Source of the DNA: Afipia sp.
GTDB taxonomy: Bacteria > Pseudomonadota > Alphaproteobacteria > Rhizobiales > Xanthobacteraceae
Direction of reading: 5' to 3'
NCBI GenBank assembly: GCA_017308575.1
Contig: JAFKEQ010000006.1
Coordinates: 5,001 to 69,000, forward strand
Length of the DNA stretch: 64,000 nucleotides
Shown: piece by piece, positions 1 through 64,000 of the stretch
How the letters are laid out: each line of letters begins with the position of its first letter
Numbering within the stretch: the stretch's first letter is position 1
Position numbers and translations under genes: made by a program
The notes under the pieces: model-generated
Database searches by the model: none
Seen by the model: only the letters and a program-made list of their open reading frames with translations
Told to the model about the DNA's origin: nothing

Positions 1-134
1 CCTGTGAATTGCCCTGGATCCTGCGACGCTGTCGCTTTGTTTTGGTCACGATCTGGAACGATGATCCGGCATTCCACCGGGTTCGCAAATCGCCCGGCCT
101 GTTTTCATTTCGATTTCTCAGCCAGGAGATTTTC

Positions 135-731
135 ATGCGTGATGCCGTCCGCCCGATCGCTGCCCTGACCGCGGCTGCAGCCCTTCTGCTCGCCGTCGTC
201 GCGCCCAGCGGGTCCGCGTTCGATCAGGCCAAGCAGCCGTCCGCGCCCGCCAAACAGGCCGCACCAGCGCCTGCCCAGCCGCCGGAGGTGAAGCAGATCG
301 CGCTGACCGACAAGCAGATCGAATCGATTCTGGCCTCGCAGAAGGACTTCGATGCGCTGAGCGATCAGGCGTCGGCCAAGCCGGGCGCAAAGGAGCCGCC
401 GAACATGCTCGCCAAGCTCGATGAGGTCGCCAAGAAATACGGTTTCGCCAATTACGCCGACTACGCGATCGTTCAGTCCAACATCGAACTGGTGATGGGC
501 GGCTTCGATCCGAAGACCAAGACCTATGTCGGCTCGGAAGCCGTGCTCAAGCAGCAGCTCGCTGAAGTGCAGGCGGACAAGAAGATGTCCGCAGAGGACA
601 AGAAAGATGCGTTGGCCGACATCAACGAGGCGCTGAAATCGCCGCCGCCGGCTGTGGCGTTCAAGAGCAACATCGATCTGGTGGGCAAGTATTACGACAA
701 GCTCGTCGCCCTGATGCAGGACGACGAATAA
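135..731 (+). CDS. Putative exported hypothetical protein
   Basis: 198 aa. The start is the ATG at 135, which has AGGAG at 124-128 and opens a clear signal peptide (Arg near the start, a hydrophobic Ala/Leu core, likely cleavage near SGSA-F at about residue 29). The frame is open further upstream, but that extension does not resemble protein. The mature part opens with a Pro/Ala/Gln-rich stretch, then a Lys/Asp/Ala-rich segment likely to be alpha-helical and free of membrane spans. Export to the periplasm is inferred. I do not recognise a named domain. A hairpin terminator follows at 763. Confidence 0.7.
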   Translation: MRDAVRPIAALTAAAALLLAVVAPSGSAFDQAKQPSAPAKQAAPAPAQPPEVKQIALTDKQIESILASQKDFDALSDQASAKPGAKEPPNMLAKLDEVAKKYGFANYADYAIVQSNIELVMGGFDPKTKTYVGSEAVLKQQLAEVQADKKMSAEDKKDALADINEALKSPPPAVAFKSNIDLVGKYYDKLVALMQDDE

Positions 732-762
732 GCCAGCCGGCGCATCGTCGATGAGATCGGAT

Positions 763-792
763 CGCCGCCTTCAGGGGCGGCGTTCTGCTTTC
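763..792 (+). terminator. Rho-independent-type terminator after the exported protein gene
   Basis: CGCCGCC at 763-769 pairs perfectly with GGCGGCG at 776-782 around a six-base loop, followed by a T-rich stretch (TTCTGCTTTCT). It lies 31 bases after the stop codon at 731. Confidence 0.65.
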
Positions 793-829
793 TGCCGGCA
801 CATTCTCCCGCTAAGCTCAAGCTCTGCTC

Positions 830-890
830 GTTTCCGCAACAGCGGAAACGCGCGGACTGGTTTCCCGCCGTCGCGGGAATGAGCGGGAAG
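830..890. repeat. Tandem hairpin pair, REP-like
   Basis: Two adjacent perfect hairpins: GTTTCCGC (830-837), loop AACA, GCGGAAAC (842-849); then TTCCCGC (862-868), loop CGTC, GCGGGAA (873-879), with a further GCGGGAA at 883-889. The TTCCCGC...GCGGGAA unit resembles short REP-like units common between genes in Bradyrhizobiaceae (family recollection, not searched). It ends about 10 bases before the DUF5996 start codon. Confidence 0.5.
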
Positions 891-900
891 GATCGCGGAC

Positions 901-1824
901 ATGACGCAGATCGAGACCGTCGAGCAGCCATGGCCGGCATTGCCTTTCATCGGCTGGAAGGACACCTGCGCGACGCTGCACATGTGGACGCAGATCGTCG
1001 GCAAAATCCGCCTCGCGCAGGAGCCGATGGTCAATCAGTGGTGGCAGGTGCCGCTTTATGTCACCACCAGCGGACTGACGACGTCGCCGATGCCATACGG
1101 ATCGCGAAGCTTCCAGATCGATTTCGATTTTTGCCGGCATGTTCTGGCGATCACCACGAGCGATCCGCAGCGCCGGGAATTCGCGCTCGCGCCTTATCCG
1201 GTTGCGGAGTTTTACGAGAGGACCATGAGCGCGCTGCGCGAGCTGGGCATCGATGTCGCGATCTGGACAATGCCGGTCGAGGTGACGGATGCCATTCCGT
1301 TCGATCAGGACCGCGAACACGCATCCTACGACGCGAACGCCGCACGACGCTTCTGGCGCGCGCTGGTGCAGGCCGATCGGCTGATGAAGCAATTCCGCTC
1401 CGGCTTCACGGGGAAGGTCAGTCCCGTGCATTTTTTCTGGGGCAGTTTCGATCTTGCGGTGACGCGCTTCTCGGGACGAACCGCGCCGCCGCATCCCGGC
1501 GGCATGCCCAATCTTGGTGACTGGGTGGCGCGAGAAGCCTATTCGCACGAGGTTTCGAGTTGCGGCTTCTGGCCCGGCAACGGCGGCTTCGGCAAGGCCG
1601 CGTTCTATGCTTATGCCTACCCGGCGCCGCCGGGATTTGCCGACGCGCCGCTGCGTCCGCCGCAGGCGTCGTTCGATCAAAATCTTGGCGAGTTCATTCT
1701 GGATTACGACGCGGTCAGACTGTCCCAGGATTCGGACGCCATGGTGCTGGATTTCTTTCAGAGCACCTATGAGGCGGCCGCCAATGCTAGCCGGTGGGAC
1801 CGCGCCGCGCTGGAGCGCATGTAG
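901..1824 (+). CDS. DUF5996 family protein
   Basis: 307 aa, cytosolic, no signal peptide or membrane span. The N-terminus (WPALPFIGWKDTCATLHMW, then a region around NQWWQVPLYVT) and the aromatic, Pro-rich remainder are typical of the DUF5996 family, whose function is not established. Conserved Trp/His residues recur, including HFFWGSFDLAVTRFSGR near the middle and a C-terminal region with FILDYDAVR. The ATG at 901 has a GGAAGGA Shine-Dalgarno sequence close by. It stands alone between a hairpin pair upstream and a large structured intergenic element downstream. Confidence 0.8.
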   Translation: MTQIETVEQPWPALPFIGWKDTCATLHMWTQIVGKIRLAQEPMVNQWWQVPLYVTTSGLTTSPMPYGSRSFQIDFDFCRHVLAITTSDPQRREFALAPYPVAEFYERTMSALRELGIDVAIWTMPVEVTDAIPFDQDREHASYDANAARRFWRALVQADRLMKQFRSGFTGKVSPVHFFWGSFDLAVTRFSGRTAPPHPGGMPNLGDWVAREAYSHEVSSCGFWPGNGGFGKAAFYAYAYPAPPGFADAPLRPPQASFDQNLGEFILDYDAVRLSQDSDAMVLDFFQSTYEAAANASRWDRAALERM

Positions 1825-2164
1825 CGTCGGCTTGACTTTTGTTGTCTGAGATTATATTCCTATTTTCGCTTCGGCCACGACGTTTCATGAGCGTCATGGC
1901 CGGAACAGGACCTGAGTGACGAGGGTGGAGCGCCGGGAGGCGCAGCGCCTGTCGCATCAGGCGCGCGCGGCTCTCGCAAGGCCGCGCGGCGGACTCGATC
2001 GCAAGAGTTCGCCAAAGGTGCCTCGCAAGCACCTTGGCGCCTCCCGCCGCTCCATCGTCCTGCGCGCGGCGCGGGATCTGGAGTTTTGCAAAGCTCGGAC
2101 GCATTGACTTGCGCCGCGAGGGCGATGCTCGTTGCGCGGCGCGTGATCGTAACGGCGCGGAAAG
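1825..2164. other. Gene-free stretch with structured DNA
   Basis: No convincing coding frame. It contains a hairpin at 1873-1901 (GGCCACGACG paired with CGTCATGGCC, one wobble) and the multi-hairpin element at 1926-2054 described separately. About 110 bases of GC-rich sequence then lead to the stop codon of the convergent glutathione transferase gene. Confidence 0.6.
1926..2054. repeat. Five-way-junction multi-hairpin element
   Basis: An outer stem pairs TGGAGCGCCGGGAGGCGC (1926-1943) with 2037-2054 at 17 of 18 positions. Inside it are four consecutive hairpins: 1945-1964 (7 bp, loop TCGCAT), 1965-1987 (7 bp, loop TCTCGCAAG), 1988-2013 (9 bp with one G-T wobble, loop GATCGCAA) and 2015-2035 (7 bp, loop CTCGCAA). 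Only three bases (1944, 2014, 2036) are left unpaired between helices, and every loop carries TCGCA. I infer a mobile or repeated intergenic element or a structured RNA. Family membership is untested. Confidence 0.65.
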
Positions 2165-2782
2165 CTATGCCGGCGGCGGCACCGTGGTCCGGACGGACTC
2201 GCGCTGCATCATCTTCTCGTGGAAGGCGTCGAGCTTTGGAAACGCCTTGCGCCAGCCGCAGTCTGGAAAACGGAAATCGAGATAGCCGAGCACGCAGACG
2301 ATGCCGATCTGCACAAGATCGAGCGGCCGCGTCAGGACGTCGGGATGCGCTTCATAGCGGGCCAGGCCGTCCCAGGCGCGCTTGAATTGGTCATCGTACC
2401 ACGCCTGCCAGCAGAACTGTTCGGGCCGCAGCAATTTCTCGTAGCGGCACAGCAGCAGCGCGTCGAGCATGCCCTGCAGGATGGAGTGATCGGTCTTGAC
2501 CTGCCACTTCTTCGCTCCCGAAGCGGGAATGAGTTTTCCTCCGGCGAGTTCGTCGAGATATTCCGCGATGACATACGAATCCACGATCACGCTGCCATCG
2601 TTGAGGATCAGCGCGGGGATCTTGCGCAGCGGGCTGACGGTGCGCGCATAATCGTCGTTCTCCGTGGCGGGGACCGCCTTGATTGGCGTGATGAACTCGA
2701 TCTTGTCGAACAGCCCAAGCTCCATCGCCACGATGCGGATCTTGCGTGCGAATGGCGATGCTGGCGAAAACGCAAGTTTCAT
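2165..2782 (-). CDS. Glutathione S-transferase family protein
   Basis: 205 aa. The N-terminal thioredoxin-fold domain shows the GST pattern: SPASPFARKIRIVAMELGL (residues 6-24, with the likely catalytic Ser at the SPF turn), the cis-Pro segment RKIPALIL and the glutathione-binding EY pair in VIVDSYVIAEYLDE. The C-terminal helical domain (from about residue 85) is ordinary in length. It probably conjugates glutathione to electrophiles in the cytosol. The start ATG at 2782 is preceded by AGGA. The FAA hydrolase gene lies upstream on the same strand, separated by a strong terminator, so it is probably transcribed independently. Confidence 0.88.
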   Translation of the reverse strand: MKLAFSPASPFARKIRIVAMELGLFDKIEFITPIKAVPATENDDYARTVSPLRKIPALILNDGSVIVDSYVIAEYLDELAGGKLIPASGAKKWQVKTDHSILQGMLDALLLCRYEKLLRPEQFCWQAWYDDQFKRAWDGLARYEAHPDVLTRPLDLVQIGIVCVLGYLDFRFPDCGWRKAFPKLDAFHEKMMQRESVRTTVPPPA

Positions 2783-2818
2783 GCGGATGTCCTGAATTCT
2801 GCAGATGCGTGAGATTTA

Positions 2819-2849
2819 GAGAAAAGGCTCCGGCGGTGCCGGAGCCTTT
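2819..2849 (-). terminator. Terminator of the FAA hydrolase gene
   Basis: A perfect 12-bp stem (AAAGGCTCCGGC at 2823-2834 with GCCGGAGCCTTT at 2838-2849) and a three-base loop, followed on the minus strand by a T run. It lies directly downstream of the stop at 2861. Confidence 0.85.
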
Positions 2850-2860
2850 GGTTGGCTGGC

Positions 2861-3709
2861 TCAGGCCGCGACGATCTCTTGCCGCTGTGCGCCGAGGCCG
2901 TCGATGCCGAGGGTGACGACGTCGCCGACATTGAGGAACTGCTGCGGCTTCATGCCCATGCCGACGCCCGGCGGGGTGCCGGTGGTGATGATGTCGCCCG
3001 GATAGAGCGTCATCAGTTCGGACACGTAGGACACGATCTTGGCCACGCCGAAGATCATAGTGGCGGTCGAGCCGGTCTGGCAGCGCTTGCCGTTGACGTC
3101 GAGCCACATGCCGAGTTTCTGCGGATCCGGAATTTCATCCGTGGTCGCGATCCATGGGCCGACCGGGCCGAAAGTGTCGTGCGACTTGCCCTTGGTCCAC
3201 TGTCCGCCGCGCTCGATCTGGAAGAACCGCTCGGAGACGTCGTTGCAGACCGCGTAACCCGCGACATGCTTCAGCGCGTCGGCTTCAGAGACATACTTGG
3301 CCTTGGTGCCGATGATGATCGCGAGTTCGACTTCCCAGTCGAGCTTGGTCGAGCCGCGCGGCTTTTCGACATTGTCGTTCGGGCCGCACAGGCTGGTGTT
3401 GGCCTTGATGAAGACGATCGGCTCGGACGGAATTGCCATACCGGCTTCGGCTGCGTGATCCGCATAGTTGAGGCCGATCGCGACGAACTTGGTAATGTCG
3501 CCGACCGGTGCGCCGAGGCGGGGATTGCCGTCGACCAGCGGCAGCGAAGCCGGATCGAGAGCTTTCAGCTTGGCCAATCCCGCAGGCGACAGCGCATCGC
3601 CGTTGATGTCCTTCACCGTGCCGGACAGATCGCGGATCCGGCCGGAAGCGTCGAGAAGGCCGGGTTTTTCCTGACCGACAGCGCCATAGCGAACCAGTTT
3701 CATGGGCAA
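2861..3709 (-). CDS. Fumarylacetoacetate hydrolase family protein
   Basis: 282 aa, the usual length for single-domain FAH enzymes. It has a short N-terminal region (MKLVRYGAVGQEKPGLLD) followed by the FAH fold: NYADHAAEAG, PIVFIKANTSLCGPND, LDWEVELAIIIG (metal-ligand Glu residues) and a C-terminal DIITTGTPPGVGMGM loop. The family covers hydrolases and decarboxylases of acylpyruvates and 2-keto-acid dienols (for example ureidoglycolate lyase-like or 2-hydroxyhepta-diene-dioate isomerase-like enzymes). The exact substrate cannot be read from sequence. It needs Mg2+ or Mn2+ and acts in the cytosol. An MBL-fold hydrolase gene lies just upstream on the same strand, 26 bases away, so the two are likely co-transcribed. 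Confidence 0.88.
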   Translation of the reverse strand: MPMKLVRYGAVGQEKPGLLDASGRIRDLSGTVKDINGDALSPAGLAKLKALDPASLPLVDGNPRLGAPVGDITKFVAIGLNYADHAAEAGMAIPSEPIVFIKANTSLCGPNDNVEKPRGSTKLDWEVELAIIIGTKAKYVSEADALKHVAGYAVCNDVSERFFQIERGGQWTKGKSHDTFGPVGPWIATTDEIPDPQKLGMWLDVNGKRCQTGSTATMIFGVAKIVSYVSELMTLYPGDIITTGTPPGVGMGMKPQQFLNVGDVVTLGIDGLGAQRQEIVAA

Positions 3710-3735
3710 TTCCTCTTTGTTTTTGGCCTAAAATT

Positions 3736-4662
3736 TCATTCGTCGGATGTTTCATGCGACACGGCGCGGGGAAATTCAACCGTCCCGGTGATGTGTGCAG
3801 TGCGATCAGTTGGAATTTGACAGGCGAGCAGCCTGAAGGCATCGCCGTCCCGCACCAGACGCCCCGGGTCGAAATGGCCGCCGAACACAATTGTGGGCGT
3901 ATCGGCAAAGCGCGAGAACAGCATTTTGCGTGTTTCGATCGATTGCACAGGATCGGAATCCGCCGTGGACGACCAGTCCAGATGCGCCATCTGGCAGGGA
4001 TGGTGCGCGACGTCGCCGGTCAGCAGGGCCTCCGCGCCGTCGCACCTGATCAGCACGCTCATGTGCCCCGGGCTGTGGCCCGGTGTTGCAATCAGGGACA
4101 CCTCGTCACCGATCCGGTGATCGGCGGTGACGAGATCGGCGAGGCTTGCATCAACAACCGGTTTGACGGAATCCTCGAACACCGCCCTGTGCTCGCCCTC
4201 CGGGCTATGCGCGGCCCAGTGCTCGTATTCCGTCTTGCCGAACACATAACGGGCATTGGCGAAGGTCGGCACCCACCGGCCGTCCACCAGCTTCGTATTC
4301 CAGCCGACATGATCGACATGAAGATGCGTGCACAGCACCGTGTCGATGCTCTCCGCCGGATAGCCAGCCGCCGCGAGATCATCGAGATAGGGCTTGTCGA
4401 GGTTATTCCAGATCGGGACGGACCGGTTCTGCTTGCCATTGCCGATACAGGTGTCGACCACGATCCGGTGCGAAGGCGTCTCCACGATCCACGATTGGAT
4501 GGTCATGCGCAGCCGCCCTTCAGGCGTCGCGTAATGCGGGACCAGCCAAGGCATCGCCTGAATGGCCTCCGACGTCCCTTGCGGAAGGATGAAGCGTGAT
4601 CCGCCGACCGAGGTGATCTCCACGATCTTGGTGATTTTGACCCGGCCCACGGTCCACTGCAT
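3736..4662 (-). CDS. MBL-fold metallo-hydrolase
   Basis: 308 aa. The start ATG at 4662 has GGAGAG a few bases upstream; the open frame extends to 4767 but that part looks non-coding. The metallo-beta-lactamase signature THLHVDHVGW (HxHxDH) sits near residue 113, with further metal ligands in the ATPGHSPGHMSV segment, LTGDVAHHPCQ and a terminal GGHFDPGRLV. The pattern fits two-zinc hydrolases of the lactonase/quinolone-response type; no substrate can be assigned. No signal peptide, so cytosolic. It probably heads a two-gene operon with the FAA hydrolase. Confidence 0.85.
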   Translation of the reverse strand: MQWTVGRVKITKIVEITSVGGSRFILPQGTSEAIQAMPWLVPHYATPEGRLRMTIQSWIVETPSHRIVVDTCIGNGKQNRSVPIWNNLDKPYLDDLAAAGYPAESIDTVLCTHLHVDHVGWNTKLVDGRWVPTFANARYVFGKTEYEHWAAHSPEGEHRAVFEDSVKPVVDASLADLVTADHRIGDEVSLIATPGHSPGHMSVLIRCDGAEALLTGDVAHHPCQMAHLDWSSTADSDPVQSIETRKMLFSRFADTPTIVFGGHFDPGRLVRDGDAFRLLACQIPTDRTAHITGTVEFPRAVSHETSDE

Positions 4663-4788
4663 CACACCACTCTCCGTTCTTGGCAGTCTTTTGCCGCAGA
4701 ATGCGAATTTCCCGCCGTCAGCGCAATGGATCATCCCGGCGAGACGCGCGTTATCTCCCGTCGTCACAATGACCAGTGGAGCCAGGCA

Positions 4789-5202
4789 ATGCCCGAACTT
4801 TCGATCTCGACGGAAAAGATTGGATTTCTGATCGCGAAAGCGCGTGAGTTCGACGTCAAGGAGGCGGTCGTCGATCCCGATGACGGCTCCAATGGCACGG
4901 ACGATTGGATGGTCGAGGTGCTGGAAGACACGCCGAACGATCCGGTCGCAAGGGAGATTTCAGGTTTCGTGAATGCGCTCAGCGACGATGAGCAGATCGA
5001 CCTTGTCACCCTGATGCGGCTCGGCCGCGGCGATGGCACCATCGAGGAGTGGAATGACTTGCGCGCCGAGGCTGCGCGCGGACACAACAAGCGCACGGCG
5101 CTGTATCTGCTCGGCGAGCCCCTCCTGGGCGATCTGCTGGAGGAGGGGCTCGAGGAGTTTGGTCTGCCGCCCGACCGGGAGCGGATCACACCTGTGAGCT
5201 AG
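4789..5202 (+). CDS. DUF3775 domain-containing protein
   Basis: 137 aa, acidic and soluble. It starts at MPELSISTEKIGFLIAKAREFDVKEA, the usual opening of the DUF3775 family found in alphaproteobacteria; the function is not established. A weak AGGCA precedes the ATG at 4789. The body is rich in Asp/Glu, and HNKRTALYLLGEPLLGDLLEEGLEEFG near the C-terminus is likely helical. It is convergent with the SDR gene, with only four bases between stops. Confidence 0.85.
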   Translation: MPELSISTEKIGFLIAKAREFDVKEAVVDPDDGSNGTDDWMVEVLEDTPNDPVAREISGFVNALSDDEQIDLVTLMRLGRGDGTIEEWNDLRAEAARGHNKRTALYLLGEPLLGDLLEEGLEEFGLPPDRERITPVS

Positions 5203-5206
5203 TTGC

Positions 5207-5992
5207 TTACATCGTGCCGGGATAAGCGCCGCCATCCAGCAGGATGTTCTGACCGGTGATGAAGCCGGACTTGGCGCCGCACAGGAATGCGCAGGCGAGG
5301 CCGAATTCCTCCGGATCGCCGAAGCGGCCCGCCGGGTTCTGCTTGGCGCGCTGTTTCAGCATGTCTTCCGGCGAAATGCCCTGAGCCTTGGCCGATGCTT
5401 CGAGCAAGGGTCCGCGAATGCGGTCGGTGTCGAACGGGCCAGGCAGAAGGCCGTTGATGGTGACATTGTTGATCACCGTCTTGCGGGCGATGCCGGCGAC
5501 GAAACCGGTGAGGCCGCTGCGTGCGCCATTGGAGAGGCCGAGCACGTCGATGGGTGCCTTCACCGCAGCGGACGTGATGTTGACGATGCGGCCGAACTTG
5601 CGCGCCATCATGCCGTCCACCGTCGCCTTGATCAGTTCGATCGGCGTCAGCATGTTGGCGTCGAGCGCCTTGATCCAGTCCTCGCGCGTCCAGTTGCGGA
5701 AATCTCCGGGCGGCGGGCCGCCTGCATTGTTCACCAGAATATCCGGATCGGGGCAGGCTTTCAGCGCGGCTTCGCGGCCGGCCGGCGTTGTGATGTCACC
5801 GACCACTTCGGTCACCCTGACTTTGGGATTGAGCTTGCGGATGTCCGCAGCGGTCTTGGCCAGTGCTTCCGCGCCGCGCGCGGTGATGGTCACGTCGACG
5901 CCTTCATTCGCCAGCGCGATGGCGCAGGCGCGGCCGAGGCCCTTGCTGGCCGCGCAGACGATCGCGCGCCGTCCTGAAATACCGAGATCCAT
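5207..5992 (-). CDS. SDR family oxidoreductase
   Basis: 261 aa, the classical short-chain dehydrogenase/reductase length. The start ATG at 5992 opens MDLGISGRRAIVCAASKGLG, where the usual TGxxxGxG cofactor motif appears as CAASKGLG. NNAGGPPPGD (NNAG motif) follows near residue 88. The expected catalytic YxxxK is not intact: the motif region reads LSNGARSGLTGFV, so Tyr and Lys are replaced by Asn-Gly-Ala-Arg. This is typical of a divergent SDR subgroup, and the reaction is unknown. The C-terminus (GFITGQNILLDGGAYPGTM) is standard. Confidence 0.87.
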   Translation of the reverse strand: MDLGISGRRAIVCAASKGLGRACAIALANEGVDVTITARGAEALAKTAADIRKLNPKVRVTEVVGDITTPAGREAALKACPDPDILVNNAGGPPPGDFRNWTREDWIKALDANMLTPIELIKATVDGMMARKFGRIVNITSAAVKAPIDVLGLSNGARSGLTGFVAGIARKTVINNVTINGLLPGPFDTDRIRGPLLEASAKAQGISPEDMLKQRAKQNPAGRFGDPEEFGLACAFLCGAKSGFITGQNILLDGGAYPGTM

Positions 5993-6275
5993 GTCGTCAC
6001 TCCTTTTGTTGCGTTTCTTGACCCCGGCTTTGATGCCCGATCCGGGCTGCCGGTGCAAAGGCATCCTTGGCGCTTCATCCGATCGTGTGCTGACGGGACC
6101 GTCATAAAAACGTGAAAAAAGATCGGCCGCAGGCCTTTCCAAAGCGGGATGCCGTTGGTACATACCCCCTGCGCCACGGCATTGCCCTGGTCGCCTTCTC
6201 TCTCGGCTCCGGACGGGTGAAACGACGCTCAGGCGTTGATTTGTCGTCTGTTTGCCATTGAAGACACCGGTTTAT

Positions 6276-6352
<77 letters not shown>

Positions 6353-6355
6353 AAA

Positions 6356-6395
6356 AAAGCCCTTCCAGATCAACGGTCTGGAAGGGCTTTGTTTT
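6356..6395 (+). terminator. Terminator after initiator tRNA
   Basis: GCCCTTCCAGA (6359-6369) pairs perfectly with TCTGGAAGGGC (6377-6387), extended by AAA/TTT, followed by TTTGTTTTGG. It starts four bases after the tRNA CCA end. In the opposite direction the A run could also serve the convergent gene ending at 6420. Confidence 0.88.
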
Positions 6396-6419
6396 GGTGC
6401 CGTATCGTTTTGACAGGCG

Positions 6420-7481
6420 CTAGCCGCCCGATCCGCCGGACACGATCTTTTCACCCAGCTTCTGATCCACGACGTCGACCGTGCGGTCGATCTCGGCATT
6501 CGGCATGCCGATCTGATGCGAAATCAGTTTCACGAGAAGGTCGACGCGCTCGATAAAGGGCGCGCCGCTGGCCACTGCGCGCGCGGCGGATGATGGCTTG
6601 AGCAGGCTTTCGGCCGCCTTGGCGTATTTCTCGAAAGGCACCTGATCTTCCGCTTCGGCGCCGAGTTTGCGCGCGACGGCGTCGACATGGTTGTAGATCG
6701 ACTTCGAAAGATTCAGATCCTTGTGCACGGCATCGCGGATCGGCTGCGGCTCGGTCGGCGTGATGCAGCGATAGTTGCCGGTCAGCAGCATCGACCACTT
6801 CGCCAGCGGTACGAACAGCGAGTCGAACACCTTCAGCTTGACTGGAACGTCCTGACCGTCGAGCTTCACCGCGTCGATGTCCGCTTCCAGTTCGCGCAGC
6901 ACCTTGTTGTGCGCTTCGTTCTCGAAGGTCGCGGCCTTGAAGTTGGTCGGCAGGCCGACATGAAGCACGTTCGCGCCTTCTTCCGGCGGACGGAAAGCCT
7001 GCGGATCGGGCGAGCACAGCGTGACGAGACCCGGTGTGAAGCGCTCCCAGACCTGCGCGTTGGTATAGGCCTCTTCGAGGTCCATGTTCGCCAGCGCCGG
7101 AATCCGCTTCAGGTAAGGCAGCGGCGGCATGTTCATGATCGACAGGCAAGGCAGCTTCGCCTCGGCGATCTTGATCATCAGCACGCGGATGGTGTGGTTG
7201 GTGTATTGCGGCTCCTGCATCGCGAGCGCGACCATGTCGTAGCGCGACAGGTCGACCTTGTCCGGCGAGGTGGCGTCCAGCTTGCCGGGCAGGGTGCGCG
7301 AGAAGATCGAACGGTGGGTCGGCTCGTCGCGCAGCTTGATGCGGACTTCGGTGCCGTCGCGGTTGATGAGGTCGGCCGTGCTCTTTCGGCAGACCAGCGT
7401 CACGTTGTGACCGGCCATCAGAAGCTTCGTGCCGAGAAGCGAGCCGTAAGAAGCTCCGAGGATCAGAATATTGCGCGCCAT
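6420..7481 (-). CDS. Ketopantoate reductase-like NAD(P)-binding protein
   Basis: 353 aa. The N-terminus ILILGASYGSLLGTKLLMAGHNVTLVCR is a Rossmann fold with GASYGSLLG in the dinucleotide-binding position, followed by a beta-strand ending in Cys-Arg as in ApbA/PanE (2-dehydropantoate 2-reductase) proteins. The rest is helical, with LAKWSMLLTGNYRC in the place of the PanE C-terminal domain. It is longer than PanE (about 300 aa) and probably has another 2-keto acid substrate; the true reaction is unknown. It is divergent from another NAD(P)-dependent dehydrogenase gene, with an 8-10-8 inverted repeat between them. Confidence 0.7.
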   Translation of the reverse strand: MARNILILGASYGSLLGTKLLMAGHNVTLVCRKSTADLINRDGTEVRIKLRDEPTHRSIFSRTLPGKLDATSPDKVDLSRYDMVALAMQEPQYTNHTIRVLMIKIAEAKLPCLSIMNMPPLPYLKRIPALANMDLEEAYTNAQVWERFTPGLVTLCSPDPQAFRPPEEGANVLHVGLPTNFKAATFENEAHNKVLRELEADIDAVKLDGQDVPVKLKVFDSLFVPLAKWSMLLTGNYRCITPTEPQPIRDAVHKDLNLSKSIYNHVDAVARKLGAEAEDQVPFEKYAKAAESLLKPSSAARAVASGAPFIERVDLLVKLISHQIGMPNAEIDRTVDVVDQKLGEKIVSGGSGG

Positions 7482-7788
7482 ATGTTCACTCGTTCATAAA
7501 TTGGGAATTAGCGCCCGGCCAACCGGGCCGGTATCGCATCGAAAATTTCCTGTCCGGGCAAGGACGGCGCAGGCCAAACCCTCAACATGACAGGGAGCGC
7601 CCCGGTCAGGCGGGGCGCCCGTATCTAGCTCAAGTTGGTATACACCACAACATATACCAAGCCGTACTTTTAGGCCTCCCACGGAACCGCGATCAGGTCC
7701 TTCGGCCTGCACAAGCGTTCAAGACGCCGATTCCGCTACGGCCTAGCCTGCCGCCATTGCCTCAATTGATGATGCGCGGAGCCTGCGG
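7482..7788. other. Divergent promoter region between two oxidoreductase genes
   Basis: 307 bases without a gene. It holds a GC-rich hairpin (GCGCCCC at 7598-7604 with GGGGCGC at 7613-7619) and the inverted repeat at 7636-7661. No coding frame is convincing. Confidence 0.6.
7636..7661. promoter_or_regulatory. Inverted-repeat operator candidate
   Basis: TTGGTATA (7636-7643) and TATACCAA (7654-7661) form a perfect 8-bp inverted repeat with a 10-base spacer. TGGTATAC-type half sites are typical of GntR-family operators. It sits between two divergent genes and could control both. The cognate regulator is not obvious in the window. Confidence 0.5.
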
Positions 7789-8694
7789 ATGGATATCGGA
7801 TTTATCGGACTTGGCGTCATGGGCGGACCCATGGCGCTCAACCTTGCGCGCGCAGGAACGCCGCTCGTGATCTGGAATCGCTCCGCGATCACAAGTGACA
7901 TCCTTGGCGTTCCGGGTGTGCGGTTGGCGGCGAGTGCGGCCGATGTTTTCCGTCAGACCCGGATCGTAATCCTGATGCTCGCCAACGAAGCGGCCGTCGA
8001 TTCCGTGCTGGGACGGGGAACGCCGGATTTCAGCGCGCGCGTCGCGCGGCACATCATCGTGCAGATGGGAACGATGCCGCCTGACTATTCGCGCGCGCTC
8101 GAAGCGGACATTCGCGCAGCAGGCGGCAGCTACGTCGAAGCGCCTGTCTCTGGTTCGCGCAAGCCGGCGGAAGCCGGACAACTGGTCGCCATGCTGGCCG
8201 GGGAGAGTGCTGCCGTTGAGGAGGTCCGTCCGCTGCTTCGGCCGATGTGCATGGAGTCCTTTGTCTGCGGGCAGGTGCCGAATGCGCTGATGATGAAGCT
8301 GGCGGTCAACTTGTTTCTGATCACGATGGTGACCGGTCTCGCTGAAGCGTCGCACTTCGCGGATCGCCACGGATTGGATATGGAGCAGTTCCGCGCGGTG
8401 CTCGATGCAGGTCCGATGGCGAGCAATGTCTCGCGCGTGAAGTTGTCGAAGCTCGTGACGCGCGATTTCGGCGTGCAGGCCTCGATCACCGATGTCCTGA
8501 AAAACAATCGGCTGGTTGCGGACGCGGCGAGAACAGCCGGGCTTGCGTCACCGTTGCTGGATGCCTGTTACGCCCTGTATGGCGAAACGCAGGAGATGGG
8601 ACTGGGCCAGTCCGATATGATCGCGGTGGTGCGTGCGCTGGAGTCGCGGACAGACGGCGCTAGACAAGCGCCGAAGCCCACTGCGCAGGGGTAA
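7789..8694 (+). CDS. Beta-hydroxyacid dehydrogenase-family NAD(P)-dependent oxidoreductase
   Basis: 301 aa, the usual length of the 3-hydroxyisobutyrate dehydrogenase / tartronate semialdehyde reductase family. The N-terminal Rossmann motif is [20 protein letters not shown] (residues 3-22). The substrate motif appears as [18 protein letters not shown], and the catalytic Lys lies in [11 protein letters not shown]. It oxidises or reduces a small beta-hydroxyacid; the substrate is unknown. The first codon ATG at 7789 directly precedes the Rossmann strand. The 3' end overlaps the convergent AraC-family gene by 35 bases. Confidence 0.88.
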
Positions 8695-9496
8695 GACCGT
8701 AAGCGCGTCTGAACTGCCGCGACATGTGGCTTTGATCCGCAAAGCCGGCTTCATGGGCTGCCGCCGCCGCGGGCTTGCCGGCTTTTAGCAGACGGCGTGC
8801 GATGTCGAGTTGACGTTGAATGCGAAAGCGACTCGGGCTGGTGCCGAACGCCGCGCGAAACTGCCGCGCGAGCGTCCACCGGTCGAGTCCGGCCACGCGC
8901 TCAAGCTCCGCCATTGTGTATGAAACGGTAGGGCGTGCCGCGATCACATCGCGGACATGCTTCACGGCTTCAAGGGCAAGCGGCCGGAATGGTGTTGGGC
9001 GGGAAGACGTCGCTGCCGTCAGTGCGTCCGCCAGCGTTGCGACAAGCTCGGTTTGCGCAAGATCATCGAGGGCGGCATCGAAGTCCCAAAGGCCGGAACT
9101 ATCGGCGAGTTGCGCAAGGTCGATTACGGGATTGGCGACAAAGGGAAGCGGTTGGCCGCCGAGCGCCTTCTGGACCAAGGCCGGATCGATATAGGCGATC
9201 CGGTATCGGAAACCGGCTTCCGTTCCTGCGCCGCCGTCGTGGAGTTCATCCGGGTGAAGGATATGAACCTGGCCCGGTAGGCAGTGCCACTGCGCGCCGC
9301 GAAAGCGGAAGCTCTGGACGCCGGACAAGGTGATCCCGATGGCGTAGGTGTCGTGCCGATGCGGTGAAAATGCCTGGCCGTAAAGATGGGCTTCCAGACG
9401 CTCGATGCCGTCGCTGCCTGCCGCAAGCTTGATGCGATTGTCGCGCTGTCGGGGGCGCATGTGCCGGACCGGGTTCGTTGGATCGTCAAGATCCAA
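8660..9496 (-). CDS. AraC-family transcriptional regulator
   Basis: 278 aa from the TTG at 9496; the ATG at 9460 gives a 266-aa protein and is equally possible. An N-terminal cupin-like sensor domain ([18 protein letters not shown], residues about 42-60) precedes a C-terminal AraC helix-turn-helix pair ([24 protein letters not shown] and [31 protein letters not shown]). It is probably a ligand-responsive activator. Targets are unknown. Its gene ends inside the convergent dehydrogenase gene. Confidence 0.88.
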
Positions 9497-9500
9497 ATCA

Positions 9501-9537
9501 TACGGCCGCCCTTGCGGACGGCCGTAATGTCTTTTTT
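9501..9537 (+). terminator. Hairpin with T run between cupin and AraC genes
   Basis: TACGGCCG (9501-9508) pairs perfectly with CGGCCGTA (9519-9526), followed on the plus strand by ATGTCTTTTTT. Both flanking genes are on the minus strand, so the T run is on the wrong side for ending cupin transcription. It may stop antisense transcription or act as a hairpin-only terminator. Confidence 0.5.
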
Positions 9538-9550
9538 GAATATCAGCGTC

Positions 9551-10036
9551 TCAGTTGGTCTTGCCGAATTGCGGCTCGTCGGGCTTGACGAAGAGATTGC
9601 CGCTCGGCCCGTAGCCGGTGATCTGGATGATCGCGCCTTCCTCGCGCGTGCCGTCCCAATGCACCTTGCCGTTCGGATGCATCATGTAGGCGCCGGTCTT
9701 GAGCGGGATGGCTTTCTCGGGCTCGAACGCATCTCCTGTGCCGGTGTACCAGGTCCCCGACAGCACCACGACATGGCGGTCTTCCGGATGCTTGTGCGGC
9801 TTGCTCATGATACCCGGGGGCCATTTGATGCGCAGGACATAGATGCCGGGCTTCGATGGATCGCCGAACAGTGTCGCCACCTCGACGCCGACGCCGAACG
9901 GATTTTTGTACTGCTCCTCGCCCTGCTTGATGCGGATAAAGCCGTCCTTGTCGGTGTCTGCCTTCGCGGCAGGATAGGCGGCGATGGTCAGCGCCATGGC
10001 GCATCCGGCGATCGCAAGTGCGGTCTTGATTGTCAC
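9551..10036 (-). CDS. Exported cupin-domain protein
   Basis: 161 aa with a signal peptide (MTIKTALAIAGCAMALTIAAYPAAKA, cleavage near residue 26). The mature part is a single cupin barrel: PPGIMSKPHKHPEDRHVVVLSGTWYTG carries the first metal-binding motif with paired His residues, and the second motif lies around MMHPNGKVHWDG. Periplasmic location is inferred, the activity is unknown. The gene stands alone on the minus strand. Confidence 0.85.
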   Translation of the reverse strand: MTIKTALAIAGCAMALTIAAYPAAKADTDKDGFIRIKQGEEQYKNPFGVGVEVATLFGDPSKPGIYVLRIKWPPGIMSKPHKHPEDRHVVVLSGTWYTGTGDAFEPEKAIPLKTGAYMMHPNGKVHWDGTREEGAIIQITGYGPSGNLFVKPDEPQFGKTN

Positions 10037-10117
10037 GGATTGTTTCTCCCTTGTTTCTTGTTGTGCAGGGAGGCTAACCCGCTTCCGTCGCGGCAGGCAA
10101 CGAGCGGTGCAGCAAGA

Positions 10118-10642
10118 TCACCACGGCAGGCCGCAAAGGTCGATGGTGCCTTCGCGCAGCAGCCGCTTGATCTTGAAAACATAGGGCGACAACGCCGTGA
10201 ATGGTGTTCGTCCTCCGGACTGTTCGGCATAAACGGTGCCGTTGAAGGTCTGCCAGCCGAGTTTTTCATAAAATGCCGCATGATGCGGTTCGCAGAACAG
10301 CATGCCGAAATCGGTGCCGCGCTCTTCCGTCAGCGTATGGATCGCAGCATTGATCGCCAGTGTCGCATAGCCGCGGCCGCGCACATCTTCACGCGTGGCA
10401 ACGCTACCGATGCCGCCGATGATCACCTTGCGGCCGTTCCAGGTGCCGGTCCGGCGTGTGATCCCCACATGGCAGACCGTGTCCCAGTCCAGATCGATCG
10501 TCACCCGCAGGTCGGGAGGGGCGAACGCGATGTGGTCTTGCGGCAGGGACTTCACCCCATCGGGCGGCCAGACCGAGGTGAGCAGGGGCTTTGCGGCGCG
10601 CCAGCCGGAATCTCCGGTCGTAATATCGATCTCGATGCTCAT
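10118..10642 (-). CDS. GNAT acetyltransferase, resembling AAC(2')
   Basis: 174 aa. The ATG at 10642 opens MSIEIDITTGDSGWRAAKPLL; the long open frame upstream of it is non-coding. The acetyl-CoA binding motif is SVATREDVRGRGYATLAINAA, where RGRGYA matches the GNAT Q/RxxGxG/A pattern. The C-terminal half (FYEKLGWQTFNGTVY, and the final GTIDLCGLPW) resembles aminoglycoside 2'-N-acetyltransferases, which end in an Asp-rich strand and a terminal Trp. Activity on aminoglycosides is an inference from shape only. It is divergent from the MFS transporter gene. Confidence 0.78.
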   Translation of the reverse strand: MSIEIDITTGDSGWRAAKPLLTSVWPPDGVKSLPQDHIAFAPPDLRVTIDLDWDTVCHVGITRRTGTWNGRKVIIGGIGSVATREDVRGRGYATLAINAAIHTLTEERGTDFGMLFCEPHHAAFYEKLGWQTFNGTVYAEQSGGRTPFTALSPYVFKIKRLLREGTIDLCGLPW

Positions 10643-10768
10643 TTTCTTGCGTGTTTCTGTGTATCCGCCGCGCACATCTGCATTGTTCCTGGATCGATGG
10701 CAAAATCCCGATTCCAATGCCAAAATCAGAAAAACATTCCAGGGCCCCCCGAGGCCGGAGGAAAGACA

Positions 10769-12010
10769 ATGCGGGCTGACCAACTTACATCCTATCAGCG
10801 CTGGTCGATTCTGATCGGCGCGTCCGTCATGCTGAGCCTGTCCATGGGTATGCGGCAGAGCTTCGGGCTTTTCCAGCCCTCGATCCTGCACGACACCCAG
10901 ATCACGACGGCCGACTTCTCGCTCGCCACCGCGATCCAGAATATCGTGTGGGGCATCACCCAGCCCTTCGTCGGCATCTTCGCGGACCGTTACGGCGCGC
11001 GCTATGTCATGGTCACCGGCGTATTGGTGTACATGCTCGGCCTCGTCACCATGATCTTCGCGACCACGGCGCTGACCTTTACCTTCGGCGCAGGCATCTG
11101 CGTCGGCATCGCGCTGTCGTGCACGGCATCGAGCATGAGCATGACGGTGTCGGCGCGCGCGGTCTCTGCGGCCAAGCGCAGCGTCACCATGGGCGCGATT
11201 TCCGCCGCCGGTTCGATCGGCCTCGTGATCGCCTCGCCGCTGGCGCAGGCCCTGATCTCGACCTCGGGCTGGCAGATCGCGCTGGTCGGCTTCCTCGCTC
11301 TCGCCTGCGTCATGATCCCGTCGGCTTTCAGCGCGGGCAAGGCGGACAAGATCGAGATCGACAAGGCGGATGACGTAAGCCAGTCGCTGGGCGCGGTGGT
11401 GCAGTCGGCGCTCGGCCATTCCGGCTATGTCATCATGGCGCTGGCGTTCTTCGTCTGCGGATTGCAGCTTGTCTTCATCACCACGCATCTGCCGAATTAT
11501 CTCGCGATCTGCGGGCTCGATCCATCGCTCGGCGCATCGGCGCTGGCGCTGATCGGACTGTTCAACGTGTTCGGATCGTATCTGTTCGGCTGGCTCGGAG
11601 GACGTTATCCCAAGCAGCTTCTGCTCGGCGGCATCTACATCGTGCGTTCGCTGGCCATTGCGGTGTACTTCATCCTGCCTGCGACGCCAGCCTCGACGCT
11701 GATCTTCGCCGCGGTGATGGGCTCGCTCTGGCTTGGCGTCATTCCGCTGGTCAACGGTCTTGTCGCGCAACTGTTCGGCCTGCGCTTCATGGCTACGCTG
11801 ACCGGTATCGCGTTCCTTAGCCATCAGGTGGGTTCGTTCATCGGCGCATGGGGAAGCGGCCTGATCTTCGATCATCTCGGCAGCTACGATCTGGCGTGGA
11901 AGGGCGCGGTGATCATCGGCCTGATCGCCGGATCGTTCCAGATGCTGATGAATGTCAGGCCGCCGAAGCCGAAGGAAAATCTGGGTGGGGCGCTGCCCAA
12001 TGCGGCCTGA
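10769..12010 (+). CDS. MFS transporter
   Basis: 413 aa. The start ATG at 10769 follows GGAGGAAAG and opens MRADQLTSYQRWSILIGASVMLSLSMGMRQSFGLF, the first of about 12 predicted hydrophobic segments. FADRYGARYVMVTGVLVYMLG matches the MFS loop 2-3 motif (usually GxxxDRxGRR). The second half starts near residue 210 after a charged loop (AGKADKIEIDKADD). It resembles oxalate/monocarboxylate-type MFS carriers, but the substrate cannot be assigned. It is divergent from the GNAT gene, so the 126-base gap holds both promoters. Confidence 0.9.
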   Translation: MRADQLTSYQRWSILIGASVMLSLSMGMRQSFGLFQPSILHDTQITTADFSLATAIQNIVWGITQPFVGIFADRYGARYVMVTGVLVYMLGLVTMIFATTALTFTFGAGICVGIALSCTASSMSMTVSARAVSAAKRSVTMGAISAAGSIGLVIASPLAQALISTSGWQIALVGFLALACVMIPSAFSAGKADKIEIDKADDVSQSLGAVVQSALGHSGYVIMALAFFVCGLQLVFITTHLPNYLAICGLDPSLGASALALIGLFNVFGSYLFGWLGGRYPKQLLLGGIYIVRSLAIAVYFILPATPASTLIFAAVMGSLWLGVIPLVNGLVAQLFGLRFMATLTGIAFLSHQVGSFIGAWGSGLIFDHLGSYDLAWKGAVIIGLIAGSFQMLMNVRPPKPKENLGGALPNAA

Positions 12011-12131
12011 GATGGCAATTTAGGGATCAAGCGGCGATTTCACGCGGCGTATCTTCTGTTCCCCTCTCCGGGAAACCTTCTATAGTGCGCCGCGTTGACA
12101 CCTTGTCACCCATAATTTCCGGAATAGACCC

Positions 12132-12731
12132 ATGACCTTCACGCTCCCGAATTTGCCTTATGCCTACGATGCGCTCCAGCCTTACATGTCCAAGGAGACG
12201 CTCGAGTATCACCACGACAAGCATCATCAGGCTTACGTGACCAACGGCAACAACCTGCTGAAGGGCACGGAATTCGAGGGCAAGTCCCTTGAAGACATCG
12301 TGAAGGGCTCGTTCGGGAAGAACGCGCCGCTCTTCAACAATGCCGGCCAGCACTACAACCACAACCACTTCTGGAACTGGATGAAGCCGAACGGCGGCGG
12401 CGACAAGCTGCCGGGCAAGCTCGCCAAGAAGATCGACGAGGATCTCGGCGGTCTCGAGAAGTTCAAGACCGACTTCGCGGCCGCCGGCGCCGGCCAGTTC
12501 GGCTCGGGCTGGGCCTGGCTCTCGGTCAAGAACGGCAAGCTCGAAGTCTCGAAGACGCCGAACGGCGAAAACCCGCTGGTTCACGGCGCGACCCCGATCC
12601 TCGGCGTCGACGTGTGGGAGCACTCCTACTACATCGATTATCGCAACCGCCGTCCGGATTATCTCAAGGCATTCGTCGATCACCTCGTGAACTGGGAATA
12701 CGTCGAGTCCCTGTTCGAGAAAGCCGTGTGA
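12132..12731 (+). CDS. sodB: Superoxide dismutase [Fe]
   Basis: 199 aa, typical for iron/manganese SOD. It dismutates superoxide to oxygen and hydrogen peroxide in the cytosol. Metal ligands are visible: His27 in YHHDKHHQAYV, His in QHYNHNHFW, and Asp and His in DVWEHSYYIDY. NNAGQHYNHNHFW and GSGWAWL favour the iron form. The gene is monocistronic by context, with a strong terminator at 12758. Confidence 0.95.
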   Translation: MTFTLPNLPYAYDALQPYMSKETLEYHHDKHHQAYVTNGNNLLKGTEFEGKSLEDIVKGSFGKNAPLFNNAGQHYNHNHFWNWMKPNGGGDKLPGKLAKKIDEDLGGLEKFKTDFAAAGAGQFGSGWAWLSVKNGKLEVSKTPNGENPLVHGATPILGVDVWEHSYYIDYRNRRPDYLKAFVDHLVNWEYVESLFEKAV

Positions 12732-12757
12732 CAATCGCACGACTGTCGTACTAACCT

Positions 12758-12787
12758 GCGGGGCCTTAGTGGCCCCGCTTTTATTTT
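12758..12787 (+). terminator. Terminator of sodB
   Basis: GCGGGGCC (12758-12765) and GGCCCCGC (12771-12778) form a perfect 8-bp stem with a five-base loop, followed by TTTTATTTT. It lies 27 bases after the sodB stop. Confidence 0.92.
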
Positions 12788-12808
12788 GAAATCATCCCGG
12801 ACGAGTCC

Positions 12809-13183
12809 ATGAACTACATTCTGGTTTTCCTTGGCGGCGGTCTCGGTGCATCGCTTCGCCATACGGTCAATGTCGGTTGCGCCCGCGCCTGCGGCCTTAA
12901 CTTTCCCTACGGCACGTTCGTGATCAACATCACCGGCTCGCTGGTGATGGGCCTGATCGCGGGCTATCTCGCCTTCAAGGGTGAAGCGTCGCAGCCCTGG
13001 CGGCTGTTTCTGATGACGGGCGTGCTCGGCGGCTACACCACGTTCTCTGCGTTTTCTCTGGATGCGGTAACGCTCTATGAGCGCGGCCAGGGCGGCCTTG
13101 CCGCATTCTATGTGCTGGGCTCGGTAATGCTGTCGATCGCAGGACTAATCGGCGGCCTCTCGCTGGTCCGGCATTTTTCTTAA
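12809..13183 (+). CDS. crcB: Fluoride efflux channel CrcB (Fluc)
   Basis: 124 aa with four hydrophobic segments, the usual size of a Fluc subunit. Conserved features are GGGLGASLRH (residues 7-16), GTFVINITGSLVMG (with the pore Asn) and GVLGGYTTFSAFSLD (the Phe-box region). Fluc exports fluoride as a dual-topology dimer in the inner membrane. I see no fluoride riboswitch in the 21 bases between the sodB terminator and the start. Confidence 0.93.
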   Translation: MNYILVFLGGGLGASLRHTVNVGCARACGLNFPYGTFVINITGSLVMGLIAGYLAFKGEASQPWRLFLMTGVLGGYTTFSAFSLDAVTLYERGQGGLAAFYVLGSVMLSIAGLIGGLSLVRHFS

Positions 13184-13197
13184 GTCGCGGGTCCGTC

Positions 13198-13794
13198 TTG
13201 TCTGTTCCTGACGCGAAGACCGAACCTGCCGAAGAGCGGGACGACGTCGAAGCCGGCCCGCCGCGCAAGGGCAAGCCGTTCGGCTGGTCGACCTTCATCA
13301 TCGCGGTGCTCGTGGCAGTAAGTGCGGCGCTGGTCTGGCGGCGCGACGGCTTCGACGCGGTGTGGGCCATTCTGTTTCACGACGTGTCGCTGTTCGGCGA
13401 GATCATGCCGCGCGTGCTCGCGGGCTGTCTGCTCGGCGGGCTGATCGCCGCCGTGCTGCCCCATGACAAGGTCTCGAAATCGCTCGGTCCGGACTCCGGT
13501 TTGAAGGGACTGCTGATCGGAACGGCGTTCGGCGCGATCCTGCCAGGCGGACCGTTCACCGCCTATCCGGTGGCGAGCGCGCTGCTCGCTGTCGGCGCGG
13601 ATTTCGGCGCGACCATAGCGATGGTCGTGAGCTGGACCATGATCGGCTATGGCCGCGCGGTGGCGTGGGAAATGCCGATCATGGGGCCGGACTTCACGCT
13701 CTGGCGCATCCTCATTTCATTGCCGATGCCCGTGCTGGCCGGGGCCTTCGGCCGTTTCGTTTACATTCGCGTCAGGCACAGGTTCGGGCTGTGA
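13198..13794 (+). CDS. Permease half 1 (DUF318/ArsP-like)
   Basis: 198 aa starting at TTG (13198); no ATG lies near the N-terminus. A charged Pro/Glu/Asp-rich cytosolic stretch of about 28 residues is followed by roughly four membrane segments. The motif GAILPGGPFTAYPVASALLAVGADFG is the Pro-Gly-Gly-Pro turn of the predicted permease family (COG0701, ArsP-like). It is about half the size of a full permease. The next gene encodes a second half with a matching turn, and the start GTG of that gene overlaps this stop by four bases. Confidence 0.75.
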   Translation: MSVPDAKTEPAEERDDVEAGPPRKGKPFGWSTFIIAVLVAVSAALVWRRDGFDAVWAILFHDVSLFGEIMPRVLAGCLLGGLIAAVLPHDKVSKSLGPDSGLKGLLIGTAFGAILPGGPFTAYPVASALLAVGADFGATIAMVVSWTMIGYGRAVAWEMPIMGPDFTLWRILISLPMPVLAGAFGRFVYIRVRHRFGL

Positions 13795-14288
13795 CGACGC
13801 TGATCATCGACATCCTGCTGTGGGGCTCGCTGATTGGCGTGGGCTTTGTCGCGTGGCGGCAGGACAGGACGGTGCTGACCGTCGCGCTACGCAACGGCGG
13901 GATGGATTTCATCAATGTCGTGCCACGCATTGCACTGGGCGTCATCGGGTCCGGCTTCATCGCGGCGATCATTCCCTCTAGCATCATTGTCGGCGGGCTT
14001 GGCCCGGATACCGGCTGGCTCGGAGTGGCCATGTCGGTGCTTGCCGGTGCGGCGACCCCAGGCGGGCCGGTGGTGGGCTTTTCCATCGGAGCGGTTGCGC
14101 TCAAGAGCGGCGCAGGCACGCCACAGGTGGTCGCCTATGTGGTCGCGTGGGCCCTGTTCGCGTTCCAGCGGGTGATTCTGTGGGAAATTCCCTTCATGCC
14201 CGCCCGGTTTGTCTGGTTCCGGTGCGCAGTTTCCGTCCCGGTTCCATTTCTGGCGGCTGCCGTCGCGATGATCACCGGGAAACCATAA
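13791..14288 (+). CDS. Permease half 2 (DUF318/ArsP-like)
   Basis: 165 aa from the GTG at 13791, which overlaps the preceding stop as GTGA. Four or five hydrophobic segments with GAATPGGPVVGFSIGAVALKSGAG repeating the turn seen in half 1. The two proteins plausibly assemble as a heterodimer corresponding to the two internal repeats of a full COG0701 permease. The transported substrate is unknown. The zinc operon promoter follows downstream. Confidence 0.75.
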   Translation: MTTLIIDILLWGSLIGVGFVAWRQDRTVLTVALRNGGMDFINVVPRIALGVIGSGFIAAIIPSSIIVGGLGPDTGWLGVAMSVLAGAATPGGPVVGFSIGAVALKSGAGTPQVVAYVVAWALFAFQRVILWEIPFMPARFVWFRCAVSVPVPFLAAAVAMITGKP

Positions 14289-14323
14289 GACCGTCCGCCC
14301 TTGCGGGATCATGGACTCGGGTT

Positions 14324-14340
14324 ATGTTATAATATAACAT
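14324..14340. promoter_or_regulatory. Zur box
   Basis: A perfect inverted repeat ATGTTATA-A-TATAACAT with an A at its centre. This matches the alphaproteobacterial Zur operator (ATGTTATA-type half sites). It lies 54 bases ahead of the first gene of a zinc uptake operon. Zur with zinc would repress here. Confidence 0.85.
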
Positions 14341-14393
14341 TTTGCGATGCCGGGGCTTCAGGCCAGCCGGCCTTTGGTTTCGGAACACCGTTC

Positions 14394-14591
14394 ATGGCCC
14401 ATACGCACGGGCACACCCACGCTCACGACCATCACGGACACGACCACGGTCATAGCCATGGTCCGGCGTCGCCGCATCCGGCGCAGCCGCTGACATGGTC
14501 CATTCTGCGCATGACGCTGGCGGCGCGTGTGGCGGCGGCCGTGGCGATCAGCGTGGGGCTCTGGGCCGTTGTGCTGCTGGCGATGAGGTGA
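14394..14591 (+). CDS. His-rich single-span membrane microprotein of the zinc operon
   Basis: 65 aa. Residues 3-23 ([20 protein letters not shown]) hold 10 His and several Asp, a likely zinc-binding tail. After a Pro-rich hinge, residues 34-65 form one hydrophobic segment (LAARVAAAVAISVGLWAVVLLAMR). It is the first gene of the operon, ending two bases before the ATPase start. It may collect or buffer zinc at the membrane. The family is unknown to me. Confidence 0.75.
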   Translation: MAHTHGHTHAHDHHGHDHGHSHGPASPHPAQPLTWSILRMTLAARVAAAVAISVGLWAVVLLAMR

Positions 14592-14593
14592 GC

Positions 14594-15346
14594 ATGGCCA
14601 CGCAGCTCCGGTTCGATAATGTCACGCTCGGTTACGATCGCCATCCCGCCGTGCATCATCTCAGCGGCGAGGTCGCCTCCGGCGCGCTGGTCGCGGTGAT
14701 CGGCCCCAACGGCGCGGGAAAGTCCACGCTGTTTCGTGGCATCGTCGGCATTCTCAAGCCGCTGTCCGGCGTGATCTCGCTCGGCGACCTTCGCCCGCGC
14801 GACATCGCTTACCTGCCGCAGACCGCAGATATCGACCGCAGCTTTCCCATTTCTGTTTACGACTTCGTCGGCACGGGTCTGTGGCGGCGCAAGGGCATCT
14901 TTGGCGGCCTTGGCAAGGCCGAGCAGGGCCGGATCACCGATGCGCTGGCCGCTGTCGGCCTCAGCGGTTTTGAGAACCGTCCGATCGGCACGCTGTCGGG
15001 CGGCCAGATGCAGCGCATGTTGTTTGCCCGCGTGCTGCTGCAGGACGCGCGCATCATCGTGCTCGATGAGCCTTTCAACGCCATTGATGCCAAGACCTCC
15101 GCCGATCTGGTGGCGCTGGTGCGGCACTGGCATGACGAAGGACGCACGGTGCTGGCCGCGCTGCATGACATGGAAATGGTGCGTGCGAACTTCCCAGAGA
15201 CGCTGCTGCTGGCGCGCTCGAAAGTGGCATGGGGCAAGACGGCCGATGTGCTGACCGCGGAGAATCTTCTGGCCGCGCGGCACATGTGCGAAGCCTTCGA
15301 CGATTCCGCCGCGCCCTGTATCGAAACGCCATCGCGCGCCGCGTGA
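14594..15346 (+). CDS. znuC: Zinc ABC transporter ATP-binding protein
   Basis: 250 aa. The ATG at 14594 follows GAGGTGAG. It has Walker A GPNGAGKST (about residues 37-45), signature LSGGQMQRM, Walker B RIIVLDEPF and the H-loop ALHDMEM. The sequence groups with metal-type (ZnuC/MntB/AztA) ATPases. It powers zinc import with the permease and binding protein encoded just downstream, and the Zur box upstream supports zinc. The gene order ATPase-permease-binding protein is that of aztABC. Confidence 0.92.
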   Translation: MATQLRFDNVTLGYDRHPAVHHLSGEVASGALVAVIGPNGAGKSTLFRGIVGILKPLSGVISLGDLRPRDIAYLPQTADIDRSFPISVYDFVGTGLWRRKGIFGGLGKAEQGRITDALAAVGLSGFENRPIGTLSGGQMQRMLFARVLLQDARIIVLDEPFNAIDAKTSADLVALVRHWHDEGRTVLAALHDMEMVRANFPETLLLARSKVAWGKTADVLTAENLLAARHMCEAFDDSAAPCIETPSRAA

Positions 15347-15353
15347 GTTCGTC

Positions 15354-16223
15354 ATGATTTACGATGCACTGATCGCGCCCTTCACCGAATTCGAGTTCAT
15401 GCGCCGCGCGCTGGCCGGTGTCATTGCGCTTGCATTGGGCGGTGCGCCGATCGGCGTCTTTCTGATGCTGCGGCGGATGAGCCTTGTGGGCGACGCCATG
15501 GCGCACGCGATCCTGCCGGGCGCGGCGGTGGGCTTCCTGCTGTCCGGCCTCAATCTGTTCGCGATGACCTTCGGCGGGCTGGTGGCGGGCTTCGCCGTCG
15601 CAATCCTGTCCGGCCTGGTCGCGCGCAGCACCGAGCTGAAGGAAGATGCGTCGCTTGCGGCATTCTATCTTGTGTCGCTTGCGCTCGGCGTCACCATCGT
15701 CTCCATTCGCGGCACCAACATCGATCTGCTGCATGTGCTGTTCGGCAATATCCTGGCGATGGACGATCAGACCTTGATGGTGATCGCGTTCAACGCGACC
15801 TTCACGCTGATCCTGCTGGCGGTGATCTATCGGCCGCTGGTGATCGAAAGCGTCGACCCGGTGTTCCTGCGCACGGTGAGCCGCGCCGGCGCGCCGGCGC
15901 ATCTGGCTTTTCTCGCGCTGGTGGTCATTAATCTGGTCAACGGCTTCCATGCGCTCGGCACTTTGCTGGCGGTGGGGCTGATGATCCTGCCCGCGGGCAT
16001 CGCGCGCTTCTGGTCGCGTGACATCACCGGCATGATCGGCATTGCGGTGGTGAGCGCCGCGCTCTCCGGCTACGCGGGACTGCTGCTCTCGTTCCACACC
16101 AAGGTGCCGTCCGGCCCCGCGATCATTCTGGTCTGCGCGGCGCTCTATGTGGTGTCCGTGCTGTTCGGCAGCGTGAGCGGCCTGGTGCGGCAGCTCTTTC
16201 CCGGCCGCCACCTCGAAGCATGA
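15354..16223 (+). CDS. znuB: Zinc ABC transporter permease
   Basis: 289 aa with about eight membrane segments. GVIALALGGAPIGVFLMLRRMSLVGDAMAHAILPGAAVGF near the N-terminus is the conserved ABC-3 family start, and EDASLAAFYLVSLALG and LLAVGLMILPAGIARFWS follow. It forms the membrane channel of the zinc importer. It starts seven bases after the ATPase gene and overlaps the binding-protein gene by four bases (ATGA). Confidence 0.92.
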   Translation: MIYDALIAPFTEFEFMRRALAGVIALALGGAPIGVFLMLRRMSLVGDAMAHAILPGAAVGFLLSGLNLFAMTFGGLVAGFAVAILSGLVARSTELKEDASLAAFYLVSLALGVTIVSIRGTNIDLLHVLFGNILAMDDQTLMVIAFNATFTLILLAVIYRPLVIESVDPVFLRTVSRAGAPAHLAFLALVVINLVNGFHALGTLLAVGLMILPAGIARFWSRDITGMIGIAVVSAALSGYAGLLLSFHTKVPSGPAIILVCAALYVVSVLFGSVSGLVRQLFPGRHLEA

Positions 16224-17137
16224 GGATCGGACCGTTGCGCTTCATTCTTTCGATCGTTGTCGCGGTCATGGCCGGGTTTGGGTCTGCTCAGGCTGAGGAC
16301 AGGCTCAACATTGTCGCGACCTTCTCGATCCTCGGCGATTTCGCGAAGAACGTCGGTGGCGACCGGGTGAATGTCACCATGCTGGTCGGCGCCGATAGCG
16401 ACACGCATGTCTATACGCCGAGCCCGGCGGACGCGAAGAAGATCACCGATGCAAAGCTTGTGATCGTCAACGGCCTCGGCCTCGAGGGCTGGCTGCCGCG
16501 TCTGGTGAAATCGTCGGGCGGCAAGGCCGTCACCGTTGTTGCCACCAAAGGCATCAAGCCCCGCAAGGTCGCGGCGGGCGAGGCGCTGAGCGAGGAGCAC
16601 GAGGTCGGCTCCGCCGATCCGCACGCCTGGCAGTCGGTCGGCAATGCCAAGGTTTATGTCGCCAACATCCGCGATGCGCTGGTCGCGGCCGATCCGGCGA
16701 ATGGCGATGCTTACAAGGCCAATGCCGCAGCCTATCTCTCAAAGCTGGATGCGCTCGATGGCGAGGTCCGCGTGGCCGTGGCGAGCATCCCGCCGGAGCG
16801 CCGCAGCGTGATCTCGACCCACGATGCTTTCGGCTATTTCGCCGCCGCTTACGGCGTGAAATTCGTGGCTCCGCAGGGTGTCTCCACCGAATCCGAGCCC
16901 AGTGCCCGCGACATCGCGGCGATCATCATCCAGATCAGGAAGCAGAAAATTCCGGCGGTTTTTCTGGAAAATGTCACCGATCCGCGCCTGATGCAGCGGA
17001 TCGCCGCGGAGACCGGGGCGAAGGTCGGCGGAACGCTGTATTCGGACAGTCTGACCGGCGAAAAGGGGCCTGCCCCCACTTACATTGACATGGTCCGGCA
17101 CAATATAAAGGCCCTGACCAGCGCGCTGTCGAACTAG
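16220..17137 (+). CDS. znuA: Zinc ABC transporter substrate-binding protein
   Basis: 305 aa with a signal peptide (residues 1-22, cleavage near SAQA). Cluster A-I metal-binding fold: conserved ligands in [15 protein letters not shown] (His), [11 protein letters not shown] (His), [15 protein letters not shown] (His) and the C-terminal LYSDSLTG (Asp). It lacks the long His-rich loop of E. coli ZnuA, so it resembles AztC-type proteins. It captures zinc in the periplasm. The gene follows the permease with overlapping stop and start. Confidence 0.9.
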
Positions 17138-17189
17138 GGCAGGGGCCACCCCGCCGCCGGGCGCGCGTTTGATTTTGCCTGGAGTTTTC

Positions 17190-18275
17190 ATGTCCGAAGC
17201 CGCCGCCAACAAAATCCCCGTGACCGTTCTGACCGGCTATCTCGGGGCCGGGAAAACCACGCTCCTGAACCGCATCCTGTCCGAAAACCACGGCAAGAAA
17301 TACGCCGTGATCGTCAACGAATTCGGCGAGATCGGAATCGACAACGATCTGATCGTCGGCGCGGACGAGGAAGTGTTCGAGATGAACAACGGCTGCGTCT
17401 GCTGCACCGTGCGCGGCGATCTCGTGCGCATCATCGACGGGCTGATGAAGCGCAAGGGCAAGTTCGACGCCATCATTCTGGAAACCACCGGCCTCGCCGA
17501 TCCGGCTCCCGTGGCGCAGACCTTCTTCGTGGACGAGGACGTGCGCGAGAAGACCGCGCTCGATGCGGTGGTGACGGTGGCCGACGCCAAATGGCTCAGC
17601 GATCGCCTCAAGGACGCGCCGGAAGCCAAGAACCAGATCGCCTTTGCCGACGTGATCGTGCTCAACAAGACCGATCTTGTCACCGCGCCGGAGCTTGCCG
17701 AGGTGGAGGCACGCATCCGCGCGATCAATCCGTATGCGACGCTGCATAAGACCCAGCGCGCGCAGGTGAAACTGTCCGACGTGCTGGAACGCGGCGCGTT
17801 CGATCTCGACCGCATTCTGGAAATCGAGCCGGAGTTTCTCGAAGGCGACAGCCACGACCACGAGCATTGCCATGATGAGAACTGCACGAACGAGCATCAT
17901 CACCATGGCCACGATCACCACCATCATGGGCACGATCACGGCCATGGCCATGCCCATGGCCTGAAGCACTATCACGACGAGGATATGCAGTCGCTGTCGC
18001 TGCGCACCGAAAAGCCAATCGATCCGACCAAGTTCATGCCATGGCTGCAGGATCTCGTCGCCAAGGACGGCGAGAAGATCTTGCGCTCCAAGGGCATCTT
18101 GTCCTTCAAGGGCGACGACGACCGTTATGTGTTCCAGGGTGTCCACATGATGCTGGAAGGCGACCATCAGCGGAAATGGCGCAACGACGAGAAGCGCGAA
18201 AGCCGCGTCGTCTTCATCGGCCGTGAATTGCCCGAACAGGCGATCCGTGAAGGCTTCGAGAAGACCATCGCGTGA
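17190..18275 (+). CDS. COG0523 GTP-binding metallochaperone (CobW/ZNG-like)
   Basis: 361 aa. The start is the ATG at 17190 with TGGAG upstream. Features in order: Walker [11 protein letters not shown] (residues 13-22), EFGEIGID, the zinc site GCVCCTVRG (CxCC), [10 protein letters not shown] and NKTDL (guanine specificity). Between about residues 220 and 265 is a long His-rich loop ([33 protein letters not shown]), then the CobW C-terminal domain. COG0523 proteins deliver metal using GTP hydrolysis. In a Zur-controlled operon a role in zinc allocation is likely. Confidence 0.92.
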
Positions 18276-19291
18276 TGAAGGACTTCAATCCGGCTTCCGA
18301 GACCGCTTCCATCGTCTCCGTCACCGATCGCGTGACCAGGGTCAGGCTCAATGCTCCGGCGACCGCCGTGCATTTCCTCGGAGACACCGCGGTCTTTGTC
18401 GGCGCCGAGGAAAACGTCACCTTCGCGAAGGACGATGAGGTCAAGGACATCGCCGTTCATGGCGGAGGCATTTTGTGCGCGACGTCTGACGGCAAGCGTG
18501 TCGCGGTGGGCGGCGACGATGGCAAGCTGGTCTCTGTCGATGCCAAGTCGAATATCGAGACGCTGGCCACCGACGCCAAGCGGCGCTGGATCGACAACGT
18601 CGCGCTGCATGCCGATGGCACGGTGGCGTGGTCCGCGGGCAAGACGGCCTTCGTGCGTTCGCCGAAGGGCGAGGAGAAATCGTTCGATGCACCGTCCACG
18701 GTGGGCGGGCTCGCCTTCGCGCCGAAGGGCATTCGTCTTGCGATTGCACACTACAACGGCGTGACGCTGTGGTTTCCGAACATGGGCGCGAAGCCCGAGT
18801 TTCTGGAGTGGAAGGGCTCGCATCTCGGCGTGACCTTCAGCGCCGACAACCGCTTTCTCGTCACCTCGATGCACGAGGCGGCGCTGCACGGCTGGCGGCT
18901 AGCGGATTCGCGCCACATGCGCATGACCGGATATCCGGCGCGCGTGCGTTCGATGTCGTGGAGCGCGGGCGGAAAGTTTCTCGCCACCTCCGGTTCGGAC
19001 AGCGTGATCCTGTGGCCGTTCGCCAGCAAGGATGGGCCGATGGGCAAGGAGCCGGGCATGCTCGCCCCGCTGCAGGCCAAGGCGACCGTCGTCGCCTGCC
19101 ATCCCAAGGATGATATTTTTGCCGTCGGCTATAGCGACGGCACCATCCTGATGGTGCGGATCGAGGATGGCGCGGAAATTCTGGTCCGCCGCAATGCGGG
19201 CGAGCCGGTCGCGGCGCTGGGATGGAATGCAAAGGGATCGCTGCTCGCCTTTGCGACCGAAGATGGCGATGCTGGACTGCTTACGCTCTAG
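18275..19291 (+). CDS. WD40-repeat propeller protein of the zinc operon
   Basis: 338 aa. The ATG at 18275 overlaps the preceding TGA (TGATG); a GTG lies just before. About seven blade-like repeats with spaced Trp and GH/SD-type turns, for example VRSMSWSAGGKFLATSGSDSVILWPF, fit a beta-propeller. No signal peptide, so cytosolic. Tight coupling to the COG0523 gene suggests a scaffold or partner for the GTPase. The periplasmic zinc chaperone AztD is also a propeller in aztABCD operons, but this one lacks an export signal. Confidence 0.8.
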   Translation: MKDFNPASETASIVSVTDRVTRVRLNAPATAVHFLGDTAVFVGAEENVTFAKDDEVKDIAVHGGGILCATSDGKRVAVGGDDGKLVSVDAKSNIETLATDAKRRWIDNVALHADGTVAWSAGKTAFVRSPKGEEKSFDAPSTVGGLAFAPKGIRLAIAHYNGVTLWFPNMGAKPEFLEWKGSHLGVTFSADNRFLVTSMHEAALHGWRLADSRHMRMTGYPARVRSMSWSAGGKFLATSGSDSVILWPFASKDGPMGKEPGMLAPLQAKATVVACHPKDDIFAVGYSDGTILMVRIEDGAEILVRRNAGEPVAALGWNAKGSLLAFATEDGDAGLLTL

Positions 19292-19307
19292 TCGGTAAGC
19301 AAACGTC

Positions 19308-20024
19308 ATGCGCTTCCTGACGACATTCCAGACCTATGACTTTCTCGACACGCTTGTCAGCCTGACGACGGCTTTCGTCCTCGGCACGCTGATCGGTGCC
19401 GAGCGCCAGTATCGCCTGCGCACGGCGGGGTTGAGAACGAACGTGCTGGTCGCGGTCAGCGCGGCTGCCTTCGTCGATCTGGCGATGCATCTCACGGGGC
19501 AGGACGGCGCGGTGCGCGTCATCGCCTATGTGGTGTCCGGCATCGGCTTTCTCGGTGCGGGCGTCATCATGAAGGAAGGCATGAACGTGCGGGGGCTGAA
19601 CACGGCGGCGACGCTGTGGGGCTCGGCCGCGGTCGGCTCATGTGCGGGAGCCGACATGGTCGCGCAGGCGACGGCGCTGACGGTGTTCGTCCTGGCGGGC
19701 AATACCCTGTTGCGCCCGCTGGTCAATGCCATCAACCGCAGCCCGATCGATTCCAGGGCGTCGGAAGTGACCTACGAGTTTCGTCTGACCGTGGACGACG
19801 CCTCTCTCGATCCCATGCGTGAGCTGCTGGTCGAGAAGCTGGAGGCCGCGAGCTATCCGGTCGGCGATGTGAACGTGATCGATCGCGCCGAAGGTGTCGC
19901 CGAGATCGTGGCCACGCTTGTCAGCACGGCTGTCGAGGCCAAGGAGCTGGATGCGGTCGCCGCCGAACTGGCGCGGCATTCCGGCGTGCGCCACGCCACA
20001 TGGGATGTCAGCACCAAGGACTGA
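19308..20024 (+). CDS. MgtC/SapB family protein
   Basis: 238 aa. Four or five N-terminal membrane segments with the MgtC pattern TLIGAERQYRLRTAGLRTNVLVAVSAAAF and GIGFLGAGVIMKEGMNVRGLNTAATLWGSAAVG (residues 25-120), then a soluble C-terminal domain of about 90 residues. MgtC proteins act in the inner membrane and affect Mg2+ starvation response and ATP synthase; the role here is unknown. It starts 16 bases after the WD40 gene, so it may be the last gene of the zinc operon. Confidence 0.87.
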   Translation: MRFLTTFQTYDFLDTLVSLTTAFVLGTLIGAERQYRLRTAGLRTNVLVAVSAAAFVDLAMHLTGQDGAVRVIAYVVSGIGFLGAGVIMKEGMNVRGLNTAATLWGSAAVGSCAGADMVAQATALTVFVLAGNTLLRPLVNAINRSPIDSRASEVTYEFRLTVDDASLDPMRELLVEKLEAASYPVGDVNVIDRAEGVAEIVATLVSTAVEAKELDAVAAELARHSGVRHATWDVSTKD

Positions 20025-20152
20025 TCACCGTCACAACGGGTTCCGCATTTTTCTTCACGTTTGATTGAGTGCGGCATCACGCCCGGCAGACACATCCGGA
20101 ACCGTCGCGCCTGTCATCCGTTGCATCCCGACGAAGCGATCGAGGGTGCCTC

Positions 20153-20485
20153 ATGATGCGAAATGACAAGGAAGCCAGTCGCGCCGACCTCTTTCTGTCC
20201 GCAGTTCTGCTCGCGGGCGGTCTGGCCATCACCGGGGTTTCGCTGATGCAGCTTTCCGAGCGCGGTAAAATTCATTTCGCGCAGGCCACACAGCCGACCG
20301 AAACACAGCCTTCTGTTCCCGCAGGCAAGAGCGACGGACCCGCCGAATCCAAACCGGGCGGCACGCGGCCGACGACGCCCGCGCCTGAACCCGCGCGCCC
20401 CGATGCCGACGCGCAAAAGGCCGGCGCGAAGCCTGCTCTGCCGCCCGCACCGGCCGAGAAGATGGGCGATCCGATCAGGAAGTAA
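20153..20485 (+). CDS. Hypothetical single-span protein with Pro-rich tail
   Basis: 110 aa. Starts at MMRNDKEAS (ATG 20153; a second ATG at 20156) after a GAGGG sequence. One hydrophobic segment (ADLFLSAVLLAGGLAITGVSLMQL, residues about 11-34), then a tail very rich in Pro, Ala, Lys and Thr that probably reaches the periplasm. No recognised domain. It is convergent with homospermidine synthase and followed by a bidirectional terminator. Confidence 0.6.
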   Translation: MMRNDKEASRADLFLSAVLLAGGLAITGVSLMQLSERGKIHFAQATQPTETQPSVPAGKSDGPAESKPGGTRPTTPAPEPARPDADAQKAGAKPALPPAPAEKMGDPIRK

Positions 20486-20500
20486 CTGCGAGCAGACATG

Positions 20501-20532
20501 AAAAAGCCGGGCACGTGGCCCGGCTTTCTTTT
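20501..20532. terminator. Bidirectional terminator
   Basis: GCCGGGC (20506-20512) pairs with GCCCGGC (20518-20524), extended by AAA/TTT, with an A run on the left and TTTCTTTT on the right. It separates the plus-strand small gene (stop 20485) from the minus-strand homospermidine synthase (stop 20543). Confidence 0.85.
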
Positions 20533-20542
20533 GACTGCGCGA

Positions 20543-21979
20543 TCACCGCACCAGAACGTTCTTGAACTGCCAGGGGTCGCTGGTGTCGATGTCTTCCGGG
20601 AAGAGACCCGGACGATCCGTCAGCGGCGTCCAGTCGGTGTAGTAGCCTTTCACCGGCCCGAGATAGGGCTTCTGGATTTCCAGCAGGCGATCGAAGTCCA
20701 TCTCGTCGGCTTCGACGATGCCTTCGTTCGGATTTTCCAGTGCCCACACCATGCCGCCGAGCACGGCAGAGGTCACCTGCAGGCCGGTGGCGTTCTGGTA
20801 TGGCGCGAGTTTCCGCGTCTCCTCGATGGAGAGCTGCGAGCCGAACCAGTAAGCATTGTTGTCGTGGCCGAACAGCAGCACGCCGAGTTCGTCGATGCCG
20901 TCGACGATCTCGTTTTCATCAAGGATGTGATGTTTCTCCTGCGCCTTGGCGGCGCGGCCGAACATCTCGTGCAGCGAAAGCACCGCGTCATCCGCCGGAT
21001 GATAGGCGTAGTGGCAGGTCGGCCGGTAGAGCACCTTGCCCGACGCGTCACGCACCGTGAAATAGTCGGAGATCGAGATCGACTCGTTGTGCGTGACCAG
21101 GAAGCCGTATTGCGCGCCGCGGGTCGGGCACCAGGTGCGCACGCGCGTATCGGCGCCCGGCTGCATCAGATAGATTGCCGCGCCGCATCCGGCTTCGTGG
21201 GTGTGCGCGTTTTCGGGCATCCACTTTTCGTGCGTGCCCCAGCCGAGTTCGGATGGCTGCACGCCTTCGGAGATGAAGCCTTCCACAGACCAGGTGTTGA
21301 CGAACACGTCCGGTTCTTTTGGCTTCTTCGAACGCTGGGTGTCGCGCTCCGCAATGTGGATGCCCTTGACGCCTGCCTGGCGCATCAGGTCCGCCCATTC
21401 GGCCTTGGTCTTCGGCTTCGGTGCGTTGAGCTTGAGGCCGTTGGCGACATTCAGCAGCGCCTGCTTGACGAAGAACGAGACCATGCCGGGATTGGCGCCG
21501 CAGCAGGAGACGGCCGTGGTTGAGCCCGGCGGACGGGCCCTCTTGGCGGCGAGCGTGTTCTCGCGCAATGCGTAGTTGGAGCGTGCTTCAGGCCCTTTCG
21601 ACGCATCGAAATAGAAGCCGAGCCACGGCTCGTTCACCGTGTCGATGTAAAGTGCGCCGACTTCGTTGCAGAGTTCCATGATGTCGGTGGAGCCGGTGTC
21701 GACCGAAAGATTGACGCAGAAGCCCTGGCCGCCGCCTTCGGTGAGCAGCGGCGTCAGCAGTTCGCGATAATTGTCCTTAGTCACGGCTTGCTGGATGAAG
21801 CGCACATTCTGCTTCTCGCAATGGGCCTTGCGGCCTTCGTCCTTGGGATCGATCACCGTCACGCGCGACTTGTCGTAATCGAGATGCCGCTCGATCATCG
21901 GCAGCGTGCCTTTGCCGATCGAGCCGAAGCCGATCATGACAATGGGGCCGCTGATGCGCGCGTAAACGGGTGATGTCAT
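20543..21979 (-). CDS. hss: Homospermidine synthase
   Basis: 478 aa, matching the length of the bacterial enzyme (EC 2.5.1.44). It uses NAD+ to join two putrescine molecules into sym-homospermidine in the cytosol. The Rossmann motif lies in GPIVMIGFGSIGKGTLPMIE (residues about 11-30), and CCGANPGMVSFFVKQALL and YIDTVNEPWLGFYFD are characteristic. The start is the ATG at 21979. A hairpin in the upstream gap (22044-22069) may separate it from the Rnk-like genes. The ornithine decarboxylase that makes its substrate lies 2.4 kb upstream. Confidence 0.94.
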   Translation of the reverse strand: MTSPVYARISGPIVMIGFGSIGKGTLPMIERHLDYDKSRVTVIDPKDEGRKAHCEKQNVRFIQQAVTKDNYRELLTPLLTEGGGQGFCVNLSVDTGSTDIMELCNEVGALYIDTVNEPWLGFYFDASKGPEARSNYALRENTLAAKRARPPGSTTAVSCCGANPGMVSFFVKQALLNVANGLKLNAPKPKTKAEWADLMRQAGVKGIHIAERDTQRSKKPKEPDVFVNTWSVEGFISEGVQPSELGWGTHEKWMPENAHTHEAGCGAAIYLMQPGADTRVRTWCPTRGAQYGFLVTHNESISISDYFTVRDASGKVLYRPTCHYAYHPADDAVLSLHEMFGRAAKAQEKHHILDENEIVDGIDELGVLLFGHDNNAYWFGSQLSIEETRKLAPYQNATGLQVTSAVLGGMVWALENPNEGIVEADEMDFDRLLEIQKPYLGPVKGYYTDWTPLTDRPGLFPEDIDTSDPWQFKNVLVR

Positions 21980-22043
21980 CACTGAAACTCCGGATAGCAG
22001 GGAAGGGTGGCCGCCGAAGGACTTACGGCAACTCGAAGGGGAC

Positions 22044-22069
22044 GGCAACGGTGGTTTGCCACCGCTGCC
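22044..22069 (-). promoter_or_regulatory. Hairpin upstream of homospermidine synthase
   Basis: GGCAACGGTGG (22044-22054) pairs with CCACCGCTGCC (22059-22069) at 10 of 11 positions around a four-base loop. It lies between the second Rnk-like gene and hss without a T run. It may be a weak terminator or part of the hss leader. Confidence 0.4.
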
Positions 22070-22096
22070 TTCATAAACCTGTCGTATAAGGTGTTG

Positions 22097-22498
22097 TTAT
22101 CGCGGCTGATTCACCTTGAGTACGGTGAGCGAGCGCCAGCGCCCGCCGGGCGTCTGGAATTCGATGGTCTGTCCGGCGGACAGACCGATCAGAGCTGCGC
22201 CGATCGGCGTCAGGATCGAGATTCTCCCGGCGTCGACGTCGGCAGCCTCCGGATAGACCAGCATGACCGATCGTTCCTGCAGGCTGATGTCGTCGCGGAA
22301 CGTCACCTCGGAATCCATCGTGACAAGGCCCGGCCGCGCCCGCACGTCCGGCACGATCTCGGCGCGCTCGATCTCGCGGGCGAGGAAATCGGTGGTCTGC
22401 GGATATTTGTCGGACGCGGCTTCAGCGATGTTGCGCAGGCGATCCGCGTCGCACATGCGCAGGGCAATCGGAGGCAATTGTGTAATCAAATGGCTCAT
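22097..22498 (-). CDS. rnk: Rnk/GreA-GreB C-terminal domain protein (copy 2)
   Basis: 133 aa. An N-terminal helical region (LPPIALRMCDADRLRNIAEAA) is followed by the GreA/GreB-type FKBP-like domain: SEVTFRD, VMLVYPEAADVDAGRISILTPIGAALIGLSAGQTIEF. This is the architecture of Rnk, the regulator of nucleoside diphosphate kinase, which binds RNA polymerase in enterobacteria. The function here is inferred. A close relative is encoded just upstream on the same strand. Confidence 0.87.
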   Translation of the reverse strand: MSHLITQLPPIALRMCDADRLRNIAEAASDKYPQTTDFLAREIERAEIVPDVRARPGLVTMDSEVTFRDDISLQERSVMLVYPEAADVDAGRISILTPIGAALIGLSAGQTIEFQTPGGRWRSLTVLKVNQPR

Positions 22499-22515
22499 GA
22501 TTCTCTGTTCCTTCT

Positions 22516-22998
22516 TTATGCAGCGGTGGGCCCGCGCGGGCCGGGCTCGTTGTCGTCGGTATGTGGCACGGACCTCATGATGCGGTGCCGCTGCAGCGAG
22601 ATCACGCCGGCAGGCGGATCGAGACTTTCGACCGTGAGCACGTGACTGACGCCATCGGCGCCGAGATAGGGCATGCGCGATCCCACAGGCAGGCCGATCA
22701 GTGCGGCGCCAAGCGGCGACAGGATCGACACATGCAGATGGCTGCTGCGGAAATTCTCGGGCAGCACGGGAATGCGGCTGTCCAGCAGAAGCCCGTCGTC
22801 GGCCCGGAACGTCACCCAGTTGTCGAGACGCACGCAGCGCAACGGGTCCGCGGCTTCGACGACATCTGCGCGCGCGAGTTCGGACGCCAGGAAGCCGCCG
22901 ATGGGATCGCGGTGCTCCATCGCACGCAGGGCGGCGAGTTTGAGCAGATGGAAATCATGTGCCGCAATGCGGATCGGCGGAAGCTGTTCGTTCATCAT
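22516..22998 (-). CDS. Rnk/GreA-GreB C-terminal domain protein (copy 1)
   Basis: 160 aa from the first of two adjacent ATG codons (22998 and 22995). Same architecture as its neighbour: LPPIRIAAHDFHLLKLAALRAMEH, then NWVTFRADDG and HVSILSPLGAALIGLPVG. It has an extra C-terminal tail of about 25 residues rich in Arg, Pro and Gly. It ends 17 bases before copy 2 begins, so the two are very likely co-transcribed. Confidence 0.83.
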   Translation of the reverse strand: MMNEQLPPIRIAAHDFHLLKLAALRAMEHRDPIGGFLASELARADVVEAADPLRCVRLDNWVTFRADDGLLLDSRIPVLPENFRSSHLHVSILSPLGAALIGLPVGSRMPYLGADGVSHVLTVESLDPPAGVISLQRHRIMRSVPHTDDNEPGPRGPTAA

Positions 22999-23072
22999 GA
23001 CGTATCTCACGCCGCGCGACGCTGCTGCGCCGAACGGCTTCACGGTTCAGTTGTGAGAAAAAGACTGCAAAA

Positions 23073-23214
23073 GACCCGGGACGGCGCGGACGCGCGTCCG
23101 CCCGGGTCACCTTCGGGTTTGAAGGCGACCTGCGTGAAGCAGCAGACGGTTGTTGCAGACGTTCGACATGATCTTTTTAAGCTAGGGTGGTCCGCGCGAA
23201 AGTCAACGCGCGGA
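23073..23214 (-). promoter_or_regulatory. Two strong hairpins between ridA and the Rnk-like pair
   Basis: Hairpin A: GACCCGGG (23073-23080) with CCCGGGTC (23101-23108), enclosing a nested perfect palindrome CGGACGCGCGTCCG (23087-23100). Hairpin B: TCCGCGCG (23191-23198) with CGCGCGGA (23207-23214). Neither has a T run on the minus strand. B may end ridA transcription and A may lie in the leader of the Rnk-like genes. Confidence 0.45.
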
Positions 23215-23241
23215 CTGCGGCATCTTGGCGCGTTGAATATG

Positions 23242-23631
23242 TCAGGCCGTGCGGCGCTTGGCGGTGACTTCGATCTCGACCTTCATCTCCGGCTTGTAGA
23301 GCGCCGAAACCGCGACGATCGTGGCGGCGGGCCGGATCTCGCCGAGCGTTTCGCCGCATACGGCGAACACGGCATCGAAGTCCTTGGCGTCGGTGACGTA
23401 GTAGGTCGCACGCACGAGGTCGGCCATCTCGAAGCCGCCATCCTTCAATGCGGTCGCGATCACCTTGAAGCAGTTGCGGGTCTGTTCGGCGACGTCTTCG
23501 GGCAGGACCTTCGTCACCGGATCGTAGCCGGTGGTACCGGCGACAAAGCACATATCGCCATCGACAACGGCGCGGCTGTAGCCGGCGACCTTCTCGAACG
23601 GCGATCCGGATGAAATCAGGCGGCGGGACAT
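23242..23631 (-). CDS. ridA: RidA family protein
   Basis: 129 aa, the standard length of a RidA (YjgF/YER057c/UK114) trimer subunit. It shows YSRAVVDGDMCFVAGTTGYDP, EQTRNCFKVIATALKDGGFEMADLVRATYYVTD and a C-terminal ALYKPEMKVEIEVTA. The canonical RidA catalytic Arg lies in the LVRATYYV segment. RidA hydrolyses reactive enamine/imine intermediates from PLP enzymes; the nearby PLP-dependent ornithine decarboxylase is a possible context, not proof. Confidence 0.88.
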   Translation of the reverse strand: MSRRLISSGSPFEKVAGYSRAVVDGDMCFVAGTTGYDPVTKVLPEDVAEQTRNCFKVIATALKDGGFEMADLVRATYYVTDAKDFDAVFAVCGETLGEIRPAATIVAVSALYKPEMKVEIEVTAKRRTA

Positions 23632-23655
23632 CGGTCTTTTCCTTGTGACAATAGA

Positions 23656-23684
23656 ATTGCGGGGCTTATTTCAGGCCCCGCAAT
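23656..23684 (-). terminator. Hairpin between GNAT and ridA
   Basis: ATTGCGGGGC (23656-23665) pairs perfectly with GCCCCGCAAT (23675-23684). It follows the GNAT stop on the minus strand but has only a weak T-rich tail. Confidence 0.5.
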
Positions 23685-23704
23685 GCCGGGTCTTTGCCGT
23701 CAAA

Positions 23705-24307
23705 TCAAGCGGCCCGGATGAGAAGCTTTCGAGCTTTTTCGGCGGCGCGGGTGCGCGGACGGCGGGCCTTCATGCCGGTGGCGGCAATCATGCCGAAAGC
23801 TTCGTCCAGCGCGCCGTCGCGCAACTCAACAGCCAGCAACCGCTCGCGCTCAAACGGGCCGGGCAGGGCCAGTGCGCCGGTCTTGTCCGCCGCAAAGCCG
23901 AAGCGGGCGTAATAAACCGGGTCGCCGCGCAGGATCACCGCGCCGTGGCCGCGTGCTTTCGCGGCCGCCAGCGCATGCTCCATCAGCGCCGCGCCGATCC
24001 CGAGCGAACGGCATGATGCGTCGACGGCCAGCGGGCCGAGCACCAGCGCGGGAACGCCGCCCGCGCTGACGTGCCACAACCGCACGGTGCCGACCAGGCG
24101 GCCCTCATGCACCGCGGAGAAGGCGAGACCTTCGGCGGGCAGGCGTCCGTCGCGCAGGCGCTGACAGGTGCGGGCAAAGCGGCCTTCGCCGAAGCTCGCA
24201 TCCAGCAGCGCTTCACGCGCAACGACGTCCGAGGCACGCTCCGCACGGATCGCGAACGGAGCGGTCTCAAGGGTGAGGGCGGCGGTCTTTTTCCAAACAG
24301 CGGTCAT
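23705..24307 (-). CDS. GNAT family N-acetyltransferase (YhbS-like)
   Basis: 200 aa. It opens after a short leader with IRAERASDVVAREALLDASFG; the acetyl-CoA site lies in LGPLAVDASCRSLGIGAALMEHALAAAKARG, where CRSLGIG matches the GNAT loop. VILRGDPVYYARFGF is the YhbS-type segment. The C-terminal tail is Arg/Lys-rich. The gene lies 121 bases downstream of ornithine decarboxylase on the same strand, which suggests a polyamine or ornithine-related substrate, but this is only inference. Confidence 0.85.
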   Translation of the reverse strand: MTAVWKKTAALTLETAPFAIRAERASDVVAREALLDASFGEGRFARTCQRLRDGRLPAEGLAFSAVHEGRLVGTVRLWHVSAGGVPALVLGPLAVDASCRSLGIGAALMEHALAAAKARGHGAVILRGDPVYYARFGFAADKTGALALPGPFERERLLAVELRDGALDEAFGMIAATGMKARRPRTRAAEKARKLLIRAA

Positions 24308-24428
24308 GGCACGTCAGTCCCCACTCCGGACGGCGAACGCGCCGCGGAGTGTTGTCAGCAAATCGCAATTTGACGGGATGGACGCCGGCGAGCCGGCGTC
24401 CGGTTGTTCAAGCCTCAGAGGAGGCTGT

Positions 24429-25571
24429 TCAGATGTGATACGTCTTCAGCGGCGGAATGCCGTTGAAGGCCACCGCCGAGTAGGTCGACGTATACGCACC
24501 GGTGCCTTCGATCAGCAGCTTGTCGCCGATCTCGAGCGTGACGGGCAGCGGGTACGGCGCCTTCTCGTACAGCACGTCTGCGGAATCGCAGGTCGGGCCG
24601 GCGAGAATGCACGGAGCCATGTCCGCGCCGTCGTGCGGCGTGCGGATCTGGTAGCGGATCGACTCGTCCATCGTCTCGGCGAGACCGCCGAACTTGCCGA
24701 TGTCGAGATAGACCCAGCGGTTCTCATCGTCGTCGCTCTTCTTCGAGATCAGAACGACTTCGGTCTCGATGATGCCCGCATTGCCGACCATGCCGCGGCC
24801 CGGCTCGATGATGGTTTCCGGGATCTGGTTGCCGAAGTGCTTGCGAAGCGCACGGAAGATCGACCGGCCGTACTGCACGACCGGAGGAACGTCCTTGAGG
24901 TACTTCGTCGGGAAGCCGCCACCCATGTTGACCAGGGTGAGGTTGATCCCGCGCTCGGCACAGTCACGGAAGACCTGCGAAGCCATCGCCAGCGCACGAT
25001 CCCACGCCTTCACCTTGCGCTGCTGCGAACCAACGTGGAATGAAATGCCCACGGGCTCGAGGCCCAGCCGCTTGGCGAGGTCGAGGACATCGACAGCCAT
25101 CTCCGGGTCGCAACCGAACTTCCGCGACAGCGGCCACTCGGCGCCAGCGCAGTCGTACAGGATGCGGCAGAAGACCTTCGCGCCGGGAGCGGCACGGGAG
25201 ATCTTCTCGACTTCGGCGGCGCAGTCCACCGCGAACAGGCGGATGCCGAGCGCGTAGGCGCGCGCGATATCACGCTCCTTCTTGATGGTGTTGCCGAAGG
25301 AGATGCGGTCGGGCGTTGCGCCGGCGGCAAGCGCCATTTCGATTTCCGCGACGGTCGCGGTATCGAAGCACGAGCCGAGCGAAGCCAGCAGCGACAGCAC
25401 TTCGGGCGCCGGGTTGGCCTTCACCGCGTAGAACACGCGGGAGTCCGGCAGCGCCTTCGCGAAGGTCTGATAGTTGTCGCGCACGACTTCGAGGTCGACG
25501 ACGAGGCACGGCTCGGTGTCGAGGCCATTGCTGCGGCGGTTGCGCAGGAATTCCTGGATACGATCGGTCAT
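24429..25571 (-). CDS. Ornithine decarboxylase (PLP, alanine-racemase fold)
   Basis: 380 aa. It converts ornithine to putrescine (EC 4.1.1.17). The PLP Lys is in VFYAVKANPAPEVL (about residue 53), the barrel shows ISFHVGSQQ, GGGFPTKY and EPGRGMVGNAG, and the catalytic Cys is in GPTCDSADVLYE. The start ATG at 25571 follows GGGAGGG. The length and motifs fit the compact alphaproteobacterial ODC, some members of which also accept lysine. A structured leader of several hundred bases lies upstream, matching the known speF leader of alphaproteobacteria. Confidence 0.93.
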   Translation of the reverse strand: MTDRIQEFLRNRRSNGLDTEPCLVVDLEVVRDNYQTFAKALPDSRVFYAVKANPAPEVLSLLASLGSCFDTATVAEIEMALAAGATPDRISFGNTIKKERDIARAYALGIRLFAVDCAAEVEKISRAAPGAKVFCRILYDCAGAEWPLSRKFGCDPEMAVDVLDLAKRLGLEPVGISFHVGSQQRKVKAWDRALAMASQVFRDCAERGINLTLVNMGGGFPTKYLKDVPPVVQYGRSIFRALRKHFGNQIPETIIEPGRGMVGNAGIIETEVVLISKKSDDDENRWVYLDIGKFGGLAETMDESIRYQIRTPHDGADMAPCILAGPTCDSADVLYEKAPYPLPVTLEIGDKLLIEGTGAYTSTYSAVAFNGIPPLKTYHI

Positions 25572-26054
25572 AGCACCCTCCCAAACGGCCCTGCGACGGG
25601 ACACGTCCAAAAATGATGTCGGTATGAGCGATAAGCCTTTGCCGCACTGTGGAGACGCGACAGAGCCTAAAACTCAAACCAAACTGTGCTGCCGTGGATT
25701 GGTTGGGATTTTCCCGCCCGCACACCTGGCAATGAAGGACAAGCCTTTTCAGTAGCCCGCGCCGGCGTTGGACTGCCGGTAGAGACCAAAAAAGCCCGAT
25801 CCGTCGTTGCTTTAAGTCGCGTCCCCCGTTGAGAGCGGGGTGCGCCGGTTCGCCTCCGGCTGCCAGTCACGGTTGCAAGGAGCGAAGTCACCTTCAACGG
25901 CATCCCTGGAGAGAGATGCTGGCCTCTTAAGCTTGACCTCGTCGGTCAGGTCCTAAGCGACCCTCGGCTTCTTCATCCCTTGGCGGCTGTCCGGCCTCTT
26001 GTCCGGATACCCACCGACTGACACACGACCACAGGCACGTGCGAAATTGGGCAA
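25572..26054 (-). ncRNA. speF leader: speF-type structured leader of ornithine decarboxylase
   Basis: About 480 bases without a credible gene, upstream of ODC. Read on the minus strand it can form hairpins at 25900-25919 (GCATC/GATGC), 25844-25860 (GCCGG/CCGGC) and 25824-25840 (CCCCG/CGGGG), separated by purine-rich conserved-looking stretches. A speF RNA motif is known upstream of ODC genes in alphaproteobacteria (Rfam family recalled, not searched). The 5' end is set by the promoter candidate at 26061-26089. No leader peptide is obvious. Confidence 0.65.
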
Positions 26055-26221
26055 GCGTGGAAATATGAGCTTTGACTCGGTGGCGCAAGTATTTTTTCGT
26101 TCATGGAGCAACTTTCCCCATGACGTGATCGAAATGTCGCGCCTGCGTTAACGAACCGGGCAAAACATGAACGCGTGTTAAGCTTTCGGGCGCGAGAAAC
26201 ACCTGCGGCGCAGGCGTATCT
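26055..26221. promoter_or_regulatory. Promoter region for the ODC leader
   Basis: On the minus strand, CTTGCG (26089-26084) and ATATTT (26066-26061) are spaced by 17 bases, a plausible vegetative promoter. It would start transcription near 26054. The rest of this stretch up to the stop of the small membrane protein shows no gene. Confidence 0.4.
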
Positions 26222-26482
26222 TCAGATCTTGCGGATGAACGGCTCGACGCGCTGCGCGCCGCGCACGAAGGCGATCATGATCACGACGCCGATCAGGAAG
26301 AGCACGACCTGCACGATGTGCGCGGCGGTGTCGCTGAGGCCGAACAGGATCGCCAGCGCCCAGCCGCCGGCGAAAGCCGCGCCGAACACCTCTGCGCCGA
26401 TCAGGATGGCCGCGCTGATGACGGTGACGACGCTGGGCCACGCGATTCCGCGGGCGTTGGCTTCGAGCTTCTTGGCATTCAT
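26222..26482 (-). CDS. Small two-span membrane protein, hypothetical
   Basis: 86 aa. Two hydrophobic segments (residues about 14-39 and 55-73) joined by a short loop with GLSDTAAHIVQ, and a basic C-terminus (RGAQRVEPFIRKI). The start ATG at 26482 opens MNAKKLEANARG. It is located in the inner membrane by prediction. I do not recognise the family. Confidence 0.65.
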   Translation of the reverse strand: MNAKKLEANARGIAWPSVVTVISAAILIGAEVFGAAFAGGWALAILFGLSDTAAHIVQVVLFLIGVVIMIAFVRGAQRVEPFIRKI

Positions 26483-26622
26483 GACTTTGTGATCCCGTTT
26501 CGGGCCGCAATCTCTGCGAAATCGTGGTCCCGATCAAGGGTCAAGGGCGCAAAAAAGCCCCACCCGATGGTATAGAGAAGCACCAGAAAATCGCTGCAAA
26601 TAAGGCTCCGCAAAGGATTCCC

Positions 26623-28707
26623 ATGTCAGACGCGCCTCAATCGACTGCCGCCTCCCGGACCAACCCGCTTCTGGCCGCCTGGCAGACCCCGTTCGAGACG
26701 CCGCCTTTTGCCGAAATCCGCCCCGAGCACTTCCTCCCGGCCTTCGAGAAGGCCTTCACCGACCACACGGCGGAAATCGAGGCGATCAAGGCCAATCCCG
26801 AGGAGCCGACGTTCGAGAACACCGTCACGGCGCTGGAGCGGGCGGGCAAGCTGCTCTCCAAGGTCTCGGCGGTGTTTTATGACCTCGTCGGCGCACACTC
26901 CAATCCCGAGCTTCTCAAGATCGAATCCGAGGTGGCGCTGAAACAGGCGCGGCACTGGAATCCGATCAGCATGGACGCCACGCTGTTCGCCCGAGTCTCG
27001 AAGCTGCGCGATCAGGCGTCCTCGCTCAAGCTGACCGGCGAGCAGGCCCGGCTGCTCGATCGCTGCTGGACCGGCTTCCACCGCGCCGGCGCGGGGTTGT
27101 CCGAGGCGCAGAAGGCGCGGACGGCCGAGATCAACGAGCGGCTGGCGCATCTGTCGACCGATTTCAGCCATCATCTGCTGGGCGACGAGCAGGAGTGGAC
27201 GCTGGAGCTTGGTGCGGGCGATCTGGCGGGCCTGCCGGACAGCTTTGTCGCTGCCGCCAAGGCGGCAGCCGAGGAGCGTGGGATGCCGGGCAAGATGGTG
27301 GTGACGCTGTCGCGGTCCTACGTTGAGCCGTTCCTGAAGGATTCCGCCCGCCGCGACCTGCGCGAGAAAGTCTACAAGGCCTTCATCGCCCGCGGCGACA
27401 ACGGCAATGCCAACGACAACAACGCGGCCATTCTCGAAATCCTGAAACTGCGCGAGGAGCGGGCGAAGATTCTCGGCTATCCGAGTTTCGCCGCCTACCG
27501 CCTGGAAGATTCCATGGCCAAGACACCGGAGGCGGTGCGCGGCCTGCTTGAGCGGGTCTGGAAACCGGCGCGCGCCCGCGCCATGGCCGACCGCGATGCC
27601 CTGCAGGCGCTGATCGCGGAAGAGGGCGGCAACTTCAAGCTCGCCGCATGGGACTGGCGCTACTACGCCGAGAAGCTGCGTCAGCGCCGCGCCAATTTCG
27701 ACGACGCCGCGATCAAGCCTTATCTCGCGCTCGATCACATGATCGAGGCGGCGTTCGACTGCGCCACCCGCCTGTTCGGCGTCACCTTCAGCGAACGCAA
27801 AGACGTTCCGGTCTGGCATCCCGACGTGCGGGTGTGGGACGTGAAGGACGCGAGCGGAAACCACAAGGCGCTGTTCTACGGCGATTACTTCGCCCGTCCG
27901 TCCAAGCGCTCCGGCGCGTGGATGACCTCGCTGCGCGACCAGCAGAAGCTCGACGGCAATGTCGCGCCGCTGATCATCAACGTCTGCAATTTCTCCAAGG
28001 GCACCGACGGTCAGCCGTCGCTGCTTTCGCCGGACGATGCGCGCACGCTGTTCCACGAATTCGGCCACGGCCTGCACGGCATGATGTCGAACGTCATGTA
28101 CCCGTCATTGTCGGGCACCAGCGTGTTCACCGATTTCGTCGAACTGCCATCGCAGCTTTACGAGCACTGGCAGGAGCAGCCGCAGGTGTTGCAGAAGTTC
28201 GCACGGCATTACCAGACCGGCGAGCCTTTGCCGGAAGACCTGCTCAAGCGGTTCCTTGCCGCGCGCAAGTTCAACCAGGGCTTCGCCACGGTCGAGTTCG
28301 TTTCCTCCGCGCTGATGGACCTGGAATTTCACACCCAGCCGGCGGCCTCGATCACGGACGTGCGCGAGTTCGAGAAGAAGGAGCTCGACAAGATCGGCAT
28401 GCCCGCGGAAATCGCGCTGCGTCACCGTCCGACCCAGTTCGGCCACATCTTCTCCGGCGATCACTATGCCGCTGGCTATTACAGCTACATGTGGTCCGAG
28501 GTGATGGACGCCGACGCGTTCGGCGCATTCGAGGAAGCACACAATATCTTCGATCCGGCAGTGGCCAAGCGGCTGCTCGAGGACATCTATTCGTCCGGCG
28601 GATCACGCGATCCTGAAGAGGCCTATATTGCCTTCCGCGGCCGCAAGCCCGAGCCTGACGCGCTGCTTCGCAGGCGCGGATTGCTCAATGAGCCTGAAGC
28701 GGCATGA
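26623..28707 (+). CDS. M3 family metallopeptidase (Dcp/oligopeptidase A-like)
   Basis: 694 aa, typical for M3A peptidases. The zinc site TLFHEFGHGLHGM (HExxH, about residue 475) is followed by SGTSVFTDFVELPSQLYEHW; the wording after the zinc helix favours peptidyl-dipeptidase Dcp over oligopeptidase A. The ATG at 26623 opens MSDAPQSTAASRTNPLLAAWQTPFETPPF. No signal peptide, so cytosolic peptide degradation. Its stop overlaps the next gene start by four bases (ATGA). Confidence 0.92.
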   Translation: MSDAPQSTAASRTNPLLAAWQTPFETPPFAEIRPEHFLPAFEKAFTDHTAEIEAIKANPEEPTFENTVTALERAGKLLSKVSAVFYDLVGAHSNPELLKIESEVALKQARHWNPISMDATLFARVSKLRDQASSLKLTGEQARLLDRCWTGFHRAGAGLSEAQKARTAEINERLAHLSTDFSHHLLGDEQEWTLELGAGDLAGLPDSFVAAAKAAAEERGMPGKMVVTLSRSYVEPFLKDSARRDLREKVYKAFIARGDNGNANDNNAAILEILKLREERAKILGYPSFAAYRLEDSMAKTPEAVRGLLERVWKPARARAMADRDALQALIAEEGGNFKLAAWDWRYYAEKLRQRRANFDDAAIKPYLALDHMIEAAFDCATRLFGVTFSERKDVPVWHPDVRVWDVKDASGNHKALFYGDYFARPSKRSGAWMTSLRDQQKLDGNVAPLIINVCNFSKGTDGQPSLLSPDDARTLFHEFGHGLHGMMSNVMYPSLSGTSVFTDFVELPSQLYEHWQEQPQVLQKFARHYQTGEPLPEDLLKRFLAARKFNQGFATVEFVSSALMDLEFHTQPAASITDVREFEKKELDKIGMPAEIALRHRPTQFGHIFSGDHYAAGYYSYMWSEVMDADAFGAFEEAHNIFDPAVAKRLLEDIYSSGGSRDPEEAYIAFRGRKPEPDALLRRRGLLNEPEAA

Positions 28708-29360
28708 CAATGGCGCGCCTTCTTCGGGCTCTGAGTTTTATCGCTGCATTCATGCTTGCCGGAACAGCGGCACAAGCGCATCCGCATGTTTGGATCACCG
28801 CCAAGAGCGAACTGATCTACGCGCCGGACGGCACCATCACCGGCGTGCGTCATGCCTGGACCTTCGACGACATGTTCTCGACCTACGCTTTGCAGGGCAT
28901 CGAGACCAAGACCAAGGGTGTCTACACCCGTGAGGAGTTGAAACCGCTGGCGCAGACCAATGTGGAATCGCTGAAGGAATATGCCTTCTTCACGTTCGCC
29001 AAGGTCGGACCCAAGGGCAGCCAGAAGAAAGAAAAGTTCAACGAGCCGGTCGATTACTATCTCGACTACAAGGACTCCACGCTGACGCTGCACTTCACGC
29101 TGCCGTTCAAGACGCCGTTCAAGGCCGACACCCTGGCGGTCGAAGTGTTCGACCCGTCCTATTTCATTGACTTCCAGTTGAGCGAAAAGGACCCGGTGAA
29201 ACTGGTCGGCGCGCCGGCGAACTGCAAGCTGGCCGTCGAGCGCCCGACCGATGGCAGCGCGCAGGCGCAGACCATGAACGAGCAATCGTTCTTGAGCGGC
29301 GATAATTCTAACTATGGCGCGATGTTCGCCAACAAGATCAATGTGAGCTGTGCGCCATGA
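28704..29360 (+). CDS. DUF1007 family exported protein
   Basis: 218 aa. A signal peptide (residues 1-23, cleavage near AQA-HPH) is followed by HPHVWITAKSELIYAPDGTITGVRHAWTFDDMFSTYALQG, the DUF1007 signature. The mature N-terminus His-Pro-His may bind metal. DUF1007 proteins are usually encoded next to NicO-type nickel/cobalt transporters, as here, where the start of the transporter gene overlaps the stop by four bases. It is probably a periplasmic accessory of the transporter. Confidence 0.88.
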   Translation: MTMARLLRALSFIAAFMLAGTAAQAHPHVWITAKSELIYAPDGTITGVRHAWTFDDMFSTYALQGIETKTKGVYTREELKPLAQTNVESLKEYAFFTFAKVGPKGSQKKEKFNEPVDYYLDYKDSTLTLHFTLPFKTPFKADTLAVEVFDPSYFIDFQLSEKDPVKLVGAPANCKLAVERPTDGSAQAQTMNEQSFLSGDNSNYGAMFANKINVSCAP

Positions 29361-30526
29361 CAATCGTCCGTATGTTGCGTCGTGCCGTCCCGATCGGTCT
29401 CGCGGTGGTGGCTGCCGTGTTGGTGCTGGATGTCGCGGTCCATGTGGCGCTGGCGCAAAATCCGTTCGGTGCGCCGAAGGGCGCAGTACCGGATTCGCAG
29501 ATCGGCGGCATCGTCGGCTGGCTGCTCGCCAAACAGTCCGAATTCTATCGCCAGATGTCGGCGACAATCCGCGCCGCCAAGACCGATGGCAGCGCCGTGT
29601 GGGCGCTGCTCGGTATTTCCTTTGCTTACGGCATCTTCCACGCCGCGGGTCCCGGCCACGGCAAGGCGGTGATCTCGTCCTATCTGATCGCGAATGAGGA
29701 AACCGCGAAGCGCGGCATTGCGCTCTCCTTTGTCTCCGCGCTGATGCAGGCGCTGGTGGCGATCGCGATCGTCGGTGTCGGCGCGGTTCTTCTCAACGTG
29801 ACCGCCGGTCAGATGTGCGGCGCCGAGCGTGTGATCGAGATCGCGAGCTATGGCCTGATCGCGGCTTTTGGCGCGCGTCTGGTCTGGGGCAAGGGCGGTG
29901 GATTTGTCCGGGCATTGCGATCATGGCGCGGGGGCGCGTCTCCGCAACTCGTTCCGGCGATGGCGCATGCTCATGCGCACGATCACGGCCACCATCACGA
30001 TCATGCCCATGATCACGACCACGGCCATTCGCATGGTTTGGCCCATGCCCGCGCGGCGCATCACGATCATGCGCACCATGATCATGGGCATCATCACCAC
30101 GGCCATGATCACGACCATGCGGGCCACGTCCATGACGAACATTGCGGCCATTCCCACGGTCCGGAGCCGAGCGAACTGGCCGGTCCCGGCGGCTGGAAGC
30201 GCGGCCTCAGCGCTGTCCTGACTGTCGGCATCCGGCCGTGTTCCGGCGCGATTCTCGTTCTGGTGTTCGCGCTGGCGCAGGGTCTGTTCTGGGCCGGCGT
30301 CGCGGCCACCCTGCTGATGGGTCTCGGAACTGCGATCACCGTGTCCTCCATCGCGCTTATTGCAGTCTCCGCGAAAGGCATTGCCGGGCGGATCGCCGCG
30401 GGCCGCGATGGCGGCGGCGCGATCCTGTTGCGCGGGATTGAGTTCGGTGCGGCGTGCCTGGTGCTGCTGTTCGGCGTCGGCCTCTTGTTGGGCTATATTG
30501 CCGCGGAGCGCGTCACCTGCTTCTGA
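29357..30526 (+). CDS. Nickel/cobalt transporter, NicO/RcnA family
   Basis: 389 aa with six or seven membrane segments. Conserved motifs are YGIFHAAGPGHGKAVISSYL (residues about 93-112) and TVGIRPCSGAILVLVFALAQG. Between them a His-rich loop of about 80 residues (HAHAHDHGHHHDHAHDHDHGHSHG and further HD repeats) probably binds metal. The family exports nickel or cobalt (RcnA) or imports it; the DUF1007 partner and loop fit efflux or delivery. Confidence 0.88.
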   Translation: MTIVRMLRRAVPIGLAVVAAVLVLDVAVHVALAQNPFGAPKGAVPDSQIGGIVGWLLAKQSEFYRQMSATIRAAKTDGSAVWALLGISFAYGIFHAAGPGHGKAVISSYLIANEETAKRGIALSFVSALMQALVAIAIVGVGAVLLNVTAGQMCGAERVIEIASYGLIAAFGARLVWGKGGGFVRALRSWRGGASPQLVPAMAHAHAHDHGHHHDHAHDHDHGHSHGLAHARAAHHDHAHHDHGHHHHGHDHDHAGHVHDEHCGHSHGPEPSELAGPGGWKRGLSAVLTVGIRPCSGAILVLVFALAQGLFWAGVAATLLMGLGTAITVSSIALIAVSAKGIAGRIAAGRDGGGAILLRGIEFGAACLVLLFGVGLLLGYIAAERVTCF

Positions 30527-30574
30527 CCCGCTTGCCTTGACAACATCAGCCTGCCGCGCGATGCCAACTGCACC

Positions 30575-31600
30575 ATGACAACTGCCGTTCCCCTCGATCC
30601 ACAGCAGGCCGGTCCTTCACGCGTCGGCGTTCTGCTGGTCAATCTCGGCACGCCGGACACCGCCGACGCAAAGGGCGTGCGCGTCTATCTGCGAGAGTTC
30701 CTGTCCGATCCGCGCGTGATCGAGAACAACGGATTGATCTGGCAGATCATCCTCAACGGCATCGTGCTGCAGATCCGTCCCGCCAAGAAGGCGAAGGATT
30801 ATCTGAAAATCTGGAATACCGACCGGAATGAATCGCCGCTGAAAACGATCACGCGTGCGCAGGCCGAAAAGCTCGCGGCGTCGATCGGCGACCACACCCA
30901 TGTGATCGTGGACTGGGGCATGCGCTACGGCAATCCGTCGATCAAGTCGCGGATCGACGCGCTGACCGCGCAGGGCTGCGAGCGCATTCTGGTGATGCCG
31001 CTCTATCCGCAATATTCCGCATCGACGACGGCGACGGTGGTGGACAAGGTCGCGAGCGCGCTGAAGGACATGCGCGCGCAGCCGACGGTCCGTTTCGTGC
31101 CGCCATATTATGACGATCCGGGCTACATCGATGCGCTGGCGGTTTCGATCGAGCGTCATCTGGCGACGTTGTCCTTCAAGCCTGAAACCATCGTGGCCTC
31201 GTTTCACGGCATGCCGCAGTCCTATATCGACAAGGGCGACCCCTATCAGGTGCAGTGCGTTGCGACAGTGAATGCCTTGCGCGCACGCATGGGCCTCGAC
31301 GAGAAGGGCCTGATCCTCACCTTCCAGTCCCGCTTCGGCTATCAGGAATGGCTCAAGCCCTATACCGCCGCGACGGTCGAACAGCTTGCCAAGGACGGGG
31401 TGCGGCGAATTGCCGTCGTCACCCCGGGCTTTTCAGCAGACTGCATCGAAACGCTTGAGGAAATCGTCATGGAGAATGGCGAAATCTTCCGTCATGCCGG
31501 CGGCGAGGAATTCTCGGCCATTCCATGCCTAAACGACAGCGACGAGGGCATGGACATGATCCGGCAGCTCGTGCTGCGTGAGCTTCAGGGTTGGATCTGA
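30575..31600 (+). CDS. hemH: Ferrochelatase
   Basis: 341 aa. It inserts Fe2+ into protoporphyrin IX, the last step of haem synthesis (EC 4.98.1.1). The signature appears as VLLVNLGTPDTADAKGVRVYLREFLSDPRVI at the N-terminus; the catalytic His is in VASFHGMPQSYIDKGDPY, and the acidic partner in PGFSADCIETLEEI. QSRFGYQEWLKPYT is also conserved. No membrane span, so peripheral/cytosolic. It starts 48 bases after the NicO gene. Confidence 0.95.
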   Translation: MTTAVPLDPQQAGPSRVGVLLVNLGTPDTADAKGVRVYLREFLSDPRVIENNGLIWQIILNGIVLQIRPAKKAKDYLKIWNTDRNESPLKTITRAQAEKLAASIGDHTHVIVDWGMRYGNPSIKSRIDALTAQGCERILVMPLYPQYSASTTATVVDKVASALKDMRAQPTVRFVPPYYDDPGYIDALAVSIERHLATLSFKPETIVASFHGMPQSYIDKGDPYQVQCVATVNALRARMGLDEKGLILTFQSRFGYQEWLKPYTAATVEQLAKDGVRRIAVVTPGFSADCIETLEEIVMENGEIFRHAGGEEFSAIPCLNDSDEGMDMIRQLVLRELQGWI

Positions 31601-31718
31601 CGCACTGAAGTTGGACGCATGTTCGTGCCAGCCCCTGTTTCGGGGCGTTGTTTTGGCGTCCGTCGAACCATATCCTTAAATGAACAGACCAAGACAGAGC
31701 AGCGGACACATGTCCGTG

Positions 31719-31795
31719 CTAGTGTGGTGGTTCGCAAGCCCGCATCATTTCCGCGGCTCATTCTTTTGCGGGCTTGCGAACCAAAGCCACACTAG
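31719..31795 (+). repeat. CTAGTG palindromic element, copy 1
   Basis: Outer arms CTAGTGTGG (31719-31727) and CCACACTAG (31787-31795). Inner arms TGGTTCGCAAGCCCGCA (31728-31744) and its exact complement (31767-31783). A three-base bulge AAG (31784-31786) sits on the 3' side. The loop begins TCATTTCCGC. Confidence 0.85.
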
Positions 31796-31806
31796 AATCA
31801 TAACTT

Positions 31807-31882
31807 CTAGTGTCCTTTTGAATCCGAAGTTCGCTGCGGAGCGTGCTGCGAAATGAAGCGAACTTCGGATTCAGGACACTAG
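31807..31882 (-). repeat. CTAGTG palindromic element, copy 2 (inverted)
   Basis: Outer arms CTAGTGTCC (31807-31815) and GGACACTAG (31874-31882). Inner arms TGAATCCGAAGTTCGCT (31819-31835) and its exact complement (31857-31873). The three-base bulge TTT (31816-31818) sits on the 5' side, so this copy is in the opposite orientation to copy 1. Read on the minus strand its loop begins TCATTTCGC, as in copy 1. Confidence 0.85.
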
Positions 31883-31927
31883 GCTGCGTCTATAAAGGCG
31901 ATCAGTTTCCTCGACAGGGAGTTCTCA

Positions 31928-32908
31928 ATGTCCGGTTTCGATATTTTTGCGATCGCGGTTGTTCTACTCGTCATTCTCACTTTGTTCGCCGGCGTGAAAA
32001 CGGTGTCGCAGGGCTACGACTGGACCATCGAGCGTTTCGGAAAATACACCCGCACACTGGGGCCGGGCCTCAATCTCATCATTCCGTATTTTGATCGTGT
32101 CGGCCGCAAGGTGAACATGATGGAGCAGGTGATCGACATTCCCGAGCAGGAGGTCATCACCCGCGACAACGCCACCGTGACGGTGGACGGCGTCACTTTC
32201 TATCAGGTGTTCGACGCTGCGAAGGCGAGCTATGAGGTGGCAAACCTCAACCAGGCCATTGTCACGCTGACCATGACCAACATCCGCTCGGTGATGGGTT
32301 CGATGGACCTTGATCAGGTGCTGTCGCATCGTGACGAGATCAACGAGCGGCTGCTGCGCGTGGTCGATGCCGCGGTCTCGCCATGGGGCGTCAAGGTCAA
32401 CCGCATCGAGATCAAGGATATCGTGCCGCCGCACGATCTGGTCGAGGCCATGGGCCGGCAGATGAAGGCCGAGCGCGTCAAGCGCGCGGACATCCTGCAG
32501 GCGGAAGGCCAGCGACAATCCGAGATTCTGCGTGCGGAAGGCGCCAAGCAGGCGCAGATTCTTCAGGCCGAAGGTCGCCGCGAAGCCGCGTTCCGTGACG
32601 CGGAGGCGCGCGAGCGCGCGGCGGAAGCCGAGGCCAAGGCGACGCAGATGGTCAGTAACGCGATCGCCAGCGGCGACGTGGCGTCGCTGAACTACTTCAT
32701 CGCCGACAAGTACATCAAGGCGTTCGGCCAGATCGCGGAATCGCCGAACCAGAAGATCATCATGCTGCCGATCGAAGCCACCGGCATTCTGTCGTCGCTC
32801 GGCGGCATCGCGGAGATCGCCAAGGCGACATTCACCGAGAATGTCGCGACGGCTTCCTCGCCGCGCCGTCCGCCGAGCGTACCGAACACCAATCCGCCGA
32901 AGGCATGA
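31928..32908 (+). CDS. SPFH/band 7 membrane protein (QmcA-like)
   Basis: 326 aa. One N-terminal membrane segment ([17 protein letters not shown]) followed by the band 7 domain: [32 protein letters not shown], then [18 protein letters not shown] and a coiled-coil rich in Ala/Glu/Gln ([18 protein letters not shown], repeated) from about residue 185. These proteins form oligomeric scaffolds in the inner membrane and associate with NfeD and FtsH. The NfeD gene follows four bases after the stop, which supports this role. Confidence 0.92.
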
Positions 32909-32912
32909 CGCG

Positions 32913-33356
32913 ATGAACGCCCTTCTGTCGCAACTCGGCACCTGGAACTGGCTGATCCTCGGCGTGGTGCTGATGGCTATCGAGACCTTTGCGCCCGGCG
33001 TTTTCATGCTGTGGCTGGGACTTGCCGCGCTGATCGTCGGCGTTCTGTCGTTCGGCATTGTGTGGTCGTGGCAGGCGCAGGTGATTGCCTTCGCGGCGCT
33101 GGCGATCGCGATGGTGCCGCTGTGGCGCTATTACTCGGGACACAATGCGAAACCGACCGACAAGCCGTTTCTCAACAAGCGCGCGGAAGGGTTCGTGGGC
33201 CGCGTGTTCACGCTGGACAAGCCGATTGTTGACGGCGTCGGCACCGTGAAGATCGACGATACGGTATGGCGCGTGTCGGGGCCGGATGCGCCGGCCGGAA
33301 GCCAGGTGAAGGTCGTCGGCGCGGACGGAGCGAGTCTACGGGTCGAGCTGGTTTAA
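32913..33356 (+). CDS. NfeD family protein
   Basis: 147 aa. Three hydrophobic segments (residues about 11-70) and a C-terminal OB-fold domain (FVGRVFTLDKPIVDGVGTVKIDDTVWRVSGPD). It is the short NfeD type without a protease domain. It is the usual partner of SPFH/QmcA-like proteins in the inner membrane. The ATG at 32913 opens MNALLSQLGTWNWL; its 3' end overlaps the convergent HxlR gene by four bases. Confidence 0.9.
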   Translation: MNALLSQLGTWNWLILGVVLMAIETFAPGVFMLWLGLAALIVGVLSFGIVWSWQAQVIAFAALAIAMVPLWRYYSGHNAKPTDKPFLNKRAEGFVGRVFTLDKPIVDGVGTVKIDDTVWRVSGPDAPAGSQVKVVGADGASLRVELV

Positions 33357-33685
33357 GCATTGCTCCATTTCTCAGCAAAGCGGTGCAGCGGCATGAAGGT
33401 GCCGAGCAGTTCTTTCCCCAGAGCTGTGAGGCGATAACCGCCGGCATCGAGCTTCTCGACGAAGCCGGCCGCGCGAAGTTCAGCCAGCCGCGCCTGAATC
33501 ACCGTGGGTGAAGCATCATCACACGCCGCGCGCAACTCGCGCGAGGTCAGCGCCTGTTCGCGCATCTCCCAGACAATTCTCAGCGTCCATCGCCGGCCCA
33601 GCAGATCGAGCAATGCCATGATCGGGCGGCTGGATTTCGAGCCGCGGACTTGCTTGGTTCGGTTCTCCGGCGATTTTCGGGTCAC
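33353..33685 (-). CDS. HxlR-family transcriptional regulator
   Basis: 110 aa from the GTG at 33685, supported by AGAGG seven bases upstream. Winged helix-turn-helix with LLDLLGRRWTLRIVWEMRE, LTSRELRAACDDASPTVIQARLAELRAAGFVEK and a wing GGYRLTALGKEL. HxlR proteins act as dimers and often sense reactive carbonyls or aromatics through Cys. The only Cys here is in RAACDDA. It is divergent from a carboxymuconolactone decarboxylase-like gene, with two copies of the same inverted repeat between them. Confidence 0.88.
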   Translation of the reverse strand: MTRKSPENRTKQVRGSKSSRPIMALLDLLGRRWTLRIVWEMREQALTSRELRAACDDASPTVIQARLAELRAAGFVEKLDAGGYRLTALGKELLGTFMPLHRFAEKWSNA

Positions 33686-33704
33686 GAATGGCCTCTTGTC
33701 TTTC

Positions 33705-33743
33705 GCTATTAAAAATGTAGCATACTGCTATTGATATTGTAGC
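33705..33743. promoter_or_regulatory. Two tandem operators between hxlR-type and CMD-like genes
   Basis: GCTATT-N5-TGTAGC occurs at 33705-33721 and again at 33727-33743, with identical arms and a 22-base offset (about two helical turns). They lie between the divergent starts and are the likely binding sites of the HxlR regulator. Confidence 0.7.
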
Positions 33744-33758
33744 ACGAGGAAGCCCGAG

Positions 33759-34304
33759 ATGTCACGGATCGCGCCGCTGGAGCCGCCTTACGCGCCGGAG
33801 ATTCAGAGCCAGTTCGATGCGATCATGCCGCCGGGGGTGCCCCCTCTGGTCCTGTTTCGCACCGTCGCCACCAGCGAGCGGGCCTACAAGAAGTTTCGCA
33901 ACGCCAGCCTGCTGGATCGGGGGCCGCTGACGCTGCGGGAGCGGGAGATCGTGATCGATCGCACTTGCGCGTTGACTGGCTGCGAATACGAATGGGGTGT
34001 CCATGTTACGATCTTTGCCGCAGCGGCACATCTGACCGAAGAGCAGGTGCGCGCAACGGTGCGTGAGCCGGCGAATGCGGTGTGCTGGACGGAAGCGGAA
34101 CAGGCGTTGATCGCAGCGGTCGATGCACTGCATCACACCGCCACGTGGAACGGCAGCGAATTCGATGCGCTCAGGGCCCACTACAGCGACGACAAGGTTC
34201 TGGAAATCATTCAGCTCTGCGGCTTCTATCGGACGGTTTCATATTTCGCGAACGCGCTGGATTTGCCGCTTGAGCTTAACGCGGCGCGTTTCCCGCAAAA
34301 ATAG
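33759..34304 (+). CDS. Carboxymuconolactone decarboxylase-like protein
   Basis: 181 aa. The AhpD/CMD fold core lies in LTLREREIVIDRTCALTGCEYEWGVHVTIFAAAAHLTEEQV (residues about 59-100): one Cys (in TGCEYEW) and the His are present, while CxxC peroxidase spacing is absent. The motif EYEWxxH is common in this subgroup. It probably acts on an aromatic or peroxide compound; the substrate is unknown. Divergent placement with the HxlR regulator suggests inducible expression. Confidence 0.85.
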   Translation: MSRIAPLEPPYAPEIQSQFDAIMPPGVPPLVLFRTVATSERAYKKFRNASLLDRGPLTLREREIVIDRTCALTGCEYEWGVHVTIFAAAAHLTEEQVRATVREPANAVCWTEAEQALIAAVDALHHTATWNGSEFDALRAHYSDDKVLEIIQLCGFYRTVSYFANALDLPLELNAARFPQK

Positions 34305-34313
34305 TTCGCGGCG

Positions 34314-35327
34314 TTAAGCCACGCCCGCGCGCAGGATGTCGTGCAGATGCACGATGCCGACCGGCTTTTTGCCATCGGTGACGATCAGCGCGGTGATCTT
34401 CGAGGCGTTGAGAATTTCCAGCGCCTCGCTGGCGAGCAGGTCCGGGCCGATGGTCTTGGGATTTTTCGTCATGACGTCATCGACCGTGGCGGCCATTAGG
34501 TCTGGCCGCATGTGACGGCGCAGGTCGCCGTCAGTGACGATGCCGACAATATCGCCGCGTGAATCGACGATGCCGACGCAGCCGAAACCCTTCGATGTCA
34601 TTTCCACCAGTGCGTCGGACATCTTGGTGCCGAGCGGTTTCACCGGCACCGTGTCGTCCTTGTGCATCAGGTCGCGCACGAACTTTAGCATCGCTCCGAG
34701 CTTGCCGGACGGATGCAGCGTGGAGAAATCCAGCGCGGTGAAGCCGCGGCTTTCCAGCAGCGCCACCATCAGCGCATCGCCGAGCGCAAGCTGCATCAGC
34801 GACGATGTGGTCGGCGCGAGGTTGTGCGGACAGGCCTCGCGGGCCTTCGGCAGGGTCAGCACGATGTCGGCGGCTTCGCCGAGCGTCGAACTTGCCTCGG
34901 AAGTCACGGCGATCAGCCCGATGCGAAAGCGACGCGAGTAGTTGATCAGGTTCTTCAGTTCGGCGGTCTCGCCGGACCACGACAGCGCCATGATGACGTC
35001 ATCGGCGGTGATCATGCCGAGATCGCCATGGCTGGCTTCCGCCGCATGGACAAAGAAGGCAGGCGTGCCGGTGGAGGCGCAGGAGGCCGCGATCTTCTTG
35101 CCGATATGGCCGGACTTGCCGAGGCCGGTCACGATCAAGCGACCCTTGGCATCGCGGATCAGTTTCACCGCGGCTTCAAATGCGGGGCCGAGATCGGACT
35201 GCAGCGCGTTGGCCAGCGCAGTGATGCCGCTGGCCTCGGCCTCGAGGGTACGCAGCGCGGAGTCGACGGCAGGCGATGCTGCGTGGGTCGCGGAAGGGAT
35301 CGCTGTCCGCGATTTTGAGATGGCCAT
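34314..35327 (-). CDS. kdsD: Arabinose-5-phosphate isomerase (KpsF/GutQ/KdsD family)
   Basis: 337 aa with an N-terminal SIS domain (LIVTGLGKSGHIGKKIAASCASTGTPAFFVHAAEASHGDLG) and two C-terminal CBS domains (SKGFGCVGIVDSRGDIVGIVTDGDLRRH, and ALEILNASKITALIVTDGKKPVGIVHLHDIL). It interconverts ribulose 5-phosphate and arabinose 5-phosphate, feeding Kdo synthesis for lipopolysaccharide. The HxGxLG-like active-site segment HGDLG is present. Cytosolic. The upstream gap of about 245 bases holds TTAAC-rich sequence. Confidence 0.92.
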   Translation of the reverse strand: MAISKSRTAIPSATHAASPAVDSALRTLEAEASGITALANALQSDLGPAFEAAVKLIRDAKGRLIVTGLGKSGHIGKKIAASCASTGTPAFFVHAAEASHGDLGMITADDVIMALSWSGETAELKNLINYSRRFRIGLIAVTSEASSTLGEAADIVLTLPKAREACPHNLAPTTSSLMQLALGDALMVALLESRGFTALDFSTLHPSGKLGAMLKFVRDLMHKDDTVPVKPLGTKMSDALVEMTSKGFGCVGIVDSRGDIVGIVTDGDLRRHMRPDLMAATVDDVMTKNPKTIGPDLLASEALEILNASKITALIVTDGKKPVGIVHLHDILRAGVA

Positions 35328-35435
35328 GCGTTGTTCCAGTTGGTTCGGACGGTCGCGCGTTCAGCGCCCTGATCTAGGATTTTTCCTACCACATCGGAGC
35401 CTCCGGCGCGACGCGCATGGGCCGCCTAACCCCCC

Positions 35436-35470
35436 GTTAACCATAATTGTTTTAACTCCATTAACGGTGC
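35436..35470. promoter_or_regulatory. TTAAC-rich promoter region
   Basis: CCGTTAA and TTAACGG form an inverted repeat around a TTAACCAT octamer (35438-35445) and a further TTAAC (35453-35457). TTAACCAT is a CtrA half-site in Caulobacter. It lies about 100 bases before the outer-membrane protein start. No full CtrA box with a seven-base spacer is present. Confidence 0.35.
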
Positions 35471-35573
35471 CGCAAGGCGCCGCCCGGCGGCGATCCGCCG
35501 GCAACAAGCTGAATTCGTTTTGTTTTTTCCGGCGCGGCCTCGATCGGGTTCGGGGCCGGAAGGTGAGTGGACA

Positions 35574-37208
35574 GTGCCATATCGGCGGCAGCCTGCCGGG
35601 TTGTGGGATCATCGCTGGCGTGCGCTGCAATGGCGCGCGCTGCCGGTGTGCGCCCTGCTGGCGCTCTGGCACCCGGCGGCCGTCTCCGCGCAATCGCTGA
35701 CCCCCGATATGCTCAGTCCGTCGCAGGATGGCTTCGCGCCGCGCGACCAGTCGGCGCTGCGCCGGACCGCGCAACTCGGTGCGACGCCCACCTATGGCGT
35801 GCCTGCCGCGTCTGGCGCATCGGACAGCGGGTTCGACTCGCTCAACCGCAACCGCAGGAAGCAGAAATCCTATCCCGGCGCGCCGAAGCCGAAGGCGCGC
35901 GGCCCCGGCACGCCGCCGCCCACACCGGCCAGAACCAGAGCCACTGCTCCCGTTGCGCCAGCGGTTGCCGGCACCGTACCCGGCCAGCCGACGCGCCGCC
36001 TGCTCAGATCCGACCCCGATCCGTTCGCGGCGACAGGCTTTTACACCGGCACGTTTCTCACCAAGGCGGCGGTGGAAGTCTGGGGCGGATACAATTCCAA
36101 TCCGGCCCGTGTCGACCCGCCGAAAGGCTCGGTGTTCTATACCGTGTCGCCCGAGCTGCTGATGACGTCCGACTGGAAGCGTCATTCGCTGATCGTCGAT
36201 CTGCGTGGATCGTTCTCCGGCTACAATGCGAAATTTCCGCCGACGATGGATTGCAACTGCAATCCGCCGGTACCCGTCGCCTCGCCGGTGCCGACCAACA
36301 TCGACATGCCGAGCTTCGACGGCAAGATTAAGGGACGCATCGATGCGCAGCGCGACACCCGGATCAATACCGAGCTGCGTCTGCGTGTGTTCACCGACAA
36401 CCCCGGTTCGCCGAACATTCAGGCCGGCCTGTCAAGATATCCGCTTGCGACCAATGTCGGCGGCACCATCGGCGTCGAGCATGATTTTAACCGCCTGCAG
36501 GTGTCGGTCGCGGGGCTTGCGGATCGCACCACCTATCAGTGGTCGCATCTCGCGGATGGATCGGCCACCGATAACTACGACCGCAACTTCAACCAGTTCG
36601 GCGCGCTCAGCCGCGTGAGCTACGACCTGATGCCCGGCCTCAAGCCATTCGTGGAGGTCGAGGCAGATACACGCGTGCATGACCAAAAGGCCGATCGGTA
36701 TGGCTACTTTCGCGATTCCAACGGCGGCTACCTGAAGGGCGGCTCGACTTTCGAGTTTTCGCGTCTGCTGACCGGCGAGGCGGCGATCGGCTATTCGATG
36801 CGAACTTATCAGGACCCGCGCCTGAAGGATCTTCAGGGATTGCTGACCAGCGCGTCGCTGATCTGGACCGCGACCGGCCTGACAACCGTGCGCTTCAATG
36901 CGATGTCGTCGATTGACGAAACCACGGTGCCGGGCGTTTCGGGTGCGAAGTCGCAGGATTATTCGCTGCGGGTCGATCACGCCTTCCGCCGCTGGCTGAT
37001 CGGCAGCGCGATAGTTGGCACCGGCACGACGCAATATGACGGTTCGCGCTCTGACCGGCGCTATTTCGTTGAAGGCGATCTTGTCTACAAGCTGTCCCGC
37101 ACCTTCCATCTCAAGGGGCAGATCCGGCATGACTGGGTCGACAGTTCGGCGGTGGGCGCCAGCACCAACGCGACCATCGTGATGCTCGGCATTCGCGTGC
37201 AGCGGTGA
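35574..37208 (+). CDS. Outer-membrane beta-barrel protein
   Basis: 544 aa from the GTG at 35574, chosen because AAGGTGAG lies just upstream and the next residues form a signal peptide (ALQWRALPVCALLALWHPAAVSAQS); the TTG at 35520 is an alternative. After a Pro/Ala/Arg-rich linker (PKPKARGPGTPPPTPARTRA) comes the barrel, with repeated amphipathic strands such as AAVEVWGGYNSNPARVDPPKGS and a terminal strand ending in VMLGIRVQR. Bradyrhizobium-type outer-membrane barrels (BBP2-like) look similar. The function is unknown. Confidence 0.8.
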   Translation: MPYRRQPAGLWDHRWRALQWRALPVCALLALWHPAAVSAQSLTPDMLSPSQDGFAPRDQSALRRTAQLGATPTYGVPAASGASDSGFDSLNRNRRKQKSYPGAPKPKARGPGTPPPTPARTRATAPVAPAVAGTVPGQPTRRLLRSDPDPFAATGFYTGTFLTKAAVEVWGGYNSNPARVDPPKGSVFYTVSPELLMTSDWKRHSLIVDLRGSFSGYNAKFPPTMDCNCNPPVPVASPVPTNIDMPSFDGKIKGRIDAQRDTRINTELRLRVFTDNPGSPNIQAGLSRYPLATNVGGTIGVEHDFNRLQVSVAGLADRTTYQWSHLADGSATDNYDRNFNQFGALSRVSYDLMPGLKPFVEVEADTRVHDQKADRYGYFRDSNGGYLKGGSTFEFSRLLTGEAAIGYSMRTYQDPRLKDLQGLLTSASLIWTATGLTTVRFNAMSSIDETTVPGVSGAKSQDYSLRVDHAFRRWLIGSAIVGTGTTQYDGSRSDRRYFVEGDLVYKLSRTFHLKGQIRHDWVDSSAVGASTNATIVMLGIRVQR

Positions 37209-37374
37209 TGTGCTGTCTAGTCTTCCTGCTTTCGCGGGGACGACGTTGTGAATGCTGTGAGCGCCGCGTCTTGACAGCATGAATGCGATAAGAACAAATA
37301 GAGAACATAAATTCGCCGAGTCGCGGAGCCGGCACCAGCGCTGCGATCACACGGCCATTCATCGGAGAGACATC

Positions 37375-37572
37375 ATGTTCGTTCCGGCCACGCAAAACGA
37401 CATCAACCGCTATGACCGCGCGGTGGATAGCGCCATCGCCACCTGTGGCGGCGATATTCGCGGTGCGCTCAAGGCTTTGATCATCGCCAACGAATTTCTG
37501 GAAGAGGAATTGCGGCAGGTGCTGGCGGATCGATCAGTGTCTGTGAAAGTGCCGCACCGGAATGTGGCGTAA
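37375..37572 (+). CDS. Small hypothetical protein
   Basis: 65 aa, soluble and helical. ATG at 37375 with CGGAGAGA upstream. Sequence opens MFVPATQNDINRYDRAVDSAIATCGGDIRGALKALII, with one Cys-Gly-Gly. Proteins of this kind recur in Bradyrhizobiaceae by recollection, but no function is known to me. A possible repeat unit (TTCCTGCTTTCGCGGGG, 37220-37236) lies in the gap before it. Confidence 0.6.
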   Translation: MFVPATQNDINRYDRAVDSAIATCGGDIRGALKALIIANEFLEEELRQVLADRSVSVKVPHRNVA

Positions 37573-37648
37573 GCGATCTGTATAAAAAACATCCCGGCTT
37601 TTGCCAGGACGCTGATCGTGTGTCATGCGCGCGAAATGCGCGAGCGTC

Positions 37649-38977
37649 TTATTTCATCAGTGTCTTCGCCACCGCCATATAAGTCGGCAGCGAGACCGGA
37701 TCGTTGGCGCCGTTGGCGGCCATCGGATGCGAGGCGTAGCGCACGATCACCATCTCGGCTTTCGGATCGATGTAGATGGTCTGGCCATAGATGCCGCGCG
37801 CCGTGAAGGCGTTGTGCTCGTTATGGCTGATCCACCACATGTCGCGGTAGGACCAGCCCTTGAGCAGCGGATAGCCGCCCTTCTCGAAGTCTTCCTTCTT
37901 ACCGCCCTTTTCAATGTCGGCGATGGCGGCGGCGGGAATGATCTGTTCGCCGTTGACCTTGCCCTTGTTGCGGATCATCTCGCCAAAGCGCGCCAGATCG
38001 CGCAGCGTGGTGTTGAGGCCGCCGCCACCGGATTCCGTGCCGATGCTGTCCACCATGAAGTAGGCGTCGTGCTCGGCGCCGAGCTTCGACCAGATGCGTT
38101 GCGACAGCAGATCGGCCATCGACAGGCCGCTGGCGCGTTTCACGATCCAGGCCAGCACCTCGGCGTTCGCGGTCTTGTAGAAGAAGCCGTTGCCGTGCTC
38201 GCCTTCCTTCTTCAGCTTGACGAGGAAGTCGAAGAAGGTGCGCGGCCCCTGATAGTTGGGGCCCATCGGCACCATGCCGCCCGCGCGCGCATAGTCGAAG
38301 ATTTCGGCATTAGGATCGGAGTAGTTCTCCGAGTATTTGACGCCGATGGTCATGTCCATCACCTGACGGACGTTGGCGTCGCCGTAGGCGGAGTCTTTCA
38401 GTTCGGGCACATACTTGGTCACGGGCGCGGCCGGATCGAGTTTGCCTTCCGCCACCAGGACCGAAGCCAGTGTACCGACGAAGGATTTGGTGACCGAGAA
38501 AGCGATATGCGGCCGCTGCGGACTGCCTTCGCCGAAATACTTTTCGTAGACCACCTGGCCCTTGTGCAGCACGAGGATGCCGTCGGTGTAGGTAAGCTGC
38601 AGCGCATCGTTGAACGTGATCGCCTTGCCGTCCATCGTCGTGATCGCGACATTTCCGAGATCGCGCTCGGCGCGCGGCAGCGCCCTGACTGGGCCTTCGC
38701 CGCGCGAGACATTCGCCGTCGGCACCAGTTCGCGCATATGGCTGAAGGCCCAGCGCGTGTTGGGAAACTTCAGGCTCGATCCGTCGGTAAAGCGGATGGT
38801 CTTGTCGGCCGGCGGAGGAAAGCCCTGCATCATGCTGAGCGTCTTCGGATCGGTCTGCGCGGCGGTGGGAAGCGGCTGCGCCGTCTGGGCGTCCAGTCCG
38901 GTGGATGGCAGGGTCATTCCGATGCTCGTCAGGATGGCGCAGAGGGCGGGGACGCGCTGCGTGATGCGAAAGGTCAT
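37649..38977 (-). CDS. Serine hydrolase (beta-lactamase class C fold)
   Basis: 442 aa. Start ATG at 38977; residues 1-29 look like a signal peptide (ALCAILTSIGMTLPSTGLDAQ). The nucleophile motif is SVTKSF (SxxK, about residue 160), the tyrosine motif FYKTANAEVL, and KxG-type sequence is near the end. The pattern fits the esterase/6-aminohexanoate-dimer hydrolase group rather than true beta-lactamases. It is probably periplasmic. Confidence 0.87.
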   Translation of the reverse strand: MTFRITQRVPALCAILTSIGMTLPSTGLDAQTAQPLPTAAQTDPKTLSMMQGFPPPADKTIRFTDGSSLKFPNTRWAFSHMRELVPTANVSRGEGPVRALPRAERDLGNVAITTMDGKAITFNDALQLTYTDGILVLHKGQVVYEKYFGEGSPQRPHIAFSVTKSFVGTLASVLVAEGKLDPAAPVTKYVPELKDSAYGDANVRQVMDMTIGVKYSENYSDPNAEIFDYARAGGMVPMGPNYQGPRTFFDFLVKLKKEGEHGNGFFYKTANAEVLAWIVKRASGLSMADLLSQRIWSKLGAEHDAYFMVDSIGTESGGGGLNTTLRDLARFGEMIRNKGKVNGEQIIPAAAIADIEKGGKKEDFEKGGYPLLKGWSYRDMWWISHNEHNAFTARGIYGQTIYIDPKAEMVIVRYASHPMAANGANDPVSLPTYMAVAKTLMK

Positions 38978-39099
38978 GGTGTTTCCTCGGATGAAATTTT
39001 TTATGCCTTCGTTGCCGAAGTGGCGCGAAGCGTATCCGAGCACCTTTCACGAGGCCAGCGGGAATATCCGGGCGTGCCGTCCTGTCGTAACATTCATGA

Positions 39100-39131
39100 A
39101 AGAAAAAGCCGCCGGACACGGTCCGGCGGCT
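39100..39131 (-). terminator. Terminator of the BA14K gene
   Basis: AGCCGCCGGAC (39107-39117) pairs perfectly with GTCCGGCGGCT (39121-39131), followed on the minus strand by TTTTTCTTTC. It lies 30 bases after the BA14K stop. Confidence 0.9.
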
Positions 39132-39160
39132 GGCTCGCGAGCAAATAGCGACGCGAAGAT

Positions 39161-39535
39161 TTACGGGCAAGGATAGCGGTTGCCGTCGTTGTTCAGATAC
39201 GTGCCCGATGCGGGATCGTAGGAGCGATAGCGCTGCGCGCAATAGGCATGGTTCTGGTTGGCCTGCGCTGCGGACGCCGCGATGGCGCCGCCGATGATCG
39301 CGCCTGCCGCGAGGCCGAGGCCAAGACCCGCGCCGCCGCCGCCGCCGTGATGATGATGACGATAGCCGCCACGGTAGCGGCCGCGATACTGCACATTCTC
39401 GATATCGCTGGATGCTGACGCCGCGCTGGACAGGGCGGCGTTATTCATCAACGGCGCAGACGTTGCGGACTGGGAGAAAGAAAACGAGGCCGTGCTGGCA
39501 ACCAGCGCCACTGCGAGAAATTTTGCTGTTCGCAT
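39161..39535 (-). CDS. BA14K family exported protein
   Basis: 124 aa. ATG at 39535 opens a signal peptide (KFLAVALVASTASFSFSQSATSA). A Tyr/Arg/Gly-rich stretch (YRGRYRGGYRHHHHGGGGGAG) and a Gly/Ala-rich hydrophobic segment (LGLGLAAGAIIGGAIAASA) precede the BA14K-type C-terminus YCAQRYRSYDPASGTYLNNDG. BA14K proteins were first described in Brucella as immunogenic lectin-like proteins. The location is probably the periplasm or envelope. Confidence 0.88.
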   Translation of the reverse strand: MRTAKFLAVALVASTASFSFSQSATSAPLMNNAALSSAASASSDIENVQYRGRYRGGYRHHHHGGGGGAGLGLGLAAGAIIGGAIAASAAQANQNHAYCAQRYRSYDPASGTYLNNDGNRYPCP

Positions 39536-39703
39536 ATCTGTTCCTTCTTTTGACTTCCGGCCGATCGATTCAGCCTGACGGATCATGGCCCAAGATCATA
39601 ACCAATGGCTCCGCGTGCGCCAAGGTTGCGATGAGACATCACGGGAACATGATTTGTTTCAATTTTGAGTCGTTCACGCGGCGAGGTGTCGCGATACCAC
39701 GGA

Positions 39704-41407
39704 TCAATTGTCGTATTCGCGAATGGCGCGGCGGTCTTTCACCACACCGATGGTCACGCCCATCCGCTCGATTCGCGCCACGACTTTTCCGGCGAGGATG
39801 CGGTCGCAGTTCATGTGGGTCGGCGCGATATAGAAATCCGCCATCCGCCAGTCGTAAGACTTGATCCAGTGCAGATTGGGACGCGCATATTCCTCGAACG
39901 AAACACGCTCGCCGCAAACCGCGATATTGTACTGATTGGTCCGTCCGACCTTCGGTTCGGTACGATCGAGAAACTCGTGCAGCTCTTCCACGGCTTCAGG
40001 CATGATGTTGACCCAGTAATCGGTCACGAAATGGCGCGATGCGCCTTCAAGCCCGCCGACAAGCTGATTGTAATAGAGATATTCATAAGGATGCAGGCTG
40101 TAGAGCTTGCCTGCGGTCCATGTGTAGCAGGTCGTCAGCACGGCGATCCACACGATGACGGCATTGCGGTGAATCCGCGCGAGCGCGCTGATCGATGCGC
40201 TGAGACCGACACCCGCCAACACGGCGAGCGGCGGAAAAACGAACAGGAAATGCCGGCAACCGTCGAATGCGGGTCCCTGCGTTATGACCTCACAGATCAC
40301 CGGGAAGGTCGCGGTGAAGGCGATGAGGCCAAGTTCGCGCCGTCGATTGCCATCGAACGCGGTCCAGCCGGCGAGGCGCGGCGCGGCGACAAGCACGATC
40401 CCGACAAGCGTGGATGCGAGTGTGAGCAGGGGCAGCCGGATCGCGATATAGGTCGGGATGTAATAACGCGGCACATCCGCCATCTCGTACACCTTGCCGA
40501 ACAGGATGGTGCGGATGTGGTAGTGGAAGTCGCCGAACGACAACAGGCCGCGGATCGGATTGAGCGGCGCCAGCGCGGCCCATGGCCATGCGGCGATCAT
40601 GATGACATAGGCGATCAGAAGTCCGGGCATGAACCACAAGGCCGATCGCATCGCGAAGCGCGACCGTTCGGCCACGTGGCCCATCACGGGGCGCGGCACA
40701 TTCATCAGGATCGCCAGACCGGCATAGCCGAGCAGAAGCAGGCTGAGCGATTTGGTGCCGAGCGCCGCGCCGGTCATCACCCCGAATCCGATCACGTCGC
40801 GCATGCGCGGCACCGGCAGGTCGCGCGTAGCGCGGATCAGGAAGTAGATCGCCCACGCCATGAAGGTGGCGAGCGGAACGCCCTTGGTGTGGTTGTACAT
40901 GCCGCCGTACCATGAGCCGCACAGCACCAGCGTCATGATGGCGAAGAACGCGGCGCGCGGGCCAGCGATCGTTCGCGCGGTCGCGCCTGCGGCGGCAACG
41001 CCGGCGACGCCGATCAGTGCGCAAAGAAGATGGCGCAACTCGAACAGGTCGACGGGCAGGACATGCGCGAGCCCGAGCGCGACGACATCGAACAGTCCGC
41101 CGTAGAGATAGAGATTGTCGAGCTTGAACAGCGAGCGATCGGTGAAGCCGCTTCGGTAATAGTCGATGATCAGCTGGCCATATTGGCTCTGCACGCCCTC
41201 GTCGTTGGAGACCGCGTAGTCCTGAAACGTCCAGAGTGCGAGAGCGATGAGCCCGGTCAGTGCCGCACAGGCGGCCAGATCGTAAATGTCGTGGGCGCGG
41301 AGCCAGCGTGCGAATTGTGTGAAACGACGGTGCAGCCAGCCGCTGATGCGGGCGCCAGCAAAAATACGGCCGGAAACATCCAGCCTCCCGCCAACCGTAT
41401 CGGTCAT
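39704..41407 (-). CDS. Polytopic membrane glycosyltransferase (GT39/ArnT-like)
   Basis: 567 aa from the ATG at 41407, which has GAGGA about ten bases upstream; ATGs at 41437 and 41482 are alternatives. About ten membrane segments. The first periplasmic loop has SNDEGVQSQYGQLIIDYYRSG, with the acidic pair typical of GT-C enzymes (NDE), and a large soluble C-terminal region from about residue 400. It is likely to transfer a sugar from a polyprenyl phosphate donor in the periplasm. The acceptor is unknown. Confidence 0.8.
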   Translation of the reverse strand: MTDTVGGRLDVSGRIFAGARISGWLHRRFTQFARWLRAHDIYDLAACAALTGLIALALWTFQDYAVSNDEGVQSQYGQLIIDYYRSGFTDRSLFKLDNLYLYGGLFDVVALGLAHVLPVDLFELRHLLCALIGVAGVAAAGATARTIAGPRAAFFAIMTLVLCGSWYGGMYNHTKGVPLATFMAWAIYFLIRATRDLPVPRMRDVIGFGVMTGAALGTKSLSLLLLGYAGLAILMNVPRPVMGHVAERSRFAMRSALWFMPGLLIAYVIMIAAWPWAALAPLNPIRGLLSFGDFHYHIRTILFGKVYEMADVPRYYIPTYIAIRLPLLTLASTLVGIVLVAAPRLAGWTAFDGNRRRELGLIAFTATFPVICEVITQGPAFDGCRHFLFVFPPLAVLAGVGLSASISALARIHRNAVIVWIAVLTTCYTWTAGKLYSLHPYEYLYYNQLVGGLEGASRHFVTDYWVNIMPEAVEELHEFLDRTEPKVGRTNQYNIAVCGERVSFEEYARPNLHWIKSYDWRMADFYIAPTHMNCDRILAGKVVARIERMGVTIGVVKDRRAIREYDN

Positions 41408-41552
41408 CCCCCGGCGATCCTCATACGCATGCGCCATGCCCCCATGGCGAGGCCGGTTCTCCGCCGGCTTGGAACCGACCATAAGTACTGGAAAGGTACT
41501 TGCTCAAGGAAATTGCATTTTGCGGTGCAGTAATTGGCCTCCGCAAAAGGTC

Positions 41553-42665
41553 TTAGACGACGATCGTTAACCGTTTCGCCGCGCGGGTGATGCCGGTGTA
41601 GAGCCAGCGGGCGCGGCTGTCCTGGAAGGCAAAGCTCTCGTCGAACAGCACGACGTCGTTCCACTGCGAGCCCTGCGACTTGTGCACGGTGAGCACGTAG
41701 CCGTAGTCGAACTCGTCATACGGGCGGCGCTGCTCCCACGGAATGTCCTCGATGCCGCCGTCGAAACATTCGCCGCGCACCGAAACCTTGGTGACCTTGG
41801 CGCTGCCGATGTCTTCATCGGGCGAGACGCGCATGGTGATGATTTTCGACTTTGACTGCGCGCGTGATTTCACCCGCCACAACCCGCCGTTGAACAGTGC
41901 TTTCTTTCGGTTGTTGCGCAGGCACACCAGCTTGTCGCCGGCGACAGGCAACGGGTCTTCGATCCCGTTCTTCTGGCGAACGCGCATGTTGTAGGCGCGG
42001 CGGGTGTTGTTGCGGCCGACAAGAACCTGATCGGCGCTCATGACCTTGTCGGGATCGAGCGCGTCGCGCCGCACGACCTCGCTTTCGCCGAAGGTGCCGA
42101 GATCGAGCGCACGGCCTTCGCGCACCGCCATCGACATCCGCACGATGGGATCGTCCTGCGCCTGCCGGTGCACCTCGGTCAGCATCGCGTCCGGCTCGGC
42201 ATCGGTGAAAAAGCCGCCGCCCTGGATCGGTGGCAACTGCGCCGGATCGCCGAGCACCAGCAGCGGACAGTCGAACGACATCAGGTCGCGGCCCAGTTCA
42301 GCATCGACCATCGAGCATTCGTCGATCACGATCAGCTTGGCCTTGGAGGCGGGCGCATCGTCCCACAGTTCAAAGCTTGGCTGTTCCTCGCCGGATTCCC
42401 GCGTGCGATAGATGAGCGAGTGAATGGTGGAGGCGTTGTCGCAGCCCTTGTTGCGCATCACCAGCGCCGCCTTGCCGGTGAAGGCGGCGAATTTCACGTT
42501 GCCGTTCACCCCGTCCGCGATGTGCCTTGCCAACGTGGTCTTGCCGGTGCCCGCATAGCCGAACAGGCGGAACACCTGCGGCGTGCCGCCGCGGCCCGGC
42601 TTGGCCTTGAGCCAGTCGGCGACAGCGCTGAGCGCCTGATCCTGATGGGGCGTGAATAAGGTCAT
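41553..42665 (-). CDS. ATP-dependent DNA helicase, RecD/Dda-like
   Basis: 370 aa. Start ATG at 42665 opens MTLFTPHQDQALSAVADWL. SF1B helicase motifs: Walker A LFGYAGTGKTTLARHIA (about residues 31-47), motif II IVIDECSMVDAELG, QLPPIQGGGFF, and C-terminal YVLTVHKSQGSQWNDVVLFDES plus RWLYTGITRAAKRL. It is shorter than RecD, and close in size to phage T4 Dda-type enzymes. It probably unwinds DNA 5' to 3'; role in repair is inferred. Confidence 0.9.
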   Translation of the reverse strand: MTLFTPHQDQALSAVADWLKAKPGRGGTPQVFRLFGYAGTGKTTLARHIADGVNGNVKFAAFTGKAALVMRNKGCDNASTIHSLIYRTRESGEEQPSFELWDDAPASKAKLIVIDECSMVDAELGRDLMSFDCPLLVLGDPAQLPPIQGGGFFTDAEPDAMLTEVHRQAQDDPIVRMSMAVREGRALDLGTFGESEVVRRDALDPDKVMSADQVLVGRNNTRRAYNMRVRQKNGIEDPLPVAGDKLVCLRNNRKKALFNGGLWRVKSRAQSKSKIITMRVSPDEDIGSAKVTKVSVRGECFDGGIEDIPWEQRRPYDEFDYGYVLTVHKSQGSQWNDVVLFDESFAFQDSRARWLYTGITRAAKRLTIVV

Positions 42666-42820
42666 GACGGGGTGATGAAGCGATATGGCATGAGGGGAGA
42701 CCTCAATAGCTGACTCGCGGCGGTATGATGGCAAATATTGCGGTTTTAGGTGCAGTCTCTTTATAAAGGCAGGCAGCGAGGGGCAACCTCATGCAGAACA
42801 ACAATAAACGGGAGAATGCG

Positions 42821-44065
42821 ATGATGTCCGCTCCGACGCCGTTCGATTATACGCCGCTGCTGGCCGAAGGGCTGCCGCCCGCCGCGGCCCGATGGAACGG
42901 CTTTCCGAAATACAACTTCGTCGGCGGCAACAACGACGCGGATCAGGTGCCGGTCGAGAAACTGCTGGCGGCGTCCACCTCCGTGCTGACCCGCGAGGGC
43001 GCGACGCTTGCGACCTATGGCCTCAACAGCGGTCCGCTGGGATATCGTCCGCTGCGCGAATTTCTGGTCGGCAAGCTGAAGCGCGATGCGGGCATCACTT
43101 GCACCGCCGACGAAATCCTCATCACATCCGGCTCATTGCAGGGGCTCGACCTCGTCAACGGCATTCTGCTGTCGCCGGGCGATACCGTGCTGATCGAGCA
43201 GGAATGCTATCAGGGATCGATCACGCGGCTGACGCGGCGCGACGTCAACGTCGTGGGCATTCCGCTCGACAAGGACGGCATGCGGATCGACGCCGTGGCG
43301 TCGGCGCTGGCCGATCTGAAGGCGAAGGGCATCCGGCCGAAATACATCTACACCATTCCGACGGTGCAGAATCCCACCGGTACGATCCTGAGCGAACAGC
43401 GCCGCGGCGAGCTACTGAAGCTTGCTGATGACTATGGCGTGCCGATCTTCGAGGACGACTGCTACGCCGATCTGATCTGGAACGGTCAGCGCCCGCCCGC
43501 GCTCTACGCCATGAGCAAGACCGCGAATGTCATCCATATCGGGTCGTTCTCCAAGTCCGTCGCGCCTGCGCTGCGTGTCGGCTACATCGTCGCGCCATGG
43601 AATGTGCTGTCGCGGATTCAGGCGATCAAGACCGATGCGGGGTCCGGCGCGCTGGAACAGATGGTGCTGGCGGAGTTCTGCGCAGCGCATTTCAACGATC
43701 ATGTGCCGAAGCTGGCGCGCGGCCTGCGCATCAAGCTGGAAGCGCTGATGGAGGCGCTGGCCGAGCAGTTCGGCACCGCCGCCGAATTCGACGATCCGCC
43801 GGGCGGAATCTTTCTTTGGGTCAAGCTGCCGGACAATGTGGATACCATGAAGCTGTATCAGGCGGCGCAGGCGGCCGGTATCGCCATCAATCCCGGCACC
43901 GAGTGGTCGGTGAACGCCAGGCACAGCAAGAGCCGCTTGCGGCTGTGCTTCGCCAGTTCATCGGTGCAGGAAATCCGCGAGGGCGTCGCGGCGCTGGCGG
44001 AGGTGTGCCGCCGCGAATTCGGTGTGCCGCTCCGCAGCGCCAATATGGAGCGGGCCAAGGGCTGA
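42821..44065 (+). CDS. PLP-dependent aminotransferase, class I/II
   Basis: 414 aa from the ATG at 42821 with GGGAG six bases upstream; an in-frame ATG at 42791 is an alternative. Fold-type I pattern: NSGPLGYRPLREFLVGKL, ITSGSLQGLDLVNGILLSPGD, PTVQNPTGTILS, and the PLP Lys in HIGSFSKSVAPALRVGYI (about residue 240). It resembles the 2-aminoadipate/multi-substrate aminotransferases related to MocR proteins, without a DNA-binding domain. The substrate is unknown. Confidence 0.89.
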   Translation: MMSAPTPFDYTPLLAEGLPPAAARWNGFPKYNFVGGNNDADQVPVEKLLAASTSVLTREGATLATYGLNSGPLGYRPLREFLVGKLKRDAGITCTADEILITSGSLQGLDLVNGILLSPGDTVLIEQECYQGSITRLTRRDVNVVGIPLDKDGMRIDAVASALADLKAKGIRPKYIYTIPTVQNPTGTILSEQRRGELLKLADDYGVPIFEDDCYADLIWNGQRPPALYAMSKTANVIHIGSFSKSVAPALRVGYIVAPWNVLSRIQAIKTDAGSGALEQMVLAEFCAAHFNDHVPKLARGLRIKLEALMEALAEQFGTAAEFDDPPGGIFLWVKLPDNVDTMKLYQAAQAAGIAINPGTEWSVNARHSKSRLRLCFASSSVQEIREGVAALAEVCRREFGVPLRSANMERAKG

Positions 44066-44070
44066 CGATA

Positions 44071-44622
44071 ATGATGCAGAAAATTCTTGTCGGGCTGCTC
44101 GCGACCATCGGTTCGTTCGCGGCGCTGATCCTGCTGCAGCCGTCCGAGTACCGGATTGCGCGGACGACAACGATCGCGGCGCCTGCTCAGGATGTGTTCG
44201 CCCAGATCGACGATTTCCATCGCTGGCAGGCGTGGTCGCCCTGGGCCGAGCGCGATCCGAAGGCAAAGACATCCTTCGACGGTCCCGCCAGCGGCAAAGG
44301 CGCGGTGTTCGCATGGTCGGGAAACAACGAAGTGGGTGAGGGCCGCATGACCCTCACTGACAGCCGGCCCGGCGAACTGGTGAAAATTAAAACTGACTTT
44401 GTGAAGCCGTTCGTCGGCACCAGCTATTCCGACTTCACCCTGAAGCCGGAGGGAGTGGGTACTTCACTGACATGGACCATGTCAGGCGAGAACGATTTTA
44501 TCGGCAAGGCGATCTGCCTCTTTGTCAGTATGGACAAGGTGCTGGGCGGCGAGATGGAGAAAGGTCTCGCAGGCGTCAAGCGGATCGCGGAAGCGGGTAC
44601 GAAAAAGCCAGCGCAAAACTAG
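44071..44622 (+). CDS. SRPBCC family protein with N-terminal membrane anchor
   Basis: 183 aa, starting five bases after the aminotransferase stop, so likely co-transcribed. One hydrophobic N-terminal segment (ILVGLLATIGSFAALILLQP) is followed by the START/polyketide-cyclase-like fold: RTTTIAAPAQDVFAQIDDFHRWQAWSPWAERDP. The fold binds hydrophobic ligands; the ligand is unknown. Confidence 0.85.
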   Translation: MMQKILVGLLATIGSFAALILLQPSEYRIARTTTIAAPAQDVFAQIDDFHRWQAWSPWAERDPKAKTSFDGPASGKGAVFAWSGNNEVGEGRMTLTDSRPGELVKIKTDFVKPFVGTSYSDFTLKPEGVGTSLTWTMSGENDFIGKAICLFVSMDKVLGGEMEKGLAGVKRIAEAGTKKPAQN

Positions 44623-44654
44623 TCTGCGCCGGCTTCGTCGTCCGTTTTGATTTA

Positions 44655-46031
44655 TCAGGCCGCTGCGACGCCGCGCAGTTCGCCCGAGTTTGGCGGCGGG
44701 ATCGGCTGGCCGTCATCGGCATATTCATTGAGCTTGTTGCGCAGGGTGCGGATCGAGATGCCGAGAATGTTCGCGGCATGGGTGCGATTGCCGAGGCAGT
44801 GCTTCAGCGTTTCCAGGATGAGGTCGCGCTCCACGTCCGCCACGGTGCGGCCGACCAGTGCGCGGGTCACCTGTTCGGCGGCGAAGGTGGCATGCGCCAC
44901 GGCGGGCGGCGTCTTGCTGACGTCGAGACGATCACCATCCGGGGAAAGGATCGCGTCGGCGCCGATCTCGTCGCCGCTGGCCATCAGCACCGCTCGGTGC
45001 ATCGTGTTCTCAAGCTCGCGGACGTTGCCCTGCCAGCGGTTGGAGGTGAGCACGCGGCGTGCTTCCGCCGAGATCGGCCGCAGCGGGACGCCGTTGGCTT
45101 CGGCGTATTTCTTCACGAAGTGCTGTGCCAGTTCCAGAATGTCGGCGGGCCGCTCGCGCAGCGCCGGGATTTTCAGGTTCACGACATTGAGGCGGAATAG
45201 CAGGTCTTCACGGAAGGTGCCGGCCTTCACGGCCTCGGCAAGGTTGCGGTTCGAGGTCGCGATAATGCGGATATCCACCGGCACCGGGCGCGTGCCGCCG
45301 ACGCGATCGATCACGCGTTCCTGAATCGCGCGCAGCAGTTTCGATTGCAGGCGGATGTCCATTTCGGAAATTTCGTCCAGCAGCAGCGTGCCGCCGGTCG
45401 CTTCCTCGAACTTGCCGATGCGGCGCGCGATGGCGCCGGTGAACGAGCCCTTCTCGTGGCCGAACAGTTCGGATTCCAGAAGATGTTCGGGAATCGCGGC
45501 GCAGTTGATCGAGATGAACGGCTTGCGGGCACGGTTCGAGCGGGTGTGGACGTAACGCGCCAGCACTTCCTTGCCGGTGCCGGATTCGCCGGTGATCATC
45601 ACCGAGGCGTCGGAGCCGGCAATCTGCTGCGCCAGCTTCACGACCTTGGCCATGGCGTCGTCGCGATAGATCAGATCGCGCGAGTCGTTGGCGACGGCGG
45701 CGAGCACTGCGGCGATCAGTTCCGGATCGGGTGGCAGCGGGATGTATTCCTTCGCGCCGGCATGAATGGCGGCGACCGCGGCCCGCGCATCGGTGGTGAT
45801 GCCGCAGGCGACGATGGGAACGTGGATGTGTTCGGCCTCGAGCCGGATCACGAGGTCGCGGATGTCGAGCGCGACGTCGACCAGCAGCAGGTCGGCGCCC
45901 TTGCCGCCGCGCACCACGCGCATCGCTTGTTCCGAGTCCTCGGCGTGGGTCACCGTCGCGCCGTTCTCCATGGCGATCTTGGTGGCGGTGGTGAGCTGGC
46001 CCTTGAGCGTGCCAACGATGAGAAGCCGCAT
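44655..46031 (-). CDS. flbD: Sigma-54-dependent flagellar regulator FlbD
   Basis: 458 aa. The receiver-like domain (residues 1-115) lacks the usual acidic pocket: it begins MRLLIVGTLKGQL instead of the VDDD type. The AAA+ domain has Walker A GESGTGKEV, the sigma-54 contact loop GSFTGA (variant of GAFTGA) and Walker B GGTLLLDEISEM. The C-terminal Fis-type helix-turn-helix is at NRTHAANILGISIRTLRNKL. FlbD activates sigma-54 flagellar promoters. It is the last gene of the fliF operon, as in Caulobacter. Confidence 0.95.
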   Translation of the reverse strand: MRLLIVGTLKGQLTTATKIAMENGATVTHAEDSEQAMRVVRGGKGADLLLVDVALDIRDLVIRLEAEHIHVPIVACGITTDARAAVAAIHAGAKEYIPLPPDPELIAAVLAAVANDSRDLIYRDDAMAKVVKLAQQIAGSDASVMITGESGTGKEVLARYVHTRSNRARKPFISINCAAIPEHLLESELFGHEKGSFTGAIARRIGKFEEATGGTLLLDEISEMDIRLQSKLLRAIQERVIDRVGGTRPVPVDIRIIATSNRNLAEAVKAGTFREDLLFRLNVVNLKIPALRERPADILELAQHFVKKYAEANGVPLRPISAEARRVLTSNRWQGNVRELENTMHRAVLMASGDEIGADAILSPDGDRLDVSKTPPAVAHATFAAEQVTRALVGRTVADVERDLILETLKHCLGNRTHAANILGISIRTLRNKLNEYADDGQPIPPPNSGELRGVAAA

Positions 46032-46098
46032 GGTGGTCTCCTGTTATCCTGTCTTGTCGGCGATCCCGGCCATTTTCGGCATCGGTCGTCTGATTGTG

Positions 46099-46452
46099 TT
46101 AGGCGCGTTCGGCCTTGATGATTTCGGTCATGGTGACGCCGAGCTTGTCCTCGACGAGAACGACTTCGCCGCGCGCCACCAGGCGGTTGTTGACGTAGAT
46201 GTCGATGGCTTCGCCGACGCGGCGGTCGAGTTCGAGCACCGTGCCGGGGCCGAGCTTCAGCAGTTCTGAAACATCCATTTTGGAACGGCCGAGCACCGCG
46301 GACACCTGTACGGGCACGTCGAAGACGGCTTCAAGATCTGAAGCGATGCGTCCGACATAATCGTTGTCGTCATCGGTGGTCTGATCGTCCACCAGCGGCG
46401 CGTCGGCGGCGTTCAGGTCGGGAAGGGGTACGTTGGAGTCTGTGTCGCTCAT
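46099..46452 (-). CDS. fliN: Flagellar motor switch protein FliN
   Basis: 117 aa. The N-terminus is acidic and Asp/Pro-rich, and the SpoA domain spans about residues 45-117 (VSAVLGRSKMDVSELLKLGPG, LDRRVGEAIDIYVNNRLVARGEVVLVEDKLGVTMTEI). It is part of the cytoplasmic C-ring of the flagellar motor. It lies 67 bases upstream of flbD and 16 bases downstream of fliH. Confidence 0.95.
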   Translation of the reverse strand: MSDTDSNVPLPDLNAADAPLVDDQTTDDDNDYVGRIASDLEAVFDVPVQVSAVLGRSKMDVSELLKLGPGTVLELDRRVGEAIDIYVNNRLVARGEVVLVEDKLGVTMTEIIKAERA

Positions 46453-46468
46453 GGTCGATCCCCAATAG

Positions 46469-47122
46469 TCATTTCATCTGGCCGGGCAGGCCGGCCTGAT
46501 TGCGGGACGCCATGTAGCGCCCGACGAGTTCATTGATCTTCGCTTCGATGGTGGAGCGGTCGAGCGTCACGCCGCCGTCCGCCCATTCGATCCTGCAGTC
46601 ACCTGTGGCGATGTCGGGCTCGGCAAGAATGACAAGCCGTCCCTCGAAGCCGCTGCGTTTTGCGAGTTGTTCGATCTGCTCGCGCGCCATGTCGTAGAGC
46701 GCATCGTTGACCCGCACCACGATATGCGGGGTCGCGGTCAGATGCCGGAAGCAGTCGCTGACCAGAGCCATGATCTCCGCCAACGGTTCGGCGGCCATCA
46801 GTTCGGTGCAGAGCTTGCGGGCGACCGCCAGCGCGACGTCGACCGCTTCGGTTTCCATCCGGTCCTCGACGGACGTGACGCCTGCGGCAATCGCCTTGAT
46901 CGCGATGCCGATTTCCTCCAGCGCCAGCGCCACGCGCCGGTCACTCTCGGCCTTGGCTTCGTTGCGGGCGGCATCGAATCCGGCGCGATATGCGCGCGCT
47001 TCGGCGTCGGCCAGCCGCTTCGCCATCTCGGCCGCGGCCACGGCGCGGTCCTGCGCGGTTTCCTTCGCGGGCTGGGGCGCCGCGAAGTCCATGTCGAACA
47101 GGAATTTTGCGGGTGCGCCCAT
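46469..47122 (-). CDS. fliH: Flagellar assembly protein FliH (FlbE)
   Basis: 217 aa. Ala/Glu/Arg-rich helical N-terminal half (residues 20-85, AAAEMAKRLADAEARAYRAGFDAARNEA) and a C-terminal domain with DVALAVARKLCTELMAAEPLAEIMALV and DIATGDCRIEWADGGVTLDRSTIEAKINELV. FliH regulates the export ATPase FliI. Its ATG overlaps the fliG stop by one base (TGATG), which supports the start. In Caulobacter the homologue in this position is FlbE. Confidence 0.9.
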   Translation of the reverse strand: MGAPAKFLFDMDFAAPQPAKETAQDRAVAAAEMAKRLADAEARAYRAGFDAARNEAKAESDRRVALALEEIGIAIKAIAAGVTSVEDRMETEAVDVALAVARKLCTELMAAEPLAEIMALVSDCFRHLTATPHIVVRVNDALYDMAREQIEQLAKRSGFEGRLVILAEPDIATGDCRIEWADGGVTLDRSTIEAKINELVGRYMASRNQAGLPGQMK

Positions 47123-48231
47123 CAGTACACCAGCTCGTCGTCAGCACGATTCTTCTGCAGCATGATTTCGCCTTTCGCGGCGAGATCCTTGGCAAGATTG
47201 ACCAGCAGCGCCTGCGCCTCGTCCACGTCGCGCAGCCGCACGGGACCGGCGGCCGCCATGTCGTCCTGCAGCATCTTGGCGGCGCGGCTCGACATATTGC
47301 CCATGAAGAAGTCGCGCACGGTTTCGTTGGCGCCCTTCAGCGCGATGCCGAGCTTGTCCTTGTCGACATGGCGCATCAGCGTCTGCGCCGAACCGGCGTC
47401 CAGCTTCACGAGATCGTCGAAGGTGAACATCAGCGCCTTGATGCGCTCGGCCGCTTCGCGGTTTTCCTCTTCGAGGGAGGTGAGGAAGCGGGTTTCGGTC
47501 TGGCGGTCGAAATTGTTGAAGATTTCCGCCATCACCTCGTGGGCGTCACGGCGGCGGGTCTGCGACAGGTTCGACATGAATTCGATGCGCAGCGTCTGCT
47601 CGACGCGCTCGATGACTTCTTTCTGCACCGCCTCCATCCGCAGCATGCGGTTGACGACGTCGAGAGCCATGTCCTCGGGCAGGATCGCGAGCACACGCGC
47701 GGCGTGTTCCGATTTCAGCTTCGACAGCACCACGGCGATGGTCTGCGGGTACTCGTTCTTGAGGTAGTTCGCGAGCACCTCTTCCTGCACATTGGAGAGC
47801 TTCTCCCACATGTTGCGTCCGGCGGGTCCGCGGATTTCATCCATGATGCCGTTGACGCGATCCGACGGCAGGTACTGCTGCAGCAGCCGCTCGGTGGCGT
47901 CGAAATTGCCCATCAGCGCGCCGGATGCCGACATGCGCGAGACGAATTCGAGCATCATGTCCTCGACCACGTCGGCTTCGACGGTGCCCAGCGATGACAT
48001 AACGACTGACAGCTCGCGCACCTCGTCGTCGTCCAGCAGTTCCCAGATCTTGCCGCCATACTGTTCGCCGAGCGCCAGCATCATGATCGCTGCCCGCTTC
48101 GGCCCTGAAATCGGCGCGGTCTTGGCGCGGCCGCCCTGGCGGCTGGCCAACGTGGCGACAACTCCCGCGATATCGTTGGTGGCGGAAGTCGGAACGGGAG
48201 CATTGGACGTGAGAGCGGGTGTCGTTGCCAT
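47122..48231 (-). CDS. fliG: Flagellar motor switch protein FliG
   Basis: 369 aa. FliG N, middle and C domains are recognisable: [32 protein letters not shown], the EHPQ-like region of the middle domain ([27 protein letters not shown]), and the C-terminal torque helix region ([45 protein letters not shown]). FliG connects the MS ring with the stator. It is co-transcribed with fliF (six bases apart). Confidence 0.96.
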
Positions 48232-48237
48232 GTGCGA

Positions 48238-49857
48238 TTACGCCGGTTCTGCAAGCCACTGACGGATGATCGAGGCGGTTTCGTTCGGATTGCGCTCGGC
48301 GAGTTCGCCGACGCGATGGACTGATTGTGCGTGGACCTGACCCTGCACCTGCGCAACGTCGATCATCTGCGCGGTGGCGCTGCCCGCAAGCTGCGGCTGC
48401 GGATTGACCGGCGCGACCGGCGCTTCGGGCAAGGCCGGGAGCGCGGCGACTTCGGGTGCGGCGGCCGGATCGGCGGCGAGAACGCGCTTGAGCAGCGGGC
48501 GGACCACCATGAACACGACGATGATGCCGAGGATCAGCATGACGCCGAGTTCGATGAAATACATGATGTCGTCTTTGGTGAACTGGAACATGCCGAGCAG
48601 ACCCTTGGGCGCTTCGGCCGGAATCAGCGACGGCGATTCCGCGAATTTCAGGTTCACCACCTGCACCTGATCGCCGCGCTTCTCGTCGAAGCCGATCGCG
48701 GAGCGCACCAGCGTGCCGATCAGTTCCAGATCTTCCTTGGTGCGCGGCGCGTAGACCACCTCGCCCTTGTCGTTCTTGGTGTAGCTGCCGTCCACCAGCA
48801 CCGCGACCGAGATGCGGTTGACGCGGCCCGCTTCGGTGACCTCGGTCTTGGTGACGCGGGAAATCTCGTAGTTGTTGATTTCCTCGCTCTTCTTGCTCTG
48901 GTCCTTCGGAGTCGAGCCCGCCGTGTTGCCGGAATTGCCGGGAAGCTCGTTGTTGACGGTGACCTGGCCGTCATTGGTGTTGGTGCTGGCGGAGGATTCC
49001 TCGCGGGACTGGCTGGAGCGCAGGACGCGGCCTTCCGGATCGAACTTGTCCGAGGTCTGGGTGACCTTGTTGTAGTCGAAATCCGCCGAGAGCTGGACGC
49101 GGGCGCGGCCGGAGCCGACCACCGAGGAGACAATGCCTTCGACCTGATCGCGCAGGCGCTTTTCAAACGCCGCGCGGCGTTCGTCGCCGCTGATGTCTCC
49201 GGCGGAATCGCCAGCGGCGCCATTGGCGAGCAATTGGCCGTTCTCATCGACGATGGAGACGCGCTGGGCCTTCATGCCGTTGACGGCGGAGGCGACGATA
49301 TGACGGATGGCGCGAACCTGCTGCGGCTCAAGCTGGCCGCGCACGCGCAGCACGATGGAGGCGGACGGTTCGGGCGTTTCGCGCGAGAACAGCGGTCGTT
49401 CCGGCAGCACGAGGTGGACGCGGGCGGCCTGAATGCGGTCGATGGCCTTGATGGTGCGGGCCAGTTCGCCTTCGAGCGCGCGCAGGTGATTGATGTTCTG
49501 GACGAAGCTGGTGGCGCCGAGGGCGTCCGACTTGTCGAAGATTTCGTAGCCGACGCCGCCGCCCTTGGGCAGGCCACCCTCGGCCAGCTTCATGCGCAGC
49601 CGGGTGATCTTGTCCTTGGGCACCTGAATGACGGAGCCGTCATTCTTCATCTCATAGGGGATGCCCTGCCGTTCCAGATCCTTGATGATCGCGGAGGAGT
49701 CTTCGTAGGAGAGATCGGTGAACAGGGTCGCCATCGGGGGCGTGGTGACCCGCATGATGACAAAGCCGAAGAACCCGACCAGCGCGAGGGTTACAGCGGC
49801 CATGGCCGCCATGCGCGCTGCACCCAGACCTTTCAGGAATGAAACCAGACCTTGCAA
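48238..49857 (-). CDS. fliF: Flagellar MS-ring protein FliF
   Basis: 539 aa. N-terminal membrane span (residues 15-38) followed by ring-building motif domains (PPMATLFTDLSYEDSSAIIKDLERQGIPYEMKNDGSVIQVP, RVHLVLPERPLFSRETPEPSASIVLRV), a second membrane span near residue 440 (YFIELGVMLILGIIVVFMVVRPL), and a C-terminal FliG-binding tail. It forms the inner-membrane MS ring. It is the first gene of the fliF-fliG-fliH-fliN-flbD operon. Confidence 0.96.
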   Translation of the reverse strand: MQGLVSFLKGLGAARMAAMAAVTLALVGFFGFVIMRVTTPPMATLFTDLSYEDSSAIIKDLERQGIPYEMKNDGSVIQVPKDKITRLRMKLAEGGLPKGGGVGYEIFDKSDALGATSFVQNINHLRALEGELARTIKAIDRIQAARVHLVLPERPLFSRETPEPSASIVLRVRGQLEPQQVRAIRHIVASAVNGMKAQRVSIVDENGQLLANGAAGDSAGDISGDERRAAFEKRLRDQVEGIVSSVVGSGRARVQLSADFDYNKVTQTSDKFDPEGRVLRSSQSREESSASTNTNDGQVTVNNELPGNSGNTAGSTPKDQSKKSEEINNYEISRVTKTEVTEAGRVNRISVAVLVDGSYTKNDKGEVVYAPRTKEDLELIGTLVRSAIGFDEKRGDQVQVVNLKFAESPSLIPAEAPKGLLGMFQFTKDDIMYFIELGVMLILGIIVVFMVVRPLLKRVLAADPAAAPEVAALPALPEAPVAPVNPQPQLAGSATAQMIDVAQVQGQVHAQSVHRVGELAERNPNETASIIRQWLAEPA

Positions 49858-49929
49858 CGAACCACCAGCCCCAACGATTCGGCGCGGCGCACCGACTGGG
49901 CAGAATTTGCCTATCTATGGTTTCCAGAT

Positions 49930-49948
49930 GGTTAACGCCGGTTAACGG
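49930..49948. promoter_or_regulatory. GGTTAACG direct repeat upstream of fliF
   Basis: Two GGTTAACG units (49930-49937 and 49940-49947) spaced exactly 10 bases apart, 73-90 bases upstream of fliF. Related to CtrA boxes (TTAA-N7-TTAA) but with a six-base spacer, so the assignment is uncertain. Confidence 0.35.
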
Positions 49949-49972
49949 ATAGGGAGAAAATCCGGACATGCC

Positions 49973-50004
49973 AAAAACCGGGCTCTCTGAAAGAGCCCGG
50001 TTTT
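49973..50004 (-). terminator. Terminator of sciP
   Basis: AAAACCGGGCTCT (49974-49986) pairs perfectly over 13 bp with AGAGCCCGGTTTT (49992-50004). The minus-strand side ends in a T run. It lies 53 bases after the sciP stop and separates it from the fliF operon. Confidence 0.9.
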
Positions 50005-50057
50005 CAGAAAATTGGAGGATAATGACGGGAATTGGCGCGGCGGAGGCGCCGAAGAGC

Positions 50058-50333
50058 TTACTGGCGGTACTGCTGGATGCGGGTGGTGCGCAGGCCGGCC
50101 AGACCGTGCTGGTCGATGGAGAACTGCCAGGACAGGAATTCGTCAACCGTAAGGGTGTAACGGCTGCAGGCTTCCTCAAGGGAAAGCAGGCCGCCGCGGA
50201 CCGCGGCTACAACTTCGGCCTTACGGCGGATGACCCACCGTTTGGTTCCGGGCGCGGGGAGATCCGCGATTGTCAGCGGACTGCCATCGGGCCCGATGAC
50301 GTACTTCACCCTCGGGCGGTGGGGTTCTGTCAT
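50058..50333 (-). CDS. sciP: SciP-type CtrA inhibitor (DUF1153 protein)
   Basis: 91 aa, similar in size to Caulobacter SciP. Conserved DUF1153 features: RPRVKYVIGPDGSPLTIADLP, the helix-turn-helix-like WVIRRKAEVVAAVRGGLLSLEEACSRYTLTVDEFLSWQ and the short C-terminal tail TRIQQYRQ. SciP binds the master regulator CtrA and blocks its promoter activation. The start ATG at 50333 is used; the frame is open to 50357. It stands between the fliF operon and the fliK-flgD operon on the same strand. Confidence 0.9.
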   Translation of the reverse strand: MTEPHRPRVKYVIGPDGSPLTIADLPAPGTKRWVIRRKAEVVAAVRGGLLSLEEACSRYTLTVDEFLSWQFSIDQHGLAGLRTTRIQQYRQ

Positions 50334-50455
50334 GGTGTACTCACAAACTCGAAACAACTGAACTCGTGGGAACCAAGGTACCCGCAGCCGCTTAAAATTT
50401 GCCTAAGCCCAAGCCTCCAATACGATTCTCCTTCGATCAGCCCGAAACCGACAAA

Positions 50456-50477
50456 GCCGGCTCCTGATGGAACCGGC
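50456..50477 (-). terminator. Possible terminator of flgD
   Basis: GCCGGCTCC (50456-50464) pairs with GGAACCGGC (50469-50477) with one mismatch. On the minus strand a T-containing stretch (TTTGTCGGTTTC) follows. It lies 56 bases after the flgD stop. Confidence 0.45.
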
Positions 50478-50533
50478 CTGAAGGACGAAAGACATGTCGC
50501 TGGCGCCGCCCGGACGAGCGGAGCGCCCGCCGT

Positions 50534-51235
50534 TTAGGTGGTGGTCGACCGCACGATGCGCTTGATCTGATCGGTCGTATAATTCTTTCCGCCGATCGAC
50601 AGCAGGGGCGGGCTCGCGGTGAGATCGACGGAATCGACAATCCCCTGCACTTCGGTGGAGATGGAGACGTTGTTGCCGCTGCTGTCCTTGGCGGTCACCG
50701 TCATCGTGTAGTCGCCGACCGGCCATTGCGTCCCGTCGGTGCCCTTGCCGTCCCAGACGAAGCTCGCGTTGCCCGAGCTGATCTGGAAGTTGCCGCTATA
50801 GGCGGTCTGGCCGGTTTTGTCGGTGATCGTGATCGTCGCGTTGGTGTCGCTCGGCGAGTTGAAATTCCACGTCGCGTTGCCGTCGAAATGCGCCGTGCTG
50901 CCATCCACGGCGACGTTCTGGCCGACATAGACCAGCGCCTGTGTGGACTGCGCGCTCTTTTCGATGCTGACCAGCGAGGCGAGCTGGTCGTTGGACTTCA
51001 ACTGCTGCTCGACCTGCGCGAACTGCACGAGCTGCTGGGTGAACTGGTTGGTATCCAGCGGGTCGAGCGGGTTCTGGTTCTGCAACTGCGTGGTCAGCAG
51101 CGTCAGGAAGGTCTGGAAGTTGTCCGCGATGCCGCCGACCGTGCTGCTGGAGCTGGACGAACTGGACGAGCTCGAGCTGGACGTTGAGGAAGTGGCCGAA
51201 GTCGGCATCGGCAGGGTGGTTGCATCAACCGCCAT
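50534..51235 (-). CDS. flgD: Flagellar hook assembly protein FlgD
   Basis: 233 aa from the ATG at 51235. The N-terminus holds a run of about 16 Ser residues, followed by the export and hook-capping segment NFQTFLTLLTTQLQNQNPLDPLDTNQFTQQLVQFAQVEQQLKSNDQL (residues about 38-84), and a FlgD Ig-like/tudor domain. FlgD caps the growing hook. It starts 10 bases after the fliK stop, so the two form an operon. The Ser run is unusual. Confidence 0.92.
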   Translation of the reverse strand: MAVDATTLPMPTSATSSTSSSSSSSSSSSSSTVGGIADNFQTFLTLLTTQLQNQNPLDPLDTNQFTQQLVQFAQVEQQLKSNDQLASLVSIEKSAQSTQALVYVGQNVAVDGSTAHFDGNATWNFNSPSDTNATITITDKTGQTAYSGNFQISSGNASFVWDGKGTDGTQWPVGDYTMTVTAKDSSGNNVSISTEVQGIVDSVDLTASPPLLSIGGKNYTTDQIKRIVRSTTT

Positions 51236-51245
51236 GGTGATCTCC

Positions 51246-52775
51246 TTAAATCCTGATATCGACGCCGCCGCTCGCACCGAGCATGCGGCCATAGCTGCGG
51301 CCCGCGACCTGCGCAGGCACGCTGTCGTCATCTGCGATCACGACGCGCTGGGACTGGCGGCCCGACGAATTGTCGTTCTGCTGCTGTCCCGAAGACGACT
51401 GGTCGCGCAGGCTGAACTGCAATCCGTTGTCGCCGGTCTTGAGACCCGCATCTTCCAGCGCCTGCTGGAGCCTCGGTGCGTCGTTGCGCAGCATGTCCAG
51501 CGTCGCCGGGCGTTCGACGGTCAGATGCGAGGTGACATTGCCGTGCTTGTCCACGTCGAGCCGGACATCGATCCGGCCAAGCTCGGCGGGATCGAGGCGG
51601 ATTTCGAACCGGCTGTTGCCGCCAGCCGCGCGTAGCGCGATGTCTGCCGCGAGACCGTTCAGCGGCACCGGCGTATCCGCGAGCGCAGGCTGCGCGGTGG
51701 CGACAGGAACGGCCGTCAGATTGGCGGCGTGAGTCTGGACCGGTTGCTGCGCCATCGCAGGCATCGGCTGCAGCGTCGGATCGGATGCTGAGGTCTGCAG
51801 CGGCGCGGTTGCCGCCTGCGCATGATGTCCGGCGGATGTGGCCGGTTTGGTGTGTTCGCCGGCGTCGGGACCGGCGACGCTCTTGTCATGCTGCAACGGC
51901 TTGCCGTCGGCGCTCGGGGTGTCGTCTTCCGGCTTGGCGGTCTGATCGGCCGTCGCCGTTTCGGGCGAGGACGTGTCGGCGGCCTGCTTGTGAGACTTGC
52001 CGTCCTTGATCGGGGCCGTCTCGGCGGGTTTTGCCGACGCTGTTTCGGTCTTGGCATGTGCGACGTCGCCGTTCGCGGCGATGATCTTGGCGCCATCCAC
52101 TTTCGGCGCGTCGCTTTCTGTGGAGGCAACTGCGGCGAGTTCGGCGGCGGCGTCGGTCTGCACGGCGTCGGGCGTTGCCTGTGCAGGCGTTTGCGCGGTG
52201 CCGGTTTCCTCTGCGGTGGTCGCTGTAGCGGCGAGAGCCGCAGCGGCCGCGGCAGACGCCGCGATCGCAGCAGGCGCGGAAGAGGGGTTGTCGCTTGAGG
52301 CGGGCGTGGCGACGGTTTCCGTCGCGACTGGAACGATAACCGCCACGGCATCGGTCACCGTGGCGGCAACGGTCGGAACGACGATCGCCGCATCGGTGTC
52401 GCCGTCGGACTGCTTGTCGTCGCTGGACGTCTTGTCGCCGGATGCCTTGGTCTTGCCGGATGATTTGTCGCCGCTGGAGACGGTGGACGCATGCTGCTTC
52501 GCGGCGGGCTGCGCGTCGCTCGCGGCGGCCGGCGTTTTGGTCGGCGCTTCGTCATTATTATGTGCCGGGGATGCATCTGCCTTGCCCGCGTCGCGCGGAT
52601 CGCGGCGCGACGGTTGCGGCGCGCTCGGCGCAGGCCGGGCATCCGACGCGGCCGAGGTGTTGCTGTCCACCAGCGAGGCAAAGCCGTCCGAAGGCTGCTG
52701 ATCGGCGCGGGGCTGCCTTGCCTGTGGGCCATAGGCAGGGGATGAGGCGGTGGGTTCCGGGGTAACGCTGAACAC
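51246..52775 (-). CDS. fliK: Flagellar hook-length control protein FliK
   Basis: 509 aa from the GTG at 52775, which has GAAAGG upstream. The open frame reaches 52826 but a sigma-54 promoter overlaps that region, so the earlier GTG is excluded. The long middle part is Ala/Thr/Asp-rich and low in complexity, as usual for FliK. The C-terminal domain holds the FliK core: GNSRFEIRLDPAELGRIDVRLDVDKHGNVTSHLTVERPATLDMLRNDAPRLQQALEDAG. It measures hook length and triggers the export switch. Confidence 0.9.
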   Translation of the reverse strand: MFSVTPEPTASSPAYGPQARQPRADQQPSDGFASLVDSNTSAASDARPAPSAPQPSRRDPRDAGKADASPAHNNDEAPTKTPAAASDAQPAAKQHASTVSSGDKSSGKTKASGDKTSSDDKQSDGDTDAAIVVPTVAATVTDAVAVIVPVATETVATPASSDNPSSAPAAIAASAAAAAALAATATTAEETGTAQTPAQATPDAVQTDAAAELAAVASTESDAPKVDGAKIIAANGDVAHAKTETASAKPAETAPIKDGKSHKQAADTSSPETATADQTAKPEDDTPSADGKPLQHDKSVAGPDAGEHTKPATSAGHHAQAATAPLQTSASDPTLQPMPAMAQQPVQTHAANLTAVPVATAQPALADTPVPLNGLAADIALRAAGGNSRFEIRLDPAELGRIDVRLDVDKHGNVTSHLTVERPATLDMLRNDAPRLQQALEDAGLKTGDNGLQFSLRDQSSSGQQQNDNSSGRQSQRVVIADDDSVPAQVAGRSYGRMLGASGGVDIRI

Positions 52776-52809
52776 GATCGGCCTTTCACGTGAATGCTCA
52801 CGCTTGTTC

Positions 52810-52826
52810 AGCAAGGACCGGGCCAC
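52810..52826 (-). promoter_or_regulatory. Sigma-54 promoter of fliK-flgD
   Basis: Minus strand: TGGC at 52825-52822, seven bases, TTGC at 52814-52811 and T at 52810. This matches the sigma-54 consensus TGGCACG-N4-TTGCW except for one base. Transcription would start near 52800, about 25 bases before the GTG of fliK. FlbD encoded nearby is the likely activator. Confidence 0.8.
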
Positions 52827-53057
52827 CGTGGATCAAATATAATATTAAGCTATTTCAATGGCTTGATATGATTTTTCCGGAATGGAAACGCCCGGTGGGC
52901 CGGAGGATTTCTGCCCGGCGGCAAGATTTTCCCCCTCATTCGGCCGATTTTCATTGGAATAGATCAAGGCGGGCTTCGATTGCCTCTGCCAAGGTCGGAC
53001 TATAAGTAAAGTGCCAGCCGGCAGCCTGCCTGCCCGGAACGGAAGATCGGTCCCGCC
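52827..53057. other. Divergent region fliK/mnmA
   Basis: 231 bases with AT-rich sequence near 52830-52880 and no gene. It should hold upstream activator sites for the sigma-54 promoter and the promoter of mnmA; none is clear to me. Confidence 0.5.
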
Positions 53058-54233
53058 ATGCTCAACAGCCTCGACCTCGAAGGTCGCCCGGAAGATACCC
53101 GGGTCGTCGTCGCCATGTCCGGTGGCGTCGATTCCTCGGCGACGGCTGCGCTGCTCAAGGCGGAAGGCTATGACGTGGTCGGCATCACGCTGCAGCTTTA
53201 CGATCATGGCGCGGCGACCCATCGCAAGGGCGCATGCTGTGCGGGGCAGGACATTCACGACGCGCGCGACGTCGCGGCGCGGATCGGTATTCCGCATTAC
53301 GTGCTCGACTACGAAAGCCGTTTCCGCGAGTCGGTGATCGAAAGCTTCGCCGAAAGCTACGTGCATGGTGAAACACCCGTGCCGTGCATCGAGTGCAATC
53401 GCACGGTCAAGTTTCGCGACCTTTTGTCGACCGCGCGCGAACTCGGCGCCAAGGCGCTTGCCACCGGACATTATGTCGCATCGCGCCGCCTCGATGACGG
53501 CTCGCGCGCGCTGGTCTGCGCGGCGGATGCCGATCGCGACCAGAGCTATTTCCTGTTCGCCACCACGCAGGACCAGCTCGCCGACGTGCGCTTTCCGCTC
53601 GGCGACATGACCAAGGCGCAGACTCGCGAACTGGCGCGGCGCTTCGGACTGTCGGTGGCCGACAAGCACGACAGCCAGGACATCTGCTTCGTGCCGACCG
53701 GCCGCTACACCGACGTGATCGAACGGCTGAAGCCGAATGCGATGGAGCCGGGCGATATCGTCGATCTGGAAGGCCGCGTGCTCGGCCGCCATCAGGGCAT
53801 TATCGGATACACCATCGGCCAGCGCCGCGGTCTCGGCATCGCCGCGCACGCGCCGCTCTATGTGGTGCATCTCGATGCGGAGACGCGCCGCGTGGTGGTG
53901 GGCCCACGCGAGGCGCTGAACGTGCGCCGGATCATGCTGCGCGACGTCAACTGGATCGGCGGCGGCGACCTCGATCAGGCGGTCGGCGATGGCCTCGAAA
54001 TGTTCGTCAAGGTGCGCTCCACCCGTGCGGCACAGCCCGCGTGGTTGCGCCGTGTCGGTGGCGGCTATGAAGTCGAACTGGCGGACGGCGAAGAGGGCGT
54101 GTCGCCCGGACAGGCTTGCGTGTTCTATGATGCGCCCGCCGGACAGGCGCGGGTGCTTGGCGGTGGCTTCATCAGCGCGGCACAACGCAGCCTGCGGTCG
54201 GTGCCGGCGCACCGCGAAGCTCTTGCCGGATAA
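53058..54233 (+). CDS. mnmA: tRNA-specific 2-thiouridylase MnmA
   Basis: 391 aa. It makes 2-thiouridine at the wobble position of tRNA Lys, Glu and Gln. The PP-loop ATP-binding motif is [17 protein letters not shown] (residues about 15-31). The catalytic Cys lie in PCIECNR and [10 protein letters not shown]. It has an Ala/Asp-rich N-terminal segment and a C-terminal beta-barrel ([32 protein letters not shown]). Cytosolic. Confidence 0.95.
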
Positions 54234-54311
54234 CGCCTGATCCTCCAAGAATGGATGCGATGTCCGGCGTGGCTGCGCCGGAACAATAGTATTGCGTAGC
54301 GGGGCGGGGAC

Positions 54312-54953
54312 ATGACCAACGACATCGATCGAGCCGGAGTGGCAAGAGCCTATGCCGCATGGGCGCCGGTCTATGACATGGTGTTCGGCAAGGTGTTTGA
54401 CGCGGGCCGCAAGTCCACCATCGCGGTCGCAGACGCGATCGGAGGCCGCGTGCTCGATGTCGGCGTCGGCACGGGCTTGTCGCTGTCGGATTATTCGCGG
54501 ACCACGAAGCTACATGGCGTGGATATTTCCGAGCCCATGTTGCGCAAGGCGCAGGAGCGCGTGCGCGCGCAGAACCTCACCAATGTTGAAACGCTATCGG
54601 TGATGGATGCGAAGAACCTCGCGTTCCCGAACGGCACGTTCGATGCGGTGGTGGCGCAATATGTCATCACCGCGGTGCCTGATCCCGAAGCCACGCTCGA
54701 CGATTTCATGCGCGTGCTCAAGCCCGGCGGCGAACTCATTCTGGTCAATCACATCGGCGCGGAAAGCGGCCCGCGCAAGATATTCGAACTGGCCTTCGCG
54801 CCGCTGGCGCGGCGGCTCGGCTGGCGTCCGGAATTTCCCTGGGCGCGGCTGGTGAACTGGGCCGCGCGGCATGGCGGCGTCACGCTGGTCGAACGGCGGC
54901 CGATGCCGCCGATGGGACATTTCTCGCTGATCCGCTATCGCAAGACCGGATGA
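54312..54953 (+). CDS. pmtA: SAM-dependent methyltransferase, PmtA-type
   Basis: 213 aa. The SAM-binding motif is VLDVGVGTGLSLSDY (about residues 49-63), followed by VDISEPMLRKAQERV and DAVVAQYVITAVPDPEATLDDFMRVLKPGGELILVNHIG. The family is the alphaproteobacterial phosphatidylethanolamine N-methyltransferase PmtA, which makes phosphatidylcholine; the YAAWAPVYDMVFGKVFDAGR start is typical. Substrate assignment is by resemblance. Confidence 0.82.
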   Translation: MTNDIDRAGVARAYAAWAPVYDMVFGKVFDAGRKSTIAVADAIGGRVLDVGVGTGLSLSDYSRTTKLHGVDISEPMLRKAQERVRAQNLTNVETLSVMDAKNLAFPNGTFDAVVAQYVITAVPDPEATLDDFMRVLKPGGELILVNHIGAESGPRKIFELAFAPLARRLGWRPEFPWARLVNWAARHGGVTLVERRPMPPMGHFSLIRYRKTG

Positions 54954-55044
54954 CGGGGAAATCGGACCGGCAGCGCGTAGCGCCGCGCAGGGAGGCTACC
55001 CGCGAGCGCATAGATGGATTGTCTGTGCCGCGAACGTATCGTGG

Positions 55045-55614
55045 TTAATATTGAGGGCTATCGATTTTAATCGCCCGAATGAGTTCGCGAACGCTGTCAG
55101 CTTCGGTGTGAATGTTGTTGATGACGATATCTAGGGCAGGGACGATGCCAGTGTGCCGGGCAAGTCGATCCGTGAGATTGCCGTCGCTGGCGCGGCTACG
55201 TCCGGCGAGCCGTCGAGCCAGGATATCGGGCGGTGCAGTGACGAGAACCGAAACGACATCGTCATAACGTTCGCGCGCGGACGCAATCACTGTTCGTGAG
55301 ACATTGCAGACGGCGGTTTGGCCAGCGGCTATGGCATCATCGATTTGTTTCGGAATGCCGTATTTCAGGCCGTGCGCGTCCCAGTGCAGGCTGAAGGCGC
55401 CACTCTGTGCAGAGCGATCGAATTCCGCGACGGTTAGCGTGTCATGGTCCTCGCCGTTGCCGCTGGCGCGTGTCACCACGCGGCGTGGAAAAACGACGCT
55501 TGCATCGTCAGCCAGACCTGCTTTCGCCCCGGCGATCAGGGTGTCCTTTCCGGCGCCGCTCGGGCCGACCACAAGAACCAGACGGCCGGGTCCGATCCGC
55601 CGAACATCGCTCAT
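55045..55614 (-). CDS. phnN: Ribose 1,5-bisphosphate phosphokinase PhnN
   Basis: 189 aa. Guanylate-kinase-like fold with Walker A LVVGPSGAGKDTL (about residues 12-24). It phosphorylates ribose 1,5-bisphosphate to PRPP, the step that recovers the sugar after C-P cleavage. Start ATG at 55614 overlaps the stop of phnM by four bases. It is the last gene of the phnGHIJKLMN operon. Confidence 0.92.
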   Translation of the reverse strand: MSDVRRIGPGRLVLVVGPSGAGKDTLIAGAKAGLADDASVVFPRRVVTRASGNGEDHDTLTVAEFDRSAQSGAFSLHWDAHGLKYGIPKQIDDAIAAGQTAVCNVSRTVIASARERYDDVVSVLVTAPPDILARRLAGRSRASDGNLTDRLARHTGIVPALDIVINNIHTEADSVRELIRAIKIDSPQY

Positions 55615-56765
55615 GCAACGCGACGCCCGGCGTTCCACACGCTGCGCACTCCGGCGCCATCGGCCGTCTGATGCACGCGAATGAGATCGGCGCGCTTGCC
55701 GATGGCGATCTCGCCGCGATCGCAAAGGCCGACAACTTCCGCCGGAGTCTTGGTCACCGTGCGGATCGCCGCCGCGAGATCGTAGCGTGGGCTTGTACGC
55801 GGCAGGCGCAGTGCGGCGAGCAGCAGACTCGACGGCACATAATCGGACGACAGGATATCGAGCAGGCCTGCGTCGGCCAGCGCCGAGGTGGCGACATTGC
55901 CGGAGTGCGAACCGCCGCGCACGAGATTGGGGGCCCCCATCAGCACCCTGATGCCGCCGGCATGCAGTTTTTCGGCTGCTTCGACCGTGGTCGGGAATTC
56001 GGCCACCGCAACTTTGTCGGTCAGCGCCTGATCCACATGGTCGAGCGTCGTATCGTCGTGGCTCGCCAGTGGCGTGTTGTGGCGGGCTGCCAGCATCAGC
56101 AACTCGCGATAGTTGTCGGCGCCATAACGCTCGCTGTTCTCTACGCGACGCGCAAACATCTCGTCGAGTTGCGCGTCGGTCATGCCGCCGCTTTTGCCGC
56201 GGTAGTATTCGCGCAGCTTTTCCTGGTCGCGAAATTGACGCTGGCCGGGGGTGTGATCCATCAACGACATCAAGCGCACATCCGGCCGGTCGATCAAGGC
56301 CGATGCATCCTCGACAACTTTGGGCATCGGCACTTCACAGCGCAGATGCAGATAATGCTCGATGCGCAGCAGCCCGTTGTCGCGGGTTTTATCGATCGCG
56401 GCCGCGAGTTCGCCCGCCTGTCCGTCGGCGTCGCCAGCGCCTTCCTCGCGCCAGACGCGCAACGAATCGAGGACTGTGGTGATGCCGCTGGTAGCGATCT
56501 GTGCGTCATAGGAGACGACCGCGGCGACAGGGTCCCACTGCACCTTTGGGCGCGGTGTGTAGTGCGCTTCAAGATGGTCGGTGTGGAGTTCGATCAGTCC
56601 CGGCAGCAGAAGGTCGCCGTTGAAATCCACACCGCGTTCGGGGGCGGGGCCATCGCCGATCTCGACAATGCGTCCGTCCGCCACGGCAACGTAACCGCAA
56701 TCGATGATGTGGTGGTCCAGAACGACGCGGGCATTGGTGAGAAGAAAGGTATTTGATTCAGTCAT
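55611..56765 (-). CDS. phnM: PhnM, ribosyl triphosphate diphosphatase
   Basis: 384 aa amidohydrolase. Metal site LIELHTDHLEAHYTPRP; further ligands in LASHDDTTLDHV and the APNLVRGGSHSGN and LSSDYVPSSLL segments. It hydrolyses alpha-D-ribose 1-methylphosphonate 5-triphosphate to the 5-phosphate and diphosphate. It overlaps phnN (four bases) and follows phnL by three bases. A more divergent paralogue is encoded at 62240. Confidence 0.94.
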   Translation of the reverse strand: MTESNTFLLTNARVVLDHHIIDCGYVAVADGRIVEIGDGPAPERGVDFNGDLLLPGLIELHTDHLEAHYTPRPKVQWDPVAAVVSYDAQIATSGITTVLDSLRVWREEGAGDADGQAGELAAAIDKTRDNGLLRIEHYLHLRCEVPMPKVVEDASALIDRPDVRLMSLMDHTPGQRQFRDQEKLREYYRGKSGGMTDAQLDEMFARRVENSERYGADNYRELLMLAARHNTPLASHDDTTLDHVDQALTDKVAVAEFPTTVEAAEKLHAGGIRVLMGAPNLVRGGSHSGNVATSALADAGLLDILSSDYVPSSLLLAALRLPRTSPRYDLAAAIRTVTKTPAEVVGLCDRGEIAIGKRADLIRVHQTADGAGVRSVWNAGRRVA

Positions 56766-56768
56766 GGG

Positions 56769-57458
56769 TCACGCTGCGAAACGGGTTGTATCGATAAGGG
56801 TGTCGGCGATGGCGGCGCGGGTTTCATCGTCGTGGAGAATGGTGACGATGGCGGCACCGCGTTGCTTGCGCTCGCGGACCATGTCGATCACCACCGCGCG
56901 ATTCTTCGCATCGAGCGAGGCGGTCGGCTCGTCCAGCAGCAGGACTGGATGATCTGGCAGCAGGCCGCGCGCGAGATTGACCCGCTGTTGCTCCCCGCCC
57001 GAAAAAGTCGCTGGCGGCAGGCTCCACAGACGTTCGGGAATGTTCAGGCGGCCGAGCAGCGTTGCTGCCTGCGCTCGCGCCTCGTCCGGTTTTGTGCCGC
57101 GCGCGATCTGAGGCTCGGCGACGATATCGAGCGCGGAGACACGTGGGACGGCCCGCAGAAATTGGGTCACGTAGCCCAGTGTCGAATGGCGGACAGCGAT
57201 GATCTCGCGCGGTGCGGCGGTCGCGATATCGATTGTCTCGGTACCCGCCTGAATGGCGATCTGTCCGGTGTCGCAGCGATAGTTGCCATAGATCAGCTTG
57301 AGAATCGATGATTTGCCCGCGCCCGATGGGCCGGTCAGTGCCACGCATTCGCCGGGCGCGACGGAAAACGTCACGTCGCGCAGCACCGGAAGGCGCAGGC
57401 CGCCTTGCAGGTGCATCACGAAGGTCTTGCCGACGGCGTTGAGTTGCAATGCGTTCAT
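56769..57458 (-). CDS. phnL: PhnL, ABC-type ATPase of C-P lyase
   Basis: 229 aa from the ATG at 57458; a GTG at 57467 overlapping the phnK stop is the alternative. Walker A GPSGAGKSS, signature FSGGEQQRVNLARG, Walker B LLLDEPTASLD. PhnL assists the C-P lyase core and is not a transporter ATPase. It sits between phnK and phnM. Confidence 0.93.
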   Translation of the reverse strand: MNALQLNAVGKTFVMHLQGGLRLPVLRDVTFSVAPGECVALTGPSGAGKSSILKLIYGNYRCDTGQIAIQAGTETIDIATAAPREIIAVRHSTLGYVTQFLRAVPRVSALDIVAEPQIARGTKPDEARAQAATLLGRLNIPERLWSLPPATFSGGEQQRVNLARGLLPDHPVLLLDEPTASLDAKNRAVVIDMVRERKQRGAAIVTILHDDETRAAIADTLIDTTRFAA

Positions 57459-57463
57459 GGAGT

Positions 57464-58249
57464 TCACGCTGGCAGGATCGACGAGACGAGAAGCTGGGTG
57501 TAGGGAGCCTGCGGATCGTCGAGCACCTGATCAGTCAAGCCGGTCTCGATCACCACGCCATCCTTCATCACCATGATCCGGTTGGAGAGCAGCCGTGCGA
57601 CAGCGAGATCGTGCGTGACGATGATCGCGGCGATGCGCAGATCGGATACAATCCGCCGGAGCAGATCGAGCAGTCTCGCCTGTACGGAGACGTCGAGCCC
57701 GCCCGTCGGCTCATCCATGAAAATGAGACGAGGAGAGGTGACGAGATTGCGGGCGATCTGCAGTCGTTGCCGCATGCCGCCTGAATAGGTGCGCGGCGTA
57801 TCGTCAATCCGTGTCTGCGAAATCTCGACTCGACCGAGCCAGTCCGCAGCGGCGTCGCGGATCTGTGCGTAGTTGCGCCATCCGACCGCCATCAGCCGCT
57901 CGCCGACATTGCCACCAGCGGAGATGCCCATGCGCAGGCCGCGCTGCGGATCCTGATGCACAAAGCCCCAGTCCGTCCGATAAAGAAATCGCCGGGCAGG
58001 TTCGCTCATCTCCCACAGGCTGGTGGTTTGACCATCGCGGGTGCGATAGCGCACCTCACCGCTGCCGGGCTCGATCTGGCCGGACAGCAATTGAAGCAGG
58101 GTGGATTTGCCGGAGCCTGACTCGCCCACGACAGCCATCACCTCGCCCTCGTAGAGATCAAGCGACACGTCGCGGCAACCGAGCTGTGCGCCGTAGTATT
58201 TCGTCAGCCCGCTGGCGGCGAGAAGCGGCTGTTCGGCAGCGGATATCAT
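57464..58249 (-). CDS. phnK: PhnK, ABC-type ATPase of C-P lyase
   Basis: 261 aa. Walker A GESGSGKSTLL, signature YSGGMRQRLQIARN, Walker B LIFMDEPTGGLD. PhnK binds the PhnGHIJ core complex. Its start overlaps the phnJ stop by four bases (ATGA). Confidence 0.95.
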   Translation of the reverse strand: MISAAEQPLLAASGLTKYYGAQLGCRDVSLDLYEGEVMAVVGESGSGKSTLLQLLSGQIEPGSGEVRYRTRDGQTTSLWEMSEPARRFLYRTDWGFVHQDPQRGLRMGISAGGNVGERLMAVGWRNYAQIRDAAADWLGRVEISQTRIDDTPRTYSGGMRQRLQIARNLVTSPRLIFMDEPTGGLDVSVQARLLDLLRRIVSDLRIAAIIVTHDLAVARLLSNRIMVMKDGVVIETGLTDQVLDDPQAPYTQLLVSSILPA

Positions 58250-59112
58250 GATGCGGCCTCGGCGGTTGGTGTCGCTCCGGCCGCGTCACGGCGGCCTCCG
58301 CAATAGTCGGTGTCGGAGCACACGAACATGCGGCTGCCCTTGTCGTCCGTGATCACTTCATCGAGAAAGCCGCTGTCGGCGCCGCAGAGCGCACAACTCG
58401 CATCGTGCCGGTAGCGTTCGAACGGGTGGTCCTCGAAATCGAGCGGCACGACGGTGGTGTAGGGAGGGATCGCGTAGATGCGTTTCTCGCGGCCCGCGCC
58501 GAACAACTGCAACGCCGGAGAGTCGTTTAGCTTCGGATTGTCGAATTTCGGAATTGGCGACGGGTCCATCACGTAGCGCTGATTGACGGTGACCGGGTAG
58601 GCATAGGTCGTCGCGATATGGCCGTGCCGGGCGATATCTTCGTAGAGCTTCACATGCATCAATCCGTATTCCGAAAGCGCGTGCATTCGGCGGGTTTCCG
58701 TCTCGCGTGGTTCGAGAAAACGCAACGGCTCCGGGATCGGCACCTGAAACACCAGTACCTGACCTTCCGTCAGCGGTGTTTCCGGAATGCGATGCCGGGT
58801 CTGGATGACGGTGGCGGCCGTCGTCTGCGTGGTGGTGCGGACGCCGGCGGTCTTGACGAAGAACTTGCGGATCGACACCGCGTTGGTGGTGTCGTCGGAG
58901 CCCTGGTCGATCACTTTCAGTACATCGTCCGGGCCGAGGATTGCGGCGGTGACCTGCACGCCGCCGGTCCCCCAGCCATAGGGCATCGGCATTTCGCGGC
59001 TGGCGAACGGCACCTGGTAGCCGGGAATCGCGATCGCTTTCAGGATCGCGCGGCGGATCATGCGCTTGGTCTGCTCGTCGAGATAAGCGAAGTTGTAGGA
59101 CGGTGCGGTCAT
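58246..59112 (-). CDS. phnJ: PhnJ, C-P lyase catalytic subunit
   Basis: 288 aa. It cleaves the carbon-phosphorus bond using a radical SAM-type 4Fe-4S cluster (EC 4.7.1.1). The conserved Cys pattern CALC...C.....C (CX2CX21CX5C) is intact near the C-terminus, starting at about residue 245 (RHDASCALCGADS), with VCSDTDYC as its end. The remainder, including TKRMIRRAILKAIAIPGYQVPFASREMPMPYGWGTGG, is conserved. Start overlaps the phnI stop. Confidence 0.96.
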   Translation of the reverse strand: MTAPSYNFAYLDEQTKRMIRRAILKAIAIPGYQVPFASREMPMPYGWGTGGVQVTAAILGPDDVLKVIDQGSDDTTNAVSIRKFFVKTAGVRTTTQTTAATVIQTRHRIPETPLTEGQVLVFQVPIPEPLRFLEPRETETRRMHALSEYGLMHVKLYEDIARHGHIATTYAYPVTVNQRYVMDPSPIPKFDNPKLNDSPALQLFGAGREKRIYAIPPYTTVVPLDFEDHPFERYRHDASCALCGADSGFLDEVITDDKGSRMFVCSDTDYCGGRRDAAGATPTAEAAS

Positions 59113-60212
59113 TCGGCGGCATCCTGCAGTGATGTGCCGGATTCGTCGGCTTGCGCGAAATAGTCCTCGCGCAGTTTGCGCAGCAATCCAAGCTCTGCCT
59201 GGAAGTCCACATAATGCGGGAGTTTCAGATGCTCGACAAAGCCGGTGGCCTGAACATTGTCGGAATGGCTGAGAACAAACTCTTCGTCCTGCGCCGGTGC
59301 ACCGGTTTCTTCACCCAGTTCGCGGGCGCGCAGCGCGCGATCGACCAGTGCCATGGCCATGGCTTTGCGTTCGCTCTGTCCGAACACCAGTCCGTAACCG
59401 CGCGTGAAGCACGGTGGATGGTCGCCGCCGCCGGTGAACTGGTTGACCATCTGCACTTCGGTCATGGATACGCTGCCGAGCGGAACGGCGAAGCCGACGT
59501 CTTCGGCGAAGAATTCGATATCGATTTCGCCGTAACGGATTTCGCCGGCGAAGGGATGGTTGCGGCCATAGCCGCGCTGGGTCGAATAGCCGAGCGCGAG
59601 CAGGAAACCTTCGTCGCCGCGTGCGAGATTTTGCAGCCGCAGGTCGCGGCCAGCGGGGAAGGAGAGCGGTTCGCGAGTCAAATCGCCGATGTTCTCCTGT
59701 GAAGGATGTTCCGGCTCGATCAAACCATCCTGCTCCAGAAGATCGGTAACCGATTGGAATGGCACCGGATCGGAAGACACGGTTGCACCGTGCGCGACAT
59801 TGCTGGGCTGGGCCAGCGTGTGATCGAGTAGGCGATGGGTGTAATCAAAGGTTGGACCCAGCACTTGTCCGCCGGGCAGATCCTTGAATGTCGCCGAGAC
59901 GCGGCGTCGGATATCCATCTTCGCGGTTTCGATCGGCTCGGAGGCACCGAAGCGTGGCAGCGTGGTGCGATAGGCGCGCAGCAGAAATATCGCTTCGATC
60001 AGATCGCCGCGCGCCTGTTTGATTGCAAGCGCCGCGAGTTCGCGATCATAGAGCGATCCTTCGCACATCACCCGATCGACGCCGAGTGCGAGCTGCTGTT
60101 CGATCTGCGTCAGCGACAGTTCAGGCACCGAGCGATCGCCGCGCCGGACATCTCCGAGCAAGGTATGGGCATTGTCGATGGCGCGCTCGCCGCCCTTTAC
60201 AGCCACATACAT
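59109..60212 (-). CDS. phnI: PhnI, C-P lyase core subunit
   Basis: 367 aa. N-terminal MYVAVKGGERAIDNAHTLL and body segments (SLTQIEQQLALGVDRVMCEGSLYDRELAALAIKQARGD, FTGGGDHPPCFTRGYGLVFGQSERKAMAMALVDRAL) match PhnI. It works with PhnG, PhnH and PhnJ in transferring methylphosphonate to the ribose of ATP. It lies four bases after the phnH stop. Confidence 0.95.
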   Translation of the reverse strand: MYVAVKGGERAIDNAHTLLGDVRRGDRSVPELSLTQIEQQLALGVDRVMCEGSLYDRELAALAIKQARGDLIEAIFLLRAYRTTLPRFGASEPIETAKMDIRRRVSATFKDLPGGQVLGPTFDYTHRLLDHTLAQPSNVAHGATVSSDPVPFQSVTDLLEQDGLIEPEHPSQENIGDLTREPLSFPAGRDLRLQNLARGDEGFLLALGYSTQRGYGRNHPFAGEIRYGEIDIEFFAEDVGFAVPLGSVSMTEVQMVNQFTGGGDHPPCFTRGYGLVFGQSERKAMAMALVDRALRARELGEETGAPAQDEEFVLSHSDNVQATGFVEHLKLPHYVDFQAELGLLRKLREDYFAQADESGTSLQDAAE

Positions 60213-60216
60213 GGCG

Positions 60217-60798
60217 CTATGCCTTTCGAATCACTTGAATGGAGCGTGGCAGCGCGACGATGTCGTGATCGGCCACGAGAATCAGATCGACACCGCATGG
60301 AAACAGTGCATGGTTGGCGGCAAGCGCCGCTTCGAAATCGGTGGGCAGAGCGCGCGGCGAGATCGTGTGCGAATCCTTGATGCCCGGGCCGCGCAATTCA
60401 TAGGCGTCGCCGCTGTCCAGACTGTCGATCTGCACGATCACGGTCGCGGCACGATCCGGATATTCGACATTCCCGGCAGCAAAGCGATCCAGCGCCAGAT
60501 GCGGCGCGTCGCCCGTGATGACGGCAAACATCGCATCGGCTTGGCTCGGAGCAATCGGTGCGCTGGTATTGAACCGGAGCCATTGCGCGATGCCGGGCGT
60601 TGCGAATGGTTCATCGAGCCACACGGGCGTCTCGAAATCGGCGAGACTGCGCAGGATCGCCGCCGTTGCCGGTGCAAGTCCGTCCGGTCCATCGGCGGCG
60701 GGAACGAACAGCCGCTGCCCCGGCGCGGCAAAGGCATCCATCACCGCGCGAAAGATCGCCTGGCTCTCATAAGCAGGATTTTCGATGACGGTGCTCAT
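60217..60798 (-). CDS. phnH: PhnH, C-P lyase core subunit
   Basis: 193 aa from the ATG at 60798 (the frame is open to 60948). The sequence PAYESQAIFRAVMDAFAAPGQRLFVP at the start and FPCGVDLILVADHDIVALPRSIQV near the end match PhnH. It forms part of the PhnGHIJ complex. Overlaps the phnG stop by four bases. Confidence 0.92.
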   Translation of the reverse strand: MSTVIENPAYESQAIFRAVMDAFAAPGQRLFVPAADGPDGLAPATAAILRSLADFETPVWLDEPFATPGIAQWLRFNTSAPIAPSQADAMFAVITGDAPHLALDRFAAGNVEYPDRAATVIVQIDSLDSGDAYELRGPGIKDSHTISPRALPTDFEAALAANHALFPCGVDLILVADHDIVALPRSIQVIRKA

Positions 60799-61277
60799 GC
60801 GTCGTTCTCTCCACGGACCAGCGTGAAGAAATCGACCCGCGTTGCTGCCGTCTGCGCCTGCTGATGCGCGCGTTTCTGTTGTTGTGCCGCTTGCAGCGGT
60901 GCGATCACCTGTTGCTCGATTGTGGCGCGATACTGTTGATGCTGCCACAGTGCGTCACACAGCGCGGCAAGCCGCGCCTTGCGGGCATCACGGCCCAGCA
61001 CATAGGAGAAGCCGGTTTCGCCGCTGTCGAGGCGCACAGCCGCGCGCGTTACGGTCGCTTCACCTACATTGAATGGCGCGCCATTCCCGCCGATCCGCCC
61101 GCGCAGCATCACCAGTCCTGTTTCGGCCGGTCGTACATCCTTCACGGGAATGTCGTTGACAGGAACACAATGACCGATCTGCGTCAGCGCTTCGCTGATG
61201 GCGTCGCTACTTGCCTGCGCCAGCACCGCCATCGCGTTGCGTCTCGCTGCATCTGTTCGTTGGTCCATATGCGACAT
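60795..61277 (-). CDS. phnG: PhnG, C-P lyase core subunit
   Basis: 160 aa from the ATG at 61277; an ATG at 61268 is an alternative. Start segment RRNAMAVLAQASSDAISEALTQIG and the core ETGLVMLRGRIGGNGAPFNVGEATVTRAAVRLDSGETGFSYVLGRDARKARLAALCDAL match PhnG. It is the first gene of the operon. The divergent regulator gene phnF lies upstream. Confidence 0.93.
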   Translation of the reverse strand: MSHMDQRTDAARRNAMAVLAQASSDAISEALTQIGHCVPVNDIPVKDVRPAETGLVMLRGRIGGNGAPFNVGEATVTRAAVRLDSGETGFSYVLGRDARKARLAALCDALWQHQQYRATIEQQVIAPLQAAQQQKRAHQQAQTAATRVDFFTLVRGENDA

Positions 61278-61290
61278 CGATCTTGCGCAA

Positions 61291-61314
61291 AGTTGTCTAG
61301 TTTACTAGACAACT
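61291..61314. promoter_or_regulatory. Operator between phnG and phnF
   Basis: AGTTGTCTAG (61291-61300) and CTAGACAACT (61305-61314) form a perfect 10-bp inverted repeat with a TTTA spacer, between the divergent starts of phnG and phnF. It is the probable binding site of PhnF. Confidence 0.8.
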
Positions 61315-61356
61315 CATGAATGCGTCCGATGACACCTTGATGACAGCGAGCCGCCT

Positions 61357-62109
61357 ATGCTCACGCGATCACCGCGCCGCTCCGGAAGAAATCATTTGTT
61401 AGACCGCGGCGTCATGCTGTGGCGCTGTATTGCCGATGATTACGAGCAGATGATTCTCGTCGGCAAACATGAGAACGGCGCGCGCCTGCCGCCCGAGGCC
61501 GAAATCGCCACGCGCTACGGCGTGAATCGGCATACTGTACGCCGGGCGATCGCCGAACTGGCGGCGCGCGGTCTGGTTCGTACCGAGCGCGGCAGTGGAA
61601 CTTATGTCCGAACCGATAAACTCGATTATCGCATCGGCCGCATCACACGCTTTTCCGAGATCATGGCAGCCTCCGGCCACGAAGCGGAGGGGCGCTTACA
61701 AAGTCATCGGTTCGAAGACGCAACCGATGAGGTGGCGGCGCGGCTGGGACTCAATCCCGGCGCTCAGGTGGTGCGGCTTGATATTGTTCGGTCGGCGGAT
61801 CGCGTGCCGATCTCCGTCGCCTCGACCTGGCTCTGCGCAGAACGCTTTCACGATGCGGCGCGTGTTTTCCGCCAGACTCGTTCGGTGACCCGTATGCTGG
61901 AGCATTACGGGGTTGGCGAGTTTCGCCGCAAATGGACGCGCATCAGCGCGGCGTTCGCCGATGCCGTTGATGCCGGACGGTTGCGCTTGTCCGTGCATCG
62001 GCCGGTGCTGGTGGTGGAAAGCGTGGATTGCTCCACCGGCGATCAGCCGCTGCTGACCACCCGTGGCCGATTTTCTGCCGACCGCATCGCTCTGACGGTT
62101 GAAAGCTAG
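61357..62109 (+). CDS. phnF: PhnF, GntR/UTRA-family repressor
   Basis: 250 aa from the ATG at 61357; an ATG at 61414 is an alternative start. N-terminal winged helix-turn-helix (LPPEAEIATRYGVNRHTVRRAIAELAARGLVRTERGSGTYV), C-terminal UTRA ligand domain (about residues 100-245). In other bacteria PhnF represses phosphonate genes. It is divergent from the phnG operon across the inverted repeat at 61291. Confidence 0.92.
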   Translation: MLTRSPRRSGRNHLLDRGVMLWRCIADDYEQMILVGKHENGARLPPEAEIATRYGVNRHTVRRAIAELAARGLVRTERGSGTYVRTDKLDYRIGRITRFSEIMAASGHEAEGRLQSHRFEDATDEVAARLGLNPGAQVVRLDIVRSADRVPISVASTWLCAERFHDAARVFRQTRSVTRMLEHYGVGEFRRKWTRISAAFADAVDAGRLRLSVHRPVLVVESVDCSTGDQPLLTTRGRFSADRIALTVES

Positions 62110-62239
62110 GATAACGTCGGCACCCTTCTCGTGCGTCATACAGGTGTCGTGAAGGCGTCGTTTATCCAGACCCTGCGCTCGATAGCGAGCGATTCCGAGA
62201 GGCATCCATTACAGCGATGGATATGAAGGCGAAAATCGG

Positions 62240-63373
62240 ATGCGGATCGTCGGCGGGCAAGTGCTTCAAGATGGGGCGTTAATCGAAGGGGATCTCGCCG
62301 TCGATGAAGACAGTGGACTGATCGCGGCCGACGGTCATGGCCGCGTCATTGATGCACGTGGACTGCATGTACTGCCCGGTATCGTCGATATCCACGGCGA
62401 CGCATTCGAGCGGCAGATCATGCCCCGGCCCGGCGTCGGATTTCCGATCGATGTCGCGCTGAAAGACAGCGATCGTCAGTGCATCGGCAACGGCATCACG
62501 ACTGTTTTTCACGGAGTGACATGCTCGTGGGAGCCGGGACTGCGCGGCATCGACAATGCGCGAACGATCCTTGAAACGATCGAGGCCAATCAGGCGTCGT
62601 TCGCTGCTGATACGCGCTTTCATTTGAGGCACGAAACCTACAATCTCGAGGCCGAGCAGGAAGTGACCCGCTGGGTGGCTGACGGCCGCGTCGGAATGCT
62701 CGCGTTTAATGATCATCTGCCGGGACCTGACACGCCGCCGCGTGCGCGCAAGGTGGTGCAGATGGCAGAGCGGGCAGGATTGTCGGAAAATGAACTCAAC
62801 AATTTGGTAACGCGTCTGCAGGGCCTCGCCAATGAGGTGCCGGGCGCGATTGCGCGACTCGCGGCGGCAGCCGACAAGGCCGGAACGCCGACGTTGTCGC
62901 ATGACGATATGAGTCCGGAGCAGCGACGCTGGTTTCGTGACCTGAATTGCCGCGTGGCCGAGTTTCCGACCACGGTCGAAACTGCACAGGATGCGGTGGA
63001 TGCCGGTGATGACATTGTGCTTGGTGCGCCGAATGTCGTGCGTGGCGGCAGCCATATCGGTTGGATCGGTGCGGCGGAGATGATTGCACAGGGGCGGTGC
63101 ACGATCCTTGCGTCTGACTATTACTATCCGGCGCCGTTGCTGGCGGCCTATCGGCTTGCGGCCGATGGCATTGTCACATTGCCGCAGGCGTGGACTTATG
63201 TGTCCGAACGTCCGGCAAGGGCCGCGCGCCTCGCCGACCGCGGCGTCCTCGAACAGGGCAGGCGGGCTGACATCGTGCTGGTGGATGCGACGGACTCACG
63301 CCGGCCGCAGGTGGTTGCCGCGATTTGCGCGGGACAACTCGCCTATGTCGCCGCGCCCAACCGTCTGCAATAG
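62240..63373 (+). CDS. Second PhnM-like amidohydrolase
   Basis: 377 aa. Amidohydrolase fold with VLPGIVDIHGDAFERQIMPRPG, in which the second His of the PhnM metal motif HxDH is replaced by Ala. Other conserved segments are intact: GNGITTVFHGVTCSWEPG, TLSHDDMS, GAPNVVRGGSHIGWIG and LASDYYYPAP. Its first paralogue is phnM at 55611. It may act on a related ribosyl phosphonate or a different stage. The DUF1045 gene begins seven bases after the stop. Confidence 0.87.
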   Translation: MRIVGGQVLQDGALIEGDLAVDEDSGLIAADGHGRVIDARGLHVLPGIVDIHGDAFERQIMPRPGVGFPIDVALKDSDRQCIGNGITTVFHGVTCSWEPGLRGIDNARTILETIEANQASFAADTRFHLRHETYNLEAEQEVTRWVADGRVGMLAFNDHLPGPDTPPRARKVVQMAERAGLSENELNNLVTRLQGLANEVPGAIARLAAAADKAGTPTLSHDDMSPEQRRWFRDLNCRVAEFPTTVETAQDAVDAGDDIVLGAPNVVRGGSHIGWIGAAEMIAQGRCTILASDYYYPAPLLAAYRLAADGIVTLPQAWTYVSERPARAARLADRGVLEQGRRADIVLVDATDSRRPQVVAAICAGQLAYVAAPNRLQ

Positions 63374-63379
63374 TGCGGC

Positions 63380-64000
63380 ATGGACTGTCGCTACGCGATC
63401 TATTTCGTACCGCCGCCGGACAGCGTGCTCTACCGATTTGGCGCGTCAGTCCTGGGGTATGATAGCCATCGCGGAGAAAGCCTGGATTTTCCGGATGGTG
63501 TTCCGGCCGGGTGGCCGGAGATTGTCCGCGAGCCGCAAGTCTACGGCTTTCATGCGACGCTGAAGGCACCGTTTCGTCTCGCTGACGGCTATCGCGAATC
63601 CGATCTGCTGGAGGCGTTTGCAGCGGGCTTGCCGGGCCAAACTGCCGTGCAGGGCGGACTGCTGGCTATTCGGCCTATCGGATCGTTCGTCGCCATGACC
63701 CCCACCGTGCCTGACACCCCTGTGAACGCGCTGGCGGCGACATGCGTGCGCGCGTTCGATCGATTTCGCGCGCCGCTCTCGGATGACGAGCGTGCGAAAC
63801 GTCTGCAGGCGCCGCTGACCCCGGCGCAGCGCGCTCATCTGGAACAATGGGGCTATCCCTATGTGTTCGACGCATTTCGATTCCATATGACGTTGACCGG
63901 CTCTGTGGATGCCGACCGGCACGCGGAGGCGCTCGCCTATCTGACCGGCGCTTTTGCGCAACTGCCGGATGCGCAAACACTGTGCATCGATCGTATCTCC
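63380..64000 (+). CDS. DUF1045 phosphonate-metabolism protein (incomplete)
   Basis: Partial: 207 residues before the window ends without a stop codon. It begins MDCRYAIYFVPPPDSVLYRFG. Two HxT motifs (HATLKAPF near residue 60 and HMTLTG near residue 172) fit the 2H phosphoesterase fold of the DUF1045/TIGR03223 family, which is found in phn operons. It may hydrolyse cyclic ribosyl phosphate in the C-P lyase pathway. Not all of the gene is visible. Confidence 0.87.
   Translation, partial: MDCRYAIYFVPPPDSVLYRFGASVLGYDSHRGESLDFPDGVPAGWPEIVREPQVYGFHATLKAPFRLADGYRESDLLEAFAAGLPGQTAVQGGLLAIRPIGSFVAMTPTVPDTPVNALAATCVRAFDRFRAPLSDDERAKRLQAPLTPAQRAHLEQWGYPYVFDAFRFHMTLTGSVDADRHAEALAYLTGAFAQLPDAQTLCIDRIS

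Follow-up and report, generated by a model that had tools for sequence, protein, structure and literature searches.

The OLE RNA is a single-copy RNA of Firmicutes and extremophiles whose gene adjoins the genes of its protein partners. This ornate large extremophilic RNA forms an RNA-only dimer in which helices meet in a five-way junction, and protein-docking pockets have been proposed for it (PMC12286853). GOLLD and ROOL, two further ornate RNAs, assemble into homo-oligomers, ROOL by means of kissing loops, and the 3' region of GOLLD is conserved while its 5' region is variable (PMC12286853). Natural RNA homo-oligomers are few, and the family described here adds a candidate that is short, spread over many genera and present in up to 13 copies per genome. 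On a smaller scale, the dimer initiation site hairpins of retroviruses carry a self-complementary hexamer loop that drives homodimerisation. In CsrA-titrating RNAs of the RsmZ/CsrB type, short hairpins follow one another and repeat a single loop motif, and REP/BIME and MITE repeats are dispersed, palindromic and intergenic.

We analysed a 64,000-nucleotide stretch of Afipia DNA (the window), in which an earlier note had singled out a folded element at positions 1926-2054. This element is the core of a small RNA gene from a family of structured, multi-copy RNAs, large and so far undescribed, in Xanthobacteraceae. It shares with OLE the character of a noncoding, highly structured bacterial RNA with a five-way junction, the dimer being a prediction in our case (PMC12286853). 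OLE is longer, however, whereas the present family is short, multi-copy, found in Xanthobacteraceae and has neither a linked gene nor an Rfam match. GOLLD and ROOL resemble it in plan, through homo-oligomeric assembly (predicted here) and a conserved 3' part (PMC12286853), but both are much longer and phage-linked, whereas our family matched no sampled phage or plasmid and no Rfam entry. Compared with the retroviral hairpins, the palindrome varies among members and there is no link to retroviruses. The GGA loops of CsrA/Rsm-titrating sRNAs were not found here, the loops being of UCGCAA or GUCA types on hairpins that sit on one long stem, nor were the anti-Shine-Dalgarno CCUCCUCCC-type loops of CcsR/cuckoo RNAs. 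Unlike REP/BIME and MITE repeats, the unit is a full gene with a promoter and a 3' domain, bears a strand-specific RNA signature and lacks terminal repeats.

The earlier note held that no named feature type covers the element, and Rfam 15 indeed gave no match for it, permissive thresholds included. When 11 related loci were scanned, a flanking tRNA was the only match at gathering score, and a permissive E-value scan of seven related loci returned chance-level matches only; a search of the open-licence literature found no earlier description of the RNA family. Since Rfam has no such family, it is invisible to standard annotation, and the window shows only a spurious ORF there. This 63-aa ORF (1916-2107) was ruled out as a gene: downstream frames diverge between copies, and core lengths are evenly spread modulo 3 (52, 48 and 40 among 140 members), indicating the absence of coding constraint.

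RNAfold of the plus strand reproduced the proposed five-way junction at 1926-2054 to the base. The outer stem has the 17 pairs that had been described (7 + 10, with one mismatch), formed by a 5' strand at 1926-1943 (UGGAGCGCCGGGAGGCGC) and a 3' strand at 2037-2054, and the junction leaves the expected three bases unpaired between helices. It encloses hairpins H1 (1945-1964, loop UCGCAU), H2 (1965-1987, loop CUCGCAA), H3 (1988-2013, loop GAUCGCAA) and H4 (2015-2035, loop CUCGCAA), all on the plus strand, so that UCGCA is present in four of four loops, as reported. Hairpin lengths of 7, 7, 9 and 7 bp hold for the centroid structure, but the minimum free energy (MFE) structure has 7, 8, 9 and 7. 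The core MFE of -94.2 kcal/mol compares with -61.2 +/- 4.1 kcal/mol for 200 dinucleotide shuffles (z = -8.0, 0/200). The minus strand folds similarly (z = -7.3), because any palindromic fold must.

These coordinates delimit the core alone; the gene extends in both directions, from about 1832 to 2121 with its promoter, and the promoter, the palindromic 5' loop and the 3' domain had escaped the earlier note. Very probably 1832-2121 is a gene in its own right that specifies a structured noncoding RNA of ~255 nt, the RNA itself probably running from ~1865 to 2121 on the plus strand. The putative promoter (1832-1862, plus strand) comprises CTTGAC as the -35 element and TATATT within GATTATATTCCTAT in the -10 region; it resembles alphaproteobacterial promoters of the form CTTGAC-N17-CTATAT. 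A generic sigma-70/terminator scan made no call at this promoter, so its assignment rests on conservation and consensus resemblance. A block TTGAC-N13-GATTATATTCC precedes most Afipia copies, at unrelated loci, and the window version at 1832-1862, TTGAC-N13-GATTATATTCCTAT, is found in Afipia copies at unrelated sites. Next comes a 5' hairpin, P1 (1872-1902, plus strand), whose apical loop contains the self-complementary hexamer UCAUGA (1885-1890). Downstream of the core, a GC hairpin (CCUGCG...CGCGGG, 2059-2075, plus strand) retains its position among copies while its sequence differs, and an Afipia-type 3' hairpin (CTCGGACGC..GCGCCGCGAG, 2094-2120, plus strand) is conserved across non-orthologous copies, with a U-A to C-G exchange (GATGCA/TGCAC versus GACGCA/TGCGC).

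The promoter starts eight bases past the stop codon of its upstream neighbour (901-1824, presumably DUF5996-like). The downstream gene, which we take to be gst-like, lies in convergent orientation, and the RNA therefore appears to be transcribed on its own and not as part of a leader. An RNA copy occupies the same intergenic place in two genomes (G010 and G008) and follows the same upstream gene in two others (G017 and G018); directly after that gene, no copy was present in G013, G024, G027, G022 and G004. No protein gene linked to the RNA recurs across genera, synteny being conserved at genus level only, and hence nothing points to a particular partner. As regards a riboswitch or self-cleaving ribozyme, the copies share no consistent downstream gene, and the one that follows in the window is convergent.

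A search of related genera with a covariance model, R1, gave matches in 78 of 249 sampled Xanthobacteraceae genomes and 22 of 47 genera, with 1-13 copies per genome, and, under strict filters, none in the sampled genomes outside this family (347 of the order, 289 of the class). BLAST of the window's own genome and 60 relatives showed that 17 genomes contain copies, of which many lie at sites unrelated to one another, and a pattern search in named genomes gave at least 100 loci in Afipia, Tardiphaga, Rhodoplanes, Pseudolabrys, Pseudorhodoplanes and other Xanthobacteraceae, a range that puts the window in or beside Afipia; among the matches listed, those in actinobacteria and other distant taxa yielded no elements. 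We collected 140 distinct members and folded each singly. Exactly four branches on the outer stem were seen in 132 of them; in longer members, branches 1 and 2 are enlarged by nested hairpins and the five-way plan is kept. UCGCA, CGCAA or GUCA-type motifs occur in 69% of 564 hairpin loops, and CUCGCAA is the dominant loop, capping H4 in 88 of the 140 cores, compared with 49 different 5' stem heptamers; because members are related, such counts are not independent events. The comparison thus shows that the loops of the core are conserved and its stems are not, and the suggestion of a repeat family is borne out, in that the family is multi-copy and dispersed and keeps its loops strongly conserved. 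The near-invariance of the 17-nt outer stem stems in part from fetching many loci by that very sequence; among BLAST-fetched copies the outer stem varies and covaries.

Two variants were seen among the members. In L115, L136, L142, L145, L150 and L188-L199, branch 2 ends in a long unpaired C-rich loop (CCACCCCCCUC...), a potential pairing partner of ribosome-binding sites rich in G; the loop is present in some members and absent from the window copy. A longer alternative 5' domain is found in L258, L259, L204, L242 and L253, several with a AAATCGCCGCCAG-like end directly before the core; it is shared with longer relatives and marks an intermediate class.

Covariation was assessed in 13 members aligned by sequence only. 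Double compensatory changes were found at 19 of 47 pairs (three pairs in H1, four in H2, six in H3 and four in H4), in 52 cells, and none of 500 shuffles reached either number. The covariation score was 0.297, compared with 0.150 for shuffled alignments (0/500), and it collapsed to 0.02-0.08 for structures with slid partners. In three separate subfamilies, G-U cells outnumbered A-C cells by 80:15, 89:14 and 116:24, counts made on a consensus structure predicted on the plus strand, which somewhat favours G-U. Such an excess indicates that the structure acts as plus-strand RNA, and R1 scored the window at 146.1 bits on the plus strand and 52.7 on the minus strand, 93 bits worse. An elaborate secondary structure of many helices, with covariation, is something that the family has in common with ornate homo-oligomeric RNAs. 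Together with the same-orientation promoter and the RNA-type flanking features, the covariation and the G-U bias speak for the structured RNA that the earlier note had put forward, and we regard the element as almost certainly a real plus-strand RNA.

In many members a P1-type hairpin lies just downstream of the promoter, with a loop made of one base and a palindromic hexamer. MFE structures are a poor guide to these loops, since RNAfold forms weak pairs within them, and palindromy was therefore measured by scanning directly for hairpins, alongside background and mirror controls. At a stem score of 5.5 or more, a palindromic 5' loop was present in 52.5% of members and in 2.7% of random windows. 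Among hairpins with seven-nucleotide loops, 46 of 92 were palindromic in members versus 23 of 889 in the background, the loop geometry for both comparisons having been chosen after seeing the data; a mirror-repeat hexamer control stayed at background level (17/139). At least seven palindromes are used, namely UCAUGA (window), CGAUCG, CUCGAG, CUUAAG, UGAUCA, UCUAGA and CUAUAG, and some longer relatives carry UCUAGG, whose self-complementarity depends on G-U pairs and so exists only as RNA. A hexamer that changes while palindromy is retained is the evolutionary hallmark of homodimers joined by kissing loops, and these palindrome-for-palindrome swaps are evolution's own test of the dimer contact. 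It therefore seems probable that two molecules form a homodimer by kissing of their self-complementary 5' loops. Counting against the dimer, weak U-G/U-A pairs extend the P1 stem into the palindrome in the predicted monomer fold of the window copy. In a strict scan ~40% of members had no palindromic loop, and the window's own genome gave no match to TTGAC followed by a strict GGAWTATAWTCC palindrome. In one complete genome (G131), the short class has CGAUCG and the longer class UCUAGA, and in the window's genome UCAUGA of the window copy stands beside CUCGAG of longer relatives, raising the possibility that RNA classes avoid each other; the assignment of hexamers to classes is not strict, UCAUGA being common to several Afipia classes.

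In non-Afipia subtypes the usual 3' domain is a pseudoknot of the H type whose third loop is A-rich; it was present in 69 of 135 members versus 6 of 600 random sequences. This pseudoknot covaries: stem A occurs in 37 versions, and stem B as CCCC/GGGG, CCCG/CGGG or GCCC/GGGC. After it, 11 of 135 members (32 of 20,000 random windows) carry a TGTTTGA..TGAA motif, which we call boxA-like, of the rrn type, because it is also present in the apparent leaders of rRNA operons (L261, L274 and L281, identified by eye), which are laid out as promoter, leader, motif and a shared downstream block. The pattern GCTGTTTGAMANNTGAAT was found 30 times in G131 and seven times in the window's genome, compared with none for the reversed control. 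Most of the boxA-like sites that were read, including all seven in this genome, mark the 3' end of a longer RNA. The longer RNAs with boxA share with our family the outer stem, the UCGCA loops, the palindromic 5' loop or the pseudoknot domain, so that the window element takes its place as a short representative within a larger superfamily. Both boxA and the GGAAA-type pseudoknot are absent from the window copy. The boxA link raises the question of whether rRNA-type antitermination serves other structured RNAs.

At least seven loci for longer RNAs of this kind are present in the window's genome (G000:C1:35204, C4:439094, C4:468126, C5:430300, C5:635945, C5:979051 and C6:46426; labelled L260, L265, L269, L273, L276, L279 and L282). 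The seven end in boxA-like GCTGTTTGAmAnnTGAAT, and several share a GGAGCGCC...GGCGCTCC stem. Weak model matches of the longer kind at the ends of contigs C3 and C5 suggest that the repeats break the assembly. L265 and L273 represent another type of repeat RNA, which is marked by a CGGCGTGACCGTGGCGACTACGCTCGTGTGC block and also ends in the 3' pseudoknot and boxA; repeats of this class are presumably annotated as hypothetical proteins in related genomes.

Predicted control differs between lineages. Exact GTTC-N7-GTTC, the consensus of the alphaproteobacterial LexA box, was found in eight members, versus 0.4% of random windows, and in several G131 copies; it lies over the promoter in the upstream regions of L052, L061, L065, L071, L083, L115, L120, L142 and L188-L199. 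These belong to one lineage (G131 and one metagenome-assembled genome). Since the box is absent in Afipia, it stands outside a general explanation. Promoters differ in the remaining lineages, and several of them contain TCCTA/TAGGA inverted repeats. In the L187, L249, L241, L256 and L186 promoters, strong inverted repeats, GTCTATAGTCCTAGGACTATAGAC or ATTCCTATAGGAT for example, lie between the -35 and -10 elements or over them and are likely to be a regulator's operator.

What best explains these data, and on the sequence evidence is somewhat favoured, is a multi-copy, self-dimerising scaffold or decoy RNA that would hold out arrays of loops to a partner. The 5' hairpins would kiss to give a dimer, and the dimer would show two fans of four UCGCAA loops, which may be U-turn-like, to a sequence-specific partner. 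Selection keeps the loops of the core and not its stems, so the loops are probably read by something; that a loop-specific partner exists we rate as an even chance. Most simply it would be an RNA-binding protein, a partner of the kind that the earlier note had plausibly suggested, and possibly one linked to rRNA transcription or ribosomes, since longer relatives, like some members, end in an rrn-type boxA. NusB/S10 or ribosome-linked factors would be the first suspects for boxA-bearing relatives, the window copy having no boxA. With conserved loops, a hunt for the partner is directly feasible. Pairing of the UCGCAA loop with UUGCG of the Afipia 3' hairpin was considered and rejected, since the complement is lost when the hairpin changes. 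We hold as a tentative and rather doubtful extension that a lineage-wide superfamily, made up of multi-copy RNAs that dimerise with themselves, combines a palindromic 'address' loop for each class, giving orthogonal self-recognition, with a fan of identical docking loops, a 3' pseudoknot and often boxA as a hook to rRNA antitermination or ribosomes, with LexA-like damage control in some lineages.

Much of the evidence also bears on whether the unit, from promoter to 3' end, is instead a mobile or selfish non-autonomous element copied around the genome, with a structure that serves its own propagation. In G131, 12 copies form a unit of ~380 bp that is sharply bounded, sits in unrelated flanks and is mostly 80-96% identical between copies, and both the copy number of 1-13 per genome and the many copies of longer relatives, also at contig ends of the window's genome, fit such an element. 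Yet inspection by eye of the 12 aligned G131 copies revealed neither terminal inverted repeats nor target-site duplications, no linked transposase or reverse transcriptase recurs beside copies, and the sampled phages and plasmids contained no family match (one viral contig gave a single pattern match). The neighbours of the window copy are moreover constant in several Afipia species, and loops and stems are under clear RNA-level selection, which together make a selfish element unlikely.

The same conserved loops and variable stems are expected of multi-loop seed sRNAs, and the RNA has its own predicted promoter, as a base-pairing regulator would; CUCGCAA would then be a seed shown four times to mRNAs with UUGCGAG. 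Loop variants such as GUCA, ACGUCACU and CGACAAU would not share CUCGCAA targets, however, and four 7-nt loops fit protein or tertiary docking better than seed pairing, so that we find this reading improbable. Action as DNA, as a cruciform or protein-binding inverted repeat, would account for an outer stem that is a near-perfect palindrome and for the folding of both strands. It is, however, very hard to reconcile with the strong bias of G-U over A-C, the loss of 93 bits on the minus strand with R1, the conserved upstream promoter in the same orientation, loops self-complementary through G-U only, the 3' pseudoknot and boxA; the protein-binding cruciform of the earlier note is accordingly disfavoured, and we judge a DNA-level element extremely improbable. 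Elsewhere in the window, at 25624-26052 on the minus strand, Rfam gave adjoining matches to the speF leader and the alphaproteobacterial sRNA ar45.
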